64,000 nucleotides of DNA, from positions 57,066-121,065 of the IMG/VR virus record IMGVR_UViG_3300024265_000033; one strand, given 5' to 3'. The position numbers and the translations under genes were made by a program. Below are positions 1-64,000 of this stretch, piece by piece. The stretch comes from a virus. Position 1 is the stretch's first letter. The number at the start of each line of letters is the position of its first letter. The notes under the pieces are model-generated. The model did not search any database. It saw only the letters and a program-made list of their open reading frames with translations, and had not been told where the DNA came from.

Positions 1-713
1 ACAGCCTTTTGATCCACACTTGCCCACTTTTGAGTGTATGTGTCGCCTGTGCCCAGCTCTTCTACAAATGAATCGCGTGATAGTACCGCGTGGTCTGGAA
101 GGTTTTGCTTTATGTATGTAGATTTGCCGCTACAAGGCAGGCCAATCATGACTACGGCTTCTCTAACCTTAGACACATCGAATATTCTATTGGGAGGGGC
201 TGGAAATATAGGCACTACTTCTTCGTGCGAAAAGAATCGGCCCTCTCTGTCTGCGGTGGATAATGCTATCAGTTTGTCATACAACTCAGGATTCGCTACC
301 ATTCGCTCAGATAACTGTTTAGGAGTGAGTTTGAAGGGCTCCGTGTGCATAGCAATCATTTGAAATATAAGTCTACTCTCGTAAGGAGGTACATCAAGAT
401 CCTTCAAGATATCTAGAGCCATGAATGCAGACACCGCTTCGTGACTGAAAAACCTTACTCGCTTCGTCTTCTCAACCGCCTCTCTACACAGAGGCTTTCC
501 AATATCATGCAGCAAGGCTGCTAGCTGCACACACTCGTCGTATTGTTCGGCCATTTTACATACCATCATTGTATGAGTCCACACATCGCCCTCTAAATGA
601 TAGGGATTGAGACTGAAGTCGCCCTCGGGATAATCGAAATGATGATCGCTCTCTTGCATGTGGGACACATTCTCTGGGTAGTTCTCTTGGAACCATACTA
701 CAAGCTTATTCAT
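1..713 (-). CDS. HD-domain phosphohydrolase fused to P-loop kinase (partial)
   Basis: This gene runs off the left edge; 237 residues are visible. Residues about 45-160 look like an HD phosphohydrolase: H47, the LLHDIGK motif with H69-D70, then H91, H123 and D155. A P-loop nucleotide-kinase domain follows, with Walker A GLPCSGKST at 191-199, as in T4 polynucleotide-kinase-like enzymes. By family knowledge it could hydrolyse a phosphorylated nucleotide or repair nucleic-acid ends; substrates are inferred. The ATG lies inside the end of the upstream small gene (8-base overlap), so the two are probably translationally coupled. The missing C-terminus could hold a further domain. Confidence 0.8.
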   Translation of the reverse strand, partial: MNKLVVWFQENYPENVSHMQESDHHFDYPEGDFSLNPYHLEGDVWTHTMMVCKMAEQYDECVQLAALLHDIGKPLCREAVEKTKRVRFFSHEAVSAFMALDILKDLDVPPYESRLIFQMIAMHTEPFKLTPKQLSERMVANPELYDKLIALSTADREGRFFSHEEVVPIFPAPPNRIFDVSKVREAVVMIGLPCSGKSTYIKQNLPDHAVLSRDSFVEELGTGDTYTQKWASVDQKA

Positions 714-945
714 TGTCATCAGGAACTCCGCATATTGCCCAATAAGAATGGGTAGTTCTCTTGCTGATCCATTTCAAGCAAGGGTTTTCTGGCGCATATC
801 GTGTGCCGCATACATATTTACATCTCTTCAGAATTCTGAGATCCTTCTCAGTTCCCCAAAGCTCTGAAGAGACGTTATTAATTACTGTTTGTGGGCAGGT
901 TATACCCAGTACAAGGTATAAACTGGCTATGAAAGGTGATGTCAA
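706..945 (-). CDS. small putative exported cysteine-containing protein
   Basis: A 79-residue protein. I place its start at a TTG (945) that overlaps the stop of the upstream gene (TTGA) and has a GGAGGAGG ribosome site 7-8 bases ahead; longer in-frame versions have no such site. The N-terminus is hydrophobic (TSPFIASLYLVLGITC), like a signal peptide or anchor. The rest has cysteines at the KYVCG, NPCLKW and WAICG stretches. I recognise no family. Its end overlaps the HD/kinase start, so it sits inside a translationally coupled operon. Confidence 0.6.
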   Translation of the reverse strand: MTSPFIASLYLVLGITCPQTVINNVSSELWGTEKDLRILKRCKYVCGTRYAPENPCLKWISKRTTHSYWAICGVPDDNE

Positions 946-1211
946 GAATATTCCTCCTCCGAAATTAGAGATTTGCCGCTCTCGGCACACCTATCGAAAT
1001 ATTTCACATATTTGTGTATTTTGTCCGCTTGGTCTTGGGCCTTAGTCAAAATCTCTTTAATCTCAGGATCGTCGGTTTTTCTGGCCGCTGAGTTGAGTTT
1101 TGCCATCAATATAGCTAAGCGATTGTTAAGATTGTGTCCTAAATGTGACGCTATCTTTTCTGTTACCTTAGTGTTTTCTTCATTCCATTTGTAAGCGTTA
1201 TCTTTTTTCAT
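942..1211 (-). CDS. orphan histidine-kinase DHp-like helical protein
   Basis: 89 residues starting at ATG 1211 behind an AGGGAGG site. An upstream in-frame start would lack one. The core resembles the dimerisation and phosphoacceptor helices of histidine kinases: an H-box-like HNLNN at H26-N30, then a DPEIKEIL stretch and a second amphipathic helix to about residue 73. In kinases the residue after the histidine is usually acidic; here it is Asn27. There is no ATPase domain in this gene or its neighbours. It could be a phosphotransfer-like or kinase-decoy protein, or simply a helical hairpin. The motif is seen; the function is inferred. Confidence 0.6.
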   Translation of the reverse strand: MKKDNAYKWNEENTKVTEKIASHLGHNLNNRLAILMAKLNSAARKTDDPEIKEILTKAQDQADKIHKYVKYFDRCAESGKSLISEEEYS

Positions 1212-1230
1212 GATAACCTCCCTTTCTTTC

Positions 1231-1446
1231 CTAAAGAATACCAATAGACTCGGGTATTGTCAAGCCTTTTTGGATGGAATAATCTTTAGTATTGCTGATT
1301 AAAATAAGAAATCCCTGAGGCAAATCCGTGCCCGGGGCAGCGTTGCCTCTAAAATCAAAATAAGTCCATCTGGCGGCTGCTTCTGCGTCCTCAACTGATT
1401 TGTGGGTGCTCAGGTATGCAGATTTATAAAATAATTTTATGGTCAT
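1231..1446 (-). CDS. hypothetical protein
   Basis: 71 residues, starting at ATG 1446 (MTIKLFYKS) because AGGAGG lies four bases ahead; a start six codons upstream lacks a site. The protein has an alternating aromatic and acidic composition with a WTYFDFRGN stretch. I recognise no family. The promoter for the next gene lies within and just past its 3' end. Confidence 0.55.
   Translation of the reverse strand: MTIKLFYKSAYLSTHKSVEDAEAAARWTYFDFRGNAAPGTDLPQGFLILISNTKDYSIQKGLTIPESIGIL
1235..1263 (-). promoter_or_regulatory. sigma70-type promoter, TTGACA-N17-TATTCT
   Basis: On the minus strand a perfect -35 TTGACA (1258-1263) is followed after exactly 17 bases by TATTCT (1235-1240). The predicted start point lies about 20 bases before the 1211 ATG, with a good ribosome site between. 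It would serve the 1211 gene and those downstream to the left edge. Confidence 0.6.
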
Positions 1447-1454
1447 GTGTCCTC

Positions 1455-1850
1455 CTAATCCCATGGGTCTTTTAAGCTTTCACACCATTCAGAGTGTCCA
1501 TCGGAACCCTTCATGAATGTGTGCTTCAAGCCACAATCACAGTCCCGCTTAGTGCCCTCTCTAGGCCCTATGTACTCTAATTGATCCTCTGTTACATTTT
1601 GGTGATGCCCCTTCCATTCCCACTCTGGGATGGGAGTGTATAAAATGTCCCAGTGGTCCTTCTCCCAGTTGGCTGCCTGTGCTTGCCAAGGGATTCCCCG
1701 ATACATCACTATACTGCCGAACTCTTCGTGAGGTCTGGAGTTCTCGTCAACCGAAGGCATCCACTCTTCTTCCTTAAACTCTCGGTCGCCGCTCTTGAAG
1801 TTCCGGTGTACGTTATTTGAAATATTCAAATTTATATCAATATAGTCCAT
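1455..1850 (-). CDS. hypothetical protein with C-terminal Cys/His cluster
   Basis: 131 residues. The ATG at 1850 shares a base with the upstream methyltransferase stop (TGATG), which decides the start. The protein is rich in Trp, Glu and His, and ends in a possible metal site: CDCGLKH followed by HSEWC. No family recognised. Coupled expression with the methyltransferase is likely from the overlap. Confidence 0.6.
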   Translation of the reverse strand: MDYIDINLNISNNVHRNFKSGDREFKEEEWMPSVDENSRPHEEFGSIVMYRGIPWQAQAANWEKDHWDILYTPIPEWEWKGHHQNVTEDQLEYIGPREGTKRDCDCGLKHTFMKGSDGHSEWCESLKDPWD

Positions 1851-2428
1851 CACTTATTCCAAATCAGAGCAAGATCGTATCCATCATTGAATTCGATTAT
1901 CTGCTCGGGTTTACAAATCTTACGCCATTCGTCTGGAGTCATTAGACGTTCATCTCCAAAACTAGGCTCTTCATATTTTGCTGAGGGTACATAATGAAGC
2001 AAGGTCTTCGTGTGGGTTCTTTGAAGCGCAATAATATTGCGTATTGCTTCGTCTGGAAAATGCTCCAGTACCCCATGAGAGTGTATTAGACCTATATCAT
2101 AGACATCGCTAGGAAAGGGCTGTGAAATATCATGCTCGTGTATATTAAAATCAGGACCCGCCTCATTCATATTCCTATAAGCCAGATCTAACATATCATG
2201 CTCTACATCGAGTAGCAGATAAAAGTTATCCCCCCCGAACCGCTCTGCCAAGATACGACTGACATTGGCCGCCCCGCATCCAAACTCCGCTATTGTGGAG
2301 CCCTTCATCTGAGCCGCGTAGTCTGCGATCAGTGTGAGAAATGGGTTGTACTTAGTGGCTACATGAGTCCTATATCGATCATTCATGCGGTCAACATAGT
2401 GCTCAAACCAAGTCTTTGTCATAGACAT
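1850..2428 (-). CDS. class I SAM-dependent methyltransferase
   Basis: 192 residues from ATG 2428. Motif I is EFGCGAANV (48-56), the SAM-binding glycine loop; an acidic residue at D74 (LLLDVEHD) ends strand 2, and HSHGVLEHF (116-124) fits motif IV/post-IV of small-molecule or rRNA-type Rossmann methyltransferases. No DNA-methylase catalytic motif (DPPY/NPPY) is visible, so DNA is a less likely target. The 5' end overlaps the upstream gene by 26 bases. The substrate is unknown. Confidence 0.85.
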   Translation of the reverse strand: MSMTKTWFEHYVDRMNDRYRTHVATKYNPFLTLIADYAAQMKGSTIAEFGCGAANVSRILAERFGGDNFYLLLDVEHDMLDLAYRNMNEAGPDFNIHEHDISQPFPSDVYDIGLIHSHGVLEHFPDEAIRNIIALQRTHTKTLLHYVPSAKYEEPSFGDERLMTPDEWRKICKPEQIIEFNDGYDLALIWNK

Positions 2429-2687
2429 CAGTGTTTTCCCTTTTCTTTTGATCTTCATAGCCCGCTGCAACTCTTCTGTAATACTCGAAAGCCACACAAA
2501 TCAGAGTGCCCATCACAATACAAATAGTGAGGTACTTCTTACCGCGCATCATAGTGAAACGATCTAGCACGCTACTAATGAAGTAGTTGAGGTCCCCGGG
2601 ATCGGCTCCGCCTTTCGCTAATGCAAGCTCTGCGTCCCGAATGGGTTTCTCAAATGGTTTTCTTCTTTCCTGTTTAGTGTACGGCAT
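2403..2687 (-). CDS. conserved phage protein, DUF6899-like
   Basis: 94 residues from ATG 2687, behind GGGAGA. The pattern MPYTKQERR, then DPGDLNYFISSVLDRF, then CVAFEYYRRVAAGYEDQK and an ENTDVY end matches a small protein family common in phages, which I recall as DUF6899. Its function is not known. The upstream extension of the open frame codes for another gene in a different frame, so the short form is correct. Confidence 0.7.
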   Translation of the reverse strand: MPYTKQERRKPFEKPIRDAELALAKGGADPGDLNYFISSVLDRFTMMRGKKYLTICIVMGTLICVAFEYYRRVAAGYEDQKKRENTDVYDKDLV

Positions 2688-2689
2688 AT

Positions 2690-2833
2690 CTATCTCCCTT
2701 TGCCAAAACAGCATTGATCTATGGATGTCTGCAGCCTGTCGTTTATTCCGGCATACCTTACAATCATATATTGCTGCAATGCCATGAATATCACTGCAGC
2801 AACTGCGATGGTTACTATTGATTCCTTGCTCAT
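2690..2833 (-). CDS. small membrane protein (47 aa)
   Basis: A 47-residue gene too short for routine calling. ATG 2833 overlaps the upstream stop as ATGA, with GAGGAG about 12 bases ahead, and the TAG lies three bases before the next ATG. Residues about 5-25 (IVTIAVAAVIFMALQQYMIV) form one membrane helix, followed by a short tail with two adjacent cysteines. It fills exactly the space between two coupled genes, which supports it. Function unknown. Confidence 0.65.
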   Translation of the reverse strand: MSKESIVTIAVAAVIFMALQQYMIVRYAGINDRLQTSIDQCCFGKGR

Positions 2834-3108
2834 GCTGCTTTTTTCTCCTCACGTCCAGAGTCTATAATGGCGTAGGAAATCATAGAGTCCTGAAACTCGG
2901 GGTCTTTGCATACCCGTAGGAATGCGGCACCGCATAGGACTTCTTTTGTGACGTCCTTTCGAGCTTCTACATCATAGATTTCCAGATCCAAAATGTCTAC
3001 CATGAGTTCCGAGATGTCAGATAGACTTAGTTCTTTTTTGCTCAGGGTATCGTAATACCTGCCTTGCCCATGTCGTTCTATTATGTGCTCATCCATTTGC
3101 TTACGCAT
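2830..3108 (-). CDS. PhaR (PHB_acc_N)-like N-terminal domain protein
   Basis: 92 residues from ATG 3108 behind AGGAGG. Residues about 9-58 follow the N-terminal domain of the polyhydroxyalkanoate regulator PhaR without gaps: RYYDT (17-21, PhaR has RLYDT), LSLSDISELM (PhaR: ITLTDVKQLV) and YDVEARKDVTKEVL (PhaR: VDAKTNEDLTRSIL). In PhaR this domain contributes to DNA or polymer binding. The PhaR C-terminal part is absent. By inference it could be a small DNA-binding regulator or could interfere with host carbon storage. The similarity was judged by eye. Confidence 0.6.
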   Translation of the reverse strand: MRKQMDEHIIERHGQGRYYDTLSKKELSLSDISELMVDILDLEIYDVEARKDVTKEVLCGAAFLRVCKDPEFQDSMISYAIIDSGREEKKAA

Positions 3109-3134
3109 ATATCTACCTCCTGTGTTAGATATAA

Positions 3135-3449
3135 TCAATTCTGGACTCTAGCGTACTCCTTGGGATCTCTATCGTCCAAAACAGTTAGTTCGTACTTACT
3201 GTTCAAAGTCTGAAAAAGAAACTTCCTGTCCTTTTCTACATAGCTGCACTCTTGAATCTCTGAAGTTGAAATCCGGCGGAAGGGTAAGCCCGGTGTCAAA
3301 GACTTTCCAAAAATAATGAAACCATAGCCCACTTCGGGAATGTGCGTACACTTGCCCTCCATCTCCTTAGTTCTGACATTATTGTGGCTAGATTCAATTT
3401 GCTCTAACTTCACATGTAGCATATCCTCTCCCTTCATAAAATTCTTCAT
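3135..3449 (-). CDS. hypothetical protein
   Basis: 104 residues. ATG 3449 overlaps the transglycosylase stop (ATGA) and has GGGGAGG ahead; an internal ATG (MLHVKLE) also has a site and is a possible alternative. Visible motifs are a VGYGFIIFGKSL strand pair and RRISTSEIQEC, with a FQTLNSKYELTVL end typical of small beta-rich phage proteins. No function assigned. Confidence 0.6.
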   Translation of the reverse strand: MKNFMKGEDMLHVKLEQIESSHNNVRTKEMEGKCTHIPEVGYGFIIFGKSLTPGLPFRRISTSEIQECSYVEKDRKFLFQTLNSKYELTVLDDRDPKEYARVQN

Positions 3450-4078
3450 AAATACCTCCCCACTAATTTCTTATAAGTCTGACAAGTAAGTCGTTTCGTT
3501 GACCGCTTGGTGCCACAGTTATACCGGGTCCACCAATCAGGGTCTTTCCCAAAATCTTTTCTGAAGTCTCCCAGTATCAGGGCTCCTGAATTTACAGAGT
3601 ATGTCAAATCGGTCATGATTCGTTTATAGTCCATTTCATATCTTCTAGACGTTATGTAGTTGACCTGTGAGATCCCGGCGTCTGCAACAATACAAGAAGG
3701 TTTTGCACTCAACGCTGCAAAATGTCTGCCTGTTTGATTTTTTGGTATAGGTCCCCGCATAGAAAATACAGCCTCGGCTATCTTCTTGTAGGGAAGACCG
3801 CACTGAATGTTTTTGGCTTTGAGATTGTAATTGGACTCTTGCCTTAGCATAGCAGTATAAAGGCGTGCTGGGATTTTGTACTTCCGAGCTGCTAGGTGTA
3901 TCACATTGGATAAACGCATAGCGTATCGCCTGTTTATTTTAGGGCTATTCTTTATAATCTGACAATAGATAGGATGCTTTACACACCTATTTGTCTTCGG
4001 GGGTTCCGCTGCCAGAGTCTGTAACACTGTCAGTAGGAACACTGTCAACATTATCATCGGTATCTTTAACTTCTTCAT
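3446..4078 (-). CDS. exported lytic transglycosylase (SLT family)
   Basis: 210 residues. A signal peptide (KK followed by a hydrophobic run and TLAAE, about 1-24) directs it to the periplasm. The catalytic domain has the SLT pattern: glutamate E81 in LRQESNYN, DAGISQVN about residues 133-140, and the YNCGT near residue 190. Such enzymes cut the glycan strands of peptidoglycan, so this is a lysis or entry enzyme. Its start lies 92 bases inside the upstream gene. A candidate promoter (4476-4504) precedes that gene. Being exported, it would not need a pore-forming holin to reach the wall. Confidence 0.85.
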   Translation of the reverse strand: MKKLKIPMIMLTVFLLTVLQTLAAEPPKTNRCVKHPIYCQIIKNSPKINRRYAMRLSNVIHLAARKYKIPARLYTAMLRQESNYNLKAKNIQCGLPYKKIAEAVFSMRGPIPKNQTGRHFAALSAKPSCIVADAGISQVNYITSRRYEMDYKRIMTDLTYSVNSGALILGDFRKDFGKDPDWWTRYNCGTKRSTKRLTCQTYKKLVGRYL

Positions 4079-4469
4079 CTTTTTTACCGTCCTTTTTTTT
4101 GGCTGGAGATCTATTTATGATCTCCTCTGCCTTCTTCAGAGCCATATTGAATATCTCTTCCGAATATATTACTCTCACTCTAAAGGAGGGTAATACTTCT
4201 TGGAGCATATTCATTATGCCCTCGGCGATTGTTCTCTGCCTCCTGAGCAATCGTCCTAGCCACTTCAGCTTCAAATAGATTAACATTACCTTGTAGTTTG
4301 TGTCAATTAAAATATTCACGTCATTGATATATTTCGATGAGCTGTAAATATTTAGAACTAATGCATTTTTCAACTGAGGTGTGTCAAGCATCTCCATTTC
4401 AAGGAGCCATGCAGTGCCTTCCTGCAGCATTTCTTCTCTAGTTGATAGTTCTGAATTACCGTCTTTCAT
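3987..4469 (-). CDS. hypothetical protein with acidic/lysine tail
   Basis: 160 residues. The first 115 look folded and helical (LLEMEMLDTPQLKNALVLNIYS, then YLKLKWLGRLLRRQ); the last 45 are low complexity, with KKKDGKKDEE and Ser/Thr/Asp runs. The tail region is double-coding with the transglycosylase signal peptide in another frame. This kind of protein is common next to phage nuclease genes, but I cannot name a function. Confidence 0.6.
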   Translation of the reverse strand: MKDGNSELSTREEMLQEGTAWLLEMEMLDTPQLKNALVLNIYSSSKYINDVNILIDTNYKVMLIYLKLKWLGRLLRRQRTIAEGIMNMLQEVLPSFRVRVIYSEEIFNMALKKAEEIINRSPAKKKDGKKDEEVKDTDDNVDSVPTDSVTDSGSGTPEDK

Positions 4470-4475
4470 GGTTGT

Positions 4476-4504
4476 AGAATACCTCCTTTTTAGTCAAATG
4501 TCAA
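4476..4504 (-). promoter_or_regulatory. candidate promoter TTGACA-N17-TATTCT
   Basis: Minus strand: TTGACA (4499-4504), 17 bases, TATTCT (4476-4481). The start point would fall almost on the 4469 ATG, leaving the AGGAGG site upstream of it. It would therefore mainly express the transglycosylase (3446-4078) and later genes, or give a leaderless message. Overlap with a ribosome site makes chance possible. Confidence 0.35.
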
Positions 4505-5089
4505 GTGGAAGTGAATAATGGCATGGCCTAATCCTATGGCATCGCAGACATCCGAGTCAGATTTATTCTTATCCACATCAAATGCGGTGTGGTAGGCCTT
4601 GTTGACGTACCGACATGCCAAATGTTTCTTAGTGATTATAGGGAGCTGCCTAGCCCCTTTAGGGAGCTTCTTATTCCAAGCCCTGCGGGTCTTATTGAGC
4701 CTCTTATCGTCCTCTGAGAGTCTCAGGTTGAGGTCTGTACGCCATCCTACAGGCCCGTCAGAGTCCTTGTAGATGACTGTGTCTATCTTGTCCTCAATGC
4801 GGTCTAAGAGGATGAAATGAAGGCCGTCTAGAGTCTTCTGTGAGATCCTGTTCTTGCCTAAGTTGACCTCTTCTATAATGATCCGCTCGGGCTTGTGTGT
4901 GTCAATTAAGTCGCGGCACTGTCTCGCCATATCTCTGAGACGGTATAGTTTCTTCCTGAGCTTTCCCAATTTGGTCTGCCCTTTGGTATTTGGTTTGATA
5001 ACTCCATAATTCATGAGAGGTTTTTCTCTGGCAGGATCAAACAGAGCCCAGCCTGTACTTGTGGAGCTGAGATCGAATACCAAAAGCAT
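4490..5089 (-). CDS. RuvC-like (RNase H fold) junction nuclease
   Basis: 199 residues; ATG 5089 overlaps the upstream stop (TGATG). The acidic site of the RuvC fold is visible: D6 in MLLVFDLSSTSTGWA, E73/E74 in RIIIEEVNLG, and D180/D183 in SDVCDAIGLGHA. Such enzymes resolve Holliday junctions or trim branched DNA before packaging, using two metals. A basic insert with many Lys and Arg (about 130-165) may contact DNA. It lies downstream of the recombination block, which fits. Confidence 0.85.
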   Translation of the reverse strand: MLLVFDLSSTSTGWALFDPAREKPLMNYGVIKPNTKGQTKLGKLRKKLYRLRDMARQCRDLIDTHKPERIIIEEVNLGKNRISQKTLDGLHFILLDRIEDKIDTVIYKDSDGPVGWRTDLNLRLSEDDKRLNKTRRAWNKKLPKGARQLPIITKKHLACRYVNKAYHTAFDVDKNKSDSDVCDAIGLGHAIIHFHLTFD

Positions 5090-5883
5090 CAGTCGTAGCC
5101 TCGCTCTTCTTTGACAGTCCAATCCTCTTCGTAAGTTGCATCCTTCCAATCATCAAATATCCAAGTGTCGTACACGTCTACGTTCCGTTGTCGGTAGACT
5201 GTCATTTCCGGATATTGAATAGCACTCAAAAACCCATGACCTTGGCCCCTACAAAAAGCTCCTGTATCTACATTAGCGTAAAAGCTTCTGATTCTAGGTG
5301 TCAGAGGTTGAGGGGTGTGTCCGTGAATATTATAGATGTCTGGATTGTCCTTCAACTTACTAGGTCTGCCCCAAACAATGTGTTCTTCAAAATGATTTGC
5401 TTGATTTTTTCTCCGCTCTTCGTCCCAACGCCATACATTGCCTATGAACGAGTGAGAAATGACAAGCTTCCTGCCAAGCGTATTCGTGCAGTCTGGGTAT
5501 TCGATAAACAAGGGAAGTGTTTCGAACCAATCCATATGATCTTTCATGTCAACTTCTACTTTGTCCCTATTATCGTCATAAGTCTTTCTGGTATCAGGAC
5601 CATAGGACATGAAATAACTGTGAACTGTCGCATCTCCTCCGTTTCCGCCCCATATGCTACTGTAGCGAGGGAAAGGACCTTCGTCCATCATCATGATTTC
5701 GTGATTTCCTTTGACACAATCGTAGCCTCCGGCTTTAACGAAATCTACCACTTGTTTGGACTTTGGACCTCTGTCAATAAGATCTCCCACAAATGATACT
5801 GGTACGTCTTTCGGGAACTGCTTCATGAGTTCCATCAAGGTATCAAAACATCCGTGAACATCCCCAATTACAATACGGCTCAT
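5089..5883 (-). CDS. PPP-family (lambda-like) serine/threonine or Tyr phosphatase
   Basis: 264 residues from ATG 5883 (ATGA overlap and AAGGAG site). The metal-site motifs are all present: GDVHGC (7-12), GDLIDRGP (33-40), GNHE (59-62), a histidine at ISHSF (142-146) and HGHTP (187-191). This matches bacteriophage lambda phosphatase and bacterial PrpA/PrpE enzymes, which remove phosphate from proteins or hydrolyse dinucleoside tetraphosphates. Target unknown. It follows directly after a second, unrelated-length phosphoesterase. Confidence 0.85.
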   Translation of the reverse strand: MSRIVIGDVHGCFDTLMELMKQFPKDVPVSFVGDLIDRGPKSKQVVDFVKAGGYDCVKGNHEIMMMDEGPFPRYSSIWGGNGGDATVHSYFMSYGPDTRKTYDDNRDKVEVDMKDHMDWFETLPLFIEYPDCTNTLGRKLVISHSFIGNVWRWDEERRKNQANHFEEHIVWGRPSKLKDNPDIYNIHGHTPQPLTPRIRSFYANVDTGAFCRGQGHGFLSAIQYPEMTVYRQRNVDVYDTWIFDDWKDATYEEDWTVKEERGYD

Positions 5884-6458
5884 GAGTTCTCCTTGATTAT
5901 CTTCAAGATAGTGGTATGCGGGATGGGTTTCAAATCCCACGCATCAACTCCTACATGAATCATGCGGCCTTTTCTCTTCTTTCTAGCATGAGTATGGCCG
6001 TGTAACAACCATTCCCCTTGATCCATGATTCTCTTGTGCATATACCGAGTGTCCCAATATCCTCCAAGGAATTTGTGCTTTAGCCACATACGAAACGTGG
6101 GCTGATAGGGAAAATGGCTTAGGAATATCTTGTAACGATCCTCCCCGTCATTGAGGTAAATGAAAATATTCTCATGCACTTCGTCAAATCCTGCCTCAAG
6201 CATCCATTTGGCGTGTTTGTCGTGGTTTCCCTTGATTAAAATCTTACGTCCGTTCAGACGCTTTAGGGTCTGAGTTGTGAGTTCTTTCCCCGCAAATGCG
6301 AAGTCCCCTATTACATAAATTGTGTCTCTTTTTTTAACCCTATCATTCCAATTCTTAATCATGATCTCGTTCATTTCTGATACACTCTTGGCCCTCTTCG
6401 GACAAAAGTGTAAGATCTTTTTGTGATGAAAGTGGTTATCGCTTGTAAACCATATCAA
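5880..6458 (-). CDS. calcineurin-like metallophosphoesterase
   Basis: 192 residues, starting at TTG 6458 with AAAGGAG nine bases ahead; the nearby ATG is out of frame. Motifs: SDNHFHH (6-12), GDFAF (51-55), KGNHD (76-80), LSHFP (113-117) and HGHTH (153-157), ending with VGVDAWDLKP. This is a small phosphoesterase family frequent in phages and plasmids. The substrate, a cyclic nucleotide or a nucleic-acid phosphate, is not known. Confidence 0.85.
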   Translation of the reverse strand: MIWFTSDNHFHHKKILHFCPKRAKSVSEMNEIMIKNWNDRVKKRDTIYVIGDFAFAGKELTTQTLKRLNGRKILIKGNHDKHAKWMLEAGFDEVHENIFIYLNDGEDRYKIFLSHFPYQPTFRMWLKHKFLGGYWDTRYMHKRIMDQGEWLLHGHTHARKKRKGRMIHVGVDAWDLKPIPHTTILKIIKENS

Positions 6459-6469
6459 AATATACTCCT

Positions 6470-6826
6470 TTATAAATCATCTATCTTCTTACGTTTGTTG
6501 CCTTTCGCGTCAATCCATTTATTGCGCAAGGCTTCTTTCTTATCATTAGTCTGTATTAAATCTTCCATTTCCACATCCCTAGCGTGGTTTCGTGATCGTG
6601 CTTTCAATACGGCATTCTGGCCCTTCTCTACCGACCTACCCTTCTCTTTGGCTGTGGGATCTCTAGGCTCCAGAAACTTGGTATCCGGAGCTACCAAAAT
6701 CTTTTTCATTACTGTTAGGGGATGTGGCATACCCTCTTCGTCTTGATTGTGATTACACTTAGGCTCCTTCTTAAAAGAGTCCCTCTCGTATCCACATAAT
6801 TCACATCTATATCTTTGTAACGGCAT
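6470..6826 (-). CDS. N-terminal zinc-ribbon protein
   Basis: 118 residues. The N-terminus MPLQRYRCELCGYE is a FmdB-like zinc knuckle (C8, C11) with a second pair probably formed by C24 and H26. The remainder is very rich in Lys, Arg and Asp. The gene starts at the base where gp46 ends and lies between recombination and phosphoesterase genes, so a nucleic-acid-binding accessory role is plausible but not shown. Confidence 0.6.
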   Translation of the reverse strand: MPLQRYRCELCGYERDSFKKEPKCNHNQDEEGMPHPLTVMKKILVAPDTKFLEPRDPTAKEKGRSVEKGQNAVLKARSRNHARDVEMEDLIQTNDKKEALRNKWIDAKGNKRKKIDDL

Positions 6827-8730
6827 TAAGCGGCCTCCTTGGATACCCCGTCGATTAACTCAACTTTGAAAGTATTGTCAACAATCGATTTGAATATCGA
6901 GTTGTGCTCAATCAATATTGTACACCCTTGGAGTGTTTCAATCAAGCGTAAAGCCTTTTCCATGCTAGATTCACTGAGATCTTTGAAATACTCGTCAAAA
7001 ATCCTCAGGTTCATGGGGCTATCCCCTCTTGCTGAAACTATTTCGGATAGTGCTAGATCAACCGCGAGTTGTATTCTTCTAAATTGGCCGCCCGAGTATA
7101 GCCCAAGAGGACGCTTGTGCCCGTCAATTGTGACTTCGACCTTGATTTTAGAAACTTCTCCGGAACCTGATAGGTTTGAGAAATCAATTTTAATAGGTAG
7201 TTCAAATAGTTCTGATAAGAATCTGTTTGATTTACGGGTAAGTTCGGAAAGTAGTCCTTGGAATACATATTGCTTTACCTCCTTGAACCCATCTTTCAGG
7301 GCCAATAGTCTGTTACCGTGGTCTGTTAGAACCTTTAGGTTTTCTCTGAGCGTCTTGGTTTCTTTCTGAGTCTTGGTTAGAGCGGTCTTGATTTCCTTGA
7401 GCTTCTTGTCAAAATGCGCTCCATCCCGAGCCTCTTCTTTTTCAATCATAGTGAAGATGCGGTCTTGCTCATCATTTTTACTAATCAGTTCTTTCTCCAC
7501 TAGAGAGATCTTTTTGAGCTGAGTCTCAACCTCCGAGAGTGCGTACTCTTCTCGCTTTAACATAGTCTTGATAGAAGAGATTCCTTCTTGTAGCTCACTC
7601 GTGGTAGGTATTTCCATGCCCTCCAACTCTTTTAGTAGGCCCTCTCGCTCTTGTGCGAATTCCTGCTTTTCATGTTGCTGTTCTTCTATAGCCACTTTGA
7701 AGTGGGATTTATCAATCTTTTCGAGTACGGTGCCACATGTCGGGCAGGCTTTGTCCTTGGGATTCTTGAGGTCTTTTATCTTATTGACGGCCTTGAGCAT
7801 CTGGCCTTCGAGCTTTTGTACTTGAAACTCCAGCCGCTTTACACTGAGCTTCTTAGACTCTAAGCCTCTGAGTTCTTCTTTGAATCTGGCTTTTTCTTCT
7901 ATAAGTTCTCTTATGCCCTTATTTATGCGGTCACGCTCTACCAGACATTCCTCTTCTGTGAACTCGGCGTGAGTCTTGAGGAGTTGTTTTACCTGATTCC
8001 CTATGGTATCCGAAGAATCCCGGAGTTCCGCTATCTTTTCCTGCTTTTCCCGGTTAAAGACAGATTTGAGTTGCTCTATATTGCTCAATTCCGACTCATA
8101 TCGCTCTTCTACGGATCTCTGACGCTCCAAGTCTTTCTTTATAGCCATGAGATCTAAGTCATTCTCTTTAATCTCAGCCAGTGTTTTCTTTCTGGCTCTG
8201 TCAAATATCATGAGGTCTTGGATCTCGGAGAGGATCTTACCCTTTTGATCCTCTGTGGCTGTTACAAATTTGTTAGGGTAGTTTTGGGCAAAGTACACGG
8301 ACTGACAAAAGGTTTCAAAGCTCATGCCGATGTACTCTTCAATCATCTTTTGAGTCTCTTTGGCATCCTTACCCTTTTCAGTGGTAGATCCCTTCCGCCA
8401 TGTGAAATGCATCCCTAGTTCATTTGGCTTACGAGTCCTGAATATGTACGTCTCGTCATCTTTACTGTCCTCGTTGAAATATACCTCAACTGAACAAGAT
8501 TTTTGCCCCTCTCGAATCACATCGTCTACATTGGCGTCTTTGGGAATCTTGCCGAACAGGCCCCAACATAGCGCATTTAGAATAGCTGATTTGCCCGATC
8601 CTTCGGGGGTATTGTCGTCATAATTAAAACCGTCAACTAGCGTAGTGCCTTCTGGAAAGTTAAATTCTAGATACTCCCAACTCAGAAAGTTCTTAACTAT
8701 AATCTTACTGGGCGTCTTATCGGATGTCAT
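6826..8730 (-). CDS. 46: SbcC/Rad50-type recombination nuclease ATPase (T4 gp46-like)
   Basis: 634 residues. Walker A is GSGKS (44-48); long coiled coils flank a zinc hook CPTC (329-332); the ABC signature LYSGGQFRR and the Walker B/D-loop IFDEYF lie in the last 100 residues. With the adjacent phosphoesterase (gp47-like) it forms the Mre11/Rad50-type complex that resects DNA ends for recombination-dependent replication. The genes overlap by four bases, which helps equimolar synthesis. At 634 residues it is somewhat longer than T4 gp46. Confidence 0.93.
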   Translation of the reverse strand: MTSDKTPSKIIVKNFLSWEYLEFNFPEGTTLVDGFNYDDNTPEGSGKSAILNALCWGLFGKIPKDANVDDVIREGQKSCSVEVYFNEDSKDDETYIFRTRKPNELGMHFTWRKGSTTEKGKDAKETQKMIEEYIGMSFETFCQSVYFAQNYPNKFVTATEDQKGKILSEIQDLMIFDRARKKTLAEIKENDLDLMAIKKDLERQRSVEERYESELSNIEQLKSVFNREKQEKIAELRDSSDTIGNQVKQLLKTHAEFTEEECLVERDRINKGIRELIEEKARFKEELRGLESKKLSVKRLEFQVQKLEGQMLKAVNKIKDLKNPKDKACPTCGTVLEKIDKSHFKVAIEEQQHEKQEFAQEREGLLKELEGMEIPTTSELQEGISSIKTMLKREEYALSEVETQLKKISLVEKELISKNDEQDRIFTMIEKEEARDGAHFDKKLKEIKTALTKTQKETKTLRENLKVLTDHGNRLLALKDGFKEVKQYVFQGLLSELTRKSNRFLSELFELPIKIDFSNLSGSGEVSKIKVEVTIDGHKRPLGLYSGGQFRRIQLAVDLALSEIVSARGDSPMNLRIFDEYFKDLSESSMEKALRLIETLQGCTILIEHNSIFKSIVDNTFKVELIDGVSKEAA

Positions 8731-9662
8731 ACAACGTCATCCATTATCCTAAGTCCCAACTTTAGAGTCTCTTTATCTAGATTTTTGACATCCTTAGCCC
8801 ATGTACTAAACTTCTCGTGGTTAGAGGCAGTCTCTGAGATGGCAGCACTTCCGTACTCTTCCTCATCAGGACGTTCTATAAATTTTACTCCCGGGAATTT
8901 GGACTTATCCACACTTGCAATCGCTTCCGGCGTGCCTGTGAGGATTACCCGGTAATGATTATTAGATCTGGGTGCGAAGCCTTTAGTGGCTTCTACTTCT
9001 ACTGTGACGTGTCTGGGAAATGGTGTGGGAATGGTTGTGAGTTTTTGGGTTTTAGTATCGTAAGTGCCTATATATTTGTCCTGATCCGTCTCTCCAAAGC
9101 TATGTGAAAAGGGAGTGCCTAAGTATGTCAGATTTTTGTAATGTTGAAACATATGAAAGTGACCGGAAATAATAGGGATGCTGTCTGGTAGATCTGATTG
9201 ATCGATCCCGTTTTCTTCCACAAAGCCATTGCCGAAATCAAAGTCGTTGACGCCCTGATGAATAAATACGGCTGAACAAGTTTTCTCTAGGATCTTCAGC
9301 TCTTCTCGGAACTGTTTAAGATCGCTCAAGAAAGGCATGAATCCTAGGCCATCTTCGCTTTCCCAAGCCTCGTCAACAACCTGTACGTTTTTAAGCTCCT
9401 GTAAAGGTCTGAGTGCGTGATCGTTACACTCAAGGTTGTGCCAATCGTGGTTCCCTACCAATACAATATGCTCTAATTCAGAGTCTTTGAAGTAGTCAAA
9501 CCAAAGATTGAAACACTTTGATCTGACTACTTCTTTTGTGTCTAACATATCTCCGAGCCAAATGACAGGATTTGCTAGATCCTCGACCATAGCCATAAGG
9601 GTTATGATCTGATCGATATTGCTCGGTTTTGCATGGGGGTCGCCTACTACCGTATAATTCAT
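8727..9662 (-). CDS. 47: SbcD/Mre11-type recombination nuclease (T4 gp47-like)
   Basis: 311 residues. Phosphoesterase motifs are GDPHAK (7-12; most relatives have GDxH), GDMLD (37-41), GNHDWH (70-75) and SGHFH (166-170). This is the nuclease subunit that acts with the downstream ATPase to resect double-strand ends. It overlaps both neighbours by ATGA. The order UvsX, gp47, gp46 keeps the recombination genes in one transcript. Confidence 0.92.
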   Translation of the reverse strand: MNYTVVGDPHAKPSNIDQIITLMAMVEDLANPVIWLGDMLDTKEVVRSKCFNLWFDYFKDSELEHIVLVGNHDWHNLECNDHALRPLQELKNVQVVDEAWESEDGLGFMPFLSDLKQFREELKILEKTCSAVFIHQGVNDFDFGNGFVEENGIDQSDLPDSIPIISGHFHMFQHYKNLTYLGTPFSHSFGETDQDKYIGTYDTKTQKLTTIPTPFPRHVTVEVEATKGFAPRSNNHYRVILTGTPEAIASVDKSKFPGVKFIERPDEEEYGSAAISETASNHEKFSTWAKDVKNLDKETLKLGLRIMDDVV

Positions 9663-10522
9663 TCCTTAAATTCCATTCCCTTGGCCGTAATGTCAATCAC
9701 TGTCGTTTTTGCCAGCCCGGTGGAATCTTCTACTAAATGGTTCTTATATAAAGTCCATTGAACTCTAGCTCCGATCCGTTTCTTCTTACCGCCTACTGTA
9801 GTTTCTATCCAAGCTTTACGAGAAGTCTGATAGGTTAGACTTGAGAAGAAATCTACTGCATTTCCGCCAGCATTTGATTTGCCGGGAGAGCCTAAGTTGT
9901 TGTAAGTTTGATTGATGACCAAGATGTGAACTTTGTCCTTCAATAATTTAGGGACAATCCTACGAAAGCCTCGCTTATTGATCTTAGCTGCGAGTCCTAA
10001 CTGGAGGGTATCGTCCACTTCAGATTCTACCTCTTTGATGGACGGAGTGTTGCCCAGCGAGTCAAAGATAACGAGGATTTTACCATCCGGGTCCGCATCT
10101 TTAATGGCGTTCCACCAATGGTCTATGCCATCATAAGCTTCTTCTAAATATTCTGGCTGAACCCGAGCCACATCGTCAGGATTCACTCCCCAAGATTCAA
10201 GTCGTGCTCGCGTGGTCTTCTTCTCTGTGTCTACTAGAATAACGTAGACGCCCTGTTCTAAGGCGCATCTCATAGCTTCGATTGTGGCTGAGGTCTTTCC
10301 CGAGTCTGTGTTGCCCGCGATCATGTGGACATACCCGAAGGGTAGGCCCTTAGTGCTCGCCATCTTTTGCCACCATTCCGGCATGATTACGAAATCGGAG
10401 TCTTCTGTAGGCGTAGTGAGTTCCGCGCCAGTTGAGATAGTTTTAGCCTTTTCCGCATCCTTAAAGGTCTTGCGGATCTTATCTGCCAAAGCTCCCATGC
10501 TGATTTTTTTCTTCTCGCTCAT
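9659..10522 (-). CDS. uvsX: RecA/UvsX-type recombinase
   Basis: 287 residues. The RecA core is present: Walker A GNTDSGKT (70-77), catalytic-region acid in VDTEK (about 95-99), Walker B LVIFDSLG and the NQTYNN loop typical of phage UvsX proteins. It forms filaments on single-stranded DNA and pairs homologous strands. The first eight residues (MSEKKKIS) are identical to those of the next gene upstream, within a 27-base perfect repeat. It is shorter than E. coli RecA because the C-terminal domain is reduced. Confidence 0.9.
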   Translation of the reverse strand: MSEKKKISMGALADKIRKTFKDAEKAKTISTGAELTTPTEDSDFVIMPEWWQKMASTKGLPFGYVHMIAGNTDSGKTSATIEAMRCALEQGVYVILVDTEKKTTRARLESWGVNPDDVARVQPEYLEEAYDGIDHWWNAIKDADPDGKILVIFDSLGNTPSIKEVESEVDDTLQLGLAAKINKRGFRRIVPKLLKDKVHILVINQTYNNLGSPGKSNAGGNAVDFFSSLTYQTSRKAWIETTVGGKKKRIGARVQWTLYKNHLVEDSTGLAKTTVIDITAKGMEFKE

Positions 10523-10523
10523 T
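10497..10523 (-). repeat. 27-bp direct repeat, copy 1 (start of uvsX)
   Basis: A 27-base stretch covering the uvsX start codon and the first eight codons. It is identical to positions 10700-10726 at the start of the neighbouring small gene. Confidence 0.85.
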
Positions 10524-10725
10524 CTTCTACCTCAATATCTAAATCGCTTAATATGTCATCCACAATCTTATTTGCACTTTTCTTATATATTCTATGAATT
10601 TCCAAGCTATTAAAGCCTTTAGTGCAGTCAAAACCAAAATCCTTCAGGAGAGTTTCAAATCCTACCTCTGCTCTGGCGTACAATCCATTGTAATCACTTA
10701 TGCTGATTTTTTTCTTCTCGCTCAT
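10519..10725 (-). CDS. small protein sharing its N-terminus with UvsX
   Basis: 68 residues. It begins MSEKKKIS, exactly as UvsX does, then diverges (DYNGLYARAEVGFETLL) and ends in an acidic tail (DDILSDLDIEVEE). It overlaps uvsX by ATGA. The shared leader looks like a duplicated translation start that either gave rise to a new small gene or maintains equal expression. No domain is recognised; a role as a UvsX partner is only a guess from position. Confidence 0.6.
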   Translation of the reverse strand: MSEKKKISISDYNGLYARAEVGFETLLKDFGFDCTKGFNSLEIHRIYKKSANKIVDDILSDLDIEVEE

Positions 10726-10726
10726 T
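10700..10726 (-). repeat. 27-bp direct repeat, copy 2 (start of small gene)
   Basis: Perfect second copy of the 10497-10523 sequence, 203 bases away, again covering a start codon and eight codons. Confidence 0.85.
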
Positions 10727-10740
10727 TAGCCTCTCCTATT

Positions 10741-10899
10741 TCAGTAACTCTTGTGCTTCTCTAAATAATAAAAGAAGCTTAAACTAAGTATTCCAAAAAT
10801 AATACCAGTAAATGTGAAGCCGCTGGCAAATGCTACCATAGTTAAGGGTATAGTGCCGCAAATCAGTCCGCCACTTAGGGGGTATAGCCAATCCTTCAC
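10741..10899 (-). CDS. small two-helix membrane protein (52 aa)
   Basis: 52 residues from GTG 10899, placed immediately after the upstream TAA; AAGGAGAT, seven to eight bases ahead, is the ribosome site. Two hydrophobic stretches, about 8-24 and 27-44, predict two membrane helices, with a basic tail (EKHKSY). It fills the space between coupled genes. The size would allow a holin-like protein, but nothing specific shows that. Confidence 0.6.
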   Translation of the reverse strand: MKDWLYPLSGGLICGTIPLTMVAFASGFTFTGIIFGILSLSFFYYLEKHKSY

Positions 10900-11280
10900 T
10901 TAATCTCCTTTTGAAATCTGCCTATAAAATATATGAGCGTTCTCGAAGATCTTCAGATTGGCTTTGAGGAAATCAATGCGAGCACCTGACAGCTCTAGAG
11001 CTTCCCTAGCTTCTCTATAATCTTTCATAGCTTTCGCGTTCATTTTCTTTTCTGTAACTGTCTTACCCGGAGCTTCGTTAACACAATCCGCTTCCACTAC
11101 GTCAATCAGAGTCTGAAACCCGATCTTTTGCTCATCAAGGGAGAGCTTGACTGTCAATATGTTATGGCTAAGAGCTAGGAATTTAGGTGCGAGTTCTTCT
11201 GCTTCATGAATCTTCACATTCTTTGAAGGAAGCATCTCGATATGTTCGCTGATTAGTTTTTGAATGTCTTGGAAATCCAT
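10900..11280 (-). CDS. helical protein, possible UvsY-like recombination mediator
   Basis: 126 residues. I chose ATG 11280 because the GGGAGG site abuts the earlier ATG at 11286 but is well spaced from this one. The protein is mostly helical, with a charged middle (VTEKKMNAKAMKDYREAREAL) and a KANLKIFENAHIFYRQ end. Its place just upstream of uvsX and its composition resemble UvsY-type single-strand-DNA mediators, but I see no diagnostic motif. A promoter (11304-11332) lies directly before it. Confidence 0.55.
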   Translation of the reverse strand: MDFQDIQKLISEHIEMLPSKNVKIHEAEELAPKFLALSHNILTVKLSLDEQKIGFQTLIDVVEADCVNEAPGKTVTEKKMNAKAMKDYREAREALELSGARIDFLKANLKIFENAHIFYRQISKGD

Positions 11281-11303
11281 TTTCATCCTCCCGGGTAATA
11301 ACA

Positions 11304-11332
11304 ATAGTACCTCCTTTGCCGCGTAAAGTCAA
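11304..11332 (-). promoter_or_regulatory. promoter TTGACT-N17-TACTAT for the recombination operon
   Basis: Minus strand: TTGACT (11327-11332), 17 bases, TACTAT (11304-11309). The start point would lie about 17 bases before ATG 11280 with GGGAGG between. It sits in the only gap between the spanin-like gene and the recombination genes, so it probably drives 11280 leftwards through uvsX, 47 and 46. Confidence 0.55.
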
Positions 11333-11333
11333 T

Positions 11334-12308
11334 CTAAAAACTCAAGTTGACATTAAAGAAGTAATTTACTCCACTTTTAGTCCAACCCATTCCCGGCCCA
11401 ATATAAGTATTGGTTAGGATCGAGGGGAAAGGTCTATATGAAAAAGGCATAAGGTGTAGTCCGGGTTCCGCGAAATCCGTATCTACATCAAATCCTAGAT
11501 GTACAAACTTCCAAGTCAAATCATTTCTTGATTTACCGTATCCGCTTGTACTAAAATTTATGGCGGGCCTCATGAAGGCTCCACTTATATTGGCTCCGAC
11601 ATTGAACCCGCCATTAATATGAGGTGCCCAAAGTAGGAACCGCTCACGCACATCCGGTCGTGTCGGATCTATGTAAGCTACCCCGTCTACAATAGGCAAC
11701 GGATATGGTACATCTTTCCACTTTTTCAAGTCGGGTCGCCTCTTCTTAGCCAGTCCGTTTTCCTTGGCTATAAAATAGGCTTTAGAATATACCTTTACCC
11801 TTCCCGTTTTCTCATCAATAGTCTGTAGATTTTTGACGTGAATCTCAAATTCATAGTTTCTCTTATATGTTCGGCCATCGTGCTTGATAAGGATGTATCC
11901 AATGGGAGGGCTGTCTTCTCCCGCAATCCGTAGCTCGTTGAGTACATAATTTCGGGTACCTCTTTTTGTTTGGAAATAGTAGTCCGGTCCATCTTGCTTT
12001 TGGACATGTTTTCCAATGAGATACGTTGCGTCGGATAATAGCTTGATGCGCTCATCTTTGGATCTAGACACTTCAGCCCAATCCCGCTTAGCTCGCTTGT
12101 GTAAATCTTTTTGTCCTTGATAATCTGATTCAAGCTTTGCAGTATATTTGGTGAGTTGCTCATATTTTTCCTTCGTCCCTATTAAATCTGCGTACTTACG
12201 CTTTTCTGTGGCATCTCTGTATGCTGAATATGCGAAAAAGCCTATACCAAGGACTGTGGCCATGACGAGAAGTTGTCCTATGTATTTTTCGAATATCTTT
12301 TTTATCAT
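11334..12308 (-). CDS. inner-membrane anchored coiled-coil protein with beta-rich C-terminus (spanin-like)
   Basis: 324 residues. An N-terminal membrane helix (about 12-30) is followed by a charged coiled coil (about 33-95), a soluble middle domain, and a C-terminal segment (about 230-324) of alternating hydrophobic strands (GGFNVGANISGAF, NYFFNVNLSF) that ends in phenylalanine, as outer-membrane beta proteins do. No cysteine lipobox is present. It overlaps the holin-like gene by ATGA. I infer a protein that bridges inner and outer membranes at lysis. This is not an established family assignment; a structural membrane protein is the alternative. Confidence 0.5.
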   Translation of the reverse strand: MIKKIFEKYIGQLLVMATVLGIGFFAYSAYRDATEKRKYADLIGTKEKYEQLTKYTAKLESDYQGQKDLHKRAKRDWAEVSRSKDERIKLLSDATYLIGKHVQKQDGPDYYFQTKRGTRNYVLNELRIAGEDSPPIGYILIKHDGRTYKRNYEFEIHVKNLQTIDEKTGRVKVYSKAYFIAKENGLAKKRRPDLKKWKDVPYPLPIVDGVAYIDPTRPDVRERFLLWAPHINGGFNVGANISGAFMRPAINFSTSGYGKSRNDLTWKFVHLGFDVDTDFAEPGLHLMPFSYRPFPSILTNTYIGPGMGWTKSGVNYFFNVNLSF

Positions 12309-12547
12309 TTTTTGAACGCCTCAATCAATCTCTTGCCTTGATACCCGAGTACAGCCACAGTTAATGCCGTGAGGTCCTCAAACGTCGTGACTGGAGTCAT
12401 GGCGATCTTGACTAGAATAAGCATCATGGCAATATTGGTCAACGATACCAGATTGTTAGAATCATTGATACGCAAATACTGCATGACCTTCTTTGCGCCT
12501 TTGAAAATACCCTTTGCTTGTGCGTTGATTTTATTCGTTAGGCTCAT
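12305..12547 (-). CDS. holin-like small membrane protein
   Basis: 80 residues. A basic N-terminus is followed by DSNNLVSLTNIAMMLILVKI (about 29-48), a clear membrane helix, then a weaker second hydrophobic segment (LTALTVAVLGYQGKRLI). This NSLxSLTNIA plus KR-tail layout is one I associate with small phage proteins often annotated as holins. The TGA overlaps the spanin-like gene. Role in lysis timing is inferred. Confidence 0.5.
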   Translation of the reverse strand: MSLTNKINAQAKGIFKGAKKVMQYLRINDSNNLVSLTNIAMMLILVKIAMTPVTTFEDLTALTVAVLGYQGKRLIEAFKK

Positions 12548-13548
12548 TAAAACTCCCCGTCAACTATATTCAGGAAGTTCTCTCGCACCATTAGGGCTGC
12601 GCTTTGTCCTACATATTTAGTCACTTTCTTCCGGTCTGTTTTCTCCAGCGTGTCGAAAAACTCCTGCTCTTCTTTCAAGAAGTCCTCGATGATGTCCTTG
12701 GAAAACAGTCCCATAATCTTACCGAAATCCTTTTGTGTGACCTCTCCTATCTTGGAGAGGACGTTGCGGAGCCTGTTTTTAGTGATAAAAAGATTGGCTT
12801 TCATGAGAGCGATTGTGGCTGCCTCGCTGAGAGGCTCTGGAGGAGCTTTAGTCTTACGCGTTCCGCCGTCACCTGTCTTCTCTTTGAACTTGGCGTTTTT
12901 GTTCTTCAAAATCAGACGCTCCTGAGAAAATAGGAAGAGCGGCACAATAGGACGAATCACTACACCCTCACACATATTGCCTTCAATTTCCGGTAGGCCC
13001 AACTTAGCTGGGATTGTAGTCTGAAACTCATTAGAATACGCTAGACACTCTTCCAGAGAGCCTGTGAGTAATGTTTCGCTGTAAGGAATACCCGCTTCTT
13101 CGCATAAAGCATTTACATGCTCCACGGAGAGATACTTCCCATCCACTTTGATATCAAAGGCTACGAACTCTTGGCCGGGAGCATAGAAAACTCCCGATTG
13201 TACTTTTGATTGATCCACATTAGGTACATCCTTGTGTGGATAGATCCCTCCGTAGAGTTCGCCGAATACTGCGACTTCATCTGCGCCCGTGACTGCCAAG
13301 ATATTCAGTACGCTCTGTCCGTATTTCTTTATGATAGTGTCATAACAAAAGAACTTCTCGTCATCTTTTATAAAACCGGTGCGTTTTGCTGCCCGGATAC
13401 CTTCTACACTGGCCCATAGGCTGAAATTGGAGCCGTGGATCTTTTCTTGTACGACGAAGGTTTGCTTGGCATGACCCTCCTCTGTAATTCGGTTGACGAA
13501 TTTGTCCCGGTACGAATTTTCAATGCTACTGTATTTTTTGAATTCCAT
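12547..13548 (-). CDS. rnl2: T4 Rnl2-type RNA ligase
   Basis: 333 residues. The nucleotidyl lysine is K36 in QEKIHGSNFSLW, the Rnl2 form of motif I. Further motifs are VFGELYGG (motif III region), EGVVIRP (motif IV) and LILKNKNAKFKEK (motif V). These enzymes seal nicks in double-stranded RNA using ATP. In phages they repair RNAs cut by host defence nucleases. The HD/kinase protein at the left edge and the HAD phosphatase in the plus operon could be partners. The C-terminal helical domain is intact. Confidence 0.9.
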   Translation of the reverse strand: MEFKKYSSIENSYRDKFVNRITEEGHAKQTFVVQEKIHGSNFSLWASVEGIRAAKRTGFIKDDEKFFCYDTIIKKYGQSVLNILAVTGADEVAVFGELYGGIYPHKDVPNVDQSKVQSGVFYAPGQEFVAFDIKVDGKYLSVEHVNALCEEAGIPYSETLLTGSLEECLAYSNEFQTTIPAKLGLPEIEGNMCEGVVIRPIVPLFLFSQERLILKNKNAKFKEKTGDGGTRKTKAPPEPLSEAATIALMKANLFITKNRLRNVLSKIGEVTQKDFGKIMGLFSKDIIEDFLKEEQEFFDTLEKTDRKKVTKYVGQSAALMVRENFLNIVDGEF

Positions 13549-13727
13549 TATTTAGCTCTTTCTTCTGCGCAAGTTTTGTTACATTCTTCCAAGGTGTCAC
13601 AAATAGCTAGAACATCAACTCCGTAGCTACATACAAATTTAGGTTCATATTTACTGCAAAAAGCTCCCTCTTTTACTGTATAACTGCAGCCAGTTAAAAA
13701 AAGAAGTAATATCAATGCTTTCTTCAC
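13548..13727 (-). CDS. small cysteine-rich lipoprotein (59 aa)
   Basis: 59 residues, below routine gene-calling size. GTG 13727 overlaps the upstream stop as GTGA, and the TAA overlaps the RNA-ligase ATG as TAATG, so both ends are fixed by coupling. The signal KKALILLLFLTGC ends in a lipobox, with C14 the lipidated cysteine. Five further cysteines follow (FCSK, FVCS, AICD, EECN, KTCA), enough for disulphides in the periplasm. Function unknown; superinfection exclusion or an o-spanin role are possible but unsupported. Confidence 0.65.
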   Translation of the reverse strand: MKKALILLLFLTGCSYTVKEGAFCSKYEPKFVCSYGVDVLAICDTLEECNKTCAEERAK

Positions 13728-14386
13728 GCTGTTTTTCTTTTAGCTAACACGTCTTCGAACGCTGCGAGCACTCTAGCTTCAAGCTCTGCCATCGTGCCGT
13801 TGTTGTCAATCCGCTGGCACTTCTCGCCAATCTCAAGCACATACTTTTCAGAAGCATGTGGGTTATCGCCTAGCTGGGCTTCAGCTCCGTAGTTGTGAAC
13901 GAAGAACGGAAAGAATTCGGCTTCTGTGTTCTCAGCAAAGAAGTTGTACTCATTCCAAAAGCGCATGTCAGTCACCACAAAGATACCATCTTCTGGCAAA
14001 TCAAGGGTAGCTCCGAGGCAATGAACTTGCTCTTCCACATTCCTAAGGACTTCCGTGCCGACATATTGAGCCGCTTCCCTTGGGGTGTGTAACACTTTAC
14101 CGATGTGCGGTCGGATATGGGCATCAAAATTAGGCTTGAGGCCAAAAGATTCAATAAGTTCAACGGTGTTGATGGAATCTAAATTGATAAGGTTTTCAAG
14201 TTCCTTTTCCTTCACGGCAGGATCGTCCAGAGAAGCCCGGGGGATTCCCAAGACCTTGGAACAAGTATCTTTGAGTCGGGCAGCCAGAGTGACTTCCACT
14301 ACCGAAGGGAATGCCTTCTTGATAATCTCAAATGATGTTGTTTTACCTGATCCTTTTACTCCAGTTAGTCCGATGAATGTCCTCAT
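13724..14386 (-). CDS. deoxynucleoside monophosphate kinase (T4 gp1-like)
   Basis: 220 residues. The P-loop is GVKGSGKT (9-16); EAAQYVGTEVLRN and VVTDMRFWNEYNFF match phage dNMP kinases that phosphorylate dNMPs to dNDPs. The gene overlaps both neighbours. It would complement the ribonucleotide reductase, ThyX and dUTPase encoded elsewhere in the window. Confidence 0.85.
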   Translation of the reverse strand: MRTFIGLTGVKGSGKTTSFEIIKKAFPSVVEVTLAARLKDTCSKVLGIPRASLDDPAVKEKELENLINLDSINTVELIESFGLKPNFDAHIRPHIGKVLHTPREAAQYVGTEVLRNVEEQVHCLGATLDLPEDGIFVVTDMRFWNEYNFFAENTEAEFFPFFVHNYGAEAQLGDNPHASEKYVLEIGEKCQRIDNNGTMAELEARVLAAFEDVLAKRKTA

Positions 14387-14622
14387 TTAATTTCTCCTTT
14401 ATCTACTAATTTAACGCCTTTAATTATAGTCGTAACTTTTACGGGTACCATTTTGAATAATGCCCCCTCTTCCTTTTCGTCAGAAACAATCGCCCTTTTA
14501 TCGTTCATCAAATAGAAAGTAACTTCGTCAGTTTCGTCATTGTATTCGCACACATAAGGAATATAATTTCCAGTGGCATCTACTAGTCTTTTGTTATCCG
14601 CGTTTTGGGGGTTATAAATCAT
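14383..14622 (-). CDS. hypothetical protein
   Basis: 79 residues, overlapping both the polymerase gene and the dNMP kinase by four bases. It starts MIYNPQNADNKRLVDATG and contains a CEYNDETDEVTFYLMND strand pair. A small beta-rich protein of a type often found beside phage replication genes; no function can be assigned. Confidence 0.6.
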   Translation of the reverse strand: MIYNPQNADNKRLVDATGNYIPYVCEYNDETDEVTFYLMNDKRAIVSDEKEEGALFKMVPVKVTTIIKGVKLVDKGEIK

Positions 14623-17312
14623 TTCGAATCCTTTAAGTTGTCACAAATAATAGGGTCGGCAATCATTGGAATGTCAATTCTTTTAGCAAAATCATTGTCT
14701 TCCATACCTACTTTCAACAAGCCTGCTCCAAATTCCGACTGATCTTCTCGGACATAAGCCGTGATCTCGTCATGAATTTGCAAACAAACATACCCATCAA
14801 TTTTATTCTGCACGAAAAATCTCGTGGTGTCAAGCATTCCTTTATTGGTAATATGCCCACCCAGACCTTGAATGGGTACGTTCTTGGCATTGTTGAGTTC
14901 ATTCTTGTACAAACTTCTCAAGTATGCCCAGCCGCCCTTTTCTTCAATTTGGTTCAAGAACATGTCAAATTTCTTTGCGAAATCCTTTAGGCCCTCTTCG
15001 TCCAGCTCTATTAGAAGGGGAGCGGAGGGGCTCATGCATTCGAGATCTTTTTTCTTGGCATCTAGAAAGGTTTCCATAGCAATTCCGCGCTCATCTAGAA
15101 GACCTTGAATGAAAGGAGCCCATCTATAATGTCGGCGACGACCTATAATATTTTCGACGTAGCCTTTCGTGACACAGTCTAGTTCTTGCCTTTCCATATA
15201 TTTTCGCAAATCCGGATAAGCGTTCAAATAATTTTCACGCCATGCCCATCCACGTTCGACGTCAAGAACTTCTTTTTCTTTCTTGGTCTTTCTGTCGATA
15301 TACTTTTTCTTAAATCCCATGAGGTTAGCCACTTGAGGTCCCCGCGCTCCGTAGGGAATACCTAAAACGACGGGCTTCACACTTTGTCTAAGTTCGGGGT
15401 TTATCTTCTTCAAAAAATTAGGGGCGTTGGGGTCCGGAGAATACTTGCCTTCCGTGTCCTCAACGTCGCAATAAACCTTAGAATACATATCAAGGTTCTT
15501 GTGGTAGATATCCTTCAATCCTTTGTCCCCACTGACAAATGCGAAACACCTTGGTTCGAGTGAAGAGTAATCGGCGTTGACAATCTTGTAGCCTTCTGGA
15601 GCCACAAATCCTTGCTTGACGACCGAATAACAAATGATGTTCTTTTTCACATGCTTACAGTCTCCGCAGATCATAGTCACTAAGATGTTGCCCTGATAGC
15701 TGAGGGATACCTTCTTGGAATCGCACTTGGAGCAGGACCCTAGTTCCTCAACCTTAGGTAGGGTCTGTAGGTTGAATCCTCCTCGACATGAGAACCGTCC
15801 TGAGGTAGTTCCGGCCTGATCCATGTTCATGTGTAGCCAGCCGTTGTTGTGTAGCGTGACGGCCAAGTTAATGTACTTTGAGAGCAAGTCTCTGAGCTTC
15901 CTAAACAGCATTACTTCTTCAATGAAGTCGTACTTCCCTAAGAAAAATTCTTCTAATACCTCAGCCTTCATGGAAGGAATAGGATTCTCTGGAGTGGCTG
16001 AGTCTGTTTGAGGTAGGCTCTTCTTCTCTACTCCCAGCTTATCGCACATCAGCCAGCGCATATGGGCATCTGAGTATGCATTAAACCTGTAGCGACGTCC
16101 CTCTACTGCAGCATAGAGTTCATCCTTGATCTTCTTCAGCCGCTTAGAAGAGTATTTGATCTCTCCTTCGCCTAGGATATAGTCCCATAGCCAGTGTGGC
16201 TGCTCTTTCTGAGCTACCTTGACGGCAGGCTTTGAGATCGAATTAGTAGTCACCTCTTCGGGCTTACCTTTGTATTTTGTAATCGTAGGGTATTCTAGGC
16301 CTTCTAGTTCGATTATCTTGGAGATCAGCCGCTTCTTAGAGATTGCCTCTTCCATTGATTTACCGACGCTGAAGTCGTCTAGCTTATCCCCCAGCCTTTT
16401 GATAACCGAGTCTTCAAACTTATCTGCCCGAGCTTTGACTTCTTTCTGGAGTTTTTCGAAATAATCTACATCGATCTTAACCCCCCCGAACTGCATAGGT
16501 ATTACTACTTCTCTGCAAAGGGGCATGATTTCGTCTTCAAAGAAAAGCTGGAAGTGTTTCTCATCGTATTCAGATTCGAGCTTTTGCATACCTACTTCAA
16601 ACAATCCGTAAGTAAGGGCCGTATCTTTACAAGCGTACTTAGAAACGATACTAGGCTCGCCTCTCCAGACGTGGCCTTTCTTCCCTCCATTGTTAATAAC
16701 GGATTCGATCATTTCGAGTTGCTCTTCATTGGCTGCACGGGTCATGTCGATACCGAGTTCTTTTTGCCACAATACTGCCGTGTCCTTTAGGCCTGTTTTC
16801 GTGGACTCGTCGATGAAGTGCTTGAGCAGTCGGGTATCGCAGAACAAATGATTCCCTAGATAGATGCCCATATTGTAGGCGACCATATTACAGTCAAATG
16901 GCGCATTGTGCATCAAGAGCCCATTGTGGCTAGTCAACCATCGGGCCATATATTTCTTGATGAAGTCCGGGGCTTGATATTGCTGTGGAGTAACTTTCTC
17001 GTGGTATTCTTTGCCAGTCCAAGCATCTACGAACCAACCATCTGTAATGATCTGACGCTTTACCTTATCGATTGATCTTTCTTTTTCAGAAGCGGGATCT
17101 GGATGCCATTCTAAGAGTGGAATATACCAACCATTTTTGGCACTCGTGGAGATAGAAAATCCAATAATTACGTTCCTGAAAAAATGCAGGCCGTTTGTCT
17201 CTGTATCAAATGCCATCAAATCAAACTTGGGCTTCAAATCTTTATCGAGTAGCTCTTTGTCTAGGGCTTCTAATTTGGCTTTGGTATCTACATGTACAAA
17301 TTCAGTCTTCAT
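14619..17312 (-). CDS. polA: family A DNA polymerase with 3'-5' exonuclease and inserted zinc ribbon
   Basis: 897 residues. Exonuclease: D36/E38 (AFDTETNGL) and NAPFDCN (136-142). Polymerase: motif A NADYSSLEPR (579-588, D581), motif B R642, K646, L650, Y654 and motif C QIHDEI (845-850). Position 650 equals E. coli Pol I Phe762 and is Leu here. Just before motif A is an insertion with CxxC (527-530) and CxxC (549-552), probably a zinc ribbon, not usual in this family. There is no 5'-3' exonuclease domain. It is the phage replicase; its start lies 11 bases inside the helicase gene. Confidence 0.92.
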   Translation of the reverse strand: MKTEFVHVDTKAKLEALDKELLDKDLKPKFDLMAFDTETNGLHFFRNVIIGFSISTSAKNGWYIPLLEWHPDPASEKERSIDKVKRQIITDGWFVDAWTGKEYHEKVTPQQYQAPDFIKKYMARWLTSHNGLLMHNAPFDCNMVAYNMGIYLGNHLFCDTRLLKHFIDESTKTGLKDTAVLWQKELGIDMTRAANEEQLEMIESVINNGGKKGHVWRGEPSIVSKYACKDTALTYGLFEVGMQKLESEYDEKHFQLFFEDEIMPLCREVVIPMQFGGVKIDVDYFEKLQKEVKARADKFEDSVIKRLGDKLDDFSVGKSMEEAISKKRLISKIIELEGLEYPTITKYKGKPEEVTTNSISKPAVKVAQKEQPHWLWDYILGEGEIKYSSKRLKKIKDELYAAVEGRRYRFNAYSDAHMRWLMCDKLGVEKKSLPQTDSATPENPIPSMKAEVLEEFFLGKYDFIEEVMLFRKLRDLLSKYINLAVTLHNNGWLHMNMDQAGTTSGRFSCRGGFNLQTLPKVEELGSCSKCDSKKVSLSYQGNILVTMICGDCKHVKKNIICYSVVKQGFVAPEGYKIVNADYSSLEPRCFAFVSGDKGLKDIYHKNLDMYSKVYCDVEDTEGKYSPDPNAPNFLKKINPELRQSVKPVVLGIPYGARGPQVANLMGFKKKYIDRKTKKEKEVLDVERGWAWRENYLNAYPDLRKYMERQELDCVTKGYVENIIGRRRHYRWAPFIQGLLDERGIAMETFLDAKKKDLECMSPSAPLLIELDEEGLKDFAKKFDMFLNQIEEKGGWAYLRSLYKNELNNAKNVPIQGLGGHITNKGMLDTTRFFVQNKIDGYVCLQIHDEITAYVREDQSEFGAGLLKVGMEDNDFAKRIDIPMIADPIICDNLKDSK

Positions 17313-19320
17313 GTTTTCCGCCTTTAATTATTTGCATTTTAGGCCTGAGTCTTTTCATAGGGGCTTTGCCATACTTCTTGACCTGTTTCTTATCTTCTAC
17401 TTCTCTTAGTGCAATAGCTTTGGAATTCAGCTCATCGAATTGAGCCATGTCCGCATCTGTCATATCGACGAAGTCTTCTTTATCTGGCAAAAATTTGAGT
17501 AGGACTCTCTGTAGTTCTGTAATCTTATCCTTACTGGCTGTACTGTGACGGATTTTGGCATACTGAAAAGCGGTTACAAAGAAATTGTGGGCTTTACACT
17601 GATCTCTCAAACGGTTCAAGGGTCGCCACACTCCAATGATGTAATCTGAATACCATTCGAACTTCGACGATCCGAACGCTGCGTTCTTACCGATAGGGAT
17701 ATCGCCTTCTCCGTCTTTTGCCTTGGTAGTTTGAGATTGGACGATCAAAAAACAATCGAGTTTCTGGCTAAGTTTCTTCAGCACCTGACAGATTCCGTCT
17801 TTGGTCAAAATAACTCGTTTTTCGTTGACATATTTGGATACATAATTTGACTTGGCTGCATCAAAACTGGGTTTAACGGTTAGATTGAAATCCCCTTCCA
17901 CGGCATCTAAGTGATCGATGCACACAACTCCGGGCTTTTTGCCGAGTTCTTTGCAAGTATCTCGTACTATTTGATAGATATTTTGTATGTTGGGGCCAAT
18001 GTCGTTATCCTCATCCATGAAGTCTTCTGGGGAAATCACGAAAAGACGCTCATAATACTCAGTATTACCCCCTACGAGAGTCTCCCAGCGTTCCATTATC
18101 TCTGCGTCATTCATCTCTAGGTTAAAGTAGAAAAATATATCATCGCTGTCTGGATTGTTTCGTATGAATTCCTGAAAGATCTTTAATGTGATTGAGGTCT
18201 TACCTACCCCCGTTCCTGCGATCAATCCCAAGACTTGTTTTTTCCGCCATTTTTTATGCAGGGCATTTGTGTCCATGAAGTAGGGACCGTTTACCAAGTC
18301 TCCTACCTTGCTTGTTATACCCATCCTCTTCTTTTGCGCGGCACTCTTGACAGCCTTGCTGCCCTTCACTGAGGCCCATGCTTTAGTTATTGTTCCTATG
18401 GCGTAATCGTACCGGGCCTGTCCATTTTTAGTGAGAGCTTTTTGAGTCTGCATCATGACCTGAATAGCGTCAGACCTATCATAGTCGTAGTAGAATAAAA
18501 GATTGGCCAGAGCCAAGTCGGCAGACGATCTGTCCCCGTGTGTGGAAACAGGATCATAAAAAATACTATTGAGCTTCTGCCGCTTTTCTAAGTCTCTAAT
18601 AAAGCGGTCGGGAAGTTGATTGGGATCGAACAATGCTCCTAAGTCCGGGGCCTGATAACGACCTTCAATTTTATCTATATGTGTTTGAATATACTCTTCG
18701 TCTTTTTCCGTCAGTCGGGGTAGCAGATCCGCCAACTCAACTGCGGTGTACTCTCTATCTGAAGGTTCGAACCCTTTTGCGTATGCAGCCAACTTAAAAT
18801 TATCAGCCTGCTTTGTGTTGAAGTATCCGGGCATTCTCATCACTTGCCACACAGTCTTCACTGAGTCGTCGGTATCGAAGTGCTTAATTAAAAGTAGTTG
18901 GAGGGCTAAGAAAGTTTCTGAGTCATCTTCTAGGTCGGATATTTTCCAATAAGCATGTACTCCATTACCGGAATCAACTGCGTAGGTGGGTTTTAATTTG
19001 AATTTGTTTAATTTTTCTAGGAATTCGTCTTTGGTGTCATAGACTTCATCTTTCAAATCCATGTCCACATATACAAATGCAAAGTGATCGACGTCTCTAC
19101 CTGCAGTCCAGTATCCTACGGCTTTGGCTTCCGTGGGACTATTGGGCATAAAGTAGATGTTATACCCTAGATCGTTCTTTTCCTTTAAGAACTTGGGGGG
19201 AAAATCCGTGTCATCACCTTCATATGTATCCGGCCCTTTTATCTCCCTTACGAAGCGGGGATTGGGCTTTTTGTGAATCTTCGATTTACCCCAATCTGGT
19301 TTGATTAGCCTAAAACGCAT
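17302..19320 (-). CDS. primase (AEP type) fused to DnaB-like helicase
   Basis: 672 residues. The N-terminus (about 1-200) has archaeo-eukaryotic primase features: the metal site VDMD (85-88), SGNGVHAYW (117-125) and a later acidic residue near D152. The C-terminus (about 340-672) is a RecA-fold helicase: Walker A GTGVGKTS (369-376) and Walker B VVCIDHLD. One chain can thus prime and unwind. It is coupled to the polymerase gene. A terminator-like hairpin lies just upstream, so its expression may be separately controlled. Confidence 0.85.
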   Translation of the reverse strand: MRFRLIKPDWGKSKIHKKPNPRFVREIKGPDTYEGDDTDFPPKFLKEKNDLGYNIYFMPNSPTEAKAVGYWTAGRDVDHFAFVYVDMDLKDEVYDTKDEFLEKLNKFKLKPTYAVDSGNGVHAYWKISDLEDDSETFLALQLLLIKHFDTDDSVKTVWQVMRMPGYFNTKQADNFKLAAYAKGFEPSDREYTAVELADLLPRLTEKDEEYIQTHIDKIEGRYQAPDLGALFDPNQLPDRFIRDLEKRQKLNSIFYDPVSTHGDRSSADLALANLLFYYDYDRSDAIQVMMQTQKALTKNGQARYDYAIGTITKAWASVKGSKAVKSAAQKKRMGITSKVGDLVNGPYFMDTNALHKKWRKKQVLGLIAGTGVGKTSITLKIFQEFIRNNPDSDDIFFYFNLEMNDAEIMERWETLVGGNTEYYERLFVISPEDFMDEDNDIGPNIQNIYQIVRDTCKELGKKPGVVCIDHLDAVEGDFNLTVKPSFDAAKSNYVSKYVNEKRVILTKDGICQVLKKLSQKLDCFLIVQSQTTKAKDGEGDIPIGKNAAFGSSKFEWYSDYIIGVWRPLNRLRDQCKAHNFFVTAFQYAKIRHSTASKDKITELQRVLLKFLPDKEDFVDMTDADMAQFDELNSKAIALREVEDKKQVKKYGKAPMKRLRPKMQIIKGGKHED

Positions 19321-19337
19321 TCGTTCCTACCTTTAGT

Positions 19338-19370
19338 AAAAAATGGGCAGTTTTTACATGGAGATGCCCA
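19338..19370 (-). terminator. intrinsic terminator or attenuator before the primase-helicase
   Basis: On the minus strand TGGGCA (19365-19370) pairs with TGCCCA (19344-19349) across a 15-base loop, followed by six T (19338-19343). The 123-base gap (19321-19443) also holds a TTTCGC/GCGAAA inverted repeat upstream of it and no reading frame. Transcripts from 19444 and beyond would be reduced here. Confidence 0.5.
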
Positions 19371-19443
19371 GCTCCCCTAAGGGACAAAGAGACAACTTTC
19401 GCTAAGACGGTGGGGGAGGCTGCGAAAACTCCTCGTCCGATAA

Positions 19444-19752
19444 CTATTCTTCAGTCTCTTGTTCTTCTGCAGCATCTGGATTTGACAGATTTACAGAAAT
19501 ATTGTACTGTAGGTTCTTTGGCAGGTCTTTCTTAGCACCCGGAGCCTTCTTAGGCTCAAAGCAACTCAAGAAGTTGACCTTAAAATATTTCTCAGACTCT
19601 TTGTCTAGGAAATACAGTTCTCCGTGATAATCGTCCGCCGAAATATAGATTCTTTCTTCGTCCTTCTTATCCGTCCAGATTGCTCCGACTTTACGCCAAG
19701 TTGCATCTGACTTTCCTTTACTACTTTTCTTACCTTTTTTTGGTAATCCCAT
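19444..19752 (-). CDS. hypothetical basic/acidic protein
   Basis: 102 residues, ATG 19752 behind AGGAGG. The N-terminus is lysine-rich (LPKKGKKSSKGKS), the middle (about 20-60) has a beta pattern (VGAIWTD, RIYISADDYHGELYFLD), and the C-terminus is acidic (AAEEQETEE). This charge layout is seen in single-strand-binding-type phage proteins, but no motif proves it. Confidence 0.55.
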   Translation of the reverse strand: MGLPKKGKKSSKGKSDATWRKVGAIWTDKKDEERIYISADDYHGELYFLDKESEKYFKVNFLSCFEPKKAPGAKKDLPKNLQYNISVNLSNPDAAEEQETEE

Positions 19753-19780
19753 GGTATTTTCCTCCTATCATAGGTACTTG

Positions 19781-20314
19781 TTATCTCTTCAAACTGGCAG
19801 TAGAATTTCCGCTACCAACTGAATTTGTCATCCCGTGTTTAGCCCTTAGTGCCGCAATTTTATCCGACACCGAAGACTCTTTTTTAGTTTCGACTGGAGC
19901 TTCCTCTTTTGCTTCTACTTCAACTGCAGGCTCTTCCGCCGCAGCTTCGCTAGGTTGAGCATCTGATTCATCCTCTTCCTGCGCTTTAGCACGATTCTTC
20001 TTCAGTCTCGCTAAACCTCTTAATCCTTTAGATTTCTTTTTGGCAGGCTCTGCCTTTGCTTCTACGGCCTCTGTCTCTTCTTTTTCTTCTACAGCTACCG
20101 TGGCTTCGCCATCAGCTTCCGACATGGCTACGAGTTCTGCTTTCTTGGCCTCTAAATTAGCTTCAACAAAAGCTTTCACTCGGGCAAGAGTATCTTCTGG
20201 CTTCTCTCCTTCTTGAACAGAAGAAGAAAACGAAATGTGACAGTCTGCGCTGCCGTAGTTTGGAAGTCCGACCTTAATAGTCAAACCATATGAAATTTTA
20301 TCTTGTGTTTCCAT
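19781..20314 (-). CDS. conserved N-terminal domain with long low-complexity tail
   Basis: 177 residues. Residues 1-58 (ISYGLTIKVGLPNYGSADCHISF, ending in a KAFVEANLEAKKAEL helix) are like a small conserved domain common near phage recombination and replication genes. The rest is alternating Glu/Ala/Lys with a basic block (KKKSKGLRGLARLKKNR) and a short C-terminal helix. It is the first gene after a promoter with a palindromic operator. Confidence 0.6.
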   Translation of the reverse strand: METQDKISYGLTIKVGLPNYGSADCHISFSSSVQEGEKPEDTLARVKAFVEANLEAKKAELVAMSEADGEATVAVEEKEETEAVEAKAEPAKKKSKGLRGLARLKKNRAKAQEEDESDAQPSEAAAEEPAVEVEAKEEAPVETKKESSVSDKIAALRAKHGMTNSVGSGNSTASLKR

Positions 20315-20331
20315 TTAAGCCTCCCATATTC

Positions 20332-20352
20332 TACAGTTTACTGTAAACTGTA
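20332..20352. promoter_or_regulatory. 21-bp perfect palindrome (operator)
   Basis: Ten-base arms TACAGTTTAC and GTAAACTGTA flank a central T. It fills the spacer and overlaps the -10 of the promoter at 20335-20363, the classic position for a dimeric repressor. It lies in the 52-base gap between two genes. Confidence 0.7.
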
Positions 20353-20363
20353 CGATTAGTCAA
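20335..20363 (-). promoter_or_regulatory. promoter TTGACT-N17-TAAACT
   Basis: Minus strand: -35 TTGACT (20358-20363), 17 bases, -10 TAAACT (20335-20340). It would start transcripts just before ATG 20314, with GGGAGG as ribosome site. The overlapping palindrome suggests repression. Confidence 0.6.
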
Positions 20364-20366
20364 TAC

Positions 20367-22010
20367 TTATTTCTTTTTCCTGCGCCACATACCTTTAATT
20401 GAATTCAAAAGCTGTCTAGAGCCGTTCGGGTATTGAACGATATTTGATTGCATCCAAGAAGATCCGCCTTTATTGAATCCTTGATCTAAAGGACCGTTTG
20501 TTCCCGTTTGCCATGCGTCTCTTAAAATTCCCGGAGTATGTGAATGTCCGATGTTACAGGCATGGTATTGCGCTTCATGATTCGCCAAGGAACCTCTTGA
20601 TCCGCTTGGGCCTAAATGACCGTGCGCTCCACATTCAATTCTGGATAGTCTGTAGGATTCGTCTTCTTTCAGCCATTTTGTTTTCCTTATGGCTGAGGGA
20701 CTCATGTATTTTTCTATACCGAATTGACAAGGCATCTTTCCTTCTATGGCAGCCTTAGTCAGTTCGCTGGCTGTTTTAAGATTATCTCGATCTTTGATCC
20801 AATCTCCGGACTCTAGCCAACGGAGTATGAAATCATCGTGGTTTGAGTAGGGAATAATACATCCGTGTGTTGCCCATGCTTGAACTTCTGAAATTTCGTC
20901 GGCAGTGATCTGCAACTCCGCATCCAGTTTTACGAGTCCTTCTTGGGCTAGAATTGCCTGAGTGATTCTTTTCTTCCTATCATGGTGTGAGATTGATTTA
21001 CCGTTGAAGACGTCATGAAGAAAGATATATTTAGGCTTCAGAAGGGCCGCTTGTTCTTTCGTGGCTTGCTTGGCTATAGGATCGGTTTCTCCTGCGTGCC
21101 AATCTCCGGCGATTATCGCCTCAGCGTCCATGCGAAAAACCTTGCCACTAGGTTTATAATAGTCGCCGAGATCCACGAAATTTCCTGATTTTGGCTCCGC
21201 TTGGATTTGTCTGAAGTGGTAGTGGTCATTAGCGTCTATCTCCACAATTATTGCGCCCATCTTGTGATCGTAATCTGCTAGGTACGCGGTTCTTTGCGAC
21301 ATATATCTGTCGGTATCGTAAGTAGGAACTGTAATAGCTCCCGTTCCCATAGAAACGTGAGGAAGTTTATGCTTTTGGTTGGCAATAGGGCGCATTCTCT
21401 GTTTCGGAGATCCGAAAATGAATGAACAGTCTCTACCAATTCTACCCAATCCTGTGGTAGGGTCAATTTGTTTCGCGCTCATCATAATGCCGCTGATATA
21501 AATATTTGAATTCAAAGCTAAATCACCGAAAACTAAACTGTCGTTGGGGATCTTACTATCTAGTTCGAATCCTACATTGTTTCCATTTACTGCTTTAGAT
21601 GCAGGATCTTTGACGGGAATGACTAAGAGCTTGGCGTTATTCTTTTCACAGTAACTATTGAGACTCTTTAGGAATTTTTCATGTACGGGGGCTCCACCTA
21701 CAGCACATGTGACCACAAACCTATTATATTTGGCTGCAGATTCCTCAATTTTGGCAAAGTTTTTCTTATTGAATAGCGTTTCGTCAATGATATTCTCGAA
21801 AACCTTTGGGTACGCTTCCCGAGCAGCTTCTTTCATGTCTCGAACAGTCTCGAAAAGGTGACGCACAGTATTACGAGTAACGCCTAATTTCTGTAGATCT
21901 GCTTCTGTGGGATTTCTCTTGTTTTTACGCACAAAAGTAGCATAAAGCTTTAAGATCTTTGCTTGTTTCTGTTCTCTTGTAAGTATTTTTTTCTTTTGTT
22001 TTTTAGCCAT
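20367..22010 (-). CDS. metallophosphoesterase, T5 A1-like DNA-degradation/transfer protein
   Basis: 547 residues. An N-terminal basic region has a helix-turn-helix-like segment (NPTEADLQKLGVTRNTVRHLF, about 33-53). The C-terminal half carries a calcineurin-type site: GDWHAG (302-307), HDVFNG (332-337), SNHDD (389-393) and GHSHTPG (488-494). Size and layout recall the T5 A1 protein, needed for host DNA breakdown and for completing T5 DNA entry; this assignment is from memory of the family. The start is directly after the dUTPase stop. Confidence 0.6.
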   Translation of the reverse strand: MAKKQKKKILTREQKQAKILKLYATFVRKNKRNPTEADLQKLGVTRNTVRHLFETVRDMKEAAREAYPKVFENIIDETLFNKKNFAKIEESAAKYNRFVVTCAVGGAPVHEKFLKSLNSYCEKNNAKLLVIPVKDPASKAVNGNNVGFELDSKIPNDSLVFGDLALNSNIYISGIMMSAKQIDPTTGLGRIGRDCSFIFGSPKQRMRPIANQKHKLPHVSMGTGAITVPTYDTDRYMSQRTAYLADYDHKMGAIIVEIDANDHYHFRQIQAEPKSGNFVDLGDYYKPSGKVFRMDAEAIIAGDWHAGETDPIAKQATKEQAALLKPKYIFLHDVFNGKSISHHDRKKRITQAILAQEGLVKLDAELQITADEISEVQAWATHGCIIPYSNHDDFILRWLESGDWIKDRDNLKTASELTKAAIEGKMPCQFGIEKYMSPSAIRKTKWLKEDESYRLSRIECGAHGHLGPSGSRGSLANHEAQYHACNIGHSHTPGILRDAWQTGTNGPLDQGFNKGGSSWMQSNIVQYPNGSRQLLNSIKGMWRRKKK

Positions 22011-22469
22011 CTATGCCCCTGACGATCCGAAGCCGTCCGAGCCTCTTATAGTTTTAGAAAGTTCTTCTACTTCCTCTAATTCTACCATAGGATAGGGCAT
22101 TATGAGTAATTGAAGGGTTCGGTCCCCTTTTGCATATAGCTTGAGTTCTCTATCTCTTCGGGCTTCAAACAGACTAAGTCCTACGGCGGAAAAATCAAAT
22201 ACAGCTTTAATTTCTCCCCGGTATCCGGAGTCTACTACTCCAACACAATTAGTCAATCGAAGATCCGTTTTATAAATAGAAGACCTTGGGAATAGGAAAC
22301 CTACATGACCTTCTGGAATTTCTATAGCAAGACCTGTTCCGTAAATAAGTTGCCCCTTCTTTTCATCTAGGAATTTAGAGACTACTGTCAAGTCTAGCCC
22401 TGCATCTCCGGGCTTTGCATATTTTGGTACGACCGCATTAGGGTCGAGCTTCTTGATACGAACTTTCAT
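22011..22469 (-). CDS. dut: dUTP diphosphatase
   Basis: 152 residues, the normal length for a trimeric dUTPase. All five motifs are visible: GDAGLDL (1), PRSSI (2), NCVGVVDSGYRGEI (3), the RTLQLLIMPY region (4) and GSDGFGSSG (5) at the C-terminus. It removes dUTP and supplies dUMP for ThyX, encoded in the plus-strand operon. Confidence 0.93.
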   Translation of the reverse strand: MKVRIKKLDPNAVVPKYAKPGDAGLDLTVVSKFLDEKKGQLIYGTGLAIEIPEGHVGFLFPRSSIYKTDLRLTNCVGVVDSGYRGEIKAVFDFSAVGLSLFEARRDRELKLYAKGDRTLQLLIMPYPMVELEEVEELSKTIRGSDGFGSSGA

Positions 22470-22473
22470 CTGA

Positions 22474-23064
22474 TTATCCTTTTCGCTTTACTATGTTGAC
22501 CTCAAGTTGAGATAACACAAACCCCGCCATGTTGAAGATAATATCAGTCTGATTGGGATTAGCAGGCCTATTTCCTTTAAGGGCCTTGTTGAATACTCCG
22601 TTCATGTACCAAGCTTTATTGTACTCGTCTAGGAGTGGTACATTTTCCATAATAACTTTGCGCGCAAAACTCAGCTCGGTATTGAAATAAATTTTTGAAA
22701 TTTCTCCGCCCAAAGAACTGATATTATTGCGGTGCTTTTTGGTGAGTTGTTTGGTGCGAATGAAGTGCGCTACGATGCTCTCGATTTCAGACTGTCCTAC
22801 ATAATCCAAAAGATTGCGATGCTTCATCACCCATTCTAAGTGTTTTTCCAACTCATTCTTCAAACGGGGTTGTACTGTATTGAGTTCTGCTTCCTCTCGA
22901 AGAATAAATAGATCGGGCATAATGGGATGGCACAGAAGAACTTTGTCGTCTGTCATTCCTGCGACTATATAGGTATTTGAGAAGGTGCTGAATTCGTCTA
23001 GCTGCACCGTCACAATTTCGCCTTTTTCTATCAAGGTTGATTCCTCCATCTTATCAGTACCCAT
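22474..23064 (-). CDS. hypothetical protein
   Basis: 196 residues, ATG 23064. The first 50 residues are beta-rich (VTVQLDEFSTFSNTYIVAGMTDDKVLLC); the rest is helical, with a basic RTKQLTKKHRNN segment. I recognise no family. It lies between the ribonucleotide reductase and dUTPase genes with short spacing, so it is probably co-transcribed with nucleotide-synthesis genes. Confidence 0.55.
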   Translation of the reverse strand: MGTDKMEESTLIEKGEIVTVQLDEFSTFSNTYIVAGMTDDKVLLCHPIMPDLFILREEAELNTVQPRLKNELEKHLEWVMKHRNLLDYVGQSEIESIVAHFIRTKQLTKKHRNNISSLGGEISKIYFNTELSFARKVIMENVPLLDEYNKAWYMNGVFNKALKGNRPANPNQTDIIFNMAGFVLSQLEVNIVKRKG

Positions 23065-23096
23065 TATTACCTACTTTCAGTCTAATGTCAAGCTAT

Positions 23097-24740
23097 TTAC
23101 GAGCCACATGATCCGGATCTAGTAAGGTCGCACAAATCTATAGTCTCTTCAAATACTTGGCCTTCATGCTTCATTGCTGTGGAGAACTTCACAGGAGTCA
23201 GAGGTTGACCTCCTCGGGAGCCATCAGGATATGCTGTGATGCCTCTCAGTTGTGGCAAATACTTCATCAGAATTTTGCCATATTTTTGAACTGTTTTGTC
23301 ATTGTTCATTTCCGTGCCCCATGCTGGAAGATTGATTGTAGAGGATATCGCGTGATCCACATATTGCTGAACCCATGCCTGAAAAGAGACTCTGCGCTCC
23401 AGATCAATGCTATAGGCGTCCTCGATGTCATCTGGGTTGATTCCCTCGTTCACGAGCTTCCTAGTAATGGGATCAATAACATACTGATGCTTCCATGTTT
23501 TGTGCTTGAGATATCTACGTTTATAGGCCGCACAGAAAATAGGTTCGATCCCTGTCGTGGTTTCTGCCAAGATACCAATACTTCCTGTAGGAGCAATTGC
23601 CCGGGTCTTTACCGGCACACTGAGATCCCATTTTTCTGCATACTCTTCTGCACGTTCTCCACTCTTTGCATACACTTTCAAATACTCTTCCAGCTCAGCG
23701 TCGGGACCGTACTTCTTACCTCGTAAGAGAAGCCATTCGTGAATCCCCATTAGTCCTAATCCAAGCCTTCTGTTTTTTGTACGAATTTGGTCCACTTTAG
23801 TATAAGGTACGTCACTGTAAACTGTGCCAGCAAGTAAAAAAGCAGTTGCCAACTCAACGCACCGTGCCATGTCATCGATATCGTGAATCCGAGCCAAATT
23901 AAGGCTGCCAAGATTGCAAATATCCGAGTCATCGCAAGAAGAAACTTCAGTACAAGCGTTTCGAAGGGTTTCATTTCTATTCACTCCCGTATCGACGCTG
24001 AATCCGGGCTCTCCCGTTTCTAGCATTTGTTTAAGAGTCTCGCTGTATACAGCTCTGGCGTGGCCGTGAAGCTTATGCTTATCGTCATTATACGCCTCAA
24101 AAAACTCATCGTCAAGTAAAATCGACACGTTAGTCATATCCATTGGGGCCGGAAAATTGAAATCCTTCTCTTTGAGCTTTTTGACCTCTGGCATCCAATC
24201 TTTGATATGTATGAATTTTAGAGCGTCTGGATGCTTCCAGTTTAATCCCGCCCAGATAGCAGCTCTACGGCTTCCGCCCTGCATAATCCCCCGACCTGCT
24301 TCATTTTCCATCTGCATAAGAGCGAGGGGTCCTGTCGCATAGCCTCCTGTTTTTCTGATCTTTTTTCCCTCAGCACGAATGTCTGAATAATCAATGCCTA
24401 TTCCGGCTCCGGTCATAAGAGCCATGGCGGATTTATGTAGTAGGTCTGCCCAACCTTCTCTAGAATCCTCGGCTCTCAGTAATAGACAATTTTGTACTTG
24501 ATGAAAAGGTCGGCCTGCAGAGTACAGATATCTACCTGCAGGTATGAATTTCCGTTCTAAAATCATTTGATAAATTGCTTTTGCTAGGGGATCTGTCATC
24601 TTTATCCCAACCGCTCGCATCACATGCTTCGTTACTCTCCAAGCTACGTTCTTCCACTCTGTTTCGCCCTTTTCCTTCCATAGATATTTCTGATCTAATA
24701 CTGTACCGGCGAAGGTGCCCATCACGTTGCTTTGTCTCAT
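23097..24740 (-). CDS. nrdJ: adenosylcobalamin-dependent (class II) ribonucleotide reductase
   Basis: 547 residues. Catalytic NACTE (261-265) gives thiyl Cys263 and Glu265; C85 (QNCLLL) and C275 (ICNLGSLN) form the redox pair, and the C-terminal CGS (545-547) with LCDL fits the relay cysteines. The short monomeric size, the lack of an ATP cone and the lack of a nearby small subunit point to a class II enzyme. It makes deoxyribonucleotides without oxygen, using B12 from the host. A TATAAT promoter lies upstream (24788-24816). Confidence 0.85.
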   Translation of the reverse strand: MRQSNVMGTFAGTVLDQKYLWKEKGETEWKNVAWRVTKHVMRAVGIKMTDPLAKAIYQMILERKFIPAGRYLYSAGRPFHQVQNCLLLRAEDSREGWADLLHKSAMALMTGAGIGIDYSDIRAEGKKIRKTGGYATGPLALMQMENEAGRGIMQGGSRRAAIWAGLNWKHPDALKFIHIKDWMPEVKKLKEKDFNFPAPMDMTNVSILLDDEFFEAYNDDKHKLHGHARAVYSETLKQMLETGEPGFSVDTGVNRNETLRNACTEVSSCDDSDICNLGSLNLARIHDIDDMARCVELATAFLLAGTVYSDVPYTKVDQIRTKNRRLGLGLMGIHEWLLLRGKKYGPDAELEEYLKVYAKSGERAEEYAEKWDLSVPVKTRAIAPTGSIGILAETTTGIEPIFCAAYKRRYLKHKTWKHQYVIDPITRKLVNEGINPDDIEDAYSIDLERRVSFQAWVQQYVDHAISSTINLPAWGTEMNNDKTVQKYGKILMKYLPQLRGITAYPDGSRGGQPLTPVKFSTAMKHEGQVFEETIDLCDLTRSGSCGS

Positions 24741-24787
24741 AGAGTCTCCTACATTTTTTGGATTTGTTAGCGGATTTCATTCTTCTT

Positions 24788-24816
24788 ATTATACAACTTT
24801 TTTCAGAATTTGGAAA
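24788..24816 (-). promoter_or_regulatory. promoter TTTCCA-N17-TATAAT for nrdJ
   Basis: Minus strand: perfect -10 TATAAT (24788-24793) with TTTCCA (24811-24816) at 17 bases. The start point would be about 40 bases before the nrdJ ATG at 24740. Confidence 0.5.
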
Positions 24817-24826
24817 CAAGGGATTT

Positions 24827-25147
24827 CTATTTTGTAATTCTTTTTCTGTACCGACAAGACTGGCAAACGTCGAGAAAAAATTTAGGAAAATCTAATCTTT
24901 TTAGAGGACCTTCGCAGTCTTTTTCCGGACAACTTGGTTCGTTTGAAATAGGAGGGTGTGCCAACTCAACTTCATTTATGAGAGCCTCGTAATCTTCTTC
25001 CACATTGCGTTGTTTATTTCGTTCTTTTCTGACAGCTTTGAGAGCTTTCGTCAATCGACGAATTGTGGCCCTTTGTTCCTGAATGATGTCCTGCTCTGTG
25101 TACTCTTGGGTGTCCTGTCTAGTGGATTTACCCCTATACTTCGACAT
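24827..25147 (-). CDS. coiled-coil zinc-ribbon protein
   Basis: 106 residues. Residues about 18-60 form a charged coiled coil (DIIQEQRATIRRLTKALKAV). The C-terminus holds a Cys4 ribbon: CPEKDC about 73-78 and CQSC about 94-97. Probably a small nucleic-acid- or protein-binding adaptor. It has its own extended -10 promoter and lies between groEL and nrdJ. Confidence 0.6.
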   Translation of the reverse strand: MSKYRGKSTRQDTQEYTEQDIIQEQRATIRRLTKALKAVRKERNKQRNVEEDYEALINEVELAHPPISNEPSCPEKDCEGPLKRLDFPKFFLDVCQSCRYRKRITK

Positions 25148-25169
25148 GGTATCCGCCTTCTTAATATTA

Positions 25170-25178
25170 ATTATATCA
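25170..25178 (-). promoter_or_regulatory. extended -10 promoter TGATATAAT
   Basis: Minus strand: TGA followed by TATAAT (25170-25175), a perfect extended -10. It is located about 23 bases before ATG 25147, in the gap after groEL. No good -35 is visible. Confidence 0.5.
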
Positions 25179-25201
25179 GATTCGAGGGGTGCGGGAAAAA
25201 C

Positions 25202-26848
25202 CTATTTATCTCGCGTATATACAATACCCCCGCCACAGGTACTCAGGAGAGCCGCTATGGATGTGGCATTCTTGAGGGCGGTTTTAGTAACTTTGACCGG
25301 ATCGAGGATTCCAGCATCGTAGGCGTTAACCATCTCTTTGTTTCGCGCATCATAAGTAAATCCTTTTTTGTTTTTAGCACACAATTTTGAGAGGATCTCC
25401 CGAGGCTCTTGACCAATATTCTCAAGGATTTGATCGAAAGGTGCTAGGAGTGCATTAGCTAAAATCTTTTGCCCTACTGTAGCACTCGCTTGGCCCCCCG
25501 CTAAAAGCTCTCTTGCGGCCCTGCAAAGCGTTATACCGCCTCCGGGTATAACTCCGTCCGAAATAGCCGCTCTGGCAGCGTTCAGGGCATCCTCAATACG
25601 TTGATACCGTTCTTTGACTTCCATGTCAGTCTCTCCTCCAACCCCGATTTTGGCAATTCCTTGCCCAAGAGCTGCTATTCTATCCCTGAGATTCCCGGCA
25701 TCATAAGGACTTTCAGCATTTTCTTGCTGAGCCTTTAACTGTTTAATTCTATCAAGAACTTCTTCTTCACTTCCGTCGCCATCGTAGAAGGTAGTCGTAT
25801 ATTTGGATACTACTACGCGCTCGACATATCCTATGTCATCAATCTCCACGCTTTGAAGATTGCGGCTTCCATTTCCTAGGCGTTGGCCATCGAGCATCAC
25901 GGCCATATCATCCATCATAGCCGTTCTCACTGAGGACATATGCGGAGACTTCGCGGCACAAACGGTCATACCGCCTTGTGCTCTTTGGATCAAAAGGAAT
26001 TGAATAGCTTCTGGAGAAAATTCATCAGCTACAAACAATACTGGAGGCATGGTAGGCTTCTTACCTTCTTCTACAGCCTTTGCTTTGGAATGATCTGCAA
26101 TACACTGTAGTGGGGGAATCAAATCTGAATGGCTTCTAATGGCTCCATTATATAAAACAACGTAACAATTTTCAGCTTCAAATCGATCCTTGGATTCATT
26201 GTTGAAAAATCTATCTTGGGCTTCTGCGCCTCGATTGATTTGAAATCCGTCTACAATTTTGATCTCGGTTTCTGCCGAAGAACCCTCATCTACTGTGATG
26301 ACTCCTTCAGAACCTACTTCATCCATGGCCTGTCTGATAATTTTACCAATTTCGGCATCCCCATTAGCGGAGATTGTGGCTACTTCTTCGATTTTTTGAA
26401 GATCGTCCTTTATAGGACTCGTATAAGAATCTAAAATTTCCATAGTTTGTCGGGAAGCGGCTTCAACGCTTTCTCGAACTAGTTGAGGATTCAAATCGCC
26501 TTCTTTAATAGCCGCAAAACTTTCTTTCAAAATGGCGGCTCCTAATACGATGGCAGTAGTGGTACCGTCTCCGGCAGTTTTGTCAGTCCCTTTACAGATG
26601 GCCTTGACGGCCTGAATAATGATATCAGTTTCTGGCTTAGAGTCGGAACATTCTTCCGCGACTGTTACTCCATCTTTCGTCTGGAGCGGCATCAGAGGAG
26701 ATCCGTCTAAAGCCTGCCCGGTTCGCTCAAGAACTATGGTAAGGCCGCCCGGGCCTAGAGTTCTTTTTACAATACTGGCGATCTTTTCAATGCCTTCTTG
26801 CACATGTTGAATCATCTCTTCTTTATGAACAATCTTTTTATCACGCAT
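25202..26848 (-). CDS. groEL: phage-encoded GroEL chaperonin
   Basis: 548 residues from ATG 26848, behind AGGAGG; the longer open frame has no site. Group I chaperonin motifs: LGPGG (31-35), KDGVTVA (58-64), AGDGTTTA (92-99), and GVIPGGG near residue 415 in the ATPase domain. It lacks the usual GGM-rich tail and ends CGGGIVYTRDK. No groES gene occurs in the window, so it may use the host co-chaperonin or work alone, as described for some phage chaperonins. It has its own promoter. Confidence 0.93.
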   Translation of the reverse strand: MRDKKIVHKEEMIQHVQEGIEKIASIVKRTLGPGGLTIVLERTGQALDGSPLMPLQTKDGVTVAEECSDSKPETDIIIQAVKAICKGTDKTAGDGTTTAIVLGAAILKESFAAIKEGDLNPQLVRESVEAASRQTMEILDSYTSPIKDDLQKIEEVATISANGDAEIGKIIRQAMDEVGSEGVITVDEGSSAETEIKIVDGFQINRGAEAQDRFFNNESKDRFEAENCYVVLYNGAIRSHSDLIPPLQCIADHSKAKAVEEGKKPTMPPVLFVADEFSPEAIQFLLIQRAQGGMTVCAAKSPHMSSVRTAMMDDMAVMLDGQRLGNGSRNLQSVEIDDIGYVERVVVSKYTTTFYDGDGSEEEVLDRIKQLKAQQENAESPYDAGNLRDRIAALGQGIAKIGVGGETDMEVKERYQRIEDALNAARAAISDGVIPGGGITLCRAARELLAGGQASATVGQKILANALLAPFDQILENIGQEPREILSKLCAKNKKGFTYDARNKEMVNAYDAGILDPVKVTKTALKNATSIAALLSTCGGGIVYTRDK

Positions 26849-26882
26849 TAAAATTCCTCCTGAGAATAAATCTTCTCTTTCT

Positions 26883-26911
26883 ATCCTACGACAGATGAGT
26901 GTGGGAGTCAA
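26883..26911 (-). promoter_or_regulatory. groEL promoter TTGACT-N17-TAGGAT
   Basis: Minus strand: TTGACT (26906-26911), 17 bases, TAGGAT (26883-26888). The start point lies about 30 bases before the groEL ATG, with a clear ribosome site between. I see no CIRCE-like heat-shock repeat. Confidence 0.6.
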
Positions 26912-26920
26912 GGTCTTTTA

Positions 26921-26952
26921 TAAAAAGAGCCACACTAATTCGGATATGTGGC
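26921..26952 (-). terminator. leftward intrinsic terminator in the divergent region
   Basis: Minus strand: GCCACA (26947-26952) and TGTGGC (26929-26934) form a stem with a 12-base loop, followed by TCTTTTT. It stops leftward transcripts just before the groEL promoter, although no coding gene lies upstream on that strand until the right-hand operon. It implies a short leftward RNA from the 26953-27250 region, or insulation. Confidence 0.5.
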
Positions 26953-27063
26953 ATCAGAAATGGAAAGTCGAAAGATTTTTCGTCGTTTTTTCTTGACTTT
27001 CGATCAAAAATATGATAGTTTTGGAGAAAAATCTGAATTACTATAAAATATCTGTTTCTCTTT

Positions 27064-27093
27064 TCGTAATGCTATGTAATATCGTAATGCTAT
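27064..27093. repeat. tandem 12-bp direct repeat in the control region
   Basis: TCGTAATGCTAT occurs at 27064-27075 and again at 27082-27093, an 18-base period. The 500-base region 26849-27352 contains no convincing gene. Two protein-binding half-sites on nearly the same helix face are possible. Confidence 0.6.
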
Positions 27094-27161
27094 ATTCTTT
27101 TTACTTAGATACAACATGTTCGAATGAATGTCGAGTGAAACGAGACGAAATGAGAATATGT

Positions 27162-27173
27162 TTACTATAGTAA
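27162..27173. repeat. 12-bp palindrome TTACTATAGTAA
   Basis: A perfect palindrome in the divergent control region, about 45 bases upstream of the rightward -35. A related TTACTATAA sequence lies near 27038-27046. It may be a regulator site. Confidence 0.4.
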
Positions 27174-27216
27174 TTCTATACGCCAAATCCGATCTTTTCA
27201 GTACAGTAAACCTTTC

Positions 27217-27245
27217 TTGACAATTCCAATTGACAATGTTAGAGT
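27217..27245 (+). promoter_or_regulatory. rightward promoter TTGACA-N17-TAGAGT
   Basis: A perfect -35 TTGACA (27217-27222) with TAGAGT (27240-27245) at 17 bases; a second TTGACA lies at 27230-27235. The predicted start point, about 27251-27253, coincides with the first base of the tRNA-shaped element. It drives the plus-strand operon 27353-34663. Confidence 0.6.
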
Positions 27246-27251
27246 GTATGC

Positions 27252-27334
27252 AGTGCGGTAGCTTAATGCTCGGTTGTCGAAGTAAAGCCCTCGATTGTAT
27301 GGAGGAGTATGTAGGTGAAATTCCTATCCGCACT
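27252..27334 (+). ncRNA. tRNA-shaped leader element (UGU anticodon position, enlarged D-loop)
   Basis: Acceptor arms AGTGCGG (27252-27258) and CCGCACT (27328-27334) pair in all 7 positions. Between them lie TA, a 4-bp D-stem GCTT/AAGC (27261-27264, 27285-27288) with a 20-base loop containing GG, an anticodon-like arm CCTCG/GGAGG with loop ATTGTAT (27289-27305; four pairs plus a G-G mismatch), a 5-base variable region, and a T-arm GTAGG/CCTAT with a 7-base loop TGAAATT (27311-27327). Outside the D-arm the spacing is exactly that of a tRNA. The large D-loop and the absent TTC in the T-loop argue against a normal tRNA. No CCA is encoded. It ends 18 bases before the ATG at 27353. Confidence 0.5.
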
Positions 27335-27352
27335 TTCCTATAAGGAGGAATT

Positions 27353-27601
27353 ATGTTCGGAGGACAATTAATAGAGCTTTTCAAAGGCATGTTGATTTCA
27401 GGAAGCCTAAATACATGCAGCCCTCATGACGAGTGGGCAACTATAAAACTATATTTCGAAGGTAATACTGAAATTGCTATCGACTCTTCTGTAGATAAAG
27501 AAGGGAAAGTTCATGTTAGAGTGCGAAAAATGACGCGCAGAGGTCAGTGTAGTTCTTGGTTAAATATTGATACCTCGCCCTTGGATGTACCAGAGGAGTA
27601 A
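27353..27601 (+). CDS. hypothetical protein
   Basis: 82 residues, first gene of the plus operon, with TAAGGAGG ahead of ATG 27353. The protein looks beta-rich (WATIKLYFEGNTEIAID, KVHVRVRKMTRRGQC) and small. No family recognised. The tRNA-shaped leader directly upstream could control its translation. Confidence 0.6.
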   Translation: MFGGQLIELFKGMLISGSLNTCSPHDEWATIKLYFEGNTEIAIDSSVDKEGKVHVRVRKMTRRGQCSSWLNIDTSPLDVPEE

Positions 27602-27605
27602 GAGT

Positions 27606-29159
27606 TTGAGCATAGCGAAACTAGCTAGGGCCAGAAAGGCTAAGCACCAAAAGAAAGAAAGCTTCGAGAAAGCTGCAAGTACGCCTACGGCTGACGGGCC
27701 TACTATTTTCCTCAAGAACTCCTTTTGCACAGTAGCCAGTTTTCCCAAAGAGATAGAAAAATATATTGACGAGTTGCTCACTTACGAGAATAAGGAGATC
27801 GAGTCTGAGATTCAATCCTGTTTCAACATGATGAAGTACGCCAAATCCCGGGGCAAAAATCGGATGCTCTATGCTTTCAAAGCAAAACTAGAAGAGTTGA
27901 AGTCCAAAAGAATAGTGAAATGGTTTCAGGACCACACCTTTCCTACCGGACATTTGCCCATGGTCAAAGAACTACTACGAGAAATCGGCTTCAATGATTA
28001 TGTGCTAGAAGATCAAAGGGGCGTACCCTCCAACTACGCTATGTTCCGCTGGAAAAACAAACCCTTTACCCCCAGATACTATCAGCAAGAGATGATTAAC
28101 AAAGGAAAAATAGCTGGGCGCGGCGTGTTCGAATCTGCGGTCGGTACCGGCAAGACACTAGTCATGACCTATCTTATAAAAGAGCTGGAAGTGAAGAGCC
28201 TGATTATTGTACCCAGCCTTCCCCTTTTAAGACAAAACCGTAAAATCCTAAACTTGGCTTTCGGTAAGGATAAGATAGCCACAATTACTACGGACTTCGT
28301 CAAGAAGAACAAAAAGAAACTGCCCCCTATTCGTATTACAACCATCCAGACTCTGGCTTCTTTGCAAAAGAATGGGTTGATCGACAAGGTGCTAGGTGAT
28401 ATCGACGCTCTGTATATTGATGAGATCCATCACTCCGGAGCTGAAACCTATACCAAGCTATTGCCGGAGTTCGACGACATCTATTATCGCTTTGGATTCA
28501 CAGGAACCTTCCTAAGGAACGATTCCAAGACGCTTGATATGTGGGGCTTCCTTTCCAATAGGCTTTATTACTACCCGCCCTACAAAGCTCTTGAGGACGG
28601 ATTTTTGACGCCAGTTGAGCTTTTAGTCAAGGATCTTCCCGGCAAGCACCACAAAAACTACCAGAAAGAATACGACGGCAATTATTGTGGCTATCATGTC
28701 CTCCAAAATGAAATACTTGATATCATTGACCGAGTTGGAGAAAATGACCAAATTCTCATATTAGTTGACCGGAAAGACAAGTCTGGAAAGATATTACACG
28801 AGCTTTTGAATCAGAATAAACTTGACAATGTTTACATTTCGGGCGATGATAAGGGTCAAGTGATTGAAGACGCTATTACGGACTTCAATGAAGAAACGGT
28901 CCATAGGTTAATTGGATCGAAAGTTATCGGAGAAGGAGTAGATATTTGTTCAACGGTACACTTAATTTTGGCCAATGGCGGAAAATCACCAATCCAATTG
29001 GTGCAGGCAATCGGAAGATGCGTTCGCCTGTTTCCGGGCAAACTGAAATCATATGTTTACGATTTCAATTTCAAAGGAACTAATTATATGCATAAGCATT
29101 GCGCTCAGCGAATTGATATTTTTAGAAACCATTTCGCAGGAGAAGTAACATGGCTATAG
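27606..29159 (+). CDS. superfamily 2 DNA helicase (UvsW-like)
   Basis: 517 residues from TTG 27606, chosen because GAGGAG lies about eight bases ahead and the previous stop is just before it. Motifs: Walker A GTGKT (180-184), DEIHH (272-276), motif III GFTGT (297-301), and motif VI QAIGRCVR near residue 470. The layout, an N-terminal domain followed by SF2 core, fits UvsW-type branch-migration helicases that remodel replication forks and unwind R-loops. It complements the UvsX and gp46/47 proteins of the minus operon. Confidence 0.85.
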   Translation: MSIAKLARARKAKHQKKESFEKAASTPTADGPTIFLKNSFCTVASFPKEIEKYIDELLTYENKEIESEIQSCFNMMKYAKSRGKNRMLYAFKAKLEELKSKRIVKWFQDHTFPTGHLPMVKELLREIGFNDYVLEDQRGVPSNYAMFRWKNKPFTPRYYQQEMINKGKIAGRGVFESAVGTGKTLVMTYLIKELEVKSLIIVPSLPLLRQNRKILNLAFGKDKIATITTDFVKKNKKKLPPIRITTIQTLASLQKNGLIDKVLGDIDALYIDEIHHSGAETYTKLLPEFDDIYYRFGFTGTFLRNDSKTLDMWGFLSNRLYYYPPYKALEDGFLTPVELLVKDLPGKHHKNYQKEYDGNYCGYHVLQNEILDIIDRVGENDQILILVDRKDKSGKILHELLNQNKLDNVYISGDDKGQVIEDAITDFNEETVHRLIGSKVIGEGVDICSTVHLILANGGKSPIQLVQAIGRCVRLFPGKLKSYVYDFNFKGTNYMHKHCAQRIDIFRNHFAGEVTWL

Positions 29160-29560
29160 AAGGAACGGCTACAGGCCCTCTTTATTTCAATTTTCAAGCT
29201 ATCTTGGCAGTAGATGTTGATAGCACTCTAGTGTCTTTTAACAAAAAGCCCGGATCTGTCGAAATGGAGCTTGAGAGAAACGGCCAAATACTGAAAGTTT
29301 ATTCCAATCCTGCAGTAGTCCGGGCGATGCGCCAGTTCTATTTCAGAGGACATGGTGTAATTGTCCACAGTGCAGGCAAGCCACAATGGGCTAAATACGT
29401 TGTAGAAAAGTTAGGTATTTGCGATTGCGTTCACGCGATCATGGGTAAATTTGATTGGGCCATCGACGACCAACCTGCTAACGAGTGGGGTCCTAAAGTA
29501 TTCTATATGCATCCTAACGGAGATGTAGAACCCCCTAGTAAGGAGACGGCGCATGGCTGA
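29150..29560 (+). CDS. HAD-superfamily phosphatase
   Basis: 136 residues overlapping the helicase end. HAD motifs: VDVDSTL (D22, D24), HSAG (73-76), K100 and DD (106-107). A minimal cap suits a small nucleotide or nucleic-acid 3'-phosphatase. With the RNA ligase and the kinase-like gene at the left edge it could complete an end-healing set; that link is inference. Confidence 0.75.
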   Translation: MAIEGTATGPLYFNFQAILAVDVDSTLVSFNKKPGSVEMELERNGQILKVYSNPAVVRAMRQFYFRGHGVIVHSAGKPQWAKYVVEKLGICDCVHAIMGKFDWAIDDQPANEWGPKVFYMHPNGDVEPPSKETAHG

Positions 29561-30164
29561 AGAAACTAAAAAAGAGGAGATACTCGAACTGGTAGAGTTC
29601 GAAACCAAGTATGAGACTACTCTAGATCAACTATTCCCGTTCAAAGCTCTAGTGGAATCTATGGAATATAAAAATCATAAATATGTCCAAGGCCCGGATG
29701 TGTTCTTCACGAAAGGTAATGAAACTAATATCTTCGCCAGATACCGGAAAGCCGAACACGATAAGTCTGGGAGAGCTGAGTTTACAGTCAAGGAAAAACT
29801 TCAGAAAAATAGCTCAGTTATTCGAACGGAGACTAATTGGCGGGTAGACAAAACCCCCTATCCCGAAATTGCTAAGGGTGCGGATATGATGGGCTTTGAG
29901 TACAATACTAGAATTTGGAAGGCGTGTCATATTTATGACCTTGACGACGCGACTTTAGTGTTCTATACTGTGAAAGACGAAACTAACAAACTGATGCATT
30001 TCATGGAGATTGAAGTGAGAGAAGATCTTAAAATTACAGAAGACCAAGGCTGGGAAATCATTCGTAAATACGAAGCCGTTTTGGCCCCTCTAGGCGTATC
30101 AGCTCAAAAGAGAAAAAGAAAATCTCTCTTTGAGATGTACAGGAAGGTAAAATCCAATGGCTAA
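29553..30164 (+). CDS. CYTH-like (triphosphate tunnel) protein
   Basis: 203 residues. The N-terminal signature ExExK is present as EFETK (15-19). Charged strand motifs follow (FARYRK, EFTVKEKLQ, TETNWRVD) and FMEIEVRE near residue 148, as in the beta-tunnel of CYTH enzymes that hydrolyse triphosphates or act as class IV adenylyl cyclases. The basic tail QKRKRKSLFEMYRK is extra. Assignment rests on motif pattern only; the activity is unknown. Confidence 0.6.
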   Translation: MAEETKKEEILELVEFETKYETTLDQLFPFKALVESMEYKNHKYVQGPDVFFTKGNETNIFARYRKAEHDKSGRAEFTVKEKLQKNSSVIRTETNWRVDKTPYPEIAKGADMMGFEYNTRIWKACHIYDLDDATLVFYTVKDETNKLMHFMEIEVREDLKITEDQGWEIIRKYEAVLAPLGVSAQKRKRKSLFEMYRKVKSNG

Positions 30165-30354
30165 GATACTGTTCATCCTATTGTTCCTTGTTGCATTAAT
30201 TGCGCTCATGCCTATGCTGACAGCTTGGGCTTGGTCCAATTCTGTAACCCCTGTATTCGGAATCAGAGAAATTACTTGGGTTGAAGCTTTCTTTTTCAAT
30301 ATGCTAGGCGCGTGCCTGTTCAAAAATACTAATGTGAACTGGAAAAAAGACTGA
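30157..30354 (+). CDS. small membrane protein
   Basis: 65 residues, overlapping both neighbours by a few bases. Residues about 3-27 are a strongly hydrophobic helix; a second hydrophobic patch (WVEAFFFNMLGACLF, about 41-55) may be a second one. Function unknown. Confidence 0.6.
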   Translation: MAKILFILLFLVALIALMPMLTAWAWSNSVTPVFGIREITWVEAFFFNMLGACLFKNTNVNWKKD

Positions 30355-30767
30355 TGGATCTTAAAAGAGAAAACTTTCCAATAGATTTCTCCTTCAAAGC
30401 GGAGGACATTCTCAGCAAATCTGCGGACGTCTCCCCTATTCAAAAGTTCCAAGATGGGATTCTAAAGGGTCTGAAAGAAACCAAGGCTGATCCCAAAGAG
30501 TTGATCCCTTTCATGAAAAATTCAGATATTCAAAAGCTTACTGACGCCACATCCAAGTGGCTTGTTGACGTCAAAGGCGTGGATGAAGAAACTGATGAGT
30601 ACGCAGCCACAATGGGTTCTCTGATTCAGTATTTGCCCTACTCTTTCGAAGATGTTTTGGATGAGGTGCCCGATTGGGTAGAAGACGACAAAGTATATCT
30701 GTTAAAAACTGGCGGTAATTCGAGCTGTGCTCCAAAGGGCTGCGGCGGATGTAGTAAGGGGTGTTAA
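30354..30767 (+). CDS. hypothetical protein with Cys/Gly-rich C-terminal tail
   Basis: 137 residues. A helical, acidic body (about 1-118) ends in GGNSSCAPKGCGGCSKGC, with four cysteines in the last 13 residues. Such a tail could bind metal or be a modification target. The body does not match a family I know. It is coupled to the next gene, whose ATG follows the stop directly. Confidence 0.55.
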   Translation: MDLKRENFPIDFSFKAEDILSKSADVSPIQKFQDGILKGLKETKADPKELIPFMKNSDIQKLTDATSKWLVDVKGVDEETDEYAATMGSLIQYLPYSFEDVLDEVPDWVEDDKVYLLKTGGNSSCAPKGCGGCSKGC

Positions 30768-31097
30768 ATGACCGTAGATGATGCAAGAAATAGTTTTTTC
30801 GAATTCGAAACAAAGTACGCAATTGTTACTTCGGCCAAACAAGCTCTAGAACTAATAAGTCTTTTATCTAAAGTAGGACATCCCCGAGCAGTTCTCTCCG
30901 TGAAGGAAGAGGAACTGGAGAGTATTGCAGAAGAACTCGAAGCTCAAGGTTTTGAAACTTTTGAGATAGATGTCGAGGATCTTGCTGAGACAGAGGGCGT
31001 GATGCTGGATTACTCAAAAGGAGTAGCCCCTTTGGCAGTTGAATGGGTAGATTCACAAGAGGAGATGGGCGGCAATGAAGACAACCTCCTCAATTAA
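30768..31097 (+). CDS. hypothetical acidic protein
   Basis: 109 residues, ATG immediately after the previous stop. It begins with FFEFETKYAIVTS, echoing the EFETKY of the CYTH-like protein, but the rest is acidic helices (EEELESIAEELEAQGFETFEID) without further CYTH motifs. Its end overlaps thyX by 23 bases. Function unknown. Confidence 0.5.
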   Translation: MTVDDARNSFFEFETKYAIVTSAKQALELISLLSKVGHPRAVLSVKEEELESIAEELEAQGFETFEIDVEDLAETEGVMLDYSKGVAPLAVEWVDSQEEMGGNEDNLLN

Positions 31098-31743
31098 AGC
31101 AGACTATATCGACCATATGGGCACCGATATGAGTGTGGTCAACGCCGCTAGGGTTTCTTTCGGAGAATCCGTCCATGTTGTTTCCGAGAAAGATGAGAAG
31201 CTCTTAAATTATCTAGCCAAACACGAACACATGAGTCCTTTTGAGCATTGTCAGCTTACGGTATTGGTAGAGTGTCCTTTGTTTATTAGATCCCAGATTC
31301 ACAGACATCGCACTTTTGCCTACAACGAGATCTCTCGCAGGTACACGGATTCGGGTATAGAGTTTTTTAGTCCTGATACATTCCGATGCCAATCTTTGAA
31401 TAACAAACAAGGTAGTTACGGAGCCCTGCCAGACGAGACTAACGAATACCTACAAGCTGAGGGAGAGCATATCATGCAAGAATGTTTGATATTCTATAAC
31501 AAATTGTTGGAGACGGGTGTAGGCAAGGAACAGGCTCGCGGATATCTGCCACAGAACCTCATGACCAAATTCTACATGACCGGAAACCTGCGCAACTGGA
31601 TTCATTTTCTTCGATTGAGACTCGATAACCACGCTCAGAAAGAATCGCAAGTTGTGGCTCAGCAAATCAAAAATATCATTTCAGAACGATTTCCCGCTTC
31701 TTCGGAAGCTTTATTTAAGTACGCCATTAAGGAGGCAAAATGA
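31075..31743 (+). CDS. thyX: flavin-dependent thymidylate synthase
   Basis: 222 residues. The ThyX motif RHRx7S is present (R77-H78-R79 to S87), with SPFEHCQ (54-60) before it and a YLPQNLMTKFYMTGNLR segment after it. It converts dUMP to dTMP using FAD, methylene-tetrahydrofolate and NADPH. It acts downstream of the phage dUTPase and ribonucleotide reductase. Coupled to the ligase gene by a four-base overlap. Confidence 0.93.
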   Translation: MKTTSSIKADYIDHMGTDMSVVNAARVSFGESVHVVSEKDEKLLNYLAKHEHMSPFEHCQLTVLVECPLFIRSQIHRHRTFAYNEISRRYTDSGIEFFSPDTFRCQSLNNKQGSYGALPDETNEYLQAEGEHIMQECLIFYNKLLETGVGKEQARGYLPQNLMTKFYMTGNLRNWIHFLRLRLDNHAQKESQVVAQQIKNIISERFPASSEALFKYAIKEAK

Positions 31744-32882
31744 ACACTCAAACAATACTAAAGTCTTTTCCAACTCTATATAAGAAGGATTCCAAAGGCA
31801 AGGTGCAAACTTGGGACGTTGCTGTGACTCAAAATGGGGTAGAGGGCTTCTACATCAAAACAGCCCACGGCAAACTTGGCGGCAAGATTCAAGAAACTTT
31901 CGATCTCATTACTACAGGAAAAAACGTAGGTAAGGCTAACGAGACTTCTCCTCAGCGTCAGGCTGAATTGGAAGCAGAAGCTAAGTGGCTGAAGCAACAA
32001 GAGCGCAAAGGCTATGTCGGTAATATCGACCTAGTAAATACAGATACCCGTCCGGGAGCGGAACCTATGCTTGCGCATCGGTATGACAAATTCCCAGAAA
32101 AGATTGCATACCCCGCTTACATTCAACCTAAGCTTGATGGCCATAGATGTATTGCCATCATTGAAAATGGTACAACAAAGTTATTCAGTCGTCAGCGCAA
32201 ACCTATCACCGGATTGCCACACATTACGGAAGCCCTTACTGTACAATTTGGGTCCGCAATAGGCAGAACTGTGATAGACGGTGAGTTGTACAATCATGAC
32301 TACAAAGACAAATTCGAAGAACTCACGGGTTTTATTCGCTCTCAGGAACCCAAAGAGGGTTACGAAGCGGTTCAGTATCATATTTACGACACGGTCGTCA
32401 CAGCCCCTCAATTAGACCGTACTATGATTTTAGCCAAGAGTCTCATCGATTACACGGGCACAACCCTCCAATTGGTAGATACTCAACTGGTAGAAGATGA
32501 AGCGGAAGCTTTGGGAGCGTTTCGGACGCATCGAAATTCGGGCTACGAGGGATCTATTCTACGAAACCTTACAGGAACCTATGTAGGCAAACGCTCATAC
32601 GATCTTCAGAAGGTCAAAGAATTCGATGATGCTGAATTCACTATTACTGGAGTCGAAGAAGGTAGGGGCAAAATGGCAGGCCATGCTATTTTCGTACTTA
32701 TCGATCCTAAAACCAGTGTCCAGTTCAAAGCCAAGATGAAGGGCACTATGGAGACTTTGGCGGAATACTTCAAAAACCCTACCCTAGTGGTAGGCAAAAT
32801 TATCACAGTACAGTTTCAGGGCCGAACCAAAGACGGCATCCCTAGATTCCCTGTGGCTGTGAGGTTTCGGGAAGACGCATGA
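31740..32882 (+). CDS. lig: ATP-dependent DNA ligase with WGR-like N-terminus
   Basis: 380 residues. The nucleotidyl lysine is K131 in QPKLDGHRC (motif I); further ligase motifs are VIDGELYN (III), GYEGSILRN (IV) and YDLQKVKEF (V). Residues about 10-60 look like a WGR-type domain (KGKVQTWDVAV then KLGGKIQETF). It seals Okazaki fragments and recombination nicks. Overlaps both neighbouring genes by four bases. Confidence 0.9.
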   Translation: MNTQTILKSFPTLYKKDSKGKVQTWDVAVTQNGVEGFYIKTAHGKLGGKIQETFDLITTGKNVGKANETSPQRQAELEAEAKWLKQQERKGYVGNIDLVNTDTRPGAEPMLAHRYDKFPEKIAYPAYIQPKLDGHRCIAIIENGTTKLFSRQRKPITGLPHITEALTVQFGSAIGRTVIDGELYNHDYKDKFEELTGFIRSQEPKEGYEAVQYHIYDTVVTAPQLDRTMILAKSLIDYTGTTLQLVDTQLVEDEAEALGAFRTHRNSGYEGSILRNLTGTYVGKRSYDLQKVKEFDDAEFTITGVEEGRGKMAGHAIFVLIDPKTSVQFKAKMKGTMETLAEYFKNPTLVVGKIITVQFQGRTKDGIPRFPVAVRFREDA

Positions 32883-33358
32883 AGCTCTTCAAATGGCCCT
32901 ACTACGAATTCGACCATAAGGCCGTTGCGGAGCATTTTGCCAGCGAGTTCGAACTCAGCTTTGTGAATGAATTTTGCGTAGGGAAAGACTACTACCCAGT
33001 AGCAGTCTACCGGATCAAAAATCCAGCTCCTCTAGTCAAGGAATATCTGTTACTTCAGACCGACCCTAATACCAAACACGAAACTGGAGCTGTGCGCGGG
33101 ATGACGGGAGAGGAGATCGAACCCTATCGATTTCAGCACGGTCTACACTGCCTTAGGTGCGGAGACGTCATTTATTCAGTCATGCGGCATGACATGCACG
33201 CTTGTGGCTGCGGTGAGATCTGCGTAGACGGAGGTAGGGATTATCTGAGAGTTGTAGGCTCCAAATCCGCCTACGAAATGGTTGTGATAGACCTCCTCAC
33301 AGACGACGTAAAGCTCTATGTACCTGAAACTACTGAAGAAGAAAATTCAAATAAATAG
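32879..33358 (+). CDS. zinc-ribbon phage protein
   Basis: 159 residues. A Cys4-type ribbon lies at about 97-118 (CLRCGDVIYS, then CGCGEICVDGG), followed by RDYLRVVG. The CGDVIYS plus VDGGxDYxR pattern is common in small phage proteins of unknown function. It ends the first half of the plus operon; a new promoter follows immediately. Confidence 0.65.
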   Translation: MKLFKWPYYEFDHKAVAEHFASEFELSFVNEFCVGKDYYPVAVYRIKNPAPLVKEYLLLQTDPNTKHETGAVRGMTGEEIEPYRFQHGLHCLRCGDVIYSVMRHDMHACGCGEICVDGGRDYLRVVGSKSAYEMVVIDLLTDDVKLYVPETTEEENSNK

Positions 33359-33387
33359 TTGACTTTTCTCCTCCACCTTGCTATTCT
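33359..33387 (+). promoter_or_regulatory. promoter TTGACT-N17-TATTCT for the lipoprotein gene
   Basis: TTGACT (33359-33364), 17 bases, TATTCT (33382-33387), directly after the previous stop. ATG 33412 follows with an ACGGAGG site. It gives the lipoprotein and two small genes separate expression. Confidence 0.6.
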
Positions 33388-33411
33388 GTATTTAGAAAGA
33401 CGGAGGACATT

Positions 33412-34143
33412 ATGAAGAACTTGATTATATTTATTTCATCATTAATGCTTTTTGGATGCGCAAGTACCCCAAATACCAAATGGAATGACAAGAATATGCG
33501 TGTCATGATTGACCCTGATTCTGTCGATCAAAAGCAATACAATAAGGTTTTGGCCGCTGTGATGCGTCTGAACAAATTTACAGTAGTTGCCCGGGGACGC
33601 GGCTTCAAAGCCGTCCAGAGGGAGCAGGAACGCCTCCACGGCGAAGATACAGAGCATCGCTACAGTGACCGCGAGAAATGGGCTCACTGGGGAGAACTCT
33701 ATGGCGTAGGAGCAATCATAGTGCCTACTGTGAACTGTCGAGCCACACAACATGCCATTGGAGTCCACAATTACAATTCTTGTGAGCAGTTTCTACGGAT
33801 CGTAGACGCTAATACCGGACAGATTCTAGTCATGGTTGAGGGCGAAAATGAAGCCGACCGAATGAGTATGGCCCCTGATTGGAATGAAGTGGCCTACAAT
33901 CTCCACGAGCTTTATCACGAGTATGACAAAGAACTTCATTATTCAGAGAAGTTGATCGCGTATCAAGAAGCGTCAGCCCGAAGCGCGGCCCAATACCGAC
34001 AAGCTAGGAAATCCCGAGCTGCGGCTAAACGAGCTGGCGACCGAGATATTCGCAGAGAACGTCTACAAGAACTCCTAGAAGACGAGCGCATAGCTGAAGA
34101 GTTCCGGGGTAACAAAAACCGAGCCCCTGCGGTAGTCAAATAA
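33412..34143 (+). CDS. phage lipoprotein with LpoB/CsgG-like core
   Basis: 243 residues. Lipobox LMLFGCAS with C16 as lipidated cysteine; a lysine-containing signal precedes it. The middle (about 45-150; FTVVARGRGFKAVQREQERL, then YGVGAIIVPTVN) resembles the alpha/beta fold of CsgG/LpoB-type outer-membrane lipoproteins. The last 80 residues are a charged helix rich in Arg and Ala. It would sit in the outer membrane of the infected cell, so superinfection exclusion or wall-synthesis interference are reasonable guesses. It has its own promoter. Confidence 0.65.
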   Translation: MKNLIIFISSLMLFGCASTPNTKWNDKNMRVMIDPDSVDQKQYNKVLAAVMRLNKFTVVARGRGFKAVQREQERLHGEDTEHRYSDREKWAHWGELYGVGAIIVPTVNCRATQHAIGVHNYNSCEQFLRIVDANTGQILVMVEGENEADRMSMAPDWNEVAYNLHELYHEYDKELHYSEKLIAYQEASARSAAQYRQARKSRAAAKRAGDRDIRRERLQELLEDERIAEEFRGNKNRAPAVVK

Positions 34144-34152
34144 GGAGCGGTC

Positions 34153-34467
34153 ATGAAATTATCAAAAACTAACAGAGGCTTTAACAAAATAAAATTCGAA
34201 GATCGTTATAAAGAGGAGTGTTCCATTCAAGATAGCTCTTTAGCTACAGAGGCAGCTATTTGGTTCGGAGTAGACAACCCCTCTTTGATGATGATGGCAA
34301 GTCACGGGCAAGAAAATGGAACTGGCTGGATTAAAATACCCCTTCATGAGAATGTGACTATTATGCCAACTCGAATGCATCTAACTCAAAGCCAAGTAAA
34401 AGAATTGCTGCCAATACTGCAACGATTTGCGGAAACAGGAACCATAGGAGACGTAGATGAAGACTAA
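34153..34467 (+). CDS. conserved small phage protein
   Basis: 104 residues. The pattern FEDRYKEECSIQDSSLA, then AIWFGV and TRMHLTQSQVKELLPILQRFAETG, is one I know from many phage genomes without an assigned function. Ribosome site GGAG lies before ATG 34153. It overlaps the next gene by 11 bases. Confidence 0.65.
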   Translation: MKLSKTNRGFNKIKFEDRYKEECSIQDSSLATEAAIWFGVDNPSLMMMASHGQENGTGWIKIPLHENVTIMPTRMHLTQSQVKELLPILQRFAETGTIGDVDED

Positions 34468-34663
34468 AATTGAACAATGGGAAAATGAGTGTCTGAAGAA
34501 GAAACGCTACGACTCTTACTCTTTAGCTGAGAAAGTAGCCGAGAGAAGAACCGAGGAATGCGGAACACAGCTCTATACCTACCGATGCGAAAGTTGCGGA
34601 GAATGGCATCTTACCAGACAGACTCAGAGCTATAAACGATTCAAGTTTTTGAAGGTTGTGTAA
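34457..34663 (+). CDS. small zinc-finger protein
   Basis: 68 residues. A compact Cys/His site (CESCGEWHLT, about 44-53) follows a basic helix; an earlier cysteine (EECGTQLYTYRC) may take part. This is a small recurrent phage family of unknown function. Last gene of the plus operon. The 91-base gap to the convergent M15 gene has a GCCTA/TAGGC repeat but no T-tract terminator. Confidence 0.6.
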   Translation: MKTKIEQWENECLKKKRYDSYSLAEKVAERRTEECGTQLYTYRCESCGEWHLTRQTQSYKRFKFLKVV

Positions 34664-34754
34664 CGACAATATAGATTAGAGGGTACTGTTATTGATCGAG
34701 CGAATCGTCGTATAATAGCAGCTAAGTTTGGTTCCCGCGTGAGCCTAGCCTGTA

Positions 34755-35300
34755 TTATTTAGGCCAATACTGCACATGGAAGTGTAGTGCGCCTTTTCCT
34801 ACCTTATGAATCTTGGCAGTCCAGCGATAATAATTCGGTTTATTATAGGTCTTATTGAACCACTTCACGAGGGCTTTTTGTTCCGCTTCCGTATAAAGCC
34901 ACACTCTCAAGTCGAAGGCGTGCCAGAATTGATGCGGTGATTTGAATTTCTTGACTTTATATTTGACAGAATTCCTATAGAGATAGTCTTGTTCCTCGGG
35001 AGTGCGGTCAATCATAGTTACGACCACTTTTTTATCGTAGTCTTTCTTGACCTTTTCGGTAAAGGCTATTAGGATTTTGTAGAGCGATGGGTTCTTTTTT
35101 TCGAGGTCTTTGATTTCTTCTTCGATGCGCTTCGTTTTGCCTTTTGGGAAGATTTCTTCTTTGCCTTCTTTTTTTGGCTCTTCTTTTTCGACGATTTCGA
35201 GCTTTTTCTCGCCTTTTTGCGCTTCTCTTTTTTCGCCAGACCTAACAGGCTTAGCAAAGATTGCCATAATCGTCGCAATAATTTTTTCAAGGATCTCCAC
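34755..35300 (-). CDS. M15-type (VanY/L-Ala-D-Glu) peptidase, putative endolysin
   Basis: 181 residues. I take GTG 35300 as start: it gives the reading frame with the enzyme domain. Residues about 22-60 are a Lys/Glu-rich linker. The zinc site follows the M15 pattern: SPHQFWHAFD (H123, D130) and LHFHVQYW (H173/H175). Such enzymes cut peptide stems of peptidoglycan; T5 endolysin is of this type. No signal peptide is present. The start region is also open in another frame (see findings). It is the last gene of the tail operon. Confidence 0.8.
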   Translation of the reverse strand: MEILEKIIATIMAIFAKPVRSGEKREAQKGEKKLEIVEKEEPKKEGKEEIFPKGKTKRIEEEIKDLEKKNPSLYKILIAFTEKVKKDYDKKVVVTMIDRTPEEQDYLYRNSVKYKVKKFKSPHQFWHAFDLRVWLYTEAEQKALVKWFNKTYNKPNYYRWTAKIHKVGKGALHFHVQYWPK

Positions 35301-35312
35301 ATCATACTCCTC

Positions 35313-35777
35313 CTACTCGTAAGTACCATTTAGGGTTAGCCCAGAGAAAGCGTCCATAGCTTCTAGGTCATCCGCGTCAGTTTCAGCGTCTACGGCTATC
35401 TGTGCATCATCAGTCATGTCTCGGAGAGCGTCTTTGTCGGACTCAATGTCAGTTGTGGCATTGCCTTTTGAAGACTCTTCGATCCAAGAATCATCTGATT
35501 GCTTAAGCCACGAATCTCTTTTTTCCCTAATTTCCGTCATTTTGGCTTCTCTGGCCGCAGTCATATCGACTTCTAAATCCCCGGAACCGTTATCTTGGAG
35601 TTGTTTTCTCCATCTTTTAGAGGGTTCGGGATTGAGATCCGTAATCTCATTTAATAACGTGTAAGACTCTCCCATGTCTACTGCAAGACGATCAAGCGCA
35701 GATTGAGCAGTCCCGCTTCTCGGTTGTACGATTGTGATAGAACCATCTGAATCTCTTTTAGCTGCCCATTTTCCCAT
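35313..35777 (-). CDS. tail-fibre-associated or assembly protein
   Basis: 154 residues, directly after the adhesin gene (shared base at 35777). The C-terminal part (KRDSWLKQSDDSWIEESSKG, then DKDALRDMTDDAQ) resembles the helical region of small proteins that follow fibre genes and help their assembly. The N-terminus (WAAKRDSDGSITIVQP) is beta-like. Exact role unproven. Confidence 0.5.
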   Translation of the reverse strand: MGKWAAKRDSDGSITIVQPRSGTAQSALDRLAVDMGESYTLLNEITDLNPEPSKRWRKQLQDNGSGDLEVDMTAAREAKMTEIREKRDSWLKQSDDSWIEESSKGNATTDIESDKDALRDMTDDAQIAVDAETDADDLEAMDAFSGLTLNGTYE

Positions 35778-38068
35778 TATTCGGCTCCCTCTTCATCCGC
35801 AAGTTCCCCAAAAACCAGTAAAGATAAATAAGTTTGGTCATTATCTACACCATTGGCTTGTATGTTAACTCTGACTGCATGTAAAAAGGAGGTTTTATTA
35901 ATTGTAGTGGTATTGCCGTCCTTAACTTCTACAACACCGTATGAAAAATCACCTCCGCCTCCTGCAGCAAATCCTGTTCGTGAGATAGAGAATGCTGGCG
36001 AACCTTTGAATGGTTTTTCAAAATAGAAAATATGATCTCCGGTTGACACATCAAAAACTGCCGCAATATTAAGACTTGAATGAATAGTATTTGTGGATGC
36101 ATCAAAGACACACCAAGCTTTTGCCCTACTAAGATCAATCCCGCCCGATTCGGTTTTTTTGTTGAGTTGAAGTCCCGGTCCCATTGAAAGAGATCCGCGT
36201 TGTATGTCAGGAAAATGCACAGGAGTGATAATATCCAAGGCATCTAAGTTAAAGTTATTCGCATTATTATTAGTGATAATAATTTCATGGAGTCCTAAAG
36301 ACAATCCATTGATAATCAAGCCGCCCGTTGCTACAACTGCATCACTTTGACTGTCCCATACTCCGGTAGACGCTGTAAAACTAGTTCCGACAGGACCGTA
36401 AAAACTTGACTCAGAACTGGCAGCTTGTGCGACAAAATTAGTATCGTTATAAGCTAAACCATCTATAGTCATTGTTACGTCTGGAGATCTTGAAGAATTC
36501 ATAGTAGATCTAAGTTCAATTCCGGTACCAAAGAAAAGATAGCGAGCGGTGTCACCACTGTCTGTTAATGTTATTCTGATTCCGGCAGCGGCACTGCCGG
36601 GATCGAAACCTCTGCTCATCGCAGATCCCGCATAAATAACTTCTCTAGAAGGGGCTTTTCTGAGAATACCCCCAGATATAGTGTCTTGGCCAGTCGTATT
36701 GTTAGCCGCAAAATCGCTCATTAGATGGTATTCTTGAAGTTGAGCTGAATTCTCAGGAATATTAGGTTTTTTAGGACCGTAAATGATGAAATGGGAGATA
36801 CCGAGTGCTTGAGTGGTAGCAGCGTCTCTGCGCATTTTAACCGTATGGGTTCCATAAGGAAGGCCTGATACTATTTTTGTAACAGTGTCATCTTGTACCG
36901 TATTGCCTGTTATTGTTCCTATGCTTGCGCCATCTACAAATACGGTAGTAGTGTCTATTGTTGCTGGAAAAGACGAGTCTCCTCGTACTATGTCCAAACC
37001 CGTGCCAATAAAATTTAGGATTACAAATCCATTAGCCAAATCTACAAATATAGATTCTTTTCCACTAACTTGTCTTACATCGATTCCCATCAAAGAAGTA
37101 GTGTCGTCATCCAAATTAAAAGCTCTATCAGCATTAGCCGTTGTTATAGTGGCGAAATCATCCCCTCTATTTCTTCCAAAAACTCTAAAACCCGGTCTGC
37201 TAGTCTCTTCCTCATTTGAATGATCTGCCGCCGCTAGATTCAATTGGGTAATGTCAGTTTGCTGGAGAGCTTTTCCAATGGTTCCTTCAGGAGTAATATA
37301 AATGGCTGCCCGTCCACCTTTGCCATTGAGAATAGGTGCGCCGTCAAATCCTGAATCAAACGCTATAGCTTCTAAAGCTGGGTGTACGAATTTACGACCC
37401 CCATCAAACATTTCTCCCTGAGGAATTTGGATTTGTGTGTCTTCGTTTAAGATCTCAAAACCATAAACAGTTATGCCGTCTGCATCATCAATTCTAATTT
37501 TTGCAGAATGGAGGCCTAAAGCCAAACCAGAAGCGACTGATACAATTTGGTTGGTATTAAAATTTCTTCCCTGTATAATACTAGATGCGCCGGAGATGAA
37601 TATATTACTTCCGAAACCGCCCCCGTCAATGGACGCTTTAGCATCCCTATCGCTAGTAGTAAGGAGGGTAACGAGGTTTAATCCTGTTCCAAAAAATACA
37701 ATTTCTACAAAAGCATCTATGCCTGCGTTTGGTCTTGAGCCATTAGTATCTGAAATATTTGCCCAAGTAGAAGCTCCGCCGTCCACAAAGCGAACTCTGG
37801 CGTCTTTATTATCGCCCTCATAAACCTGTTCTCCGTTCGGGCCTCTTTCATCTGTAACGGGAGTAGCAGAATTAAAGCGAATTCTTTCAATTCCTAAAAG
37901 GGGCTTCAGAGAAAGAGCAGGATCGGGCAATTGTCTGGGAGAGTCGTTTTTAGTGACCTCGGTATTCGGCGCATCGATCAACGGGGGATCGATAAAAGTG
38001 AATTCTTGACCTTTTTTGCCAAGAATTTCGCCTATATCTGCTATTTTGGTTTTCGTCTGATTAGCCAT
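35777..38068 (-). CDS. adhesin/tail-fibre paralogue 3
   Basis: 763 residues. It contains three beta-sandwich units, each with a FxGTGL motif, a (I/V)DG turn and an (S)GLxxGxH strand: FFGTGLNLVTL, FIGTGLDIVR and FFGTGIELRST. These units are shared with the next gene and with the C-terminal third of the 1920-residue fibre. The C-terminal domain differs between the three. Host-receptor binding is inferred from position and from variable tips. Confidence 0.75.
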   Translation of the reverse strand: MANQTKTKIADIGEILGKKGQEFTFIDPPLIDAPNTEVTKNDSPRQLPDPALSLKPLLGIERIRFNSATPVTDERGPNGEQVYEGDNKDARVRFVDGGASTWANISDTNGSRPNAGIDAFVEIVFFGTGLNLVTLLTTSDRDAKASIDGGGFGSNIFISGASSIIQGRNFNTNQIVSVASGLALGLHSAKIRIDDADGITVYGFEILNEDTQIQIPQGEMFDGGRKFVHPALEAIAFDSGFDGAPILNGKGGRAAIYITPEGTIGKALQQTDITQLNLAAADHSNEEETSRPGFRVFGRNRGDDFATITTANADRAFNLDDDTTSLMGIDVRQVSGKESIFVDLANGFVILNFIGTGLDIVRGDSSFPATIDTTTVFVDGASIGTITGNTVQDDTVTKIVSGLPYGTHTVKMRRDAATTQALGISHFIIYGPKKPNIPENSAQLQEYHLMSDFAANNTTGQDTISGGILRKAPSREVIYAGSAMSRGFDPGSAAAGIRITLTDSGDTARYLFFGTGIELRSTMNSSRSPDVTMTIDGLAYNDTNFVAQAASSESSFYGPVGTSFTASTGVWDSQSDAVVATGGLIINGLSLGLHEIIITNNNANNFNLDALDIITPVHFPDIQRGSLSMGPGLQLNKKTESGGIDLSRAKAWCVFDASTNTIHSSLNIAAVFDVSTGDHIFYFEKPFKGSPAFSISRTGFAAGGGGDFSYGVVEVKDGNTTTINKTSFLHAVRVNIQANGVDNDQTYLSLLVFGELADEEGAE

Positions 38069-38073
38069 ATCTA

Positions 38074-38079
38074 ATTATA
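38074..38079 (-). promoter_or_regulatory. TATAAT box before adhesin paralogue 3 (weak)
   Basis: Minus strand GAGGTATAATTAGATATG: the box lies between the ribosome site and the ATG, so it may be an A/T-rich spacer and not a promoter. The same arrangement occurs at 43000-43005. Confidence 0.2.
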
Positions 38080-38082
38080 CCT

Positions 38083-40335
38083 CTAATCCCCTATCCTATT
38101 AACTGTGAGCCTGCCCAAAGACATAGTTGTGGTTACGGAGTTGACTGCTTTCCCGTATAAACTAATCGAATATTCTCCCGGAGCCAAAGTAATGTCTTCG
38201 TGCATGGAAAACGCCCTTTCCTGCCCTCCTGCGGAAGCAGTATCCGTTCTCACAAGAGTACCGAATTCTTTCCCGTTTTTGTAAAAAATGAAGTGTTGAG
38301 TAGCACCATTCGATCCTCCGTTTTGCCCGGAGAAATGAATATGATATCTGCCCTTTTTAGTCACCTTTACAGTAGTACCGATTGCGGTAGGTTGAAACAA
38401 ATTCGAAGTAGTAGTGAAGCCCGCGACTTGCGTTACTTCGTTATACCCAAAATCCACATCGTCTGGGAATCTTCTGAAATCTTCTAGGCCTTGCGATCCT
38501 ATTTGGAGAGTGTCTTGAATTATGACTGAACCGTTTTCTTTCGGAGCGTGTATCGGAGTGTGGATGTGAAATCCAGTTACATTAATGGCTCCCGCTCCTC
38601 CCGCTCTATCTAAAGATATCGTATGTAAACCCAAGCTTAAACCTGTAAATTCTAGTCTAGCGGGTAGACCGGACCCTACGGCAATTGTGTAATTTCCTCC
38701 ACCATTATTGGTCAAGTTTCCCCTATTAACTCCGGAAGCGTTAAGGACTCCGTCTATACGAACGTCCAAACCTGCAGAACCCCCGCCCGCAGTATTGGTT
38801 TGCATCGTAAAACCAGTTCCCCAAAATGTGTATTCCCACGGTTGATTATCGTTAAGAGAGCAAGTGGTAGATCCTCCGCCCCAAAGACTCGTATTTACCC
38901 CACTAACTGTCCAGTTAGCCCCTATATATGTAAATTCTCTATAAGCAGATTTAGATAGAACTCCGGTAGGTTGTTGAAATTGATCGGCAGCGGTTGTGCC
39001 AATAGCAGCGGTCCCATCAAAATCAGCCATCAAATTATATGCATCTAGGGGAACAGCTCCGGCTGGAAGCGTTGGAGCTTTAGGTCCATAAACAATAAAT
39101 TCCATAATACCGGGAGCACCTCCAATATTATCTGCTCTCTGAAACCTTACCGTGTGCGTTCCATACGGAAGACCGGAAACTACCCTTTCTAAAGTAGGGG
39201 TATTATCCGGAGTGTTTGCAGGAGTGCCTATAGAATTTCCATCGACAGACACGGTCAAGGTATTGGAATTCACTCCATCATCTTTTCTAATCCAATCTAA
39301 CCCAGTTCCTATAAATGTTAGAATGATGGATGTAGGAGTTCCTATATTAGACAAAGATAAAGCTTGAGTGGCAGTTCTTACTTGAGCACCGTCCCCTATT
39401 AAAGTCGTAGTTCCGTCATCTAAAATAAAAAACCTATCCGAAGCAACACTGCCAAGAGTAGAGAAGTCGTCCGATCTTCCGGCTCCGAACTTGCGATAAT
39501 GATGTCTTCCAATCTCTTCCTCATTTACATGTGTAGCAGCTCCGAGATTCAGTTGATTATCTTCAGCCCAATTTACGGCTTTTTTGATTGTTCCGTCTTC
39601 TTCGTAAAGTAAAACAGCTCCGCCTACACCGGCATCAGATCCGGTTTCCACATCAAAGGAAGCGTCGAAAAGGGATGCGTGTTGGGAAATGGATTTTCCG
39701 TTAGAAAAAGATCCGGGATTGATTTTGAGTGTATTTGATTCGTTAAGGATTTCAAAGCCGTAAACAAATAATGCCCCAGAACCTAAACTTCTAATTTTAA
39801 CAGTGTGTTTTCCAAGTGCCAAGCCAGATGCTATGGACAAAGGTTGATTTGTTGCGTAGCTTCTTCCGTGAAGGACTGACGACATTGATATGGGAACAAT
39901 GCTGGCACTTTCCGAACCGCCGTCAATAGTTACTCTAATATCTCTATTAGTGCCCACCAACCAAAGAAGATTTAACCCAGTTCCGTAAAAACTGATTTCG
40001 ACGAACCCGTTTGTGGATGAGTTGGGAACTCTGATATAAGATCCGTGGGAGAAACCTTCTTGGAACCAAGGACCTGCAAATCTTACTTGATTAAATTTGT
40101 CATTAACAGCCCCAAACACCTCTTCGCCGTTAGGACCCTGTTCGCTTTGGATTTCGAAGATTTCTTGAGTCTGAATACGATTAATACCTGCGTGAGCTGA
40201 AAGATCGTCAGCGAGATCTTGAATCTGACGGGGAGTTCCATCCAACTGAGTAATCTGAGTATTGGGCACATTTATGAGGTCGAGCTTTACAGCTACGGTA
40301 TCTAAAGCATCTATGCGGGGTGTTAAATTACTCAT
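38083..40335 (-). CDS. adhesin/tail-fibre paralogue 2
   Basis: 750 residues. Same module order as the neighbouring adhesin: an N-terminal NTQITQLDGTPRQ and QGPNGEEVFGAVNDKF region, then FYGTGLNLLWL, FIGTGLDWIR and FWGTGFTMQT units with SGLPYGTHTVRF between, and PIHAPKEN before the tip. The tip (about 615-750; KVTKKGRYHIHFSGQ, then LAPGEYSISLYG) has the look of a C1q/TNF-like trimeric head. It overlaps the following small head gene by one base. Confidence 0.75.
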   Translation of the reverse strand: MSNLTPRIDALDTVAVKLDLINVPNTQITQLDGTPRQIQDLADDLSAHAGINRIQTQEIFEIQSEQGPNGEEVFGAVNDKFNQVRFAGPWFQEGFSHGSYIRVPNSSTNGFVEISFYGTGLNLLWLVGTNRDIRVTIDGGSESASIVPISMSSVLHGRSYATNQPLSIASGLALGKHTVKIRSLGSGALFVYGFEILNESNTLKINPGSFSNGKSISQHASLFDASFDVETGSDAGVGGAVLLYEEDGTIKKAVNWAEDNQLNLGAATHVNEEEIGRHHYRKFGAGRSDDFSTLGSVASDRFFILDDGTTTLIGDGAQVRTATQALSLSNIGTPTSIILTFIGTGLDWIRKDDGVNSNTLTVSVDGNSIGTPANTPDNTPTLERVVSGLPYGTHTVRFQRADNIGGAPGIMEFIVYGPKAPTLPAGAVPLDAYNLMADFDGTAAIGTTAADQFQQPTGVLSKSAYREFTYIGANWTVSGVNTSLWGGGSTTCSLNDNQPWEYTFWGTGFTMQTNTAGGGSAGLDVRIDGVLNASGVNRGNLTNNGGGNYTIAVGSGLPARLEFTGLSLGLHTISLDRAGGAGAINVTGFHIHTPIHAPKENGSVIIQDTLQIGSQGLEDFRRFPDDVDFGYNEVTQVAGFTTTSNLFQPTAIGTTVKVTKKGRYHIHFSGQNGGSNGATQHFIFYKNGKEFGTLVRTDTASAGGQERAFSMHEDITLAPGEYSISLYGKAVNSVTTTMSLGRLTVNRIGD

Positions 40336-40826
40336 TACCTTTTCCTCACTACAGAAAGATAGTGCGGTTCAGCTCCAGACTCACCCGCAGAATCCAGATT
40401 TGTAAGGGATCTTATTACGTCCCCCGCTTGTAATTCTACAGTTCTAGTTGCGCTAGAAAATTCACTAGTGCTGGTATCACCTATTATAAGTAAAGTTGGT
40501 GAATCCGGCCACGTTGCGGATGTGGTCTGTATAATTGTATTTCTTTCAATTGATGCTCTAGCTATTGGACTATATCTCCAATTCATAGATACTTCATACA
40601 TTCCAGTATTTAATATTGTTATGGAATCTCCTAAAGTTACCGATTGTTGTATAGAAAGGTCATCGCCTTTAACCGTAGCGTTAGTATATCGTCTCACCTT
40701 TTGATTTATAGATCCAGCCGGAAGCGCAAAAGTCAAGACAGCATAACTTAAAGATTCTTGATCTTGAAGCCTCTCATCAATAGCGTCTATTTCTGCATTT
40801 GGTTTTCTTCTTACACCTTGATCCAT
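40335..40826 (-). CDS. small C1q-like fibre head protein
   Basis: 163 residues. After a short helix it is almost all beta strands: NTGMYEVSMNWRY, TRTVELQAGDVIRSL, PHYLSVVRKR. This is the pattern of the C-terminal head in the upstream gene (KTGYYDITFMCQF, TVSLYLSAGQVVTPL, FTIVRSR). Probably a free-standing receptor-binding head or a split tip. Starts at the base where the 446-residue fibre ends. Confidence 0.55.
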   Translation of the reverse strand: MDQGVRRKPNAEIDAIDERLQDQESLSYAVLTFALPAGSINQKVRRYTNATVKGDDLSIQQSVTLGDSITILNTGMYEVSMNWRYSPIARASIERNTIIQTTSATWPDSPTLLIIGDTSTSEFSSATRTVELQAGDVIRSLTNLDSAGESGAEPHYLSVVRKR

Positions 40827-42166
40827 TATCTGCTCCTCACAATAGTAAAGTTACTAAATGCCGAAGGAGTATTGTCTCCCGTCAAAGGAGTTACAACCTG
40901 TCCTGCACTTAAATATAAACTTACAGTAGAAGTCATGAAATTTGCATGTCCCCCTACCGGAGCCATTCTCTGATTTCCGAATATTTTAGTTGTAGAGACA
41001 CTGCCCGGAGCTGAATCTTTTTCTCCAGCCGTCAAATCAATACCTATTCCAGAAGATCCTTGATTTCCCACGGAAAATTGACACATGAAGGTTATATCGT
41101 AATACCCTGTTTTCAAGATACTTATATCGAGGCCGTCGGCAGCGGTATTTGTCAATATAGACATAGAAGCTCCGCCCGAGTTTACAGTCGTATTGGTAAA
41201 TTGAGGAACTCTAGTGTTATTTGAACTAAGGCCCGTAATGGTATCCAATCGGATTTCTTCTCTGATAGGAGTGTCTTCTAATACATCCAACCTAGCTTCT
41301 GCCGAATCTATATCTTCTTCGTTTTGGAATACCCGGTCGCCGAAAGCTTTGAGATCCACATCATTGGGAGTGGCTTGGAAATCAGTTTCTGGCACGCCAG
41401 CGAGCTGCGCAAGACTTGGAACCATTAAATCGATTTGGCCTGCTAGAGCTTCAATCAATTGGAGTTGCGAGCCGTTGGGTGCTTCCACGATTGCACCATT
41501 GGCCACAACTGAAATGTTCCTGTCCTTAGATAAATCTGCGTTGTTGAATCTGATGAGAACTGAGAGTCCGGCTCCTGCAGGTACTTCTCGGTAGTCCCCG
41601 GTAACGCCTGCTCCTATAGGATTGTTTCCTGTATTTCGGAACATCAATTGCCCATCTGCATAGACTAATACAGCCCCGTGCTGGACACTTGAGAATTTCC
41701 CTACAGGGAAAGCCTGTCCGACGTTGAAATCTGTGGCTCCTAAAGCGAGAGTCCCTGTTACCGAAAGTGCTACTTGGTCGGCGAAAGTTACGCCTGTTTT
41801 GGCATTCGAGTCAATATGACCGGAAAAGAGTTCTCCCTCAAGCGCGGGTACAATCAAACGTATTCTAGAAGATCCTATGACCACATAATCGATGGAGTCG
41901 GCCATCAACCCTCGGGCTGAAGACTGAAGCTGTAGGTTGGTTTTGAATTGCTGTAAGTTTACGGAAGTGAGTTCGCTGAGAGAAGGCTGTACGAATCCGT
42001 TGGCAATAGCTTCTGCGGGAGTAGAAAGGGCTGTGAGATCGATGAATTCATCATCGACAGTGGGCGCATGTTTCCACTCGACTTTCTTGAAGCCTAAAGC
42101 AGGTACGTTGGATTCTTTAACGTCCTTTTTCTTTAGTGATAATGCGCCTTTTCCTGTTAAACTCAT
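40826..42166 (-). CDS. tail fibre with C1q-like head
   Basis: 446 residues. The N-terminal half (FKKVEWKHAPTVDDEFIDL) has beta domains separated by a short helix (EEDIDSAEARLDVLED, about 275-290), then a trimeric-looking C-terminal head (about 300-446). The layout shaft-helix-head is typical of minor tail fibres. Stop codon shares a base with the next start, so fibre and head genes are co-translated. Confidence 0.6.
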   Translation of the reverse strand: MSLTGKGALSLKKKDVKESNVPALGFKKVEWKHAPTVDDEFIDLTALSTPAEAIANGFVQPSLSELTSVNLQQFKTNLQLQSSARGLMADSIDYVVIGSSRIRLIVPALEGELFSGHIDSNAKTGVTFADQVALSVTGTLALGATDFNVGQAFPVGKFSSVQHGAVLVYADGQLMFRNTGNNPIGAGVTGDYREVPAGAGLSVLIRFNNADLSKDRNISVVANGAIVEAPNGSQLQLIEALAGQIDLMVPSLAQLAGVPETDFQATPNDVDLKAFGDRVFQNEEDIDSAEARLDVLEDTPIREEIRLDTITGLSSNNTRVPQFTNTTVNSGGASMSILTNTAADGLDISILKTGYYDITFMCQFSVGNQGSSGIGIDLTAGEKDSAPGSVSTTKIFGNQRMAPVGGHANFMTSTVSLYLSAGQVVTPLTGDNTPSAFSNFTIVRSR

Positions 42167-42169
42167 ATC

Positions 42170-42994
42170 TTATAAATCCTTAATTGGTGTGTTCGACCAA
42201 CCTTGTATAGGTATTCTAAAATTTCCGCGTAAATGTAATCTTGCGACTCCCATATTAAATTGGCTAGAGCCTTGCAGATCCATAGTAGCATTCGAACCTG
42301 CACCCGCGTCTGTTACAGAAGATCCTACCATCATACTGAATTCTGAAACTGTTTTAGGTTTAATCCAACCAATCCCATCGGTTTGTCCTGCTCCCGTATT
42401 AACATTGATAGGACCAAAGTAGGTATCTGGGACATTGGTAGTAAGTGCCCCATCTATTAATAAATCTGCAGAAAATTGTAAATTCGTAGGTAAATTATAA
42501 GAATAAAAACCACTTCCTGCATTTCCCGTCCCGGTTTGTATATAAACCATTGTAAATAGAGCTTCTCCGCCAATCCTCTGATAGTCTAAACGGTCTACGT
42601 CGGTAGGTCCTTTAGTAGGAGGGGTTGTAACGGCATCTACAACTAAGGCACCGCCAGAAATAAGGTCCGTAGTAGGAGTCCCCTCAATGTTCACAAAGCT
42701 TCCAAAAGCTCCAGCGTTATTGGTATAAAGAGATCCTACGAGCTTCCAAGCATTGAACCCTAAAGGTCCTGCGCTATTTTCAGCCACATCAATGCGGAGT
42801 TCTACGGCTCCTGAGACGATTACTGCGAATACTTGAGCGCGAGAATTTAGACCAATTCCGGGCAAAGGTCTTGAAATTGTTGCAGAAGTCTCAAATTGTT
42901 GACCTCCGATAGTCAAGATAGAAGGGCCTAGCGTGATGTTTCCACCGCTGTGCTGTAAGGCTCCTAATCTGTCTTGTCTAAATATCTTTCCCAT
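42170..42994 (-). CDS. tail fibre/baseplate appendage protein
   Basis: 274 residues, beta-rich throughout, beginning MGKIFRQDRLGALQHSGGNITLGPSILTIGGQQF, a start seen in fibre-proximal proteins of other phages (quoted only to show the strand pattern in short pieces: GGNITLGP, LTIGGQQF). It lies between the giant fibre and the head-type fibres. Specific role unknown. Confidence 0.5.
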   Translation of the reverse strand: MGKIFRQDRLGALQHSGGNITLGPSILTIGGQQFETSATISRPLPGIGLNSRAQVFAVIVSGAVELRIDVAENSAGPLGFNAWKLVGSLYTNNAGAFGSFVNIEGTPTTDLISGGALVVDAVTTPPTKGPTDVDRLDYQRIGGEALFTMVYIQTGTGNAGSGFYSYNLPTNLQFSADLLIDGALTTNVPDTYFGPINVNTGAGQTDGIGWIKPKTVSEFSMMVGSSVTDAGAGSNATMDLQGSSQFNMGVARLHLRGNFRIPIQGWSNTPIKDL

Positions 42995-42999
42995 AATTA

Positions 43000-43005
43000 A
43001 TTATA
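43000..43005 (-). promoter_or_regulatory. TATAAT box before the 42994 gene (weak)
   Basis: Minus strand AAGGTATAATTAATTATG, nearly identical to the sequence before the 38068 gene. It lies within six bases of the start codon region, so a promoter role for this gene is doubtful. Confidence 0.2.
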
Positions 43006-43007
43006 CC

Positions 43008-46000
43008 TTATTCCGATAATTCCCTAACTGTTAATACTCGTCTAGTTTCCTGCATTTGTGCTGTACCTGCCGCAGTCCTCCACTGTAACTGTACCGTATG
43101 TGTGCCCGGACTAACTGGAATGGTTAGACTCATAGAAACCATTTCATGAAAACCAAGATCGCCTATGCTTTGAAGCATTTCCGCACCCTTAGCTTCCCCA
43201 TCAACAAATATTTGGAAAAATGCGCCAGAGGTAGATCCCGTATTAGTCATTGCTCCGTGAAAATCAACTTTAATAGGATTTCCTTCAGTTTTAACAATCG
43301 CAGACATGTCTCTTACGGGCAGGAATGCTGATGACGTGGTTTGGGGATCACTTGTAATTCCTACAGCTTGTGCCCAATTTTGGGATTTTTTGACATCTTT
43401 TTTACTAAATTTCCTAAGGTCTGAGATACCTTGCGAGCCTACTTCGGGGGTAGCTTGAACAGTTGCAGGACTGTTTTGTTTAGGAACGTGGATTGGAGTA
43501 ATAACATTCATTGACATAAAACGTATTCTATCTGCAGCTCCTCCAGTTTGAGTAATTTCTATTGTATGTACTCCTAAGGAAAGCCCTAAAAAATCTAGTC
43601 TACGAACTTGTTGAGATCCGGTAGTTGCCGAATAAGCCCCTCCGCCACTATTTGTAGTACCGACCCTATCTATACCAGTAGCATCTAATACTCCATCGAT
43701 TCTAACATCGAAATCCACCGGTCCTCCGCCAGTTCCTGCTTGAACTATTTGAACTCCCGTGCCAAGGAATGTCAACGCTACGGTGCTACCATTCGTAACA
43801 TTTCCTGCCTGAAAAAATCCGGGAAAATCTGTATCACTACTGGCAATGTCCCAAGCACCCGATCCTGCATATATAAATTCTCTTGAATTGTATTTTGTCA
43901 AAGCACCTTGGGGCATTTCTATAGGTCCTATTAAATTATCATTTGTTAGAGCCGTTGAAGGATCGTAATCAGCCATTATATTATAAGAACCCAACGCTTT
44001 AGCCCCTGTAGGAAGATCGGGAGTTTCGGGACCGTAGATACTGAAACTAGAAAAGTGTTGATTACCGCCTACCACAGCCGTTGCGTCTTTAAGGAATTTT
44101 ACAGTGTGCGATCCATAAGGAAGACCGGATACTATTTTTTGAGTGAATTTTCTATTTCCTACAAGACTAACCCCTATCTTTCCTACATTAACTCCATCAA
44201 CAAAAACATCTTTAGGTTCTGTACCTGTACCATTGTCCTCAAGAAATACGTCCAAACCGGTTCCTATGAAGGTGATAGTTAGGAAATTGCCGACTGCAGA
44301 AACCCTAGGGCCATTACGACCCGCTACGTCATTTCTTATTTGATTTCCAACTAAAGCCGTAGTACCATCGTCAAGAGTAAAGCCTAAATTAGTAGGACCG
44401 CCAGTAAAAAACGAGAAATCATCAGTTCTGCCTGCTCCAAAATCTCCCCAATAATGTCTTCTTTCTTTTTCATTAGAGTGATTAGCAGCTCCTAGAAATA
44501 GAGCTACAGCATCGGTTGGATTAACTGATTTTTTTACACTGCCGTCTGATTTTTGGTAAATCAAAGCGGCTCCGCCCCTGTCTGTTATAGCCCCGGTTTC
44601 GAAATCCGAATTATAAGCAGCCGTTTCTAAAGTAGAGTGTGTAAGCTTTTTCCCTTTGAAAAGTTGCGAGCCCGGAGGTAATTGGATAAGTCCCGAAGCT
44701 TCTTCATTCAAAAATTCAAATCCATACCAAGCAAAAGGAAAAGCTGTAGTAGGAGATACTTTTATTGTATGCAGTCCCAAGGTTAAACCCGAAGAGAGGT
44801 TTACTATTTGATTGATAGAATAACCTCTGCCAGTCAACATATTTGAAGTTCCTGTGGTAGCTACAGTTGAAACAGGTCCCCCATCTACGGAGACATCCCA
44901 ACTTCTATCAACGTCAAATAAAGTCAGGACATTCAAACCGGTTCCGTAAAAAGTAAGTTCTATAAAACCAGCACTATCTAATTCCGCCGAAGACTGTCCT
45001 GAGGTTCCGTTAAAACTTCCATGCCTGCCTACAAACCTAATTTGACCAAATTTATCATTCAATGCTCCAAAGACTTGTTCTCCGTTAGGTCCTGTTTCGC
45101 CTTGAATTTTGACAACTTCTTGTGTCATTATACGGTCAACGCCTAATCTAGGCTTGAGATCCTGAGTCAAGTCTGCGATCAAAGCTCTATTTGTAATTTG
45201 AGTAAAAGGAGCGGGAATCTTAGGGAGAATCATAGAATCCGAAATGGATTCAAGCTCGTCTCCAATATCGATCAAGTTGCTCTGAATTGTGGCAATAGCA
45301 TTAGCATTTTGATCTGAATCATCGAAGCTTGCGGCTTCATTTTGTCTGAAGATTAATACGATATCTTCTCCGGGTTGGTCGAAAAAGTCCGGATCAAAAG
45401 TAATAGTAGATCCGTCTATTCTAAAAACACCTTCGGTAGCCACATACGTTTGGCCTCTGAAAGGGTCGTAAGCTACTAAGAGATCTGGATCTGGCAAGAA
45501 ATCCAAAATGAACTCAGTGCGGTTCTCAGCACCTGTGAAGAAAAATTTATTTACTTGCTTTACTCCGCTTGCGGTAAGTCCCGGAAGGAATCCGTAAAGA
45601 AGTCCGTAACCTTCTATAGAAACATCATTCGTTCCACTTGTAACTCTGACTCGTAGATCGTGCTCTCGGCCTTTGCCTGAGAAAGTCAAAGAGGTACTTG
45701 GGGCATCAGCCCAAATAGTTCCGTTGAATTGAGAAGAAGCTCCTCCTGTAGGAGCAGAAGTATCGGCGCGTACTCGAACTTCATCGACTGCGGCAGAAAA
45801 GCTTGCTTTATAGGCTGCATTAGTTTCCATAACTAACCAGTATTGAACCCCGGAAACCAACACTACATCAGAGAGATTGACCAAAGTGGCTGTATCGCCA
45901 GTAGCCAAAGCTTCCAAATCTAGGGGACCGGATTCACTTAAAATATCGTTAGGATCAGTAGAGGGTTGAGCTGTATCATCAGCAACAATTTTCAAGGTCA

Positions 46001-48770
46001 TAGAACCTTGGACGTTGCCCAAACTAGCTTCAATCTTATTGAGATAAATTTCAACCTCTTTCCACACTCTTGTAGTAGAAGGCGTGAAGGTAGTTGCCCA
46101 AGATTGCTGTGAGCCCGCATCAGTGAAGTTAAGATTGATGTCAGCGTTAGAAACATTATATTCGTCTAGAGTTTGATTAGCTGCTTCCTCGGCAAATTCC
46201 AATACGCCTTGAAAAGCATTTGTGGCTCCGATTCGCTCCATTGTAATAGCTTGGTATTCGTTTCCGCCATCACGAGAAACCTCGTAGGTAGCAATAGGAT
46301 CAAGATCTGCGAGAAGCCATTTCAAGTAGAGTTCTACCTGAGGCACATCTATTCCTTGGCTCAGAAATTCGTCATCCAAGTTCTGGGTAGAAACCAGAGT
46401 GTCGCCAATTAGAGGTAAGTTGAAAACACTATCTGCCGCTGCGAAAGCACCGGTAGAAGCTCCGTCAATCTTATCATCTTCGTCAACCGAGAAAATATTA
46501 GGAGTTGCATAAGTGTAGGGGCTTAAAACGAGACGGCGTTTGATATCTTCTTCTAGAGAAGCCCCTCCGCCTCCGCCCGCACCGCTGGCCCCTAGGCGAA
46601 CAGTCTGACCCGGATCGAGAACTTGCTTATGGAAAGGAATATGCAAGTACCCTGCACCGGCAGCGTCTATTCTGCGGAATAGGATGAATACATCTTTATT
46701 GAATTGGTCTTGCGCAGGAATGGGAGTTACTCCGCTATTTACCAAAGTCAATGTTTCCGAGGCAACTTCCCGGTCTACAAGAACATATATAGATTCTCCG
46801 TCTGCAATCGAGATTGGAGAGTTTGAGATGTCAATTTCGTGTTGAGTAAGAGTTCCGTCTTTAGTATTGATGAACTCAAGAATGATGTCGCTAATCATAG
46901 TAAGCTGTGCGCCGTCCCAAGTGACTAGGTCGTCGGATCGAAGGTATCCTGAGCGATCTTCTTGAGAGTCTCCGATAGCGTCTGTATTTGTAGACATTCT
47001 CGAAACGAAGCTCTCGCCTTGCTGTCCTCGGACATTACTTGTATAAACGGCTGGAGTATTCTCGCTTGAAATTCCTAAGATGGCCAGCAAAGAAGCAGGA
47101 ACTGTTCCGCCAGAAATGGCAGAGCCTTCTCCGGGAGAAATTACATCAGTTCGGGTATAAAGAACCCCGCCTTCTCTGTAAGCTAACCAATAATTTTCGT
47201 CATTATTTATGTAGCTTCCAAGAGCCACAGTTTGGTAATTCGTGTCGGCTGCGCCCGCTCCGTCGTAAATCCTTGTTCCTGTAGCAGGAACCTTGATGAA
47301 CATGACTTCGCCATCAGCGATTGCAATAGAAGCGTCTCCGGCTTGACCTTTTTTAGTTTCGGAAATGGTTGGAGTGACGGCTCCGGCATCCTTTAAGAGA
47401 GTATTTACGGGAATAGTAACCGCGTTCTTGTCGCCTAGGGCGGAGAACTTAATTTGAAATCCTTCATCATAACTGCCAGTGATAGTGACAGCTTCCACAA
47501 TTGCAGAAGCATCCCAAGCCGCTTGTACGGCTGCCGCGTCATCGCTGAAATCAATATCGGCAGTTTGTTGGCCGTCGTGTTCTACTTGCCAAACCCCTGC
47601 GTCGGGAGGAGTTGGAGCGAAAGTGATTGTTTGGATTTCAAGTCCATCATCTTGACGGGTCAAAGAAAGATCGTCAGTTCGGTTGAAGATTCTTAGGAAT
47701 CCCATTACATCGGCATCTGCAGGAGCTGCCGCGTCATCTAAAATTTTGAGGTTGGTTCCATCCCACTCGAATCTAGATCCAGAAGCTGCAGGATTGTTTA
47801 CAGTACGAGCATTTAGGAAGTTATTAATACCTGCGATTGAACCAAAGCCAGTTTCAAAGAAAAAACGAGTTCCTTTGATTGCCTTGATTTCTGTGGCAAA
47901 TGCCTGAAATTGTTCTCTGAGATTATCAATGCTTTTATCAGCTCCGGAAAAAGCATCTGTCAAGAACGAGAGAGTTCCTGTGGCCCCAGAGTCCGCTCCA
48001 ACAACCGCATCTCCGGGGCTCATTGTTTTAGCTGAAGGCAAAATAACGCCGATTGTACCTGTGCCGCCGGTTTGAACTTCTGCGGTTTCGGCACCGTCAA
48101 AAGTTACGATTTCCCCGGCAGTGAAGGTCCCGGAAACACCTGAGAGTGTAAGAGTCATCTCTGGCTCAGTTTGAGTGCCCCAAGCATAGTCAGCTTCGGG
48201 ATCAGAAGGTGTGCCCAATCGAAAAAATAGATCTCTTTCGTCAAATATTTGAGTAATATTGTTCGCACCGTCAGCATCCACAATACCGAGCTTTATTCGG
48301 TCTGGAGAGCCTGAGAAGCCTCCTAAGAGGACTACGACGTCAATTTTGATATTGGTTACGGTGTCAATGGTCTGATTGAACTCTGCGCCCAGCCCACCTT
48401 GAGCGGAAGGGTCCCAAAAAGCCCTAGTAAGCGGAGTTCCATTTTCGGTAGAAAGCTCTAATTCCAAAAAGTTACGAGCACTTGGGTTCAAAACGGCTTG
48501 TAGAGGAGGATCTCCTACGGCTCCTGTGAACCAAGAAAAGCTTCCGGAATTGTTGGCATTTATTAGAGTAGAACCGTCAACTGTGATGAGAGCTGGAGAG
48601 GGGCCTGCTAAGCCGCTGATATTAAAACCTTTTAGAATGAGTTGGGTAGGACCCCAGAATTCGCCTGTCCAATTTTTGGCATCGGCACACAAACCAGATA
48701 GAAGGACTTCAATGTCTTCCAAATCCAATCTTTGCTGTGGTAGTAGGCGTGGTCTACTAAGAATTGCCAT
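43008..48770 (-). CDS. giant tail fibre with C-terminal adhesin module (1920 aa)
   Basis: 1920 residues, the largest gene here. The start MAILSRPRLLPQQRLDLEDI looks like a baseplate-attachment domain. Residues about 200-1150 are repeated beta domains with a short coiled-coil near 275-300. The last 740 residues carry the same three FxGTGL units as the two downstream adhesins (FYGTGLNVLTL, FIGTGLDVFLE, FLGTGVQIVQA), so it is paralogue 1 fused to a long shaft. A promoter with an extended -10 precedes it. Confidence 0.75.
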   Translation of the reverse strand: MAILSRPRLLPQQRLDLEDIEVLLSGLCADAKNWTGEFWGPTQLILKGFNISGLAGPSPALITVDGSTLINANNSGSFSWFTGAVGDPPLQAVLNPSARNFLELELSTENGTPLTRAFWDPSAQGGLGAEFNQTIDTVTNIKIDVVVLLGGFSGSPDRIKLGIVDADGANNITQIFDERDLFFRLGTPSDPEADYAWGTQTEPEMTLTLSGVSGTFTAGEIVTFDGAETAEVQTGGTGTIGVILPSAKTMSPGDAVVGADSGATGTLSFLTDAFSGADKSIDNLREQFQAFATEIKAIKGTRFFFETGFGSIAGINNFLNARTVNNPAASGSRFEWDGTNLKILDDAAAPADADVMGFLRIFNRTDDLSLTRQDDGLEIQTITFAPTPPDAGVWQVEHDGQQTADIDFSDDAAAVQAAWDASAIVEAVTITGSYDEGFQIKFSALGDKNAVTIPVNTLLKDAGAVTPTISETKKGQAGDASIAIADGEVMFIKVPATGTRIYDGAGAADTNYQTVALGSYINNDENYWLAYREGGVLYTRTDVISPGEGSAISGGTVPASLLAILGISSENTPAVYTSNVRGQQGESFVSRMSTNTDAIGDSQEDRSGYLRSDDLVTWDGAQLTMISDIILEFINTKDGTLTQHEIDISNSPISIADGESIYVLVDREVASETLTLVNSGVTPIPAQDQFNKDVFILFRRIDAAGAGYLHIPFHKQVLDPGQTVRLGASGAGGGGGASLEEDIKRRLVLSPYTYATPNIFSVDEDDKIDGASTGAFAAADSVFNLPLIGDTLVSTQNLDDEFLSQGIDVPQVELYLKWLLADLDPIATYEVSRDGGNEYQAITMERIGATNAFQGVLEFAEEAANQTLDEYNVSNADINLNFTDAGSQQSWATTFTPSTTRVWKEVEIYLNKIEASLGNVQGSMTLKIVADDTAQPSTDPNDILSESGPLDLEALATGDTATLVNLSDVVLVSGVQYWLVMETNAAYKASFSAAVDEVRVRADTSAPTGGASSQFNGTIWADAPSTSLTFSGKGREHDLRVRVTSGTNDVSIEGYGLLYGFLPGLTASGVKQVNKFFFTGAENRTEFILDFLPDPDLLVAYDPFRGQTYVATEGVFRIDGSTITFDPDFFDQPGEDIVLIFRQNEAASFDDSDQNANAIATIQSNLIDIGDELESISDSMILPKIPAPFTQITNRALIADLTQDLKPRLGVDRIMTQEVVKIQGETGPNGEQVFGALNDKFGQIRFVGRHGSFNGTSGQSSAELDSAGFIELTFYGTGLNVLTLFDVDRSWDVSVDGGPVSTVATTGTSNMLTGRGYSINQIVNLSSGLTLGLHTIKVSPTTAFPFAWYGFEFLNEEASGLIQLPPGSQLFKGKKLTHSTLETAAYNSDFETGAITDRGGAALIYQKSDGSVKKSVNPTDAVALFLGAANHSNEKERRHYWGDFGAGRTDDFSFFTGGPTNLGFTLDDGTTALVGNQIRNDVAGRNGPRVSAVGNFLTITFIGTGLDVFLEDNGTGTEPKDVFVDGVNVGKIGVSLVGNRKFTQKIVSGLPYGSHTVKFLKDATAVVGGNQHFSSFSIYGPETPDLPTGAKALGSYNIMADYDPSTALTNDNLIGPIEMPQGALTKYNSREFIYAGSGAWDIASSDTDFPGFFQAGNVTNGSTVALTFLGTGVQIVQAGTGGGPVDFDVRIDGVLDATGIDRVGTTNSGGGAYSATTGSQQVRRLDFLGLSLGVHTIEITQTGGAADRIRFMSMNVITPIHVPKQNSPATVQATPEVGSQGISDLRKFSKKDVKKSQNWAQAVGITSDPQTTSSAFLPVRDMSAIVKTEGNPIKVDFHGAMTNTGSTSGAFFQIFVDGEAKGAEMLQSIGDLGFHEMVSMSLTIPVSPGTHTVQLQWRTAAGTAQMQETRRVLTVRELSE

Positions 48771-48800
48771 TTATATATCTCCCAATCTCGATCTCATTAA

Positions 48801-48809
48801 ATTATACCA
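48801..48809 (-). promoter_or_regulatory. extended -10 promoter TGGTATAAT before the giant fibre
   Basis: Minus strand TGG-TATAAT (48801-48809) with start point and a TTGGGAGA ribosome site before ATG 48770. The whole leader is closely similar to that at 55741-55749. Confidence 0.55.
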
Positions 48810-48829
48810 AGTTTCGCCTTCTCTCATTA

Positions 48830-50134
48830 CTACTCCTCGTATGGATTTTCACAGATATATTTATATGTTGGGAGTAGCACGAGGAAATTGATAATAATCC
48901 CCGCAGCGGCCAAAGTTCTTAAAATATCTTCCACAATCTGCCTTGCTCCTGCCGGAGAAGTCAAGTAAATAGCCAAGTCTTCTCCGCTAGTTCTGGGTAT
49001 TGCGGGTTTCAAATCCGGCAAAACTACGTTGATTTGTTCTCCCGCGAAGTGATCTTCCGCGAAAACATGTCCCGGATCTAGAAGTAAAGTGTTGTCATTT
49101 GGACGACTTATATATCCTACGGGCACCTCTTCTTGACTCCCGCCCCAATCAAAAATCAATTTACCGGGTTCATTTGGAATATCGTCGGCGTCAGAAACTA
49201 TCAAAGTCGGCACGACATTTCCAGCCAGTACGGTTTGCTGAAGTGTGGCTACCTGTCTTGTAGTCGTGTAGGGAGCCCCTGTAGGAGCAAATAAAAAACT
49301 TCCTTGCCATACTCCGTTTGCGGGAGCCACAGGAGGTTCAAGGGTCGAATCGGCATGGATGTGGTGAGATCCTCTTAGAGTCCTTCTTAAAGCGGGTACA
49401 ATTGCAGGCAACTCGATAATCAATTCTCTAGGTCTTAGTTGGTAAATTGCAGTTCTTTGGTCAAGATCCGTAATTCTGAATTTTTTGACAGTGAAATCCA
49501 ACTTGGTAGAGCCTACCATCGAGCTAGTTATGATTTCTACAGACCCTTTCGCCCCCGGAGAATTCGTTCTAATATTTATGCTTTCGTCCCCGGTCAATTG
49601 GTCCGTAATTATGCTTATGGTCGCGCCCTTGACTCGACCCAAAATATTCGCTATTTCTTGGGCAGTAGCAGCTCCGGGAATTGCGATATCTCCCGCCAGA
49701 GCTTTAATTTCTTGTTCATCTCCGCCGTCTATCTTTACCTTAAAGGCATCCCCCGTAGATACGTTAAAGGGTGCGATATTGGCAGTTTCTGTATTCGAGC
49801 GCGAAAAGAGAGGTCCCCAAAAGACGTCCATAGTGTCATAGAAAATTTTACGAATTTGTTTGGCTTTCAGAGAAAGATTGGGTACGAGTTCTTGGAATTC
49901 CTCATCCAAAAGACCTAAGGCAGAAGGCCTAGAAACACCTACGCCTGATGCCAAGCGATCTAAGAATCCACCTTCGGCATTACGGATGAAGAGCTGAGCT
50001 TTGGTATTTTGTAACTGAATTACAATTTCATCATCTCCCGTAGCCCAAGCTTTCAACAACGCCTTAATGTTCGGGTTTACCCGAGGCTTGTAGACTTTAG
50101 GAATATTTCTAGTGTATCTATCAAACTTACTCAT
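48830..50134 (-). CDS. baseplate protein (gpI position)
   Basis: 434 residues following baseplate J. The N-terminus is helical (ALLKAWATGDDEIVIQLQNTKAQL, LDRLASGVGVSRP) as in P2 gpI-type wedge proteins. A middle domain (about 115-200; FKVKIDGGDEQEIKAL, then ATAQEIANILGRVKGATISI) also appears in the neighbouring J protein. The C-terminus includes a hydrophobic helix. It probably connects wedge to fibres. Confidence 0.6.
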   Translation of the reverse strand: MSKFDRYTRNIPKVYKPRVNPNIKALLKAWATGDDEIVIQLQNTKAQLFIRNAEGGFLDRLASGVGVSRPSALGLLDEEFQELVPNLSLKAKQIRKIFYDTMDVFWGPLFSRSNTETANIAPFNVSTGDAFKVKIDGGDEQEIKALAGDIAIPGAATAQEIANILGRVKGATISIITDQLTGDESINIRTNSPGAKGSVEIITSSMVGSTKLDFTVKKFRITDLDQRTAIYQLRPRELIIELPAIVPALRRTLRGSHHIHADSTLEPPVAPANGVWQGSFLFAPTGAPYTTTRQVATLQQTVLAGNVVPTLIVSDADDIPNEPGKLIFDWGGSQEEVPVGYISRPNDNTLLLDPGHVFAEDHFAGEQINVVLPDLKPAIPRTSGEDLAIYLTSPAGARQIVEDILRTLAAAGIIINFLVLLPTYKYICENPYEE

Positions 50135-50138
50135 TTAC

Positions 50139-53100
50139 CTATCCAATAATGATTAAACTGTCTCGGGTTCGTGCAATCTCTCTATCAGCGATATTAATAT
50201 TTATCGTAGGAGAGTTTAGTACCACATCGACCACGTTTGGAACATTAATGGTTCGGGCTCTAATTTCTTCTATAATCACATCTTCTGAAACTCCAAGTGA
50301 GTTCACATAACCTGTGATCGCTGATCTGATATCATCTTCTACGTTCGACAAAGATATACCTTCTGCAAGAGTAACATCTAAATTGAATGCAACTTCCTCT
50401 ACGGTTGGGGAAAGAACTTCAAAATCGATACCTGCAGCTCCTACGCCGGGGAAGGAATCTAAGTCTCTATCATCTCCATAAATAGTTTTGTGAACTAACT
50501 CAAGAAGGCCAGTATAAAAATTATACCCCTGCAAACCTCTAAAAAGTGTAGTAGAAAACGCAAACTCACCATTTGCCGAGCCGCCTGTAACTTGTGCGAA
50601 TCCATCAGAACCGCTCTCCTTGGAAGAAATTTGTACCTTAGTACCTTGCTCTACTGACTCTATGAAAGCCTTTGTAGAAAGAGTTGTAATCTTCGTGTTA
50701 TTGAAAAATTCCACCACGTTCTTAGTCGTAGTCGGAACTACGTTATATTTGTCTCCAATACTAGGAGTAGCTCTGAAAGGTGCAGAAACTGTGAGTTGTC
50801 CAGTAATTCCGTTGTAATCGCTCACGGTTCGTTTTTGCTCTACGTTAGCATTACCGGTAGATCCTGCTTCGGCACTTCCTGCGATATTGGTAACTTCGAC
50901 GTATCCATTACCTGCGGTATTTACCGTGGTGATTTGGAATGTTCCGTTATTAGCCACATTGGTCATGTCCGTGAACACAACCTGATCGGCTGTAGTGAAG
51001 TCGGCTAAGTTAGCCGGCAGCGCATTAAATGCATATCTCCAAGTATCTCCGCCTTGATCGGTGACGTCTGTGACCGTCTCAGAAGTGGTGTTAGCCCCGT
51101 CCTTGAAAATGAGATCGAAGTCATTCAAATCGTCGTCGTTAGGGAAAATCGTAATCATATTGGCGTCTGTGAAAACGGTAGTCGAAGTTGCTGCCGTAAT
51201 GTCTTGCCCTGAGAATCCAATGAATATAGTGAAGGTTTTGGTAGTAGGATCGTCATCTATAACCACAACTAGAGATTGATTGTCAAATAGAGTGTAAGGT
51301 CCTGCGCTACCGGATACTGTAAACGCAGTATGCGGTCTTTGACTCGTGGCCAAAGTGTCTAATGGAAAGAGTAGTGAGGTAGCAGTAGAAGCAGATAAAA
51401 TCTGCAGCGAACTGCCAGCCTCCGTGTATGTATTTGTATTGATTTCTAAAAAGTTAAAGCCCCCAATATTCCTTACGTTTGCTGTAGCTCCTTCAAGCTG
51501 AGCATTGATAAACGCTGCCACTTGAGCGGCACTGAAAGATCCGGTAGATCCAAAGGTGACTGTCTGAGCCCCAAGGCCGTCAACTTCTATCTCAAGAGTC
51601 TCTCCGCTTGCGAGAGAATAAAACTCTGCGTTTGTGGTTCGGAGCGAAGCTCTAGTAAATTGTGATCCTGTAGTAATATTGTCATTCGCGGTGAGAGGTG
51701 TGTTGAACTCCACAATGCCCAAGAACCTGTTTAAGACGTAATCACTGTCTGAGCCCGATATTTCAGAGGTAGAGAATCCAAGAGGAGTGTTAGCAGAACC
51801 TCCAGTTATTTGAATTTTACTCAAAGAAGATAGTTCCGTATTTGAAGAAAGTCTTATAGCCGTATCGTTATTGATTAAAGTGGCTGTAGCACCTGCAAGC
51901 TGAGCATTGATAACGGCAACTACCTCTTCTGCCGTACCCGCAGAAGCGTCAACGAAATCCGCTGTCAAAAAATTAACTGTTTGTGTATTGGCAGATTTAC
52001 CATCCACAATTACTGTGAGGGGCCAAGGGTCTGCTCCCAAAACCGAGAAGTTATAGGTTTCTTGGTTTCCGGAATCTATAATTGCAGTCAGGCCGTCTTT
52101 GGAAAGTAGCTGATCGTTCTTATATAGGAATAAAGTAGATTTTAGATCGGTTGGGAAAACTAAGATTGGATTAGCGGTTCCGCCCGTTACCTGAATATCT
52201 TCATTCTCATCACTTGTAGAAGAGATGACGATTTTGGAACCTACATCAGAAGTACGAGCTTCTATCAGGGTAGCTTTATTGTTAATGGCCCTTACCATTT
52301 CCTCAGCGGTAGCGGAGGCAGAGAATTCAAAATCGCCCGGGTTGAATGTGATTGTTTCCGATTGGATTCCTACGCTGTAGATCAAAGTCAGAGGACCGGA
52401 ACTCATATTGTATGGCTCTTCCTGATTGTTTTCTACTTGAGCTTTAACGAGCGGGTCGAGATCTAATTGCAGTCTTTGCTCTCCGCCTGTAGCGGATTCT
52501 AGAACGGTTTCAAAACCCCGGGAAAGAAAACTTGGTTCGAATCCGGTACCGTCATCAATGAATACTAAAACGTGCTCATCTAAAGTGACTGGTAAAACGA
52601 CATTTGCAGAAATAACTCGTTTCGCGCTGTCTGGGTCCACAAGACCAATAATGGCGTTGAGGATGGCAGTTTTGACGCCTCTAGAAAGAGATTGGATATG
52701 ATCTTTGATTCTATCTCGTAATTCGTCGTCAGTCTCTTCATCTCGTCCAGTAGTATATTTGGAATCGTTTTCTGCGCGTGCTCCCGGGAAAGGGGGGGTA
52801 GAAAAAGCAGTTTCTCCGTCTATAGCTTTTACGGGAATGTTTCCGTCAGAACCCGGTTCCGAAGCCGTGACTTCTACGTTATCTAGTTGCTCTTCTCCAG
52901 AAAGAATCGTTACGTCTTGATTGGTAGTGAAGGCTATTTCTGAAGATCCTGCAGAAGCCGGTACTACAATTATAGTTCCTGCGGCAATGAGTTGGTCTAC
53001 GCCTTGTTTCAAAATGACAGTTTCATCTAGTCCATGGTCATTTGAAAGAGGGGCCGCTAAAACGAAAGTCCAAAAATTTGTGTTATCTACGGGCGCGAGG

Positions 53101-53552
53101 GAGTATGCAATTTCTTCTTCGTTTGTAGTGCCTCTTCCGATGATGAGAGTTCCCGAAGTAGAAAATAGAGGGTCTGAAGCATCGTTGACATTGATAGAAG
53201 TGTTTCCAGCAATAGGGCTTGGCGATCCAGCGTAAAAGGTTGTGGCTACTTTTGTAAAACCAACTTCTCGTAAAATAGAAATTCGTCCTGTAGCTTTTCG
53301 GGCTCCTAGTCTAGTAAGTCCAAATTCGAAAGCCTTGTCATCAAGATCAGTACCGGTAGTAGTATCTAGGTTGAAATTTCTTATAATGTTCAACATTTGA
53401 ACATATTGTTGAAAGTCTTCTCGGGATGAGACTTCCAAGAAAGTAAGAAGGTTAGCCGCAGCATTGATATCGTTCAGGCCGGAAACAGCCAAAAACTCAG
53501 CAATTTGTGCTGAGAGAATTTGTTGCTGTGATTTAAGTACTAATTTGCCCAT
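50139..53552 (-). CDS. baseplate wedge protein J-like, enlarged
   Basis: 1137 residues, about three times the size of P2 gpJ. The J core is visible N-terminally (TGTDLDDKAFEFGLTR, then TTGRDEETDDELRDRI and SRGVKTAILNAI at about 270-310) and at the C-terminus (VDVVLNSPTININIADREI). Between them are repeated small domains of one type: TITFNPGDFE..ATAEEMVRAINN, TVNFLTADF..TAEEVVAVINAQ and TVTFGSTG..SAAQVAAFINAQ, each followed by a strand and LxSxxxxx. Such inserts enlarge the wedge surface. Confidence 0.8.
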   Translation of the reverse strand: MGKLVLKSQQQILSAQIAEFLAVSGLNDINAAANLLTFLEVSSREDFQQYVQMLNIIRNFNLDTTTGTDLDDKAFEFGLTRLGARKATGRISILREVGFTKVATTFYAGSPSPIAGNTSINVNDASDPLFSTSGTLIIGRGTTNEEEIAYSLAPVDNTNFWTFVLAAPLSNDHGLDETVILKQGVDQLIAAGTIIVVPASAGSSEIAFTTNQDVTILSGEEQLDNVEVTASEPGSDGNIPVKAIDGETAFSTPPFPGARAENDSKYTTGRDEETDDELRDRIKDHIQSLSRGVKTAILNAIIGLVDPDSAKRVISANVVLPVTLDEHVLVFIDDGTGFEPSFLSRGFETVLESATGGEQRLQLDLDPLVKAQVENNQEEPYNMSSGPLTLIYSVGIQSETITFNPGDFEFSASATAEEMVRAINNKATLIEARTSDVGSKIVISSTSDENEDIQVTGGTANPILVFPTDLKSTLFLYKNDQLLSKDGLTAIIDSGNQETYNFSVLGADPWPLTVIVDGKSANTQTVNFLTADFVDASAGTAEEVVAVINAQLAGATATLINNDTAIRLSSNTELSSLSKIQITGGSANTPLGFSTSEISGSDSDYVLNRFLGIVEFNTPLTANDNITTGSQFTRASLRTTNAEFYSLASGETLEIEVDGLGAQTVTFGSTGSFSAAQVAAFINAQLEGATANVRNIGGFNFLEINTNTYTEAGSSLQILSASTATSLLFPLDTLATSQRPHTAFTVSGSAGPYTLFDNQSLVVVIDDDPTTKTFTIFIGFSGQDITAATSTTVFTDANMITIFPNDDDLNDFDLIFKDGANTTSETVTDVTDQGGDTWRYAFNALPANLADFTTADQVVFTDMTNVANNGTFQITTVNTAGNGYVEVTNIAGSAEAGSTGNANVEQKRTVSDYNGITGQLTVSAPFRATPSIGDKYNVVPTTTKNVVEFFNNTKITTLSTKAFIESVEQGTKVQISSKESGSDGFAQVTGGSANGEFAFSTTLFRGLQGYNFYTGLLELVHKTIYGDDRDLDSFPGVGAAGIDFEVLSPTVEEVAFNLDVTLAEGISLSNVEDDIRSAITGYVNSLGVSEDVIIEEIRARTINVPNVVDVVLNSPTININIADREIARTRDSLIIIG

Positions 53553-53562
53553 CTTCTATCCT

Positions 53563-55707
53563 TTATATTTTCAAATCTACTGGTACCGGAGTATCCACGT
53601 TTTTTACCTTCAAAAAGAAGTTTATACGAATCTCTGGACCGTTTCTTCTTACTTCTAGTTTCTCAACTGCTTCAAATCTAGAATCAGAAGTAAGAGTTTC
53701 AATAAGGTTAATCTTGAAAGCTCCTATAGTTACCGGACCTTTTGTACCGGGTAAAAGTCCCATACCTATTGTAGGATGTTCCAACAATTCTCCTCTTTCT
53801 ATACTTAATTTTAATATAACTGCCTGCGCGGCATTTTCTACGCCTTTTACTATATCGAAATCACCCCTATTGCTAAGCGCGAAATCAAAATCAGGAGTCA
53901 ATTTTACATCAATACCCAAGTTTCTTTCTACAGAATTTAGGTCTTTATTTAGCTTATTCTCCTTTACTACCGGGGCGTTACCAAATCCATCCCTGATAGG
54001 TTGGGGGATTAGAATTTTTTCTCCGGGTCGAACCGTATTTACTCTGATATCCGACTGATCTTGTATAACATAAGGGGGTTTTAGATCGTTCAATTCGGAA
54101 ATCTCTACCCATCTAGTGACATCTCCCAATTCTTCTAAAGCCAAACGCTCCAAATCAGTCTCTATAGGCATAATGATCGATTTAACCGCAGGAAGAGCTT
54201 GTAGAGAGTCTAATTCGCCATCAAAATTGGTTTTGACATTATCGATTCTCTGCTCGTAAGGAGATTTGAATAGAGCATTGGTACTTAAGAGTGTATTCAA
54301 GCCATCGATAGCAGATTCAAAACCTCCCAAAAGCTCAAATTCAGCGTCTGTGACTACTTTACCGGGATCTGCTTTGGTTGTGGCTACCCTATCAAACTGA
54401 GCATCAAAAGCAGCGTCTCCTAAATTAAAGGCATCAGCGGCATTGTCTCGTACCCGTTTAAGGTCTTTTAGAGCATCTTCGAAAAAGCTTCTAGGCAATT
54501 CAAGAGCTGCAGCTTGTTCGTCTGCCAAAGCTTCTTGGGATTCTACGGGAAATTCTGCAGGATCGATAGCCATTAGAGCATCACTATTTCGCCCAATGGC
54601 TGTAATAGCTCCCGCTCCGTTGGTTGAGGCAGCTTTATCCAAATTCGCAGGCAAATCTACGGCAGTTAGTCGGTCATCGCCTCCTTGACCTTTCCTAGCT
54701 TCGTCCTGAGAGTCTTTGATACCTAATAGAATAGCTAGGGCCGCTGCAGCGGATACGGTGCCCGTGATAGCCTTATTTCCCATGTCGGCAGCCACAGTAC
54801 CTATGCCCGTGAAAGCTTTGACCGCGAGGGCTGCTTTTCTCATTGGCTCGATGACGGTTTGTTCATAACTTGATTCGATTTGTCGGAGAATGCCCTGAGA
54901 TCTGAGAAATACCCCTCTTGCGGTATCTATGCCATCTACGGCAGTATTCAAAACTTCATCGACATCTGCCAAAACACCAAAAATACCTTCGGGACCTTCC
55001 GGCTCTTTGAATCCCGCCCGTCCTATAATTCTGAAGTTAAGGGTGTAATCATATAGAGTTTTTCGGGCCGCGCTTCTTTTGCCTGAGAATTTGATGAGTT
55101 CTACTATTAAAAACTCTCCATCCTTGAAATTCTTAAAAACTAGTCGGGCATCTTCAGATTCTTTGCTTCTGATTTTTTTGAATTGGTAGTAGGCCTTAAA
55201 CCAGTTCCGAAGCCTCAAAAAGACTTCATATCCTGAGCGGTATTTGAGTTCGTCGGGCTGAAAAATAGCTTTACCTGTCCGACCCGAAGCCCCTCCAGTC
55301 CCCCGGAAAGGATGAATCCCCGTGGTACCTGAAATCACTAAGTCCCCGTATTTATTACCACTATGGTTTACAACGGTTCCGCCTTGAGTGGGTTTGATTG
55401 AAATGGCAAAAGTCTCATCTTGGGCGATATCGGAAGGATTGATGGGCAATGGGAATTCCCGGAAATTGCTACCTTTGGCAGATTTTCCAGTTACATCGCT
55501 TGTAACTACATCAAATGTATAAGGAAATTGTTTATTCCAGTTTTGGGAGTCAACTTTATTTAAGACTGCGGAGATGGCAGCGTTGGCATTATTCTCGTCC
55601 CCGGGATAGGAACCCGGTCCGCCTTTGAAATCTTTATTGAATATATTGCCGAGTCCTGCGATTGAATCTGCTATATTTTTCGCTAAACCCGAAAGATTAA
55701 TTGCCAT
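53563..55707 (-). CDS. LysM-containing baseplate protein fused to gp25-like wedge domain
   Basis: 714 residues. The N-terminal part (about 60-230; EFPLPINPSDIAQDETFAIS) resembles LysM-associated tail proteins near the tube. A long helical middle (about 240-520) follows, then a LysM-like segment (WVEISELNDLKPPYV, then VRPGEKILIP). The last 120 residues match gp25/gpW wedge proteins (DFALSNRGDFDIVKGVENAAQAVI, then HPTIGMGLL). In P2 and T4 these are separate proteins; here they are one chain. Confidence 0.75.
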   Translation of the reverse strand: MAINLSGLAKNIADSIAGLGNIFNKDFKGGPGSYPGDENNANAAISAVLNKVDSQNWNKQFPYTFDVVTSDVTGKSAKGSNFREFPLPINPSDIAQDETFAISIKPTQGGTVVNHSGNKYGDLVISGTTGIHPFRGTGGASGRTGKAIFQPDELKYRSGYEVFLRLRNWFKAYYQFKKIRSKESEDARLVFKNFKDGEFLIVELIKFSGKRSAARKTLYDYTLNFRIIGRAGFKEPEGPEGIFGVLADVDEVLNTAVDGIDTARGVFLRSQGILRQIESSYEQTVIEPMRKAALAVKAFTGIGTVAADMGNKAITGTVSAAAALAILLGIKDSQDEARKGQGGDDRLTAVDLPANLDKAASTNGAGAITAIGRNSDALMAIDPAEFPVESQEALADEQAAALELPRSFFEDALKDLKRVRDNAADAFNLGDAAFDAQFDRVATTKADPGKVVTDAEFELLGGFESAIDGLNTLLSTNALFKSPYEQRIDNVKTNFDGELDSLQALPAVKSIIMPIETDLERLALEELGDVTRWVEISELNDLKPPYVIQDQSDIRVNTVRPGEKILIPQPIRDGFGNAPVVKENKLNKDLNSVERNLGIDVKLTPDFDFALSNRGDFDIVKGVENAAQAVILKLSIERGELLEHPTIGMGLLPGTKGPVTIGAFKINLIETLTSDSRFEAVEKLEVRRNGPEIRINFFLKVKNVDTPVPVDLKI

Positions 55708-55740
55708 TTATCTAATTCTCCCAATCTAAAATCTAACTAA

Positions 55741-55749
55741 ATTATACCA
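55741..55749 (-). promoter_or_regulatory. extended -10 promoter TGGTATAAT before the LysM-gp25 gene
   Basis: Minus strand TGG-TATAAT (55741-55749), then a GATTGGGAGA ribosome site and ATG 55707. The leader is nearly the same as that of the giant fibre. Confidence 0.55.
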
Positions 55750-55754
55750 CTTTT

Positions 55755-55994
55755 CTAGCTTATAGTTCCGGGTGCAGTCACGGTACCATTGATTGTGTCG
55801 GGAGTGGTTACAGCCGCTCCGGGATTTACTTGAGTATTCGCTGTCAAAAACGGAATAATGGCATTAGCAATTCCCTCTGCGAGCCCCTCAATACATTTAG
55901 GTGCGATTGGAGCAGCTCCACAATTGGCTGTAATGGCCGCTTCTATTTCCGATACTAATGCTGCTTTCAACACAGCTTCTTGTCCTGTTATCAT
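55755..55994 (-). CDS. small hypothetical tail protein
   Basis: 79 residues, Ala-rich, N-terminal helices (GQEAVLKAALVSEIEAAI) then a Thr/Val-rich beta tail (AAVTTPDTINGTVTAPGTIS). It has the look of a PAAR-like or tip-associated piece by position after the spike, but lacks a PAAR motif. Function unknown. Confidence 0.5.
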   Translation of the reverse strand: MITGQEAVLKAALVSEIEAAITANCGAAPIAPKCIEGLAEGIANAIIPFLTANTQVNPGAAVTTPDTINGTVTAPGTIS

Positions 55995-55995
55995 T

Positions 55996-57057
55996 TTATA
56001 AAGTCCCCTTTATTTGAGTTAACAAAGTTTTTATTGCCGTGAAATCCGCGACATTGATAGGAGTTCCTGTAGGAATTCCCAAATTTCCAATATGTGTTTG
56101 AGCTATAAGTGCATCGAGAGTCTGTTCGAACAAGTCTAACAATTCTGCAGGAGAAGCTCCTAGTGCAACTTTTTCTCCTGATATTTTCAATTTACCCGAT
56201 CCATTATCCTGCAGCTCTACGGTATCTGATGCTCCGTCAATAGACGCCTTTGCTCCGCCTGCAGTCTCTATAGTTGCTTTGTCCGCAGCTCCATCAACAA
56301 GGGTTTGAGTTCCTCCAGCCGTTACGATCTTTACTTGATCGGAGGCTCCATCTATAGTGACTTTCAATCCCGACTTAAAGGTCAATGTGACTAATTGGGC
56401 AATACCATCATGAACTTCTGTGATACCGGTTTTTGCAAAAGTTGCAGTGAGCTTTGAATCTGTAAGGCTGAAGGTGACTTTATCTCCCCCTTCTTCGGGT
56501 TCAAAAAAACCTTCTTTGGCTTGGAATTGACCGCCCTTGCGAGTAAGAGTCATTTCCCCGTTTTTGTTGACCTCGAAGAAAATACCATTGTATTCCCAAC
56601 GACGCCTAGGTCCATCTGCTCTTAAAGCACCCGTTTTATCGCCGTCCAAGACACCCGTGGCTCTCCCCACAATAATAGGGTAATCTGCTTTTCCTTGGAT
56701 GTAAGCCACATATACTACGTCGCCGTCCTGTTTATTGATGTCTACTTTTCCGGTACCTGTTACGGGGAATGTGTTCGTTCTATAAATATGTTCTGCATAA
56801 TTATTTTTGCCGCCTGTAAGAGAACTAGCATCCCGTATATTAGTAAGCGCGTGCCCTTCACTGTTACCGCCTAATATGAGGCCATCATACAAAACTTCTG
56901 GATTCTGGCCGCCCCTACTGATATTTTTACGGTCATCGGAATAATAGACCTTGGTCAACAAAACTTTGTATATATTAGAGTCATTATCTTGGAAAGAATT
57001 AGAGGAAGTCGGAGTATTTGCCGACTCTACTGATCCGTCACTTCTTTGTACAGTCAT
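55996..57057 (-). CDS. baseplate spike (gpV/gp5-like)
   Basis: 353 residues. An N-terminal OB-fold region (about 30-150; DGDVVYVAYIQGKADYPIIVGRA) is followed by short beta-helix-like repeats: VTIDGASDQVKIVTAGG, LVDGAADKATIETAGG, SIDGASDTVELQDNGS. These form the trimeric needle that pierces the outer membrane. The C-terminus has a helical segment (LLDLFEQTLDALIAQ). Gene order hub-spike fits. Confidence 0.8.
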   Translation of the reverse strand: MTVQRSDGSVESANTPTSSNSFQDNDSNIYKVLLTKVYYSDDRKNISRGGQNPEVLYDGLILGGNSEGHALTNIRDASSLTGGKNNYAEHIYRTNTFPVTGTGKVDINKQDGDVVYVAYIQGKADYPIIVGRATGVLDGDKTGALRADGPRRRWEYNGIFFEVNKNGEMTLTRKGGQFQAKEGFFEPEEGGDKVTFSLTDSKLTATFAKTGITEVHDGIAQLVTLTFKSGLKVTIDGASDQVKIVTAGGTQTLVDGAADKATIETAGGAKASIDGASDTVELQDNGSGKLKISGEKVALGASPAELLDLFEQTLDALIAQTHIGNLGIPTGTPINVADFTAIKTLLTQIKGTL

Positions 57058-57069
57058 ACCATTCCTCCT

Positions 57070-58719
57070 TTAATTACCTTTTATGAAACTTCCGGTTTCG
57101 GTTAGTGCTCTACTTGCTCTAGCAAACCCACCGAGACTTTGTAAATCAGCTATTTCAATACCTCGGGTTAGTTGCAGATCTTGCTTCCACTCAGTTGTCC
57201 CATTCGCTCCGATAGAAAATTCATCTGTGTAGGATTCAATATAAAAGGCTTTATTGGCGTTATAAGATACATCGTCCCCAAATACTATGGGACGTCCTAT
57301 TCTAATTTCGTTTTTTCCTATAATCGAGGCACTTCCAGATTCGAAAAATATAGCATTATTCCAGTAATCAAAAATCAATTCGTTGTATTCTACAAGGATC
57401 TTTGCGTCAGGAAAACCGTTTCCGGGGTTTGCTCCACTTTCTTTTGCGGCAAAAGCAAAAGTATTGAGACTTAAATGCATTTTTCTAAGGCCGTGACGTT
57501 GCGTACTCCCTTCCTCTAAAAACGGAAAAGTTTTTCCCCCGGGACTAATAGTGTTTTTTAGAATAGATATTACAGACTCGGGGATAACCACTGTAGATTG
57601 CATTGACAATAAAAAATGGTTATATCTATTATGATTATCTTCCCCAGTAGTATAATCTAAGATATCTATGGCGTTTATGTCGATCCTCTGTTTTTTGATG
57701 AGATCCAAATAAATTAATGGGTTATCCTTCATTTCCCTATAGAGCTTGGGATACTTATCTTTCTTAATACCCCAAGGAATGGACCTAAATATAAGTTCTG
57801 GATTTCCTTTGTCATTCAATTCTATAAATAACTCATGTAGTTCTGGCATTGAATATTCTTTTAGCTTTTCCCACGCATTGCCTTTGATGTAATCCAGAGG
57901 ATTAGTGATGGGAATTCTGCATAGGGTTTTTCCAAAATTCCGCAAACCTGTTATATTGCCAAAAAAGGAAGGCCCTGAGTGGGGAATTTTTAGCATACTC
58001 AGCATCTCTTTTGGCAAAAGCCATTGCTTCCCAATTTCAGTTAATTTAATAGCCTCTTTGGTTTTGGAAGATATTCTCTTTTCTGGGGCATAGAATAAAT
58101 CATGTGCCACATCTATGAGTTCTGTTAGAGTGTTGTTATTAGTGAAGGGAAGTTGGTCGGAAAGACCTACAACTGCTAATTCCTCCAATTCAAAGAAATT
58201 GAACCACAAATCAGTCTCTTCATATACTACCCCTATATCTCTTCCCGAAACTTCGAAGTGAGTAGTTATGACACCTTTGTCATCGACTTCCCCAGACACT
58301 ATCACACGCTCTATATAGCAAATGCCCCGTAAGCGTTCTTTTTTTATTTTGTCTCTGTTTGCTTTGGGTAATTTATCGCTAGTTAGGCCTCGTACTTCAG
58401 GCAGGGATAAGTCTCCCTCATTAGACATGAAGATTGCACACCACGAACCGGGCTTTATTTCTTTTTTCCAATCCCTACTACTATCTAAACGAAATGTGAA
58501 AGATCCGGCTGCCGTACCCATATTTTTAGAATAGGTACAGGTATCTACCAAATGATTGCTAATATCAAAAGCTGTAGATTTAGATAACAGGGAGGTAGAT
58601 CCCGTTAGCCTTCTATTAATAACATCGCTTAACCATTTGAACCAAACAATTTGGCATTGGGGATTTACACTTCTTACCGGGTTTTGATTTTTGGCAGAGC
58701 CTTTGGTTGGTTTAGCCAT
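57070..58719 (-). CDS. baseplate hub (gpD/gp27-like)
   Basis: 549 residues. The N-terminal tube-like domain contains CTYSKNMGTAAGSFTFRLD and IKPGSWCAIFMS; ICYIERVIVSGEVDD and HFEVSGRDIGVVYEETDLW follow, as in hub proteins that join tube and spike. The rest is a mixed domain ending in a LQLTRGIEIADL segment. It starts at the base where the tape measure ends. Confidence 0.75.
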   Translation of the reverse strand: MAKPTKGSAKNQNPVRSVNPQCQIVWFKWLSDVINRRLTGSTSLLSKSTAFDISNHLVDTCTYSKNMGTAAGSFTFRLDSSRDWKKEIKPGSWCAIFMSNEGDLSLPEVRGLTSDKLPKANRDKIKKERLRGICYIERVIVSGEVDDKGVITTHFEVSGRDIGVVYEETDLWFNFFELEELAVVGLSDQLPFTNNNTLTELIDVAHDLFYAPEKRISSKTKEAIKLTEIGKQWLLPKEMLSMLKIPHSGPSFFGNITGLRNFGKTLCRIPITNPLDYIKGNAWEKLKEYSMPELHELFIELNDKGNPELIFRSIPWGIKKDKYPKLYREMKDNPLIYLDLIKKQRIDINAIDILDYTTGEDNHNRYNHFLLSMQSTVVIPESVISILKNTISPGGKTFPFLEEGSTQRHGLRKMHLSLNTFAFAAKESGANPGNGFPDAKILVEYNELIFDYWNNAIFFESGSASIIGKNEIRIGRPIVFGDDVSYNANKAFYIESYTDEFSIGANGTTEWKQDLQLTRGIEIADLQSLGGFARASRALTETGSFIKGN

Positions 58720-60752
58720 TATTTAGGTCCCTGCCCACGGCCCTGTTTAGCTCCGGGAGTTTTAGGTTTGGCTAATTCTTTGAGTTGTTTTTCTCCTGTA
58801 GTAGCAATTGTGCCGAGCAATTCTTCAATACGGCTAGTTTTTTCTTCCGCCTTCTTGATATCTTTAGTGTGGAAGTTCATTCCAGATCTCCCACCTTGCA
58901 TCATATCATCATACTCTCTGAGAGACTGACTTCTAGCTTTAGACTTTGCCAATTCTTTCTTCAAGGTTTTTTTAATTTCTTCTTGTCGTTTTGGGGTTTG
59001 ACTCGCAATCTCCTTGCCTGTTATTCTTCCCGATTTAATTCTTTCATCTGCCATCTGCTTAGCAGTACTCATTCCGGGAATTATACTAATGACTGCGCTC
59101 AAAATCGTATTTATATTAGTTAATGCACGATTCATTCTTTCCGCAATAGGTACCAATTGACCCCCGAGTTCTTCAGAGCTACTTAATTTGAAAGCTTGTG
59201 TTACAGCAAGAATGTCAGCATTTGAGTCTGCTATGGTTTTTAAGTTGGATATCATTTGTTGCTGGGGAGATTTCATTACTTCGCCCATTTGTTTGGCAAT
59301 AGCTTCTTTTTCAGCCACAGATTGGACTGTTCCACCTTTTTTAGCCATACCCATCGCAGCCAGTGCGGCAGCCGGGTCTTGAATTCCAGTTATTCTAGAA
59401 GCAACTAAACCCTTACCTACAGCTCCCATCCCCTTTGTGGCTTTTTCGAAAGTAGTAGAAATACCTAACATCTTCTTCCTAAAGCCCTCTACTCCTTCTT
59501 CGTCATTAGTAAATCCCAGCCCTGCCCCGGATAATTCTGCCCTATCTTCGGGACTTATGAATTTAGCCATACCCTTATCTAAATTCCCGCCAAAAAGTCC
59601 TTGCTGCATAGCAAATTGAGCACCCCCTATAGAGCCTTGGCCGATTCCTTGAGAAGCCATGGCAGACATAAAGAAAGCAGCTTTTTCTCCAGTAGCTCCT
59701 TTCATGGTTTCATTCAAACCGTTGAATACTTTGGCTGTTTGTTCTGGACCCACACCTTCCATAGTTCCTATGTCGCTCAAAACAGAAAGGGCTGCGTCGT
59801 CGAGTCCCATTCCGTGTTCATTAATATTTGTAAGCATTGAAGACATGGTAGAGAGCCACGGTCCTACTGCGCCCTTCATTTCAGTGCCCATCATGGCAGC
59901 TTGTAATTTGGCAAACGATTTTTGTGCTCCGCCCACACCCATAGTCTGGGTAAGTCCTGCGGCTGCGCCTTGAAACTCTCCGGCCCCTATACCCATAGCC
60001 TTTGCAGCTCTGGCGCGATCTGTAGTAGCTTCTCGGGTACTGCCTCCTCGCCCGAAAATATCCATACCTTGCATCTGTAAATCTCTAAGATTTGAAGAAT
60101 TGATTCCGAGTTGTTGGGCAGGCTTGAACACTCCCGTAGCTTCTTCCCCCCGCATCCCACGACCCATTAGTCCTATTCGAGATTGCTTATTTGCATCAAA
60201 TCTGTTAAAGCCTTTAATCCCTTGGCCTATAGCTAGACCTCCCAGACCAAGCAAACCTCCGCCAAGAAGTCCTCCAGCCATTCCAGCCATGCCTAATCCA
60301 GCACCTCCGATGCCTTTGGCGATTGTGCCCATACCGGGGATTTTTCCCAATAATCCACCGGACCCGCCTTTGAAGCCTTTTCCAAATCTCCCCATGCTGC
60401 CCATGCCGATTTTTCCGCTTGCGCCTTGCACACCGGCAATATCTCGTTCTAGTTTGAGGAGTTGTTTTTTATTGCGAAGTTGTTCTAGACTCTTTTTTCG
60501 AATATCTTCTTGTGAAAGCTTTTGATCTTTCATCTCTTTGGAGATTTTTTTATTTACATTTTCAAGCTCGCCCATGACATTTTTCATGTCTCTTATGGCT
60601 ATCTTAGCTCCCCGGGATACGAATTCTTGAGTTTCTTTGTCAAATAGCTGAACGCTACGCTTGCCGCCAATCTTATCGATCTCACGACTGAGATCCATGA
60701 TATTTTTCTTAAAGCCTCTGGTATCGGCGTTTACTGCAATAGTCTTAGCCAC
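58719..60752 (-). CDS. tail tape measure protein
   Basis: 677 residues. N-terminal coiled coil (about 60-105), then a very Gly/Met-rich hydrophobic stretch (about 110-190; membrane-like GLGMAGMAGGLLGGGLLGLGG in part), a helical middle and a basic Lys-rich C-terminus. The size suggests a moderate tail length. The gene follows the two tail-chaperone frames, the standard position. Confidence 0.85.
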   Translation of the reverse strand: MAKTIAVNADTRGFKKNIMDLSREIDKIGGKRSVQLFDKETQEFVSRGAKIAIRDMKNVMGELENVNKKISKEMKDQKLSQEDIRKKSLEQLRNKKQLLKLERDIAGVQGASGKIGMGSMGRFGKGFKGGSGGLLGKIPGMGTIAKGIGGAGLGMAGMAGGLLGGGLLGLGGLAIGQGIKGFNRFDANKQSRIGLMGRGMRGEEATGVFKPAQQLGINSSNLRDLQMQGMDIFGRGGSTREATTDRARAAKAMGIGAGEFQGAAAGLTQTMGVGGAQKSFAKLQAAMMGTEMKGAVGPWLSTMSSMLTNINEHGMGLDDAALSVLSDIGTMEGVGPEQTAKVFNGLNETMKGATGEKAAFFMSAMASQGIGQGSIGGAQFAMQQGLFGGNLDKGMAKFISPEDRAELSGAGLGFTNDEEGVEGFRKKMLGISTTFEKATKGMGAVGKGLVASRITGIQDPAAALAAMGMAKKGGTVQSVAEKEAIAKQMGEVMKSPQQQMISNLKTIADSNADILAVTQAFKLSSSEELGGQLVPIAERMNRALTNINTILSAVISIIPGMSTAKQMADERIKSGRITGKEIASQTPKRQEEIKKTLKKELAKSKARSQSLREYDDMMQGGRSGMNFHTKDIKKAEEKTSRIEELLGTIATTGEKQLKELAKPKTPGAKQGRGQGPK

Positions 60753-60754
60753 AA

Positions 60755-61168
60755 TTAATCCCCTGTCTTATCTGGCTTGAAATCAAAGTCGGCTTCGGCC
60801 TCTTCTTTGGCCTTAGCTTCCCGCTCTTTCTGGTTTTCTTCAATCATCTTATCCATCCAATCCACATCTGAATCATCAAGTGTGGAACTGATTTTTGCTT
60901 CAAATTCCTCCCGGAAATTCGAGTCCTTCTCTAGTAGTATAGCGTAATACTCGATTAATATATGCTCGTCCGTGTAGCCCTCCCATACCGGGTCCCAAAA
61001 CAATACTCCCCGTTCTTGGCAAATATTATATTTAGCAAATCGGACAAAATCAGACAAGTCAACATCCGACCTATTGGCAGGTTGTTGGGACATGCAATAT
61101 GCCAGATATTTAAGGTTGAAAAAGGGATCTCTTCCTTCCTTATTCTCCTTTTTCTGCTTCTTCTCCAT
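60755..61168 (-). CDS. tail assembly chaperone, downstream frame (T part)
   Basis: 137 residues if started at ATG 61168. It overlaps the upstream chaperone gene by 29 bases in a frame that would need a +1 (or -2) ribosome shift. Near the overlap is GCAGAAAAAGGAGAATAA: the AAA-G could let Lys-tRNA slip +1. Phage tail chaperones are usually made as such G/GT pairs. The protein is helical and acidic at the C-terminus. The weak ribosome site at the ATG favours a frameshift product. Confidence 0.6.
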   Translation of the reverse strand: MEKKQKKENKEGRDPFFNLKYLAYCMSQQPANRSDVDLSDFVRFAKYNICQERGVLFWDPVWEGYTDEHILIEYYAILLEKDSNFREEFEAKISSTLDDSDVDWMDKMIEENQKEREAKAKEEAEADFDFKPDKTGD

Positions 61169-61550
61169 CTTCTTCGTCTTTTCCCCAAACTGTTTCCATC
61201 CAGCTTTCTTGATACTTTTCTACCTCATCGTAGACTTTTTTGACCACATTGAAGTCCTCTAAATCATAGCCATAATCGGCTTCTCTCCACCAAGGGGGAG
61301 TCTCAGAGAGTGTGAATCTGAGGAAGGCGATCATATAATGGAGTTCTAGGACAGAAACGTCCAATGCAAGATCGAGGCCCCCATTTAGCTCAGCTCGCTT
61401 CTTATCGGCTAGGGCCTTTGTTTTTAGGTTTGGAATTTTGAATTTGAAGTCGCCCGAATAGGTTGTACGGGACACTTTTCCCTCTACTTCTACGCTAAAT
61501 TCGTACTCTCTAGAAGGCACGTCTTTTGCCAAGGTCTTTGAATTACTCAT
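61140..61550 (-). CDS. tail assembly chaperone, upstream frame (G part)
   Basis: 136 residues, ATG 61550 behind GAGGAG. Beta-rich N-terminus (YEFSVEVEGKVSRTTYSGDFKF), then helices (LHYMIAFLRFTL) and an acidic end (GKDEEDGEEAEKGE). Position between tube and tape measure and overlap with the next frame identify the tail chaperone G. It is the first minus-strand gene after the plus-strand cassette; a TGTTATAAT promoter lies at 61628-61636. Confidence 0.65.
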   Translation of the reverse strand: MSNSKTLAKDVPSREYEFSVEVEGKVSRTTYSGDFKFKIPNLKTKALADKKRAELNGGLDLALDVSVLELHYMIAFLRFTLSETPPWWREADYGYDLEDFNVVKKVYDEVEKYQESWMETVWGKDEEDGEEAEKGE

Positions 61551-61562
61551 GTTTTCTCCTCT

Positions 61563-61571
61563 ATTATATCA
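61563..61571 (-). promoter_or_regulatory. TGATATAAT box near the chaperone start (weak)
   Basis: Minus strand TGA-TATAAT (61563-61571). The GAGGAG ribosome site overlaps it, so a transcript from it would lack that site. It may be accidental. Confidence 0.25.
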
Positions 61572-61597
61572 ATCTAGTATCTCTATCTATTTCGTAC

Positions 61598-61626
61598 TTG
61601 ACTAATTCAGCCCCTTACGATAATAT
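61598..61626 (+). promoter_or_regulatory. promoter TTGACT-N17-TAATAT for the plus-strand cassette
   Basis: TTGACT (61598-61603), 17 bases, TAATAT (61621-61626). It faces right, toward the cytochrome c cassette, within the 131-base divergent gap. Confidence 0.55.
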
Positions 61627-61627
61627 A

Positions 61628-61636
61628 ATTATAACA
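61628..61636 (-). promoter_or_regulatory. extended -10 promoter TGTTATAAT for the tail operon
   Basis: Minus strand TGT-TATAAT (61628-61636), overlapping back to back with the rightward promoter. The start point would be about 70 bases before the chaperone ATG. Restarts tail transcription after the cassette. Confidence 0.5.
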
Positions 61637-61641
61637 TGTAG

Positions 61642-61669
61642 GAGGGTTTGAGTTGATCGACCCTCAACT
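61642..61669 (+). promoter_or_regulatory. two alternative leader hairpins
   Basis: GAGGGT (61642-61647) can pair with ACCCTC (61660-61665), and AGTTGA (61651-61656) with TCAACT (61664-61669). The two stems share bases and exclude one another. They lie in the leader just before the TTGGAGG ribosome site of the first cassette gene. Confidence 0.35.
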
Positions 61670-61681
61670 TTTGGAGGTAAT

Positions 61682-62068
61682 ATGGACACGTTATTGGCGG
61701 ACCCTATGTTTGCCGCTTTTTGTTATTTTTCGGTCGGAATCCTACTTGGGTACTTTTTTAGGGCTGTCAAAGGGCCTAATTATACCGAGGTAGCCATCAC
61801 TCCTCGGGAGATCAATTTGGAGCGTTTACACGCTATCAAAATCATTCCCAAAGCTGTCGCAGCTTGGGACGGGATAATCAACACTGACATGACCCGGCCA
61901 ATCAATGAGTTTTCTAGTCTTGGCTTGAACATTGATTCTAAATCCTACGCCGCGCTCAGAAGGCAGTTTTCTACAGAAGGCTATCCTTTGGAGTTTTTTC
62001 AGTGTTTCGAAAAGGCAATGGATTTGGGATTGGTCAAATATAGACATCGTCCGCTGAAGAGGGTCTAA
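61682..62068 (+). CDS. membrane-anchored hypothetical protein
   Basis: 128 residues, ATG 61682 behind TTGGAGG. A membrane helix (about 9-28, MFAAFCYFSVGILLGYFF) is followed by a cytoplasmic helical domain. First gene of the plus-strand cassette; the GNAT gene starts at its stop. Function unknown. Confidence 0.65.
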   Translation: MDTLLADPMFAAFCYFSVGILLGYFFRAVKGPNYTEVAITPREINLERLHAIKIIPKAVAAWDGIINTDMTRPINEFSSLGLNIDSKSYAALRRQFSTEGYPLEFFQCFEKAMDLGLVKYRHRPLKRV

Positions 62069-62532
62069 TGAGCGATAAGCTGAAGTTGATAAGAATACAC
62101 CCTGATGATGGAGATCTCTTTCTTCATGTGTACGACTTCGTAGTCGAGCATCACTTTACCCCTAAGCACTTGATTCCAGAAGAAGATTTATTGAAAGAGC
62201 CCTCTATTGTTACTTATTTTGTTCGAGACGAAGAGGGGGAGGGAATTATAGCCACAGCTTCCATGAAGAAATGGTCGCCGACTTTGGTAGAAATGCAGCG
62301 TACAATCGTACACGAAGCTTATAGAGGTTGTGGCTTGGGCAAAAAACTCGCTGTGGCTATGGAAGAAAAAGCCAAAGAAGAAGGGTTCAAGAAGATTTGG
62401 TCTTTTACCTACACCACTAATTTTCCTATGATTTTCATGAGACTGAAGTTGGGCTATGTAGTTGAGGGATTGTTAAGAAATTCTGATGCTCCGGGCATCG
62501 ATGAATATGTACTGGGCAAGGAGATAAAATGA
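62068..62532 (+). CDS. GNAT-family N-acetyltransferase
   Basis: 154 residues. Motif A is RGCGLGKKL (86-94), the acetyl-CoA pyrophosphate loop; flanking elements are IIATASMKKW (60-69) and FTYTTNFPMIFMRLKLGYV (about 109-127; motif B region). It transfers an acetyl group to an amine of unknown target. Overlaps both neighbours, so it is an integral part of the cassette. Confidence 0.85.
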   Translation: MSDKLKLIRIHPDDGDLFLHVYDFVVEHHFTPKHLIPEEDLLKEPSIVTYFVRDEEGEGIIATASMKKWSPTLVEMQRTIVHEAYRGCGLGKKLAVAMEEKAKEEGFKKIWSFTYTTNFPMIFMRLKLGYVVEGLLRNSDAPGIDEYVLGKEIK

Positions 62533-62780
62533 CGAAATTCAATGAACTTTTAGAACTGAAGAAAGAAAAGCACGAAGAACTAGGAGAGGTATTTGTTCTC
62601 TATTCCGAAGAAGATTCAGAGGGACGCGGTGCCTTTTTTGTAGAAGAAAAAACTTATGAGCACGAAACAAAGTCTGGAAAAAGAGTCAACAAAAAATACG
62701 ACTCTGCCGTAGCTATTCGTATCTCAAAAAAGACTGCCAAAAGACTGGCTAATCAAATTTTGAAGGAACTGGAAAAGTGA
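62529..62780 (+). CDS. hypothetical protein
   Basis: 83 residues, highly charged: a helical start (FNELLELKKEKHEEL), a beta middle (EVFVLYSEED, GRGAFFVEEKTYE) and a basic helix at the end (SKKTAKRLANQILKELEK). Overlaps the GNAT gene and, by GTGA, the cytochrome gene. Function unknown. Confidence 0.55.
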   Translation: MTKFNELLELKKEKHEELGEVFVLYSEEDSEGRGAFFVEEKTYEHETKSGKRVNKKYDSAVAIRISKKTAKRLANQILKELEK

Positions 62781-63124
62781 GAGAGTTCTTACCTCTGCTT
62801 TTTGTATCGGCAGTTATTGGTTTTCTTACATTCCAAGAAGTTGTCCTATACGAGTCCACACACTTCGGAGTATCCGAGTCTGCGCCCGCGCCTACATATA
62901 TCAAAGATATCCGACCTCTTTTCAAACGGAGTTGTCTGCCATGCCATGGTCCCGGCACAGGTCGAAATTGGCTCGATTATAATACCGCCTATAAGAAACG
63001 AAAATACATTAAATTCAGAGTCTTGGCTCGAAAAGACATGCCGCCCCTCTATTGGCAAAAACAGCTTTCTGACGAAGAACGTGAATTGATTGGTAAGTGG
63101 GTCGATGAAGGAGCAAAAGAATGA
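62777..63124 (+). CDS. membrane-anchored c-type cytochrome
   Basis: 115 residues from GTG 62777 (GTGA overlap). An N-terminal hydrophobic segment (about 4-23) exports or anchors it. The haem site is CLPCH (C53, C56, H57), with DMPP (M88) as probable sixth ligand. The flanking pattern IRPLFKRSCLPCHGPG, RVLARKDMPP and ERELIGKWVDEGA is that of class I monohaem cytochromes related to the planctomycete-type domain. The haem would be attached in the periplasm by host Ccm proteins. Cytochrome c genes are very unusual in phages. It may divert electrons or shield respiration during infection. Confidence 0.8.
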   Translation: MREFLPLLFVSAVIGFLTFQEVVLYESTHFGVSESAPAPTYIKDIRPLFKRSCLPCHGPGTGRNWLDYNTAYKKRKYIKFRVLARKDMPPLYWQKQLSDEERELIGKWVDEGAKE

Positions 63125-63357
63125 CACGGCTAATATTTGATCGCTGGGGATTCGGGCTTAATCTGTGGATTTGGAAAAAAGTTACGGGAGAAAATCTACC
63201 TTATCATTATGAAGTTCCTTTTTTCTTTATGATTAAATTCAAGTCTTGGGTGCCTTTTTCATTTGGAGTTGTTAAAAAGATACAGGGCAAAAAAGCAGAA
63301 TATATATTTCAATTATTGCATTACCGGATATTTCAAAAGAAATGCTACACAATATAG
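63121..63357 (+). CDS. hypothetical protein
   Basis: 78 residues overlapping the cytochrome gene by four bases. Aromatic- and Lys-rich (FGLNLWIWKKVTG, VPFFFMIKFKSWVPFSFGVV), with a possible membrane-binding middle and a basic end. Last gene of the cassette. No family recognised. Confidence 0.5.
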   Translation: MTRLIFDRWGFGLNLWIWKKVTGENLPYHYEVPFFFMIKFKSWVPFSFGVVKKIQGKKAEYIFQLLHYRIFQKKCYTI

Positions 63358-63365
63358 ATTAAAAT

Positions 63366-63399
63366 GGCCCCGCTAATTCAGACACGAAATAGCGAGGCC
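63366..63399. repeat. inverted repeat, 10-bp arms with one mismatch
   Basis: GGCCCCGCTA (63366-63375) pairs with TAGCGAGGCC (63390-63399) across 14 bases. On the minus strand it is followed by ATTTTAAT. It could end rightward transcripts weakly or a leftward short RNA. Confidence 0.5.
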
Positions 63400-63412
63400 G
63401 GAGGGAGGAGGT

Positions 63413-63455
63413 AAACGCCATGAAGAGCGTTTGCAAGCCCGAAGGCTCTCCTTAA
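63413..63455 (+). other. micro-ORF inside two hairpins, with strong ribosome site
   Basis: An 11-codon frame (63420-63455, MKSVCKPEGSP) follows a GGGAGGAGG site. Its ATG lies in the loop of AAACGC/GCGTTT (63413-63432). A second hairpin AGCC/GGCT (63436-63447) follows. Whether it is translated is unknown. Confidence 0.35.
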
Positions 63456-63470
63456 TTATACCCTAAAACG

Positions 63471-63498
63471 AAAAAAGGGAACCCGAAGGCTCCCTTTT
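63471..63498 (-). terminator. intrinsic terminator after the tail tube gene
   Basis: Minus strand GGGAGCC-TTCG-GGTTCCC (with a UUCG tetraloop) followed by six T. On the plus strand the stem keeps one mismatch and ends TTTT, so it can act both ways. It ends the tube transcript and the plus cassette. Confidence 0.8.
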
Positions 63499-63526
63499 AG
63501 AAGAAATATTCATTAGTTGGATTAAA

Positions 63527-63934
63527 TTATAGTCCGCGACCTTGACGACCTCGGAAGTTCCAAGTTCCCTGCCAAACGCCTCTAGCGTCTACAGAGCCTG
63601 TTCCACCTTCGAATTTAACGCCGCTCATTTCATATTCTACTCGACCGTCGATTCGGTTGAAGACCTCAAAAGTGAGTTCTCCTTGAGTGAGCAATTCGTT
63701 AATGTCCGCTGGATCTAGTCCAAATTCAGAAGCGGCATTGCCGTCGATCTTGAACAAATTGACTGAAAAACTTACAACGTGAGCAGTTTCGGCATGTTCC
63801 GCAACTCGTAAATCATCGAGAACATCGATGGGAGTTAACGTATTTTCTTGTGTAATATTCACTCCGGAAGCGAAGGCGACTTTTACCCCATTCAGCTTGA
63901 CGGATGCTTTTGATCCCGATAATACTTGACTCAT
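63527..63934 (-). CDS. tail tube protein
   Basis: 135 residues, ATG 63934 behind AAGGAG. Beta-rich with the tube pattern: ASVKLNGVKVAFASGVNITQ, HVVSFSVNLFKI, GELTFEVFNRIDGRVEYEMSGV. Forms the inner tube of the contractile tail through which DNA passes. The sheath gene would be expected further right, outside the window. Confidence 0.75.
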   Translation of the reverse strand: MSQVLSGSKASVKLNGVKVAFASGVNITQENTLTPIDVLDDLRVAEHAETAHVVSFSVNLFKIDGNAASEFGLDPADINELLTQGELTFEVFNRIDGRVEYEMSGVKFEGGTGSVDARGVWQGTWNFRGRQGRGL

Positions 63935-63935
63935 T

Positions 63936-64000
63936 TTACTTTCTCCTTAAAACCTTATTAAGCAATTTCTCTACTTGGGGCCAAACCCACCTACCACTCA
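63936..64000 (-). CDS. C-terminal end of an upstream gene (partial)
   Basis: Only the last 20 or so codons are inside the window (ending WVWPQVEKLLNKVLRRK, stop at 63936-63938). It is the only frame open to the edge, and its stop lies just before the tube ATG. Sheath or a connector protein are candidates; too little is visible to decide. Confidence 0.5.
   Translation of the reverse strand, partial: SGRWVWPQVEKLLNKVLRRK

Follow-up and report, generated by a model that had tools for sequence, protein, structure and literature searches.

The DNA analyzed here (the window) is a stretch of 64,000 nucleotides corresponding to bases 57066-121065 of the 121 kb virus record IMGVR_UViG_3300024265_000033, whose phage is designated G000. 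The window contains genes for a T5 A1-like DNA transfer protein, DNA polymerase, primase-helicase, ribonucleotide reductase, SbcCD, ligase and GroEL, the last being a GroEL-type chaperonin of phage (25202-26911; phrog_5725, 7.5e-114). A tail sheath homologue is present elsewhere in the record, outside the window, which makes this uncultured virus a large contractile-tailed phage. tRNA genes were sought as a clue to the host and none was found, and the best named relatives were mixed (Ochrobactrum, Myxococcus, and Exiguobacterium/Bacillus phages), so that no host was assigned. Within the head gene module of this phage lies an S8 subtilase gene with intact catalytic residues (L003:10389-12124, positions 29889-31624 of the record), which overlaps the gene of a ClpP-like peptidase with an export-type N-terminus.

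Gene content and signals of the cassette

Between the tail chaperone genes and the tail tube gene, five overlapping genes are located on the plus strand (Table 1). A preliminary description made from the sequence alone had proposed this arrangement, and both the open reading frames and their overlaps (1, 4, 4 and 4 nt, in gene order) were confirmed, as was the GNAT acetyltransferase that it had recognized among them. None of the cassette genes matched defence families, and no other respiratory gene is present beside 62777-63124, the predicted cytochrome gene. With regard to the right flank, the homologue of the tail tube gene in a relative (L015) adjoins a tail sheath homologue.

Table 1. Features of the cassette and its flanks, in window positions
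Feature	Position	Strand	Characteristics
Second tail-chaperone-position gene	60755-61168	-	Overlaps first chaperone gene; position and synteny in relatives
Tail assembly chaperone (left flank)	61140-61550	-	phrog_1038, 3.8e-6; syntenic in relatives
Promoter-like site	61598-61626	+	TTGACT-17-TAATAT, 9/12 match; upstream of cassette
Cassette gene 1	61682-62068	+	128 aa; N-terminal membrane helix; no known family; GGAGG just before ATG
Cassette gene 2, GNAT N-acetyltransferase	62068-62532	+	154 aa; PF00583, 3.1e-13; phrog_1249 acetyltransferase, 7.4e-9
Cassette gene 3	62529-62780	+	83 aa; no assigned function; a relative has a 28% identical homologue (L010:13856-14110) in this hotspot
Cassette gene 4, predicted exported, N-terminally anchored monohaem c-type cytochrome	62777-63124	+	115 aa; GTG start
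Cassette gene 5	63121-63357	+	78 aa; no family match
Intrinsic-terminator-like hairpin	63473-63498	-	Called for the minus strand, end of the tail-tube transcript
Tail tube protein (right flank)	63527-63934	-	Weak tail-tube/structural match (phrog_985, 8.9e-4) and weak Phage_tube_2; 11 relatives

The cassette had also been credited with a promoter and a terminator of its own. A promoter-like site is found upstream of it, the excess of such sites in that region being modest (10 vs. 5.5 ± 1.9 in shuffles), and TTGA..TAxxxT sites precede the cargo in the corresponding gaps of six out of ten relatives (L243, L244, L245, L246, L247, and L248). The proposed dedicated terminator is doubtful, as the hairpin was called for the minus strand; read in the plus direction it offers a run of only four T, inside the stem, and at best the hairpin could serve both directions. 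Base composition, expected to differ in a moron, did not set the cassette apart (GC 41.0% vs. 43.2% for the window). The view of a moron-like accessory cassette holds on the grounds of synteny, since the genes are inserted on the opposite strand between two genes that are adjacent in outgroups.

Cytochrome c features of the fourth gene product

The initial reading of the 62777-63124 product as a monohaem cytochrome c relied on an N-terminal export/anchor helix, a CxxCH motif at residues 53-57, and a distal Met88; all of these were seen again and are kept in six homologues. In composition-preserving shuffles, CxxCH arises in 0.04% of cases. The profile search that had been suggested as a check did retrieve a cytochrome c family, Cytochrome_CBB3 (PF13442; E = 5.7e-5, residues 44-109), which is matched by four of the six phage members; at 23.8 bits the product fell short of the curated Pfam cut-off of 27, and membership in PF13442 was rejected. 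No PHROG or NCBIfam family matched it. A profile built from the six members, compared with solved structures, matched the haem domain of hydrazine synthase alpha (5.5e-6) and PccH (1.4e-5), the best monohaem match by sequence profile, while an hhalign comparison with the cytochrome domain of an acidobacterial protein gave a probability of 99.0 over the whole domain.

The full-length product was modelled by AlphaFold2 with a pLDDT of 82.5 and a membrane helix at residues 5-29, and the haem domain alone as an all-helical fold with a pLDDT of 92.1 and a pTM of 0.82. As in class I cytochromes, helices are modelled ahead of CxxCH and at the C-terminal end. In Foldseek searches the top PDB match of the full protein was again PccH, with weak E-values (0.59 and 1.4 in the full-protein and domain searches), and the haem domain retrieved cytochromes at ranks 1, 2, 3, and 8, also with weak E-values, so that the likeness of the models to solved cytochromes is suggestive. 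In a library of predicted viral structures (BFVD), the sole strong fold match to the haem-domain model was A0A481YUA7 (probability 1.00, TM 0.75, 29% identity), a nameless 188 aa protein of Marseillevirus LCMAC102, a giant-virus bin.

Five further homologues of 91-112 aa, 31-37% identical to the window cytochrome, were found on virus contigs from metagenomes (G001, IMGVR_UViG_3300021178_000001; G002, 3300033553_000270; G005, 3300032893_000067; G016, 3300027911_000001; G036, 3300049846_000940). Residues C53, C56, H57, Y68, A71, M88, P89, R102, W108, G112, and K114 are invariant in all six proteins, each of which has an MP motif 28-33 residues after the His of CxxCH and a W-x3-G-x-K ending; the constancy of the distal Met and of its spacing fits redox ligation. 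A hydrophobic N-terminus is likewise universal (anchor-like in four, lipoprotein-like in G002, and cleavable-signal-like in G036). The six sequences were too diverged for dN/dS.

The rarity of cytochrome c genes in phages, stated beforehand as general knowledge, agrees with the outcome of the searches: 50,697 phage records queried with three members gave no match, and the homologues amount to the five contigs above. A scan of viral contigs with a single sequence found no homologue, an alignment query added one cytochrome and whole-contig searches two, while 50 more virus contigs (tube relatives and S8 contigs mixed) contained none. A degenerate CxxCH...MP DNA pattern hit at least 80 loci, with one real and already known cytochrome among the matches listed; most of these matches (L123-L202) have a length of 103 bases, lie out of frame, and probably mark a different stretch of phage DNA that is conserved and widespread.

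Like class I and cbb3-type small c cytochromes and Geobacter PccH (4rlr), the phage proteins have CxxCH within the first helix of the haem domain, a distal Met in an MPP-like loop, and a C-terminal helix, but their domain has only about 75-80 residues, scores below the PF13442 cut-off, and is phage-encoded. That the product is instead a small membrane protein with a chance or zinc-binding CxxCH is very improbable: the Pfam score under the cut-off and the occurrence of zinc-ribbon-like CxxCH proteins in the same cassettes (L017:9185-9385) would fit such a protein, but there is a single CxxCH with no second Cys pair, the Met is conserved, cytochrome profiles and bacterial haem domains match along the whole length, and every member has an export-type N-terminus. 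Taking together the profile matches, the six conserved phage homologues, the comparison with the bacterial domain profile, and the confident helical model, the initial assignment is upheld and the gene very probably encodes a real c-type cytochrome, for which we infer a cytochrome fold with His/Met ligation; judging by its N-terminus, the protein is quite likely exported.

Genomic settings and bacterial relatives

Tube relatives were divided into a close clade (tube identity ≥ 52%) and distant ones (27-42%). In the distant relatives (L018, L249, and L251-L259) the tube gene stands beside the chaperone gene on one strand, the normal order according to the preliminary description, whereas in all 11 close-clade records with a complete interval, the window included, 1.9-5.8 kb of cargo, mostly on the opposite strand, separate the two. 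This cargo comprises exported proteases (S8, trypsin-like, and ClpP-like), calcineurin phosphoesterases, 2OG-Fe(II) oxygenases, and HNH and other nucleases. A search for the same cassette in related phages had been suggested as a check; the cytochrome does occur in the same gap of two of them (G001 and G002) and the remaining cargo varies. With the window, the cytochrome is thus present in 3 of the 11 complete gaps, always on the strand opposite to the tail genes, and it is dispensable. In G005, G016, and G036 it belongs to other operons, among DNA metabolism genes, which together with the varied gap cargo identifies it as mobile cargo of an accessory hotspot and not as a part of the tail.

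Hypervariable opposite-strand cargo was seen in the gap of L012, L015, L017, and L242-L248, and partly in L010; within it, several relatives share one small, conserved protein (MYRLRDLKxGxYQxH...; L012:7916-8143, L015:12882-13112, L010:16064-16327). After the nearest named tail sheath, that of Myxococcus phage Mx1 (L260, 39-50 kb), come a single hypothetical gene and a stretch of tRNAs and small genes, a comparably placed cargo region.

These genomic settings also bear on whether a host fragment was misjoined to the virus contig, which we regard as extremely improbable. The closest deeper relatives of the gene are bacterial domains, as would be expected of such a fragment, but tail genes flank it on both sides in one contig, two independent contigs have this gene in the corresponding gap, and three more virus contigs carry it, two of them with terminase genes and G016 with a T5 A1-like DNA transfer protein. 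An assembly chimera was ruled out by synteny.

In the phylogenetic tree, which was computed from 22 short rows with a narrow bacterial sample, the phage cytochromes form one group (support 84/77; 82% of bootstrap trees), and a single origin is likely on this sequence-based evidence. Next to this group are the N-terminal haem domains of secreted acidobacterial proteins of about 500 aa with a copper type II monooxygenase C-terminal domain (Cu2_monoox_C), which are 36-37% identical to the phage proteins and have in common with them the motifs T-Y-T-K-D..PIF..C..CH, K-x-MPP, and W-x3-GAKE; in contrast to them, the phage proteins are stand-alone, have an N-terminal anchor, and do not contain the insert after MPP. 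Domains of Planctomycetota and others sit further out. Those in multidomain proteins of Planctomycetota, Bryobacterales, and Arenibacter, which we take to be of PSCyt1 type, are 27-32% identical to the phage cytochrome, and differ from it in being more distant in the tree and fused to large proteins.

Candidate roles in the host envelope

Membrane-tethered His/Met haem proteins (class I cytochromes) carry electrons. The best explanation of the locus, to which we would give an even chance, is an exported, membrane-tethered c cytochrome that carries electrons in the envelope and travels as hotspot cargo. The N-terminal hydrophobic helix would take the protein through the inner membrane and probably anchor it there, the cytochrome c maturation (Ccm) machinery of the host would attach one haem to Cys53/Cys56, and His57 and Met88 would serve as axial ligands. 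The cytochrome could then transfer electrons between redox partners of the host in the envelope, the likeliest destination being a terminal oxidase or some other acceptor in the periplasm, and by upholding electron flow may maintain respiration, membrane potential, and ATP during phage replication, the partner and the benefit being guesses on our part. That the protein carries electrons in support of the host's respiration or redox balance has, taken for itself, an even or slightly lower probability.

The haem-bearing exported protein might otherwise act as a sensor, as a peroxide or NO scavenger, or as a redox partner of an exported phage protein such as the S8 subtilase, and not as a respiratory carrier, which we consider unlikely. 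An S8 subtilase is also encoded by all six cytochrome phages; S8 and cytochrome genes stand in one cassette in G001 and G002 and overlap by 4 nt in the otherwise unrelated contig G005 (AAGTGA; L026:5258-6324), and all five aligned S8 proteases retain the catalytic Asp, His, and Ser. This link is suggestive but biased, as G016 and G036 were discovered via their S8 gene, and in the close clade S8 without cytochrome is common (4/9; Fisher p ~ 0.16, not significant). In G000 the S8 gene is far from the cytochrome, in the head module; moreover, no cytochrome was adjacent to the S8 gene at 80 fetched phage S8 loci, and when S8-bearing contigs were searched whole, a cytochrome elsewhere was detected only in G016 and G036. 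A strict S8-cytochrome pair was rejected as unproven.

Still less probable is a role in altering the host envelope or in shutting out rival phages, as part of host takeover or superinfection exclusion, in which the haem domain would serve for binding and not for electron transfer. The recurrence of exported proteins in the hotspot (S8, trypsin-like, and ClpP-like proteases) and the membrane helix of cassette gene 1 are in line with such a function, whereas the invariance of the distal Met and its spacing in 6/6 members and the lack of any defence-family match in the cassette speak against it. An extension of the electron-carrier reading, namely a recurring family of stand-alone exported c cytochromes that is passed among unrelated tailed phages and reroutes the flow of electrons in the envelope of the host, perhaps paired with an exported subtilase, is put forward here as a rather doubtful proposal.

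Phage genes acting on host electron flow have so far come mainly from cyanophages and phages of sulfur oxidizers. Cyanophages carry plastocyanin, ferredoxin, PTOX, and NDH (PMC10452541), soxC/soxD were found on virus contigs, with two soxD contigs both lacking the second haem motif and one of them the first (PMC8190135), and reads of cbb3 oxidase subunit I were recovered from viral fractions (PMC3474794); in a marine survey, phages carried denitrification genes and no cytochromes were seen in them (PMC8115048). The cyanophage and sox genes resemble the cytochrome in being phage-carried and touching host electron flow, and SoxD is a c-type cytochrome as well, but they belong to photosynthesis or sulfur oxidation. 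Searches of the open-access literature on phage-encoded cytochrome c turned up no stand-alone family. If the electron-carrier reading is true, the minimal exported monohaem cytochromes of six phages would add an electron carrier of the periplasm, dependent on the haem-attachment machinery of the host, to what phages provide, suggesting that phages with such a cytochrome adjust host electron flow while they multiply.
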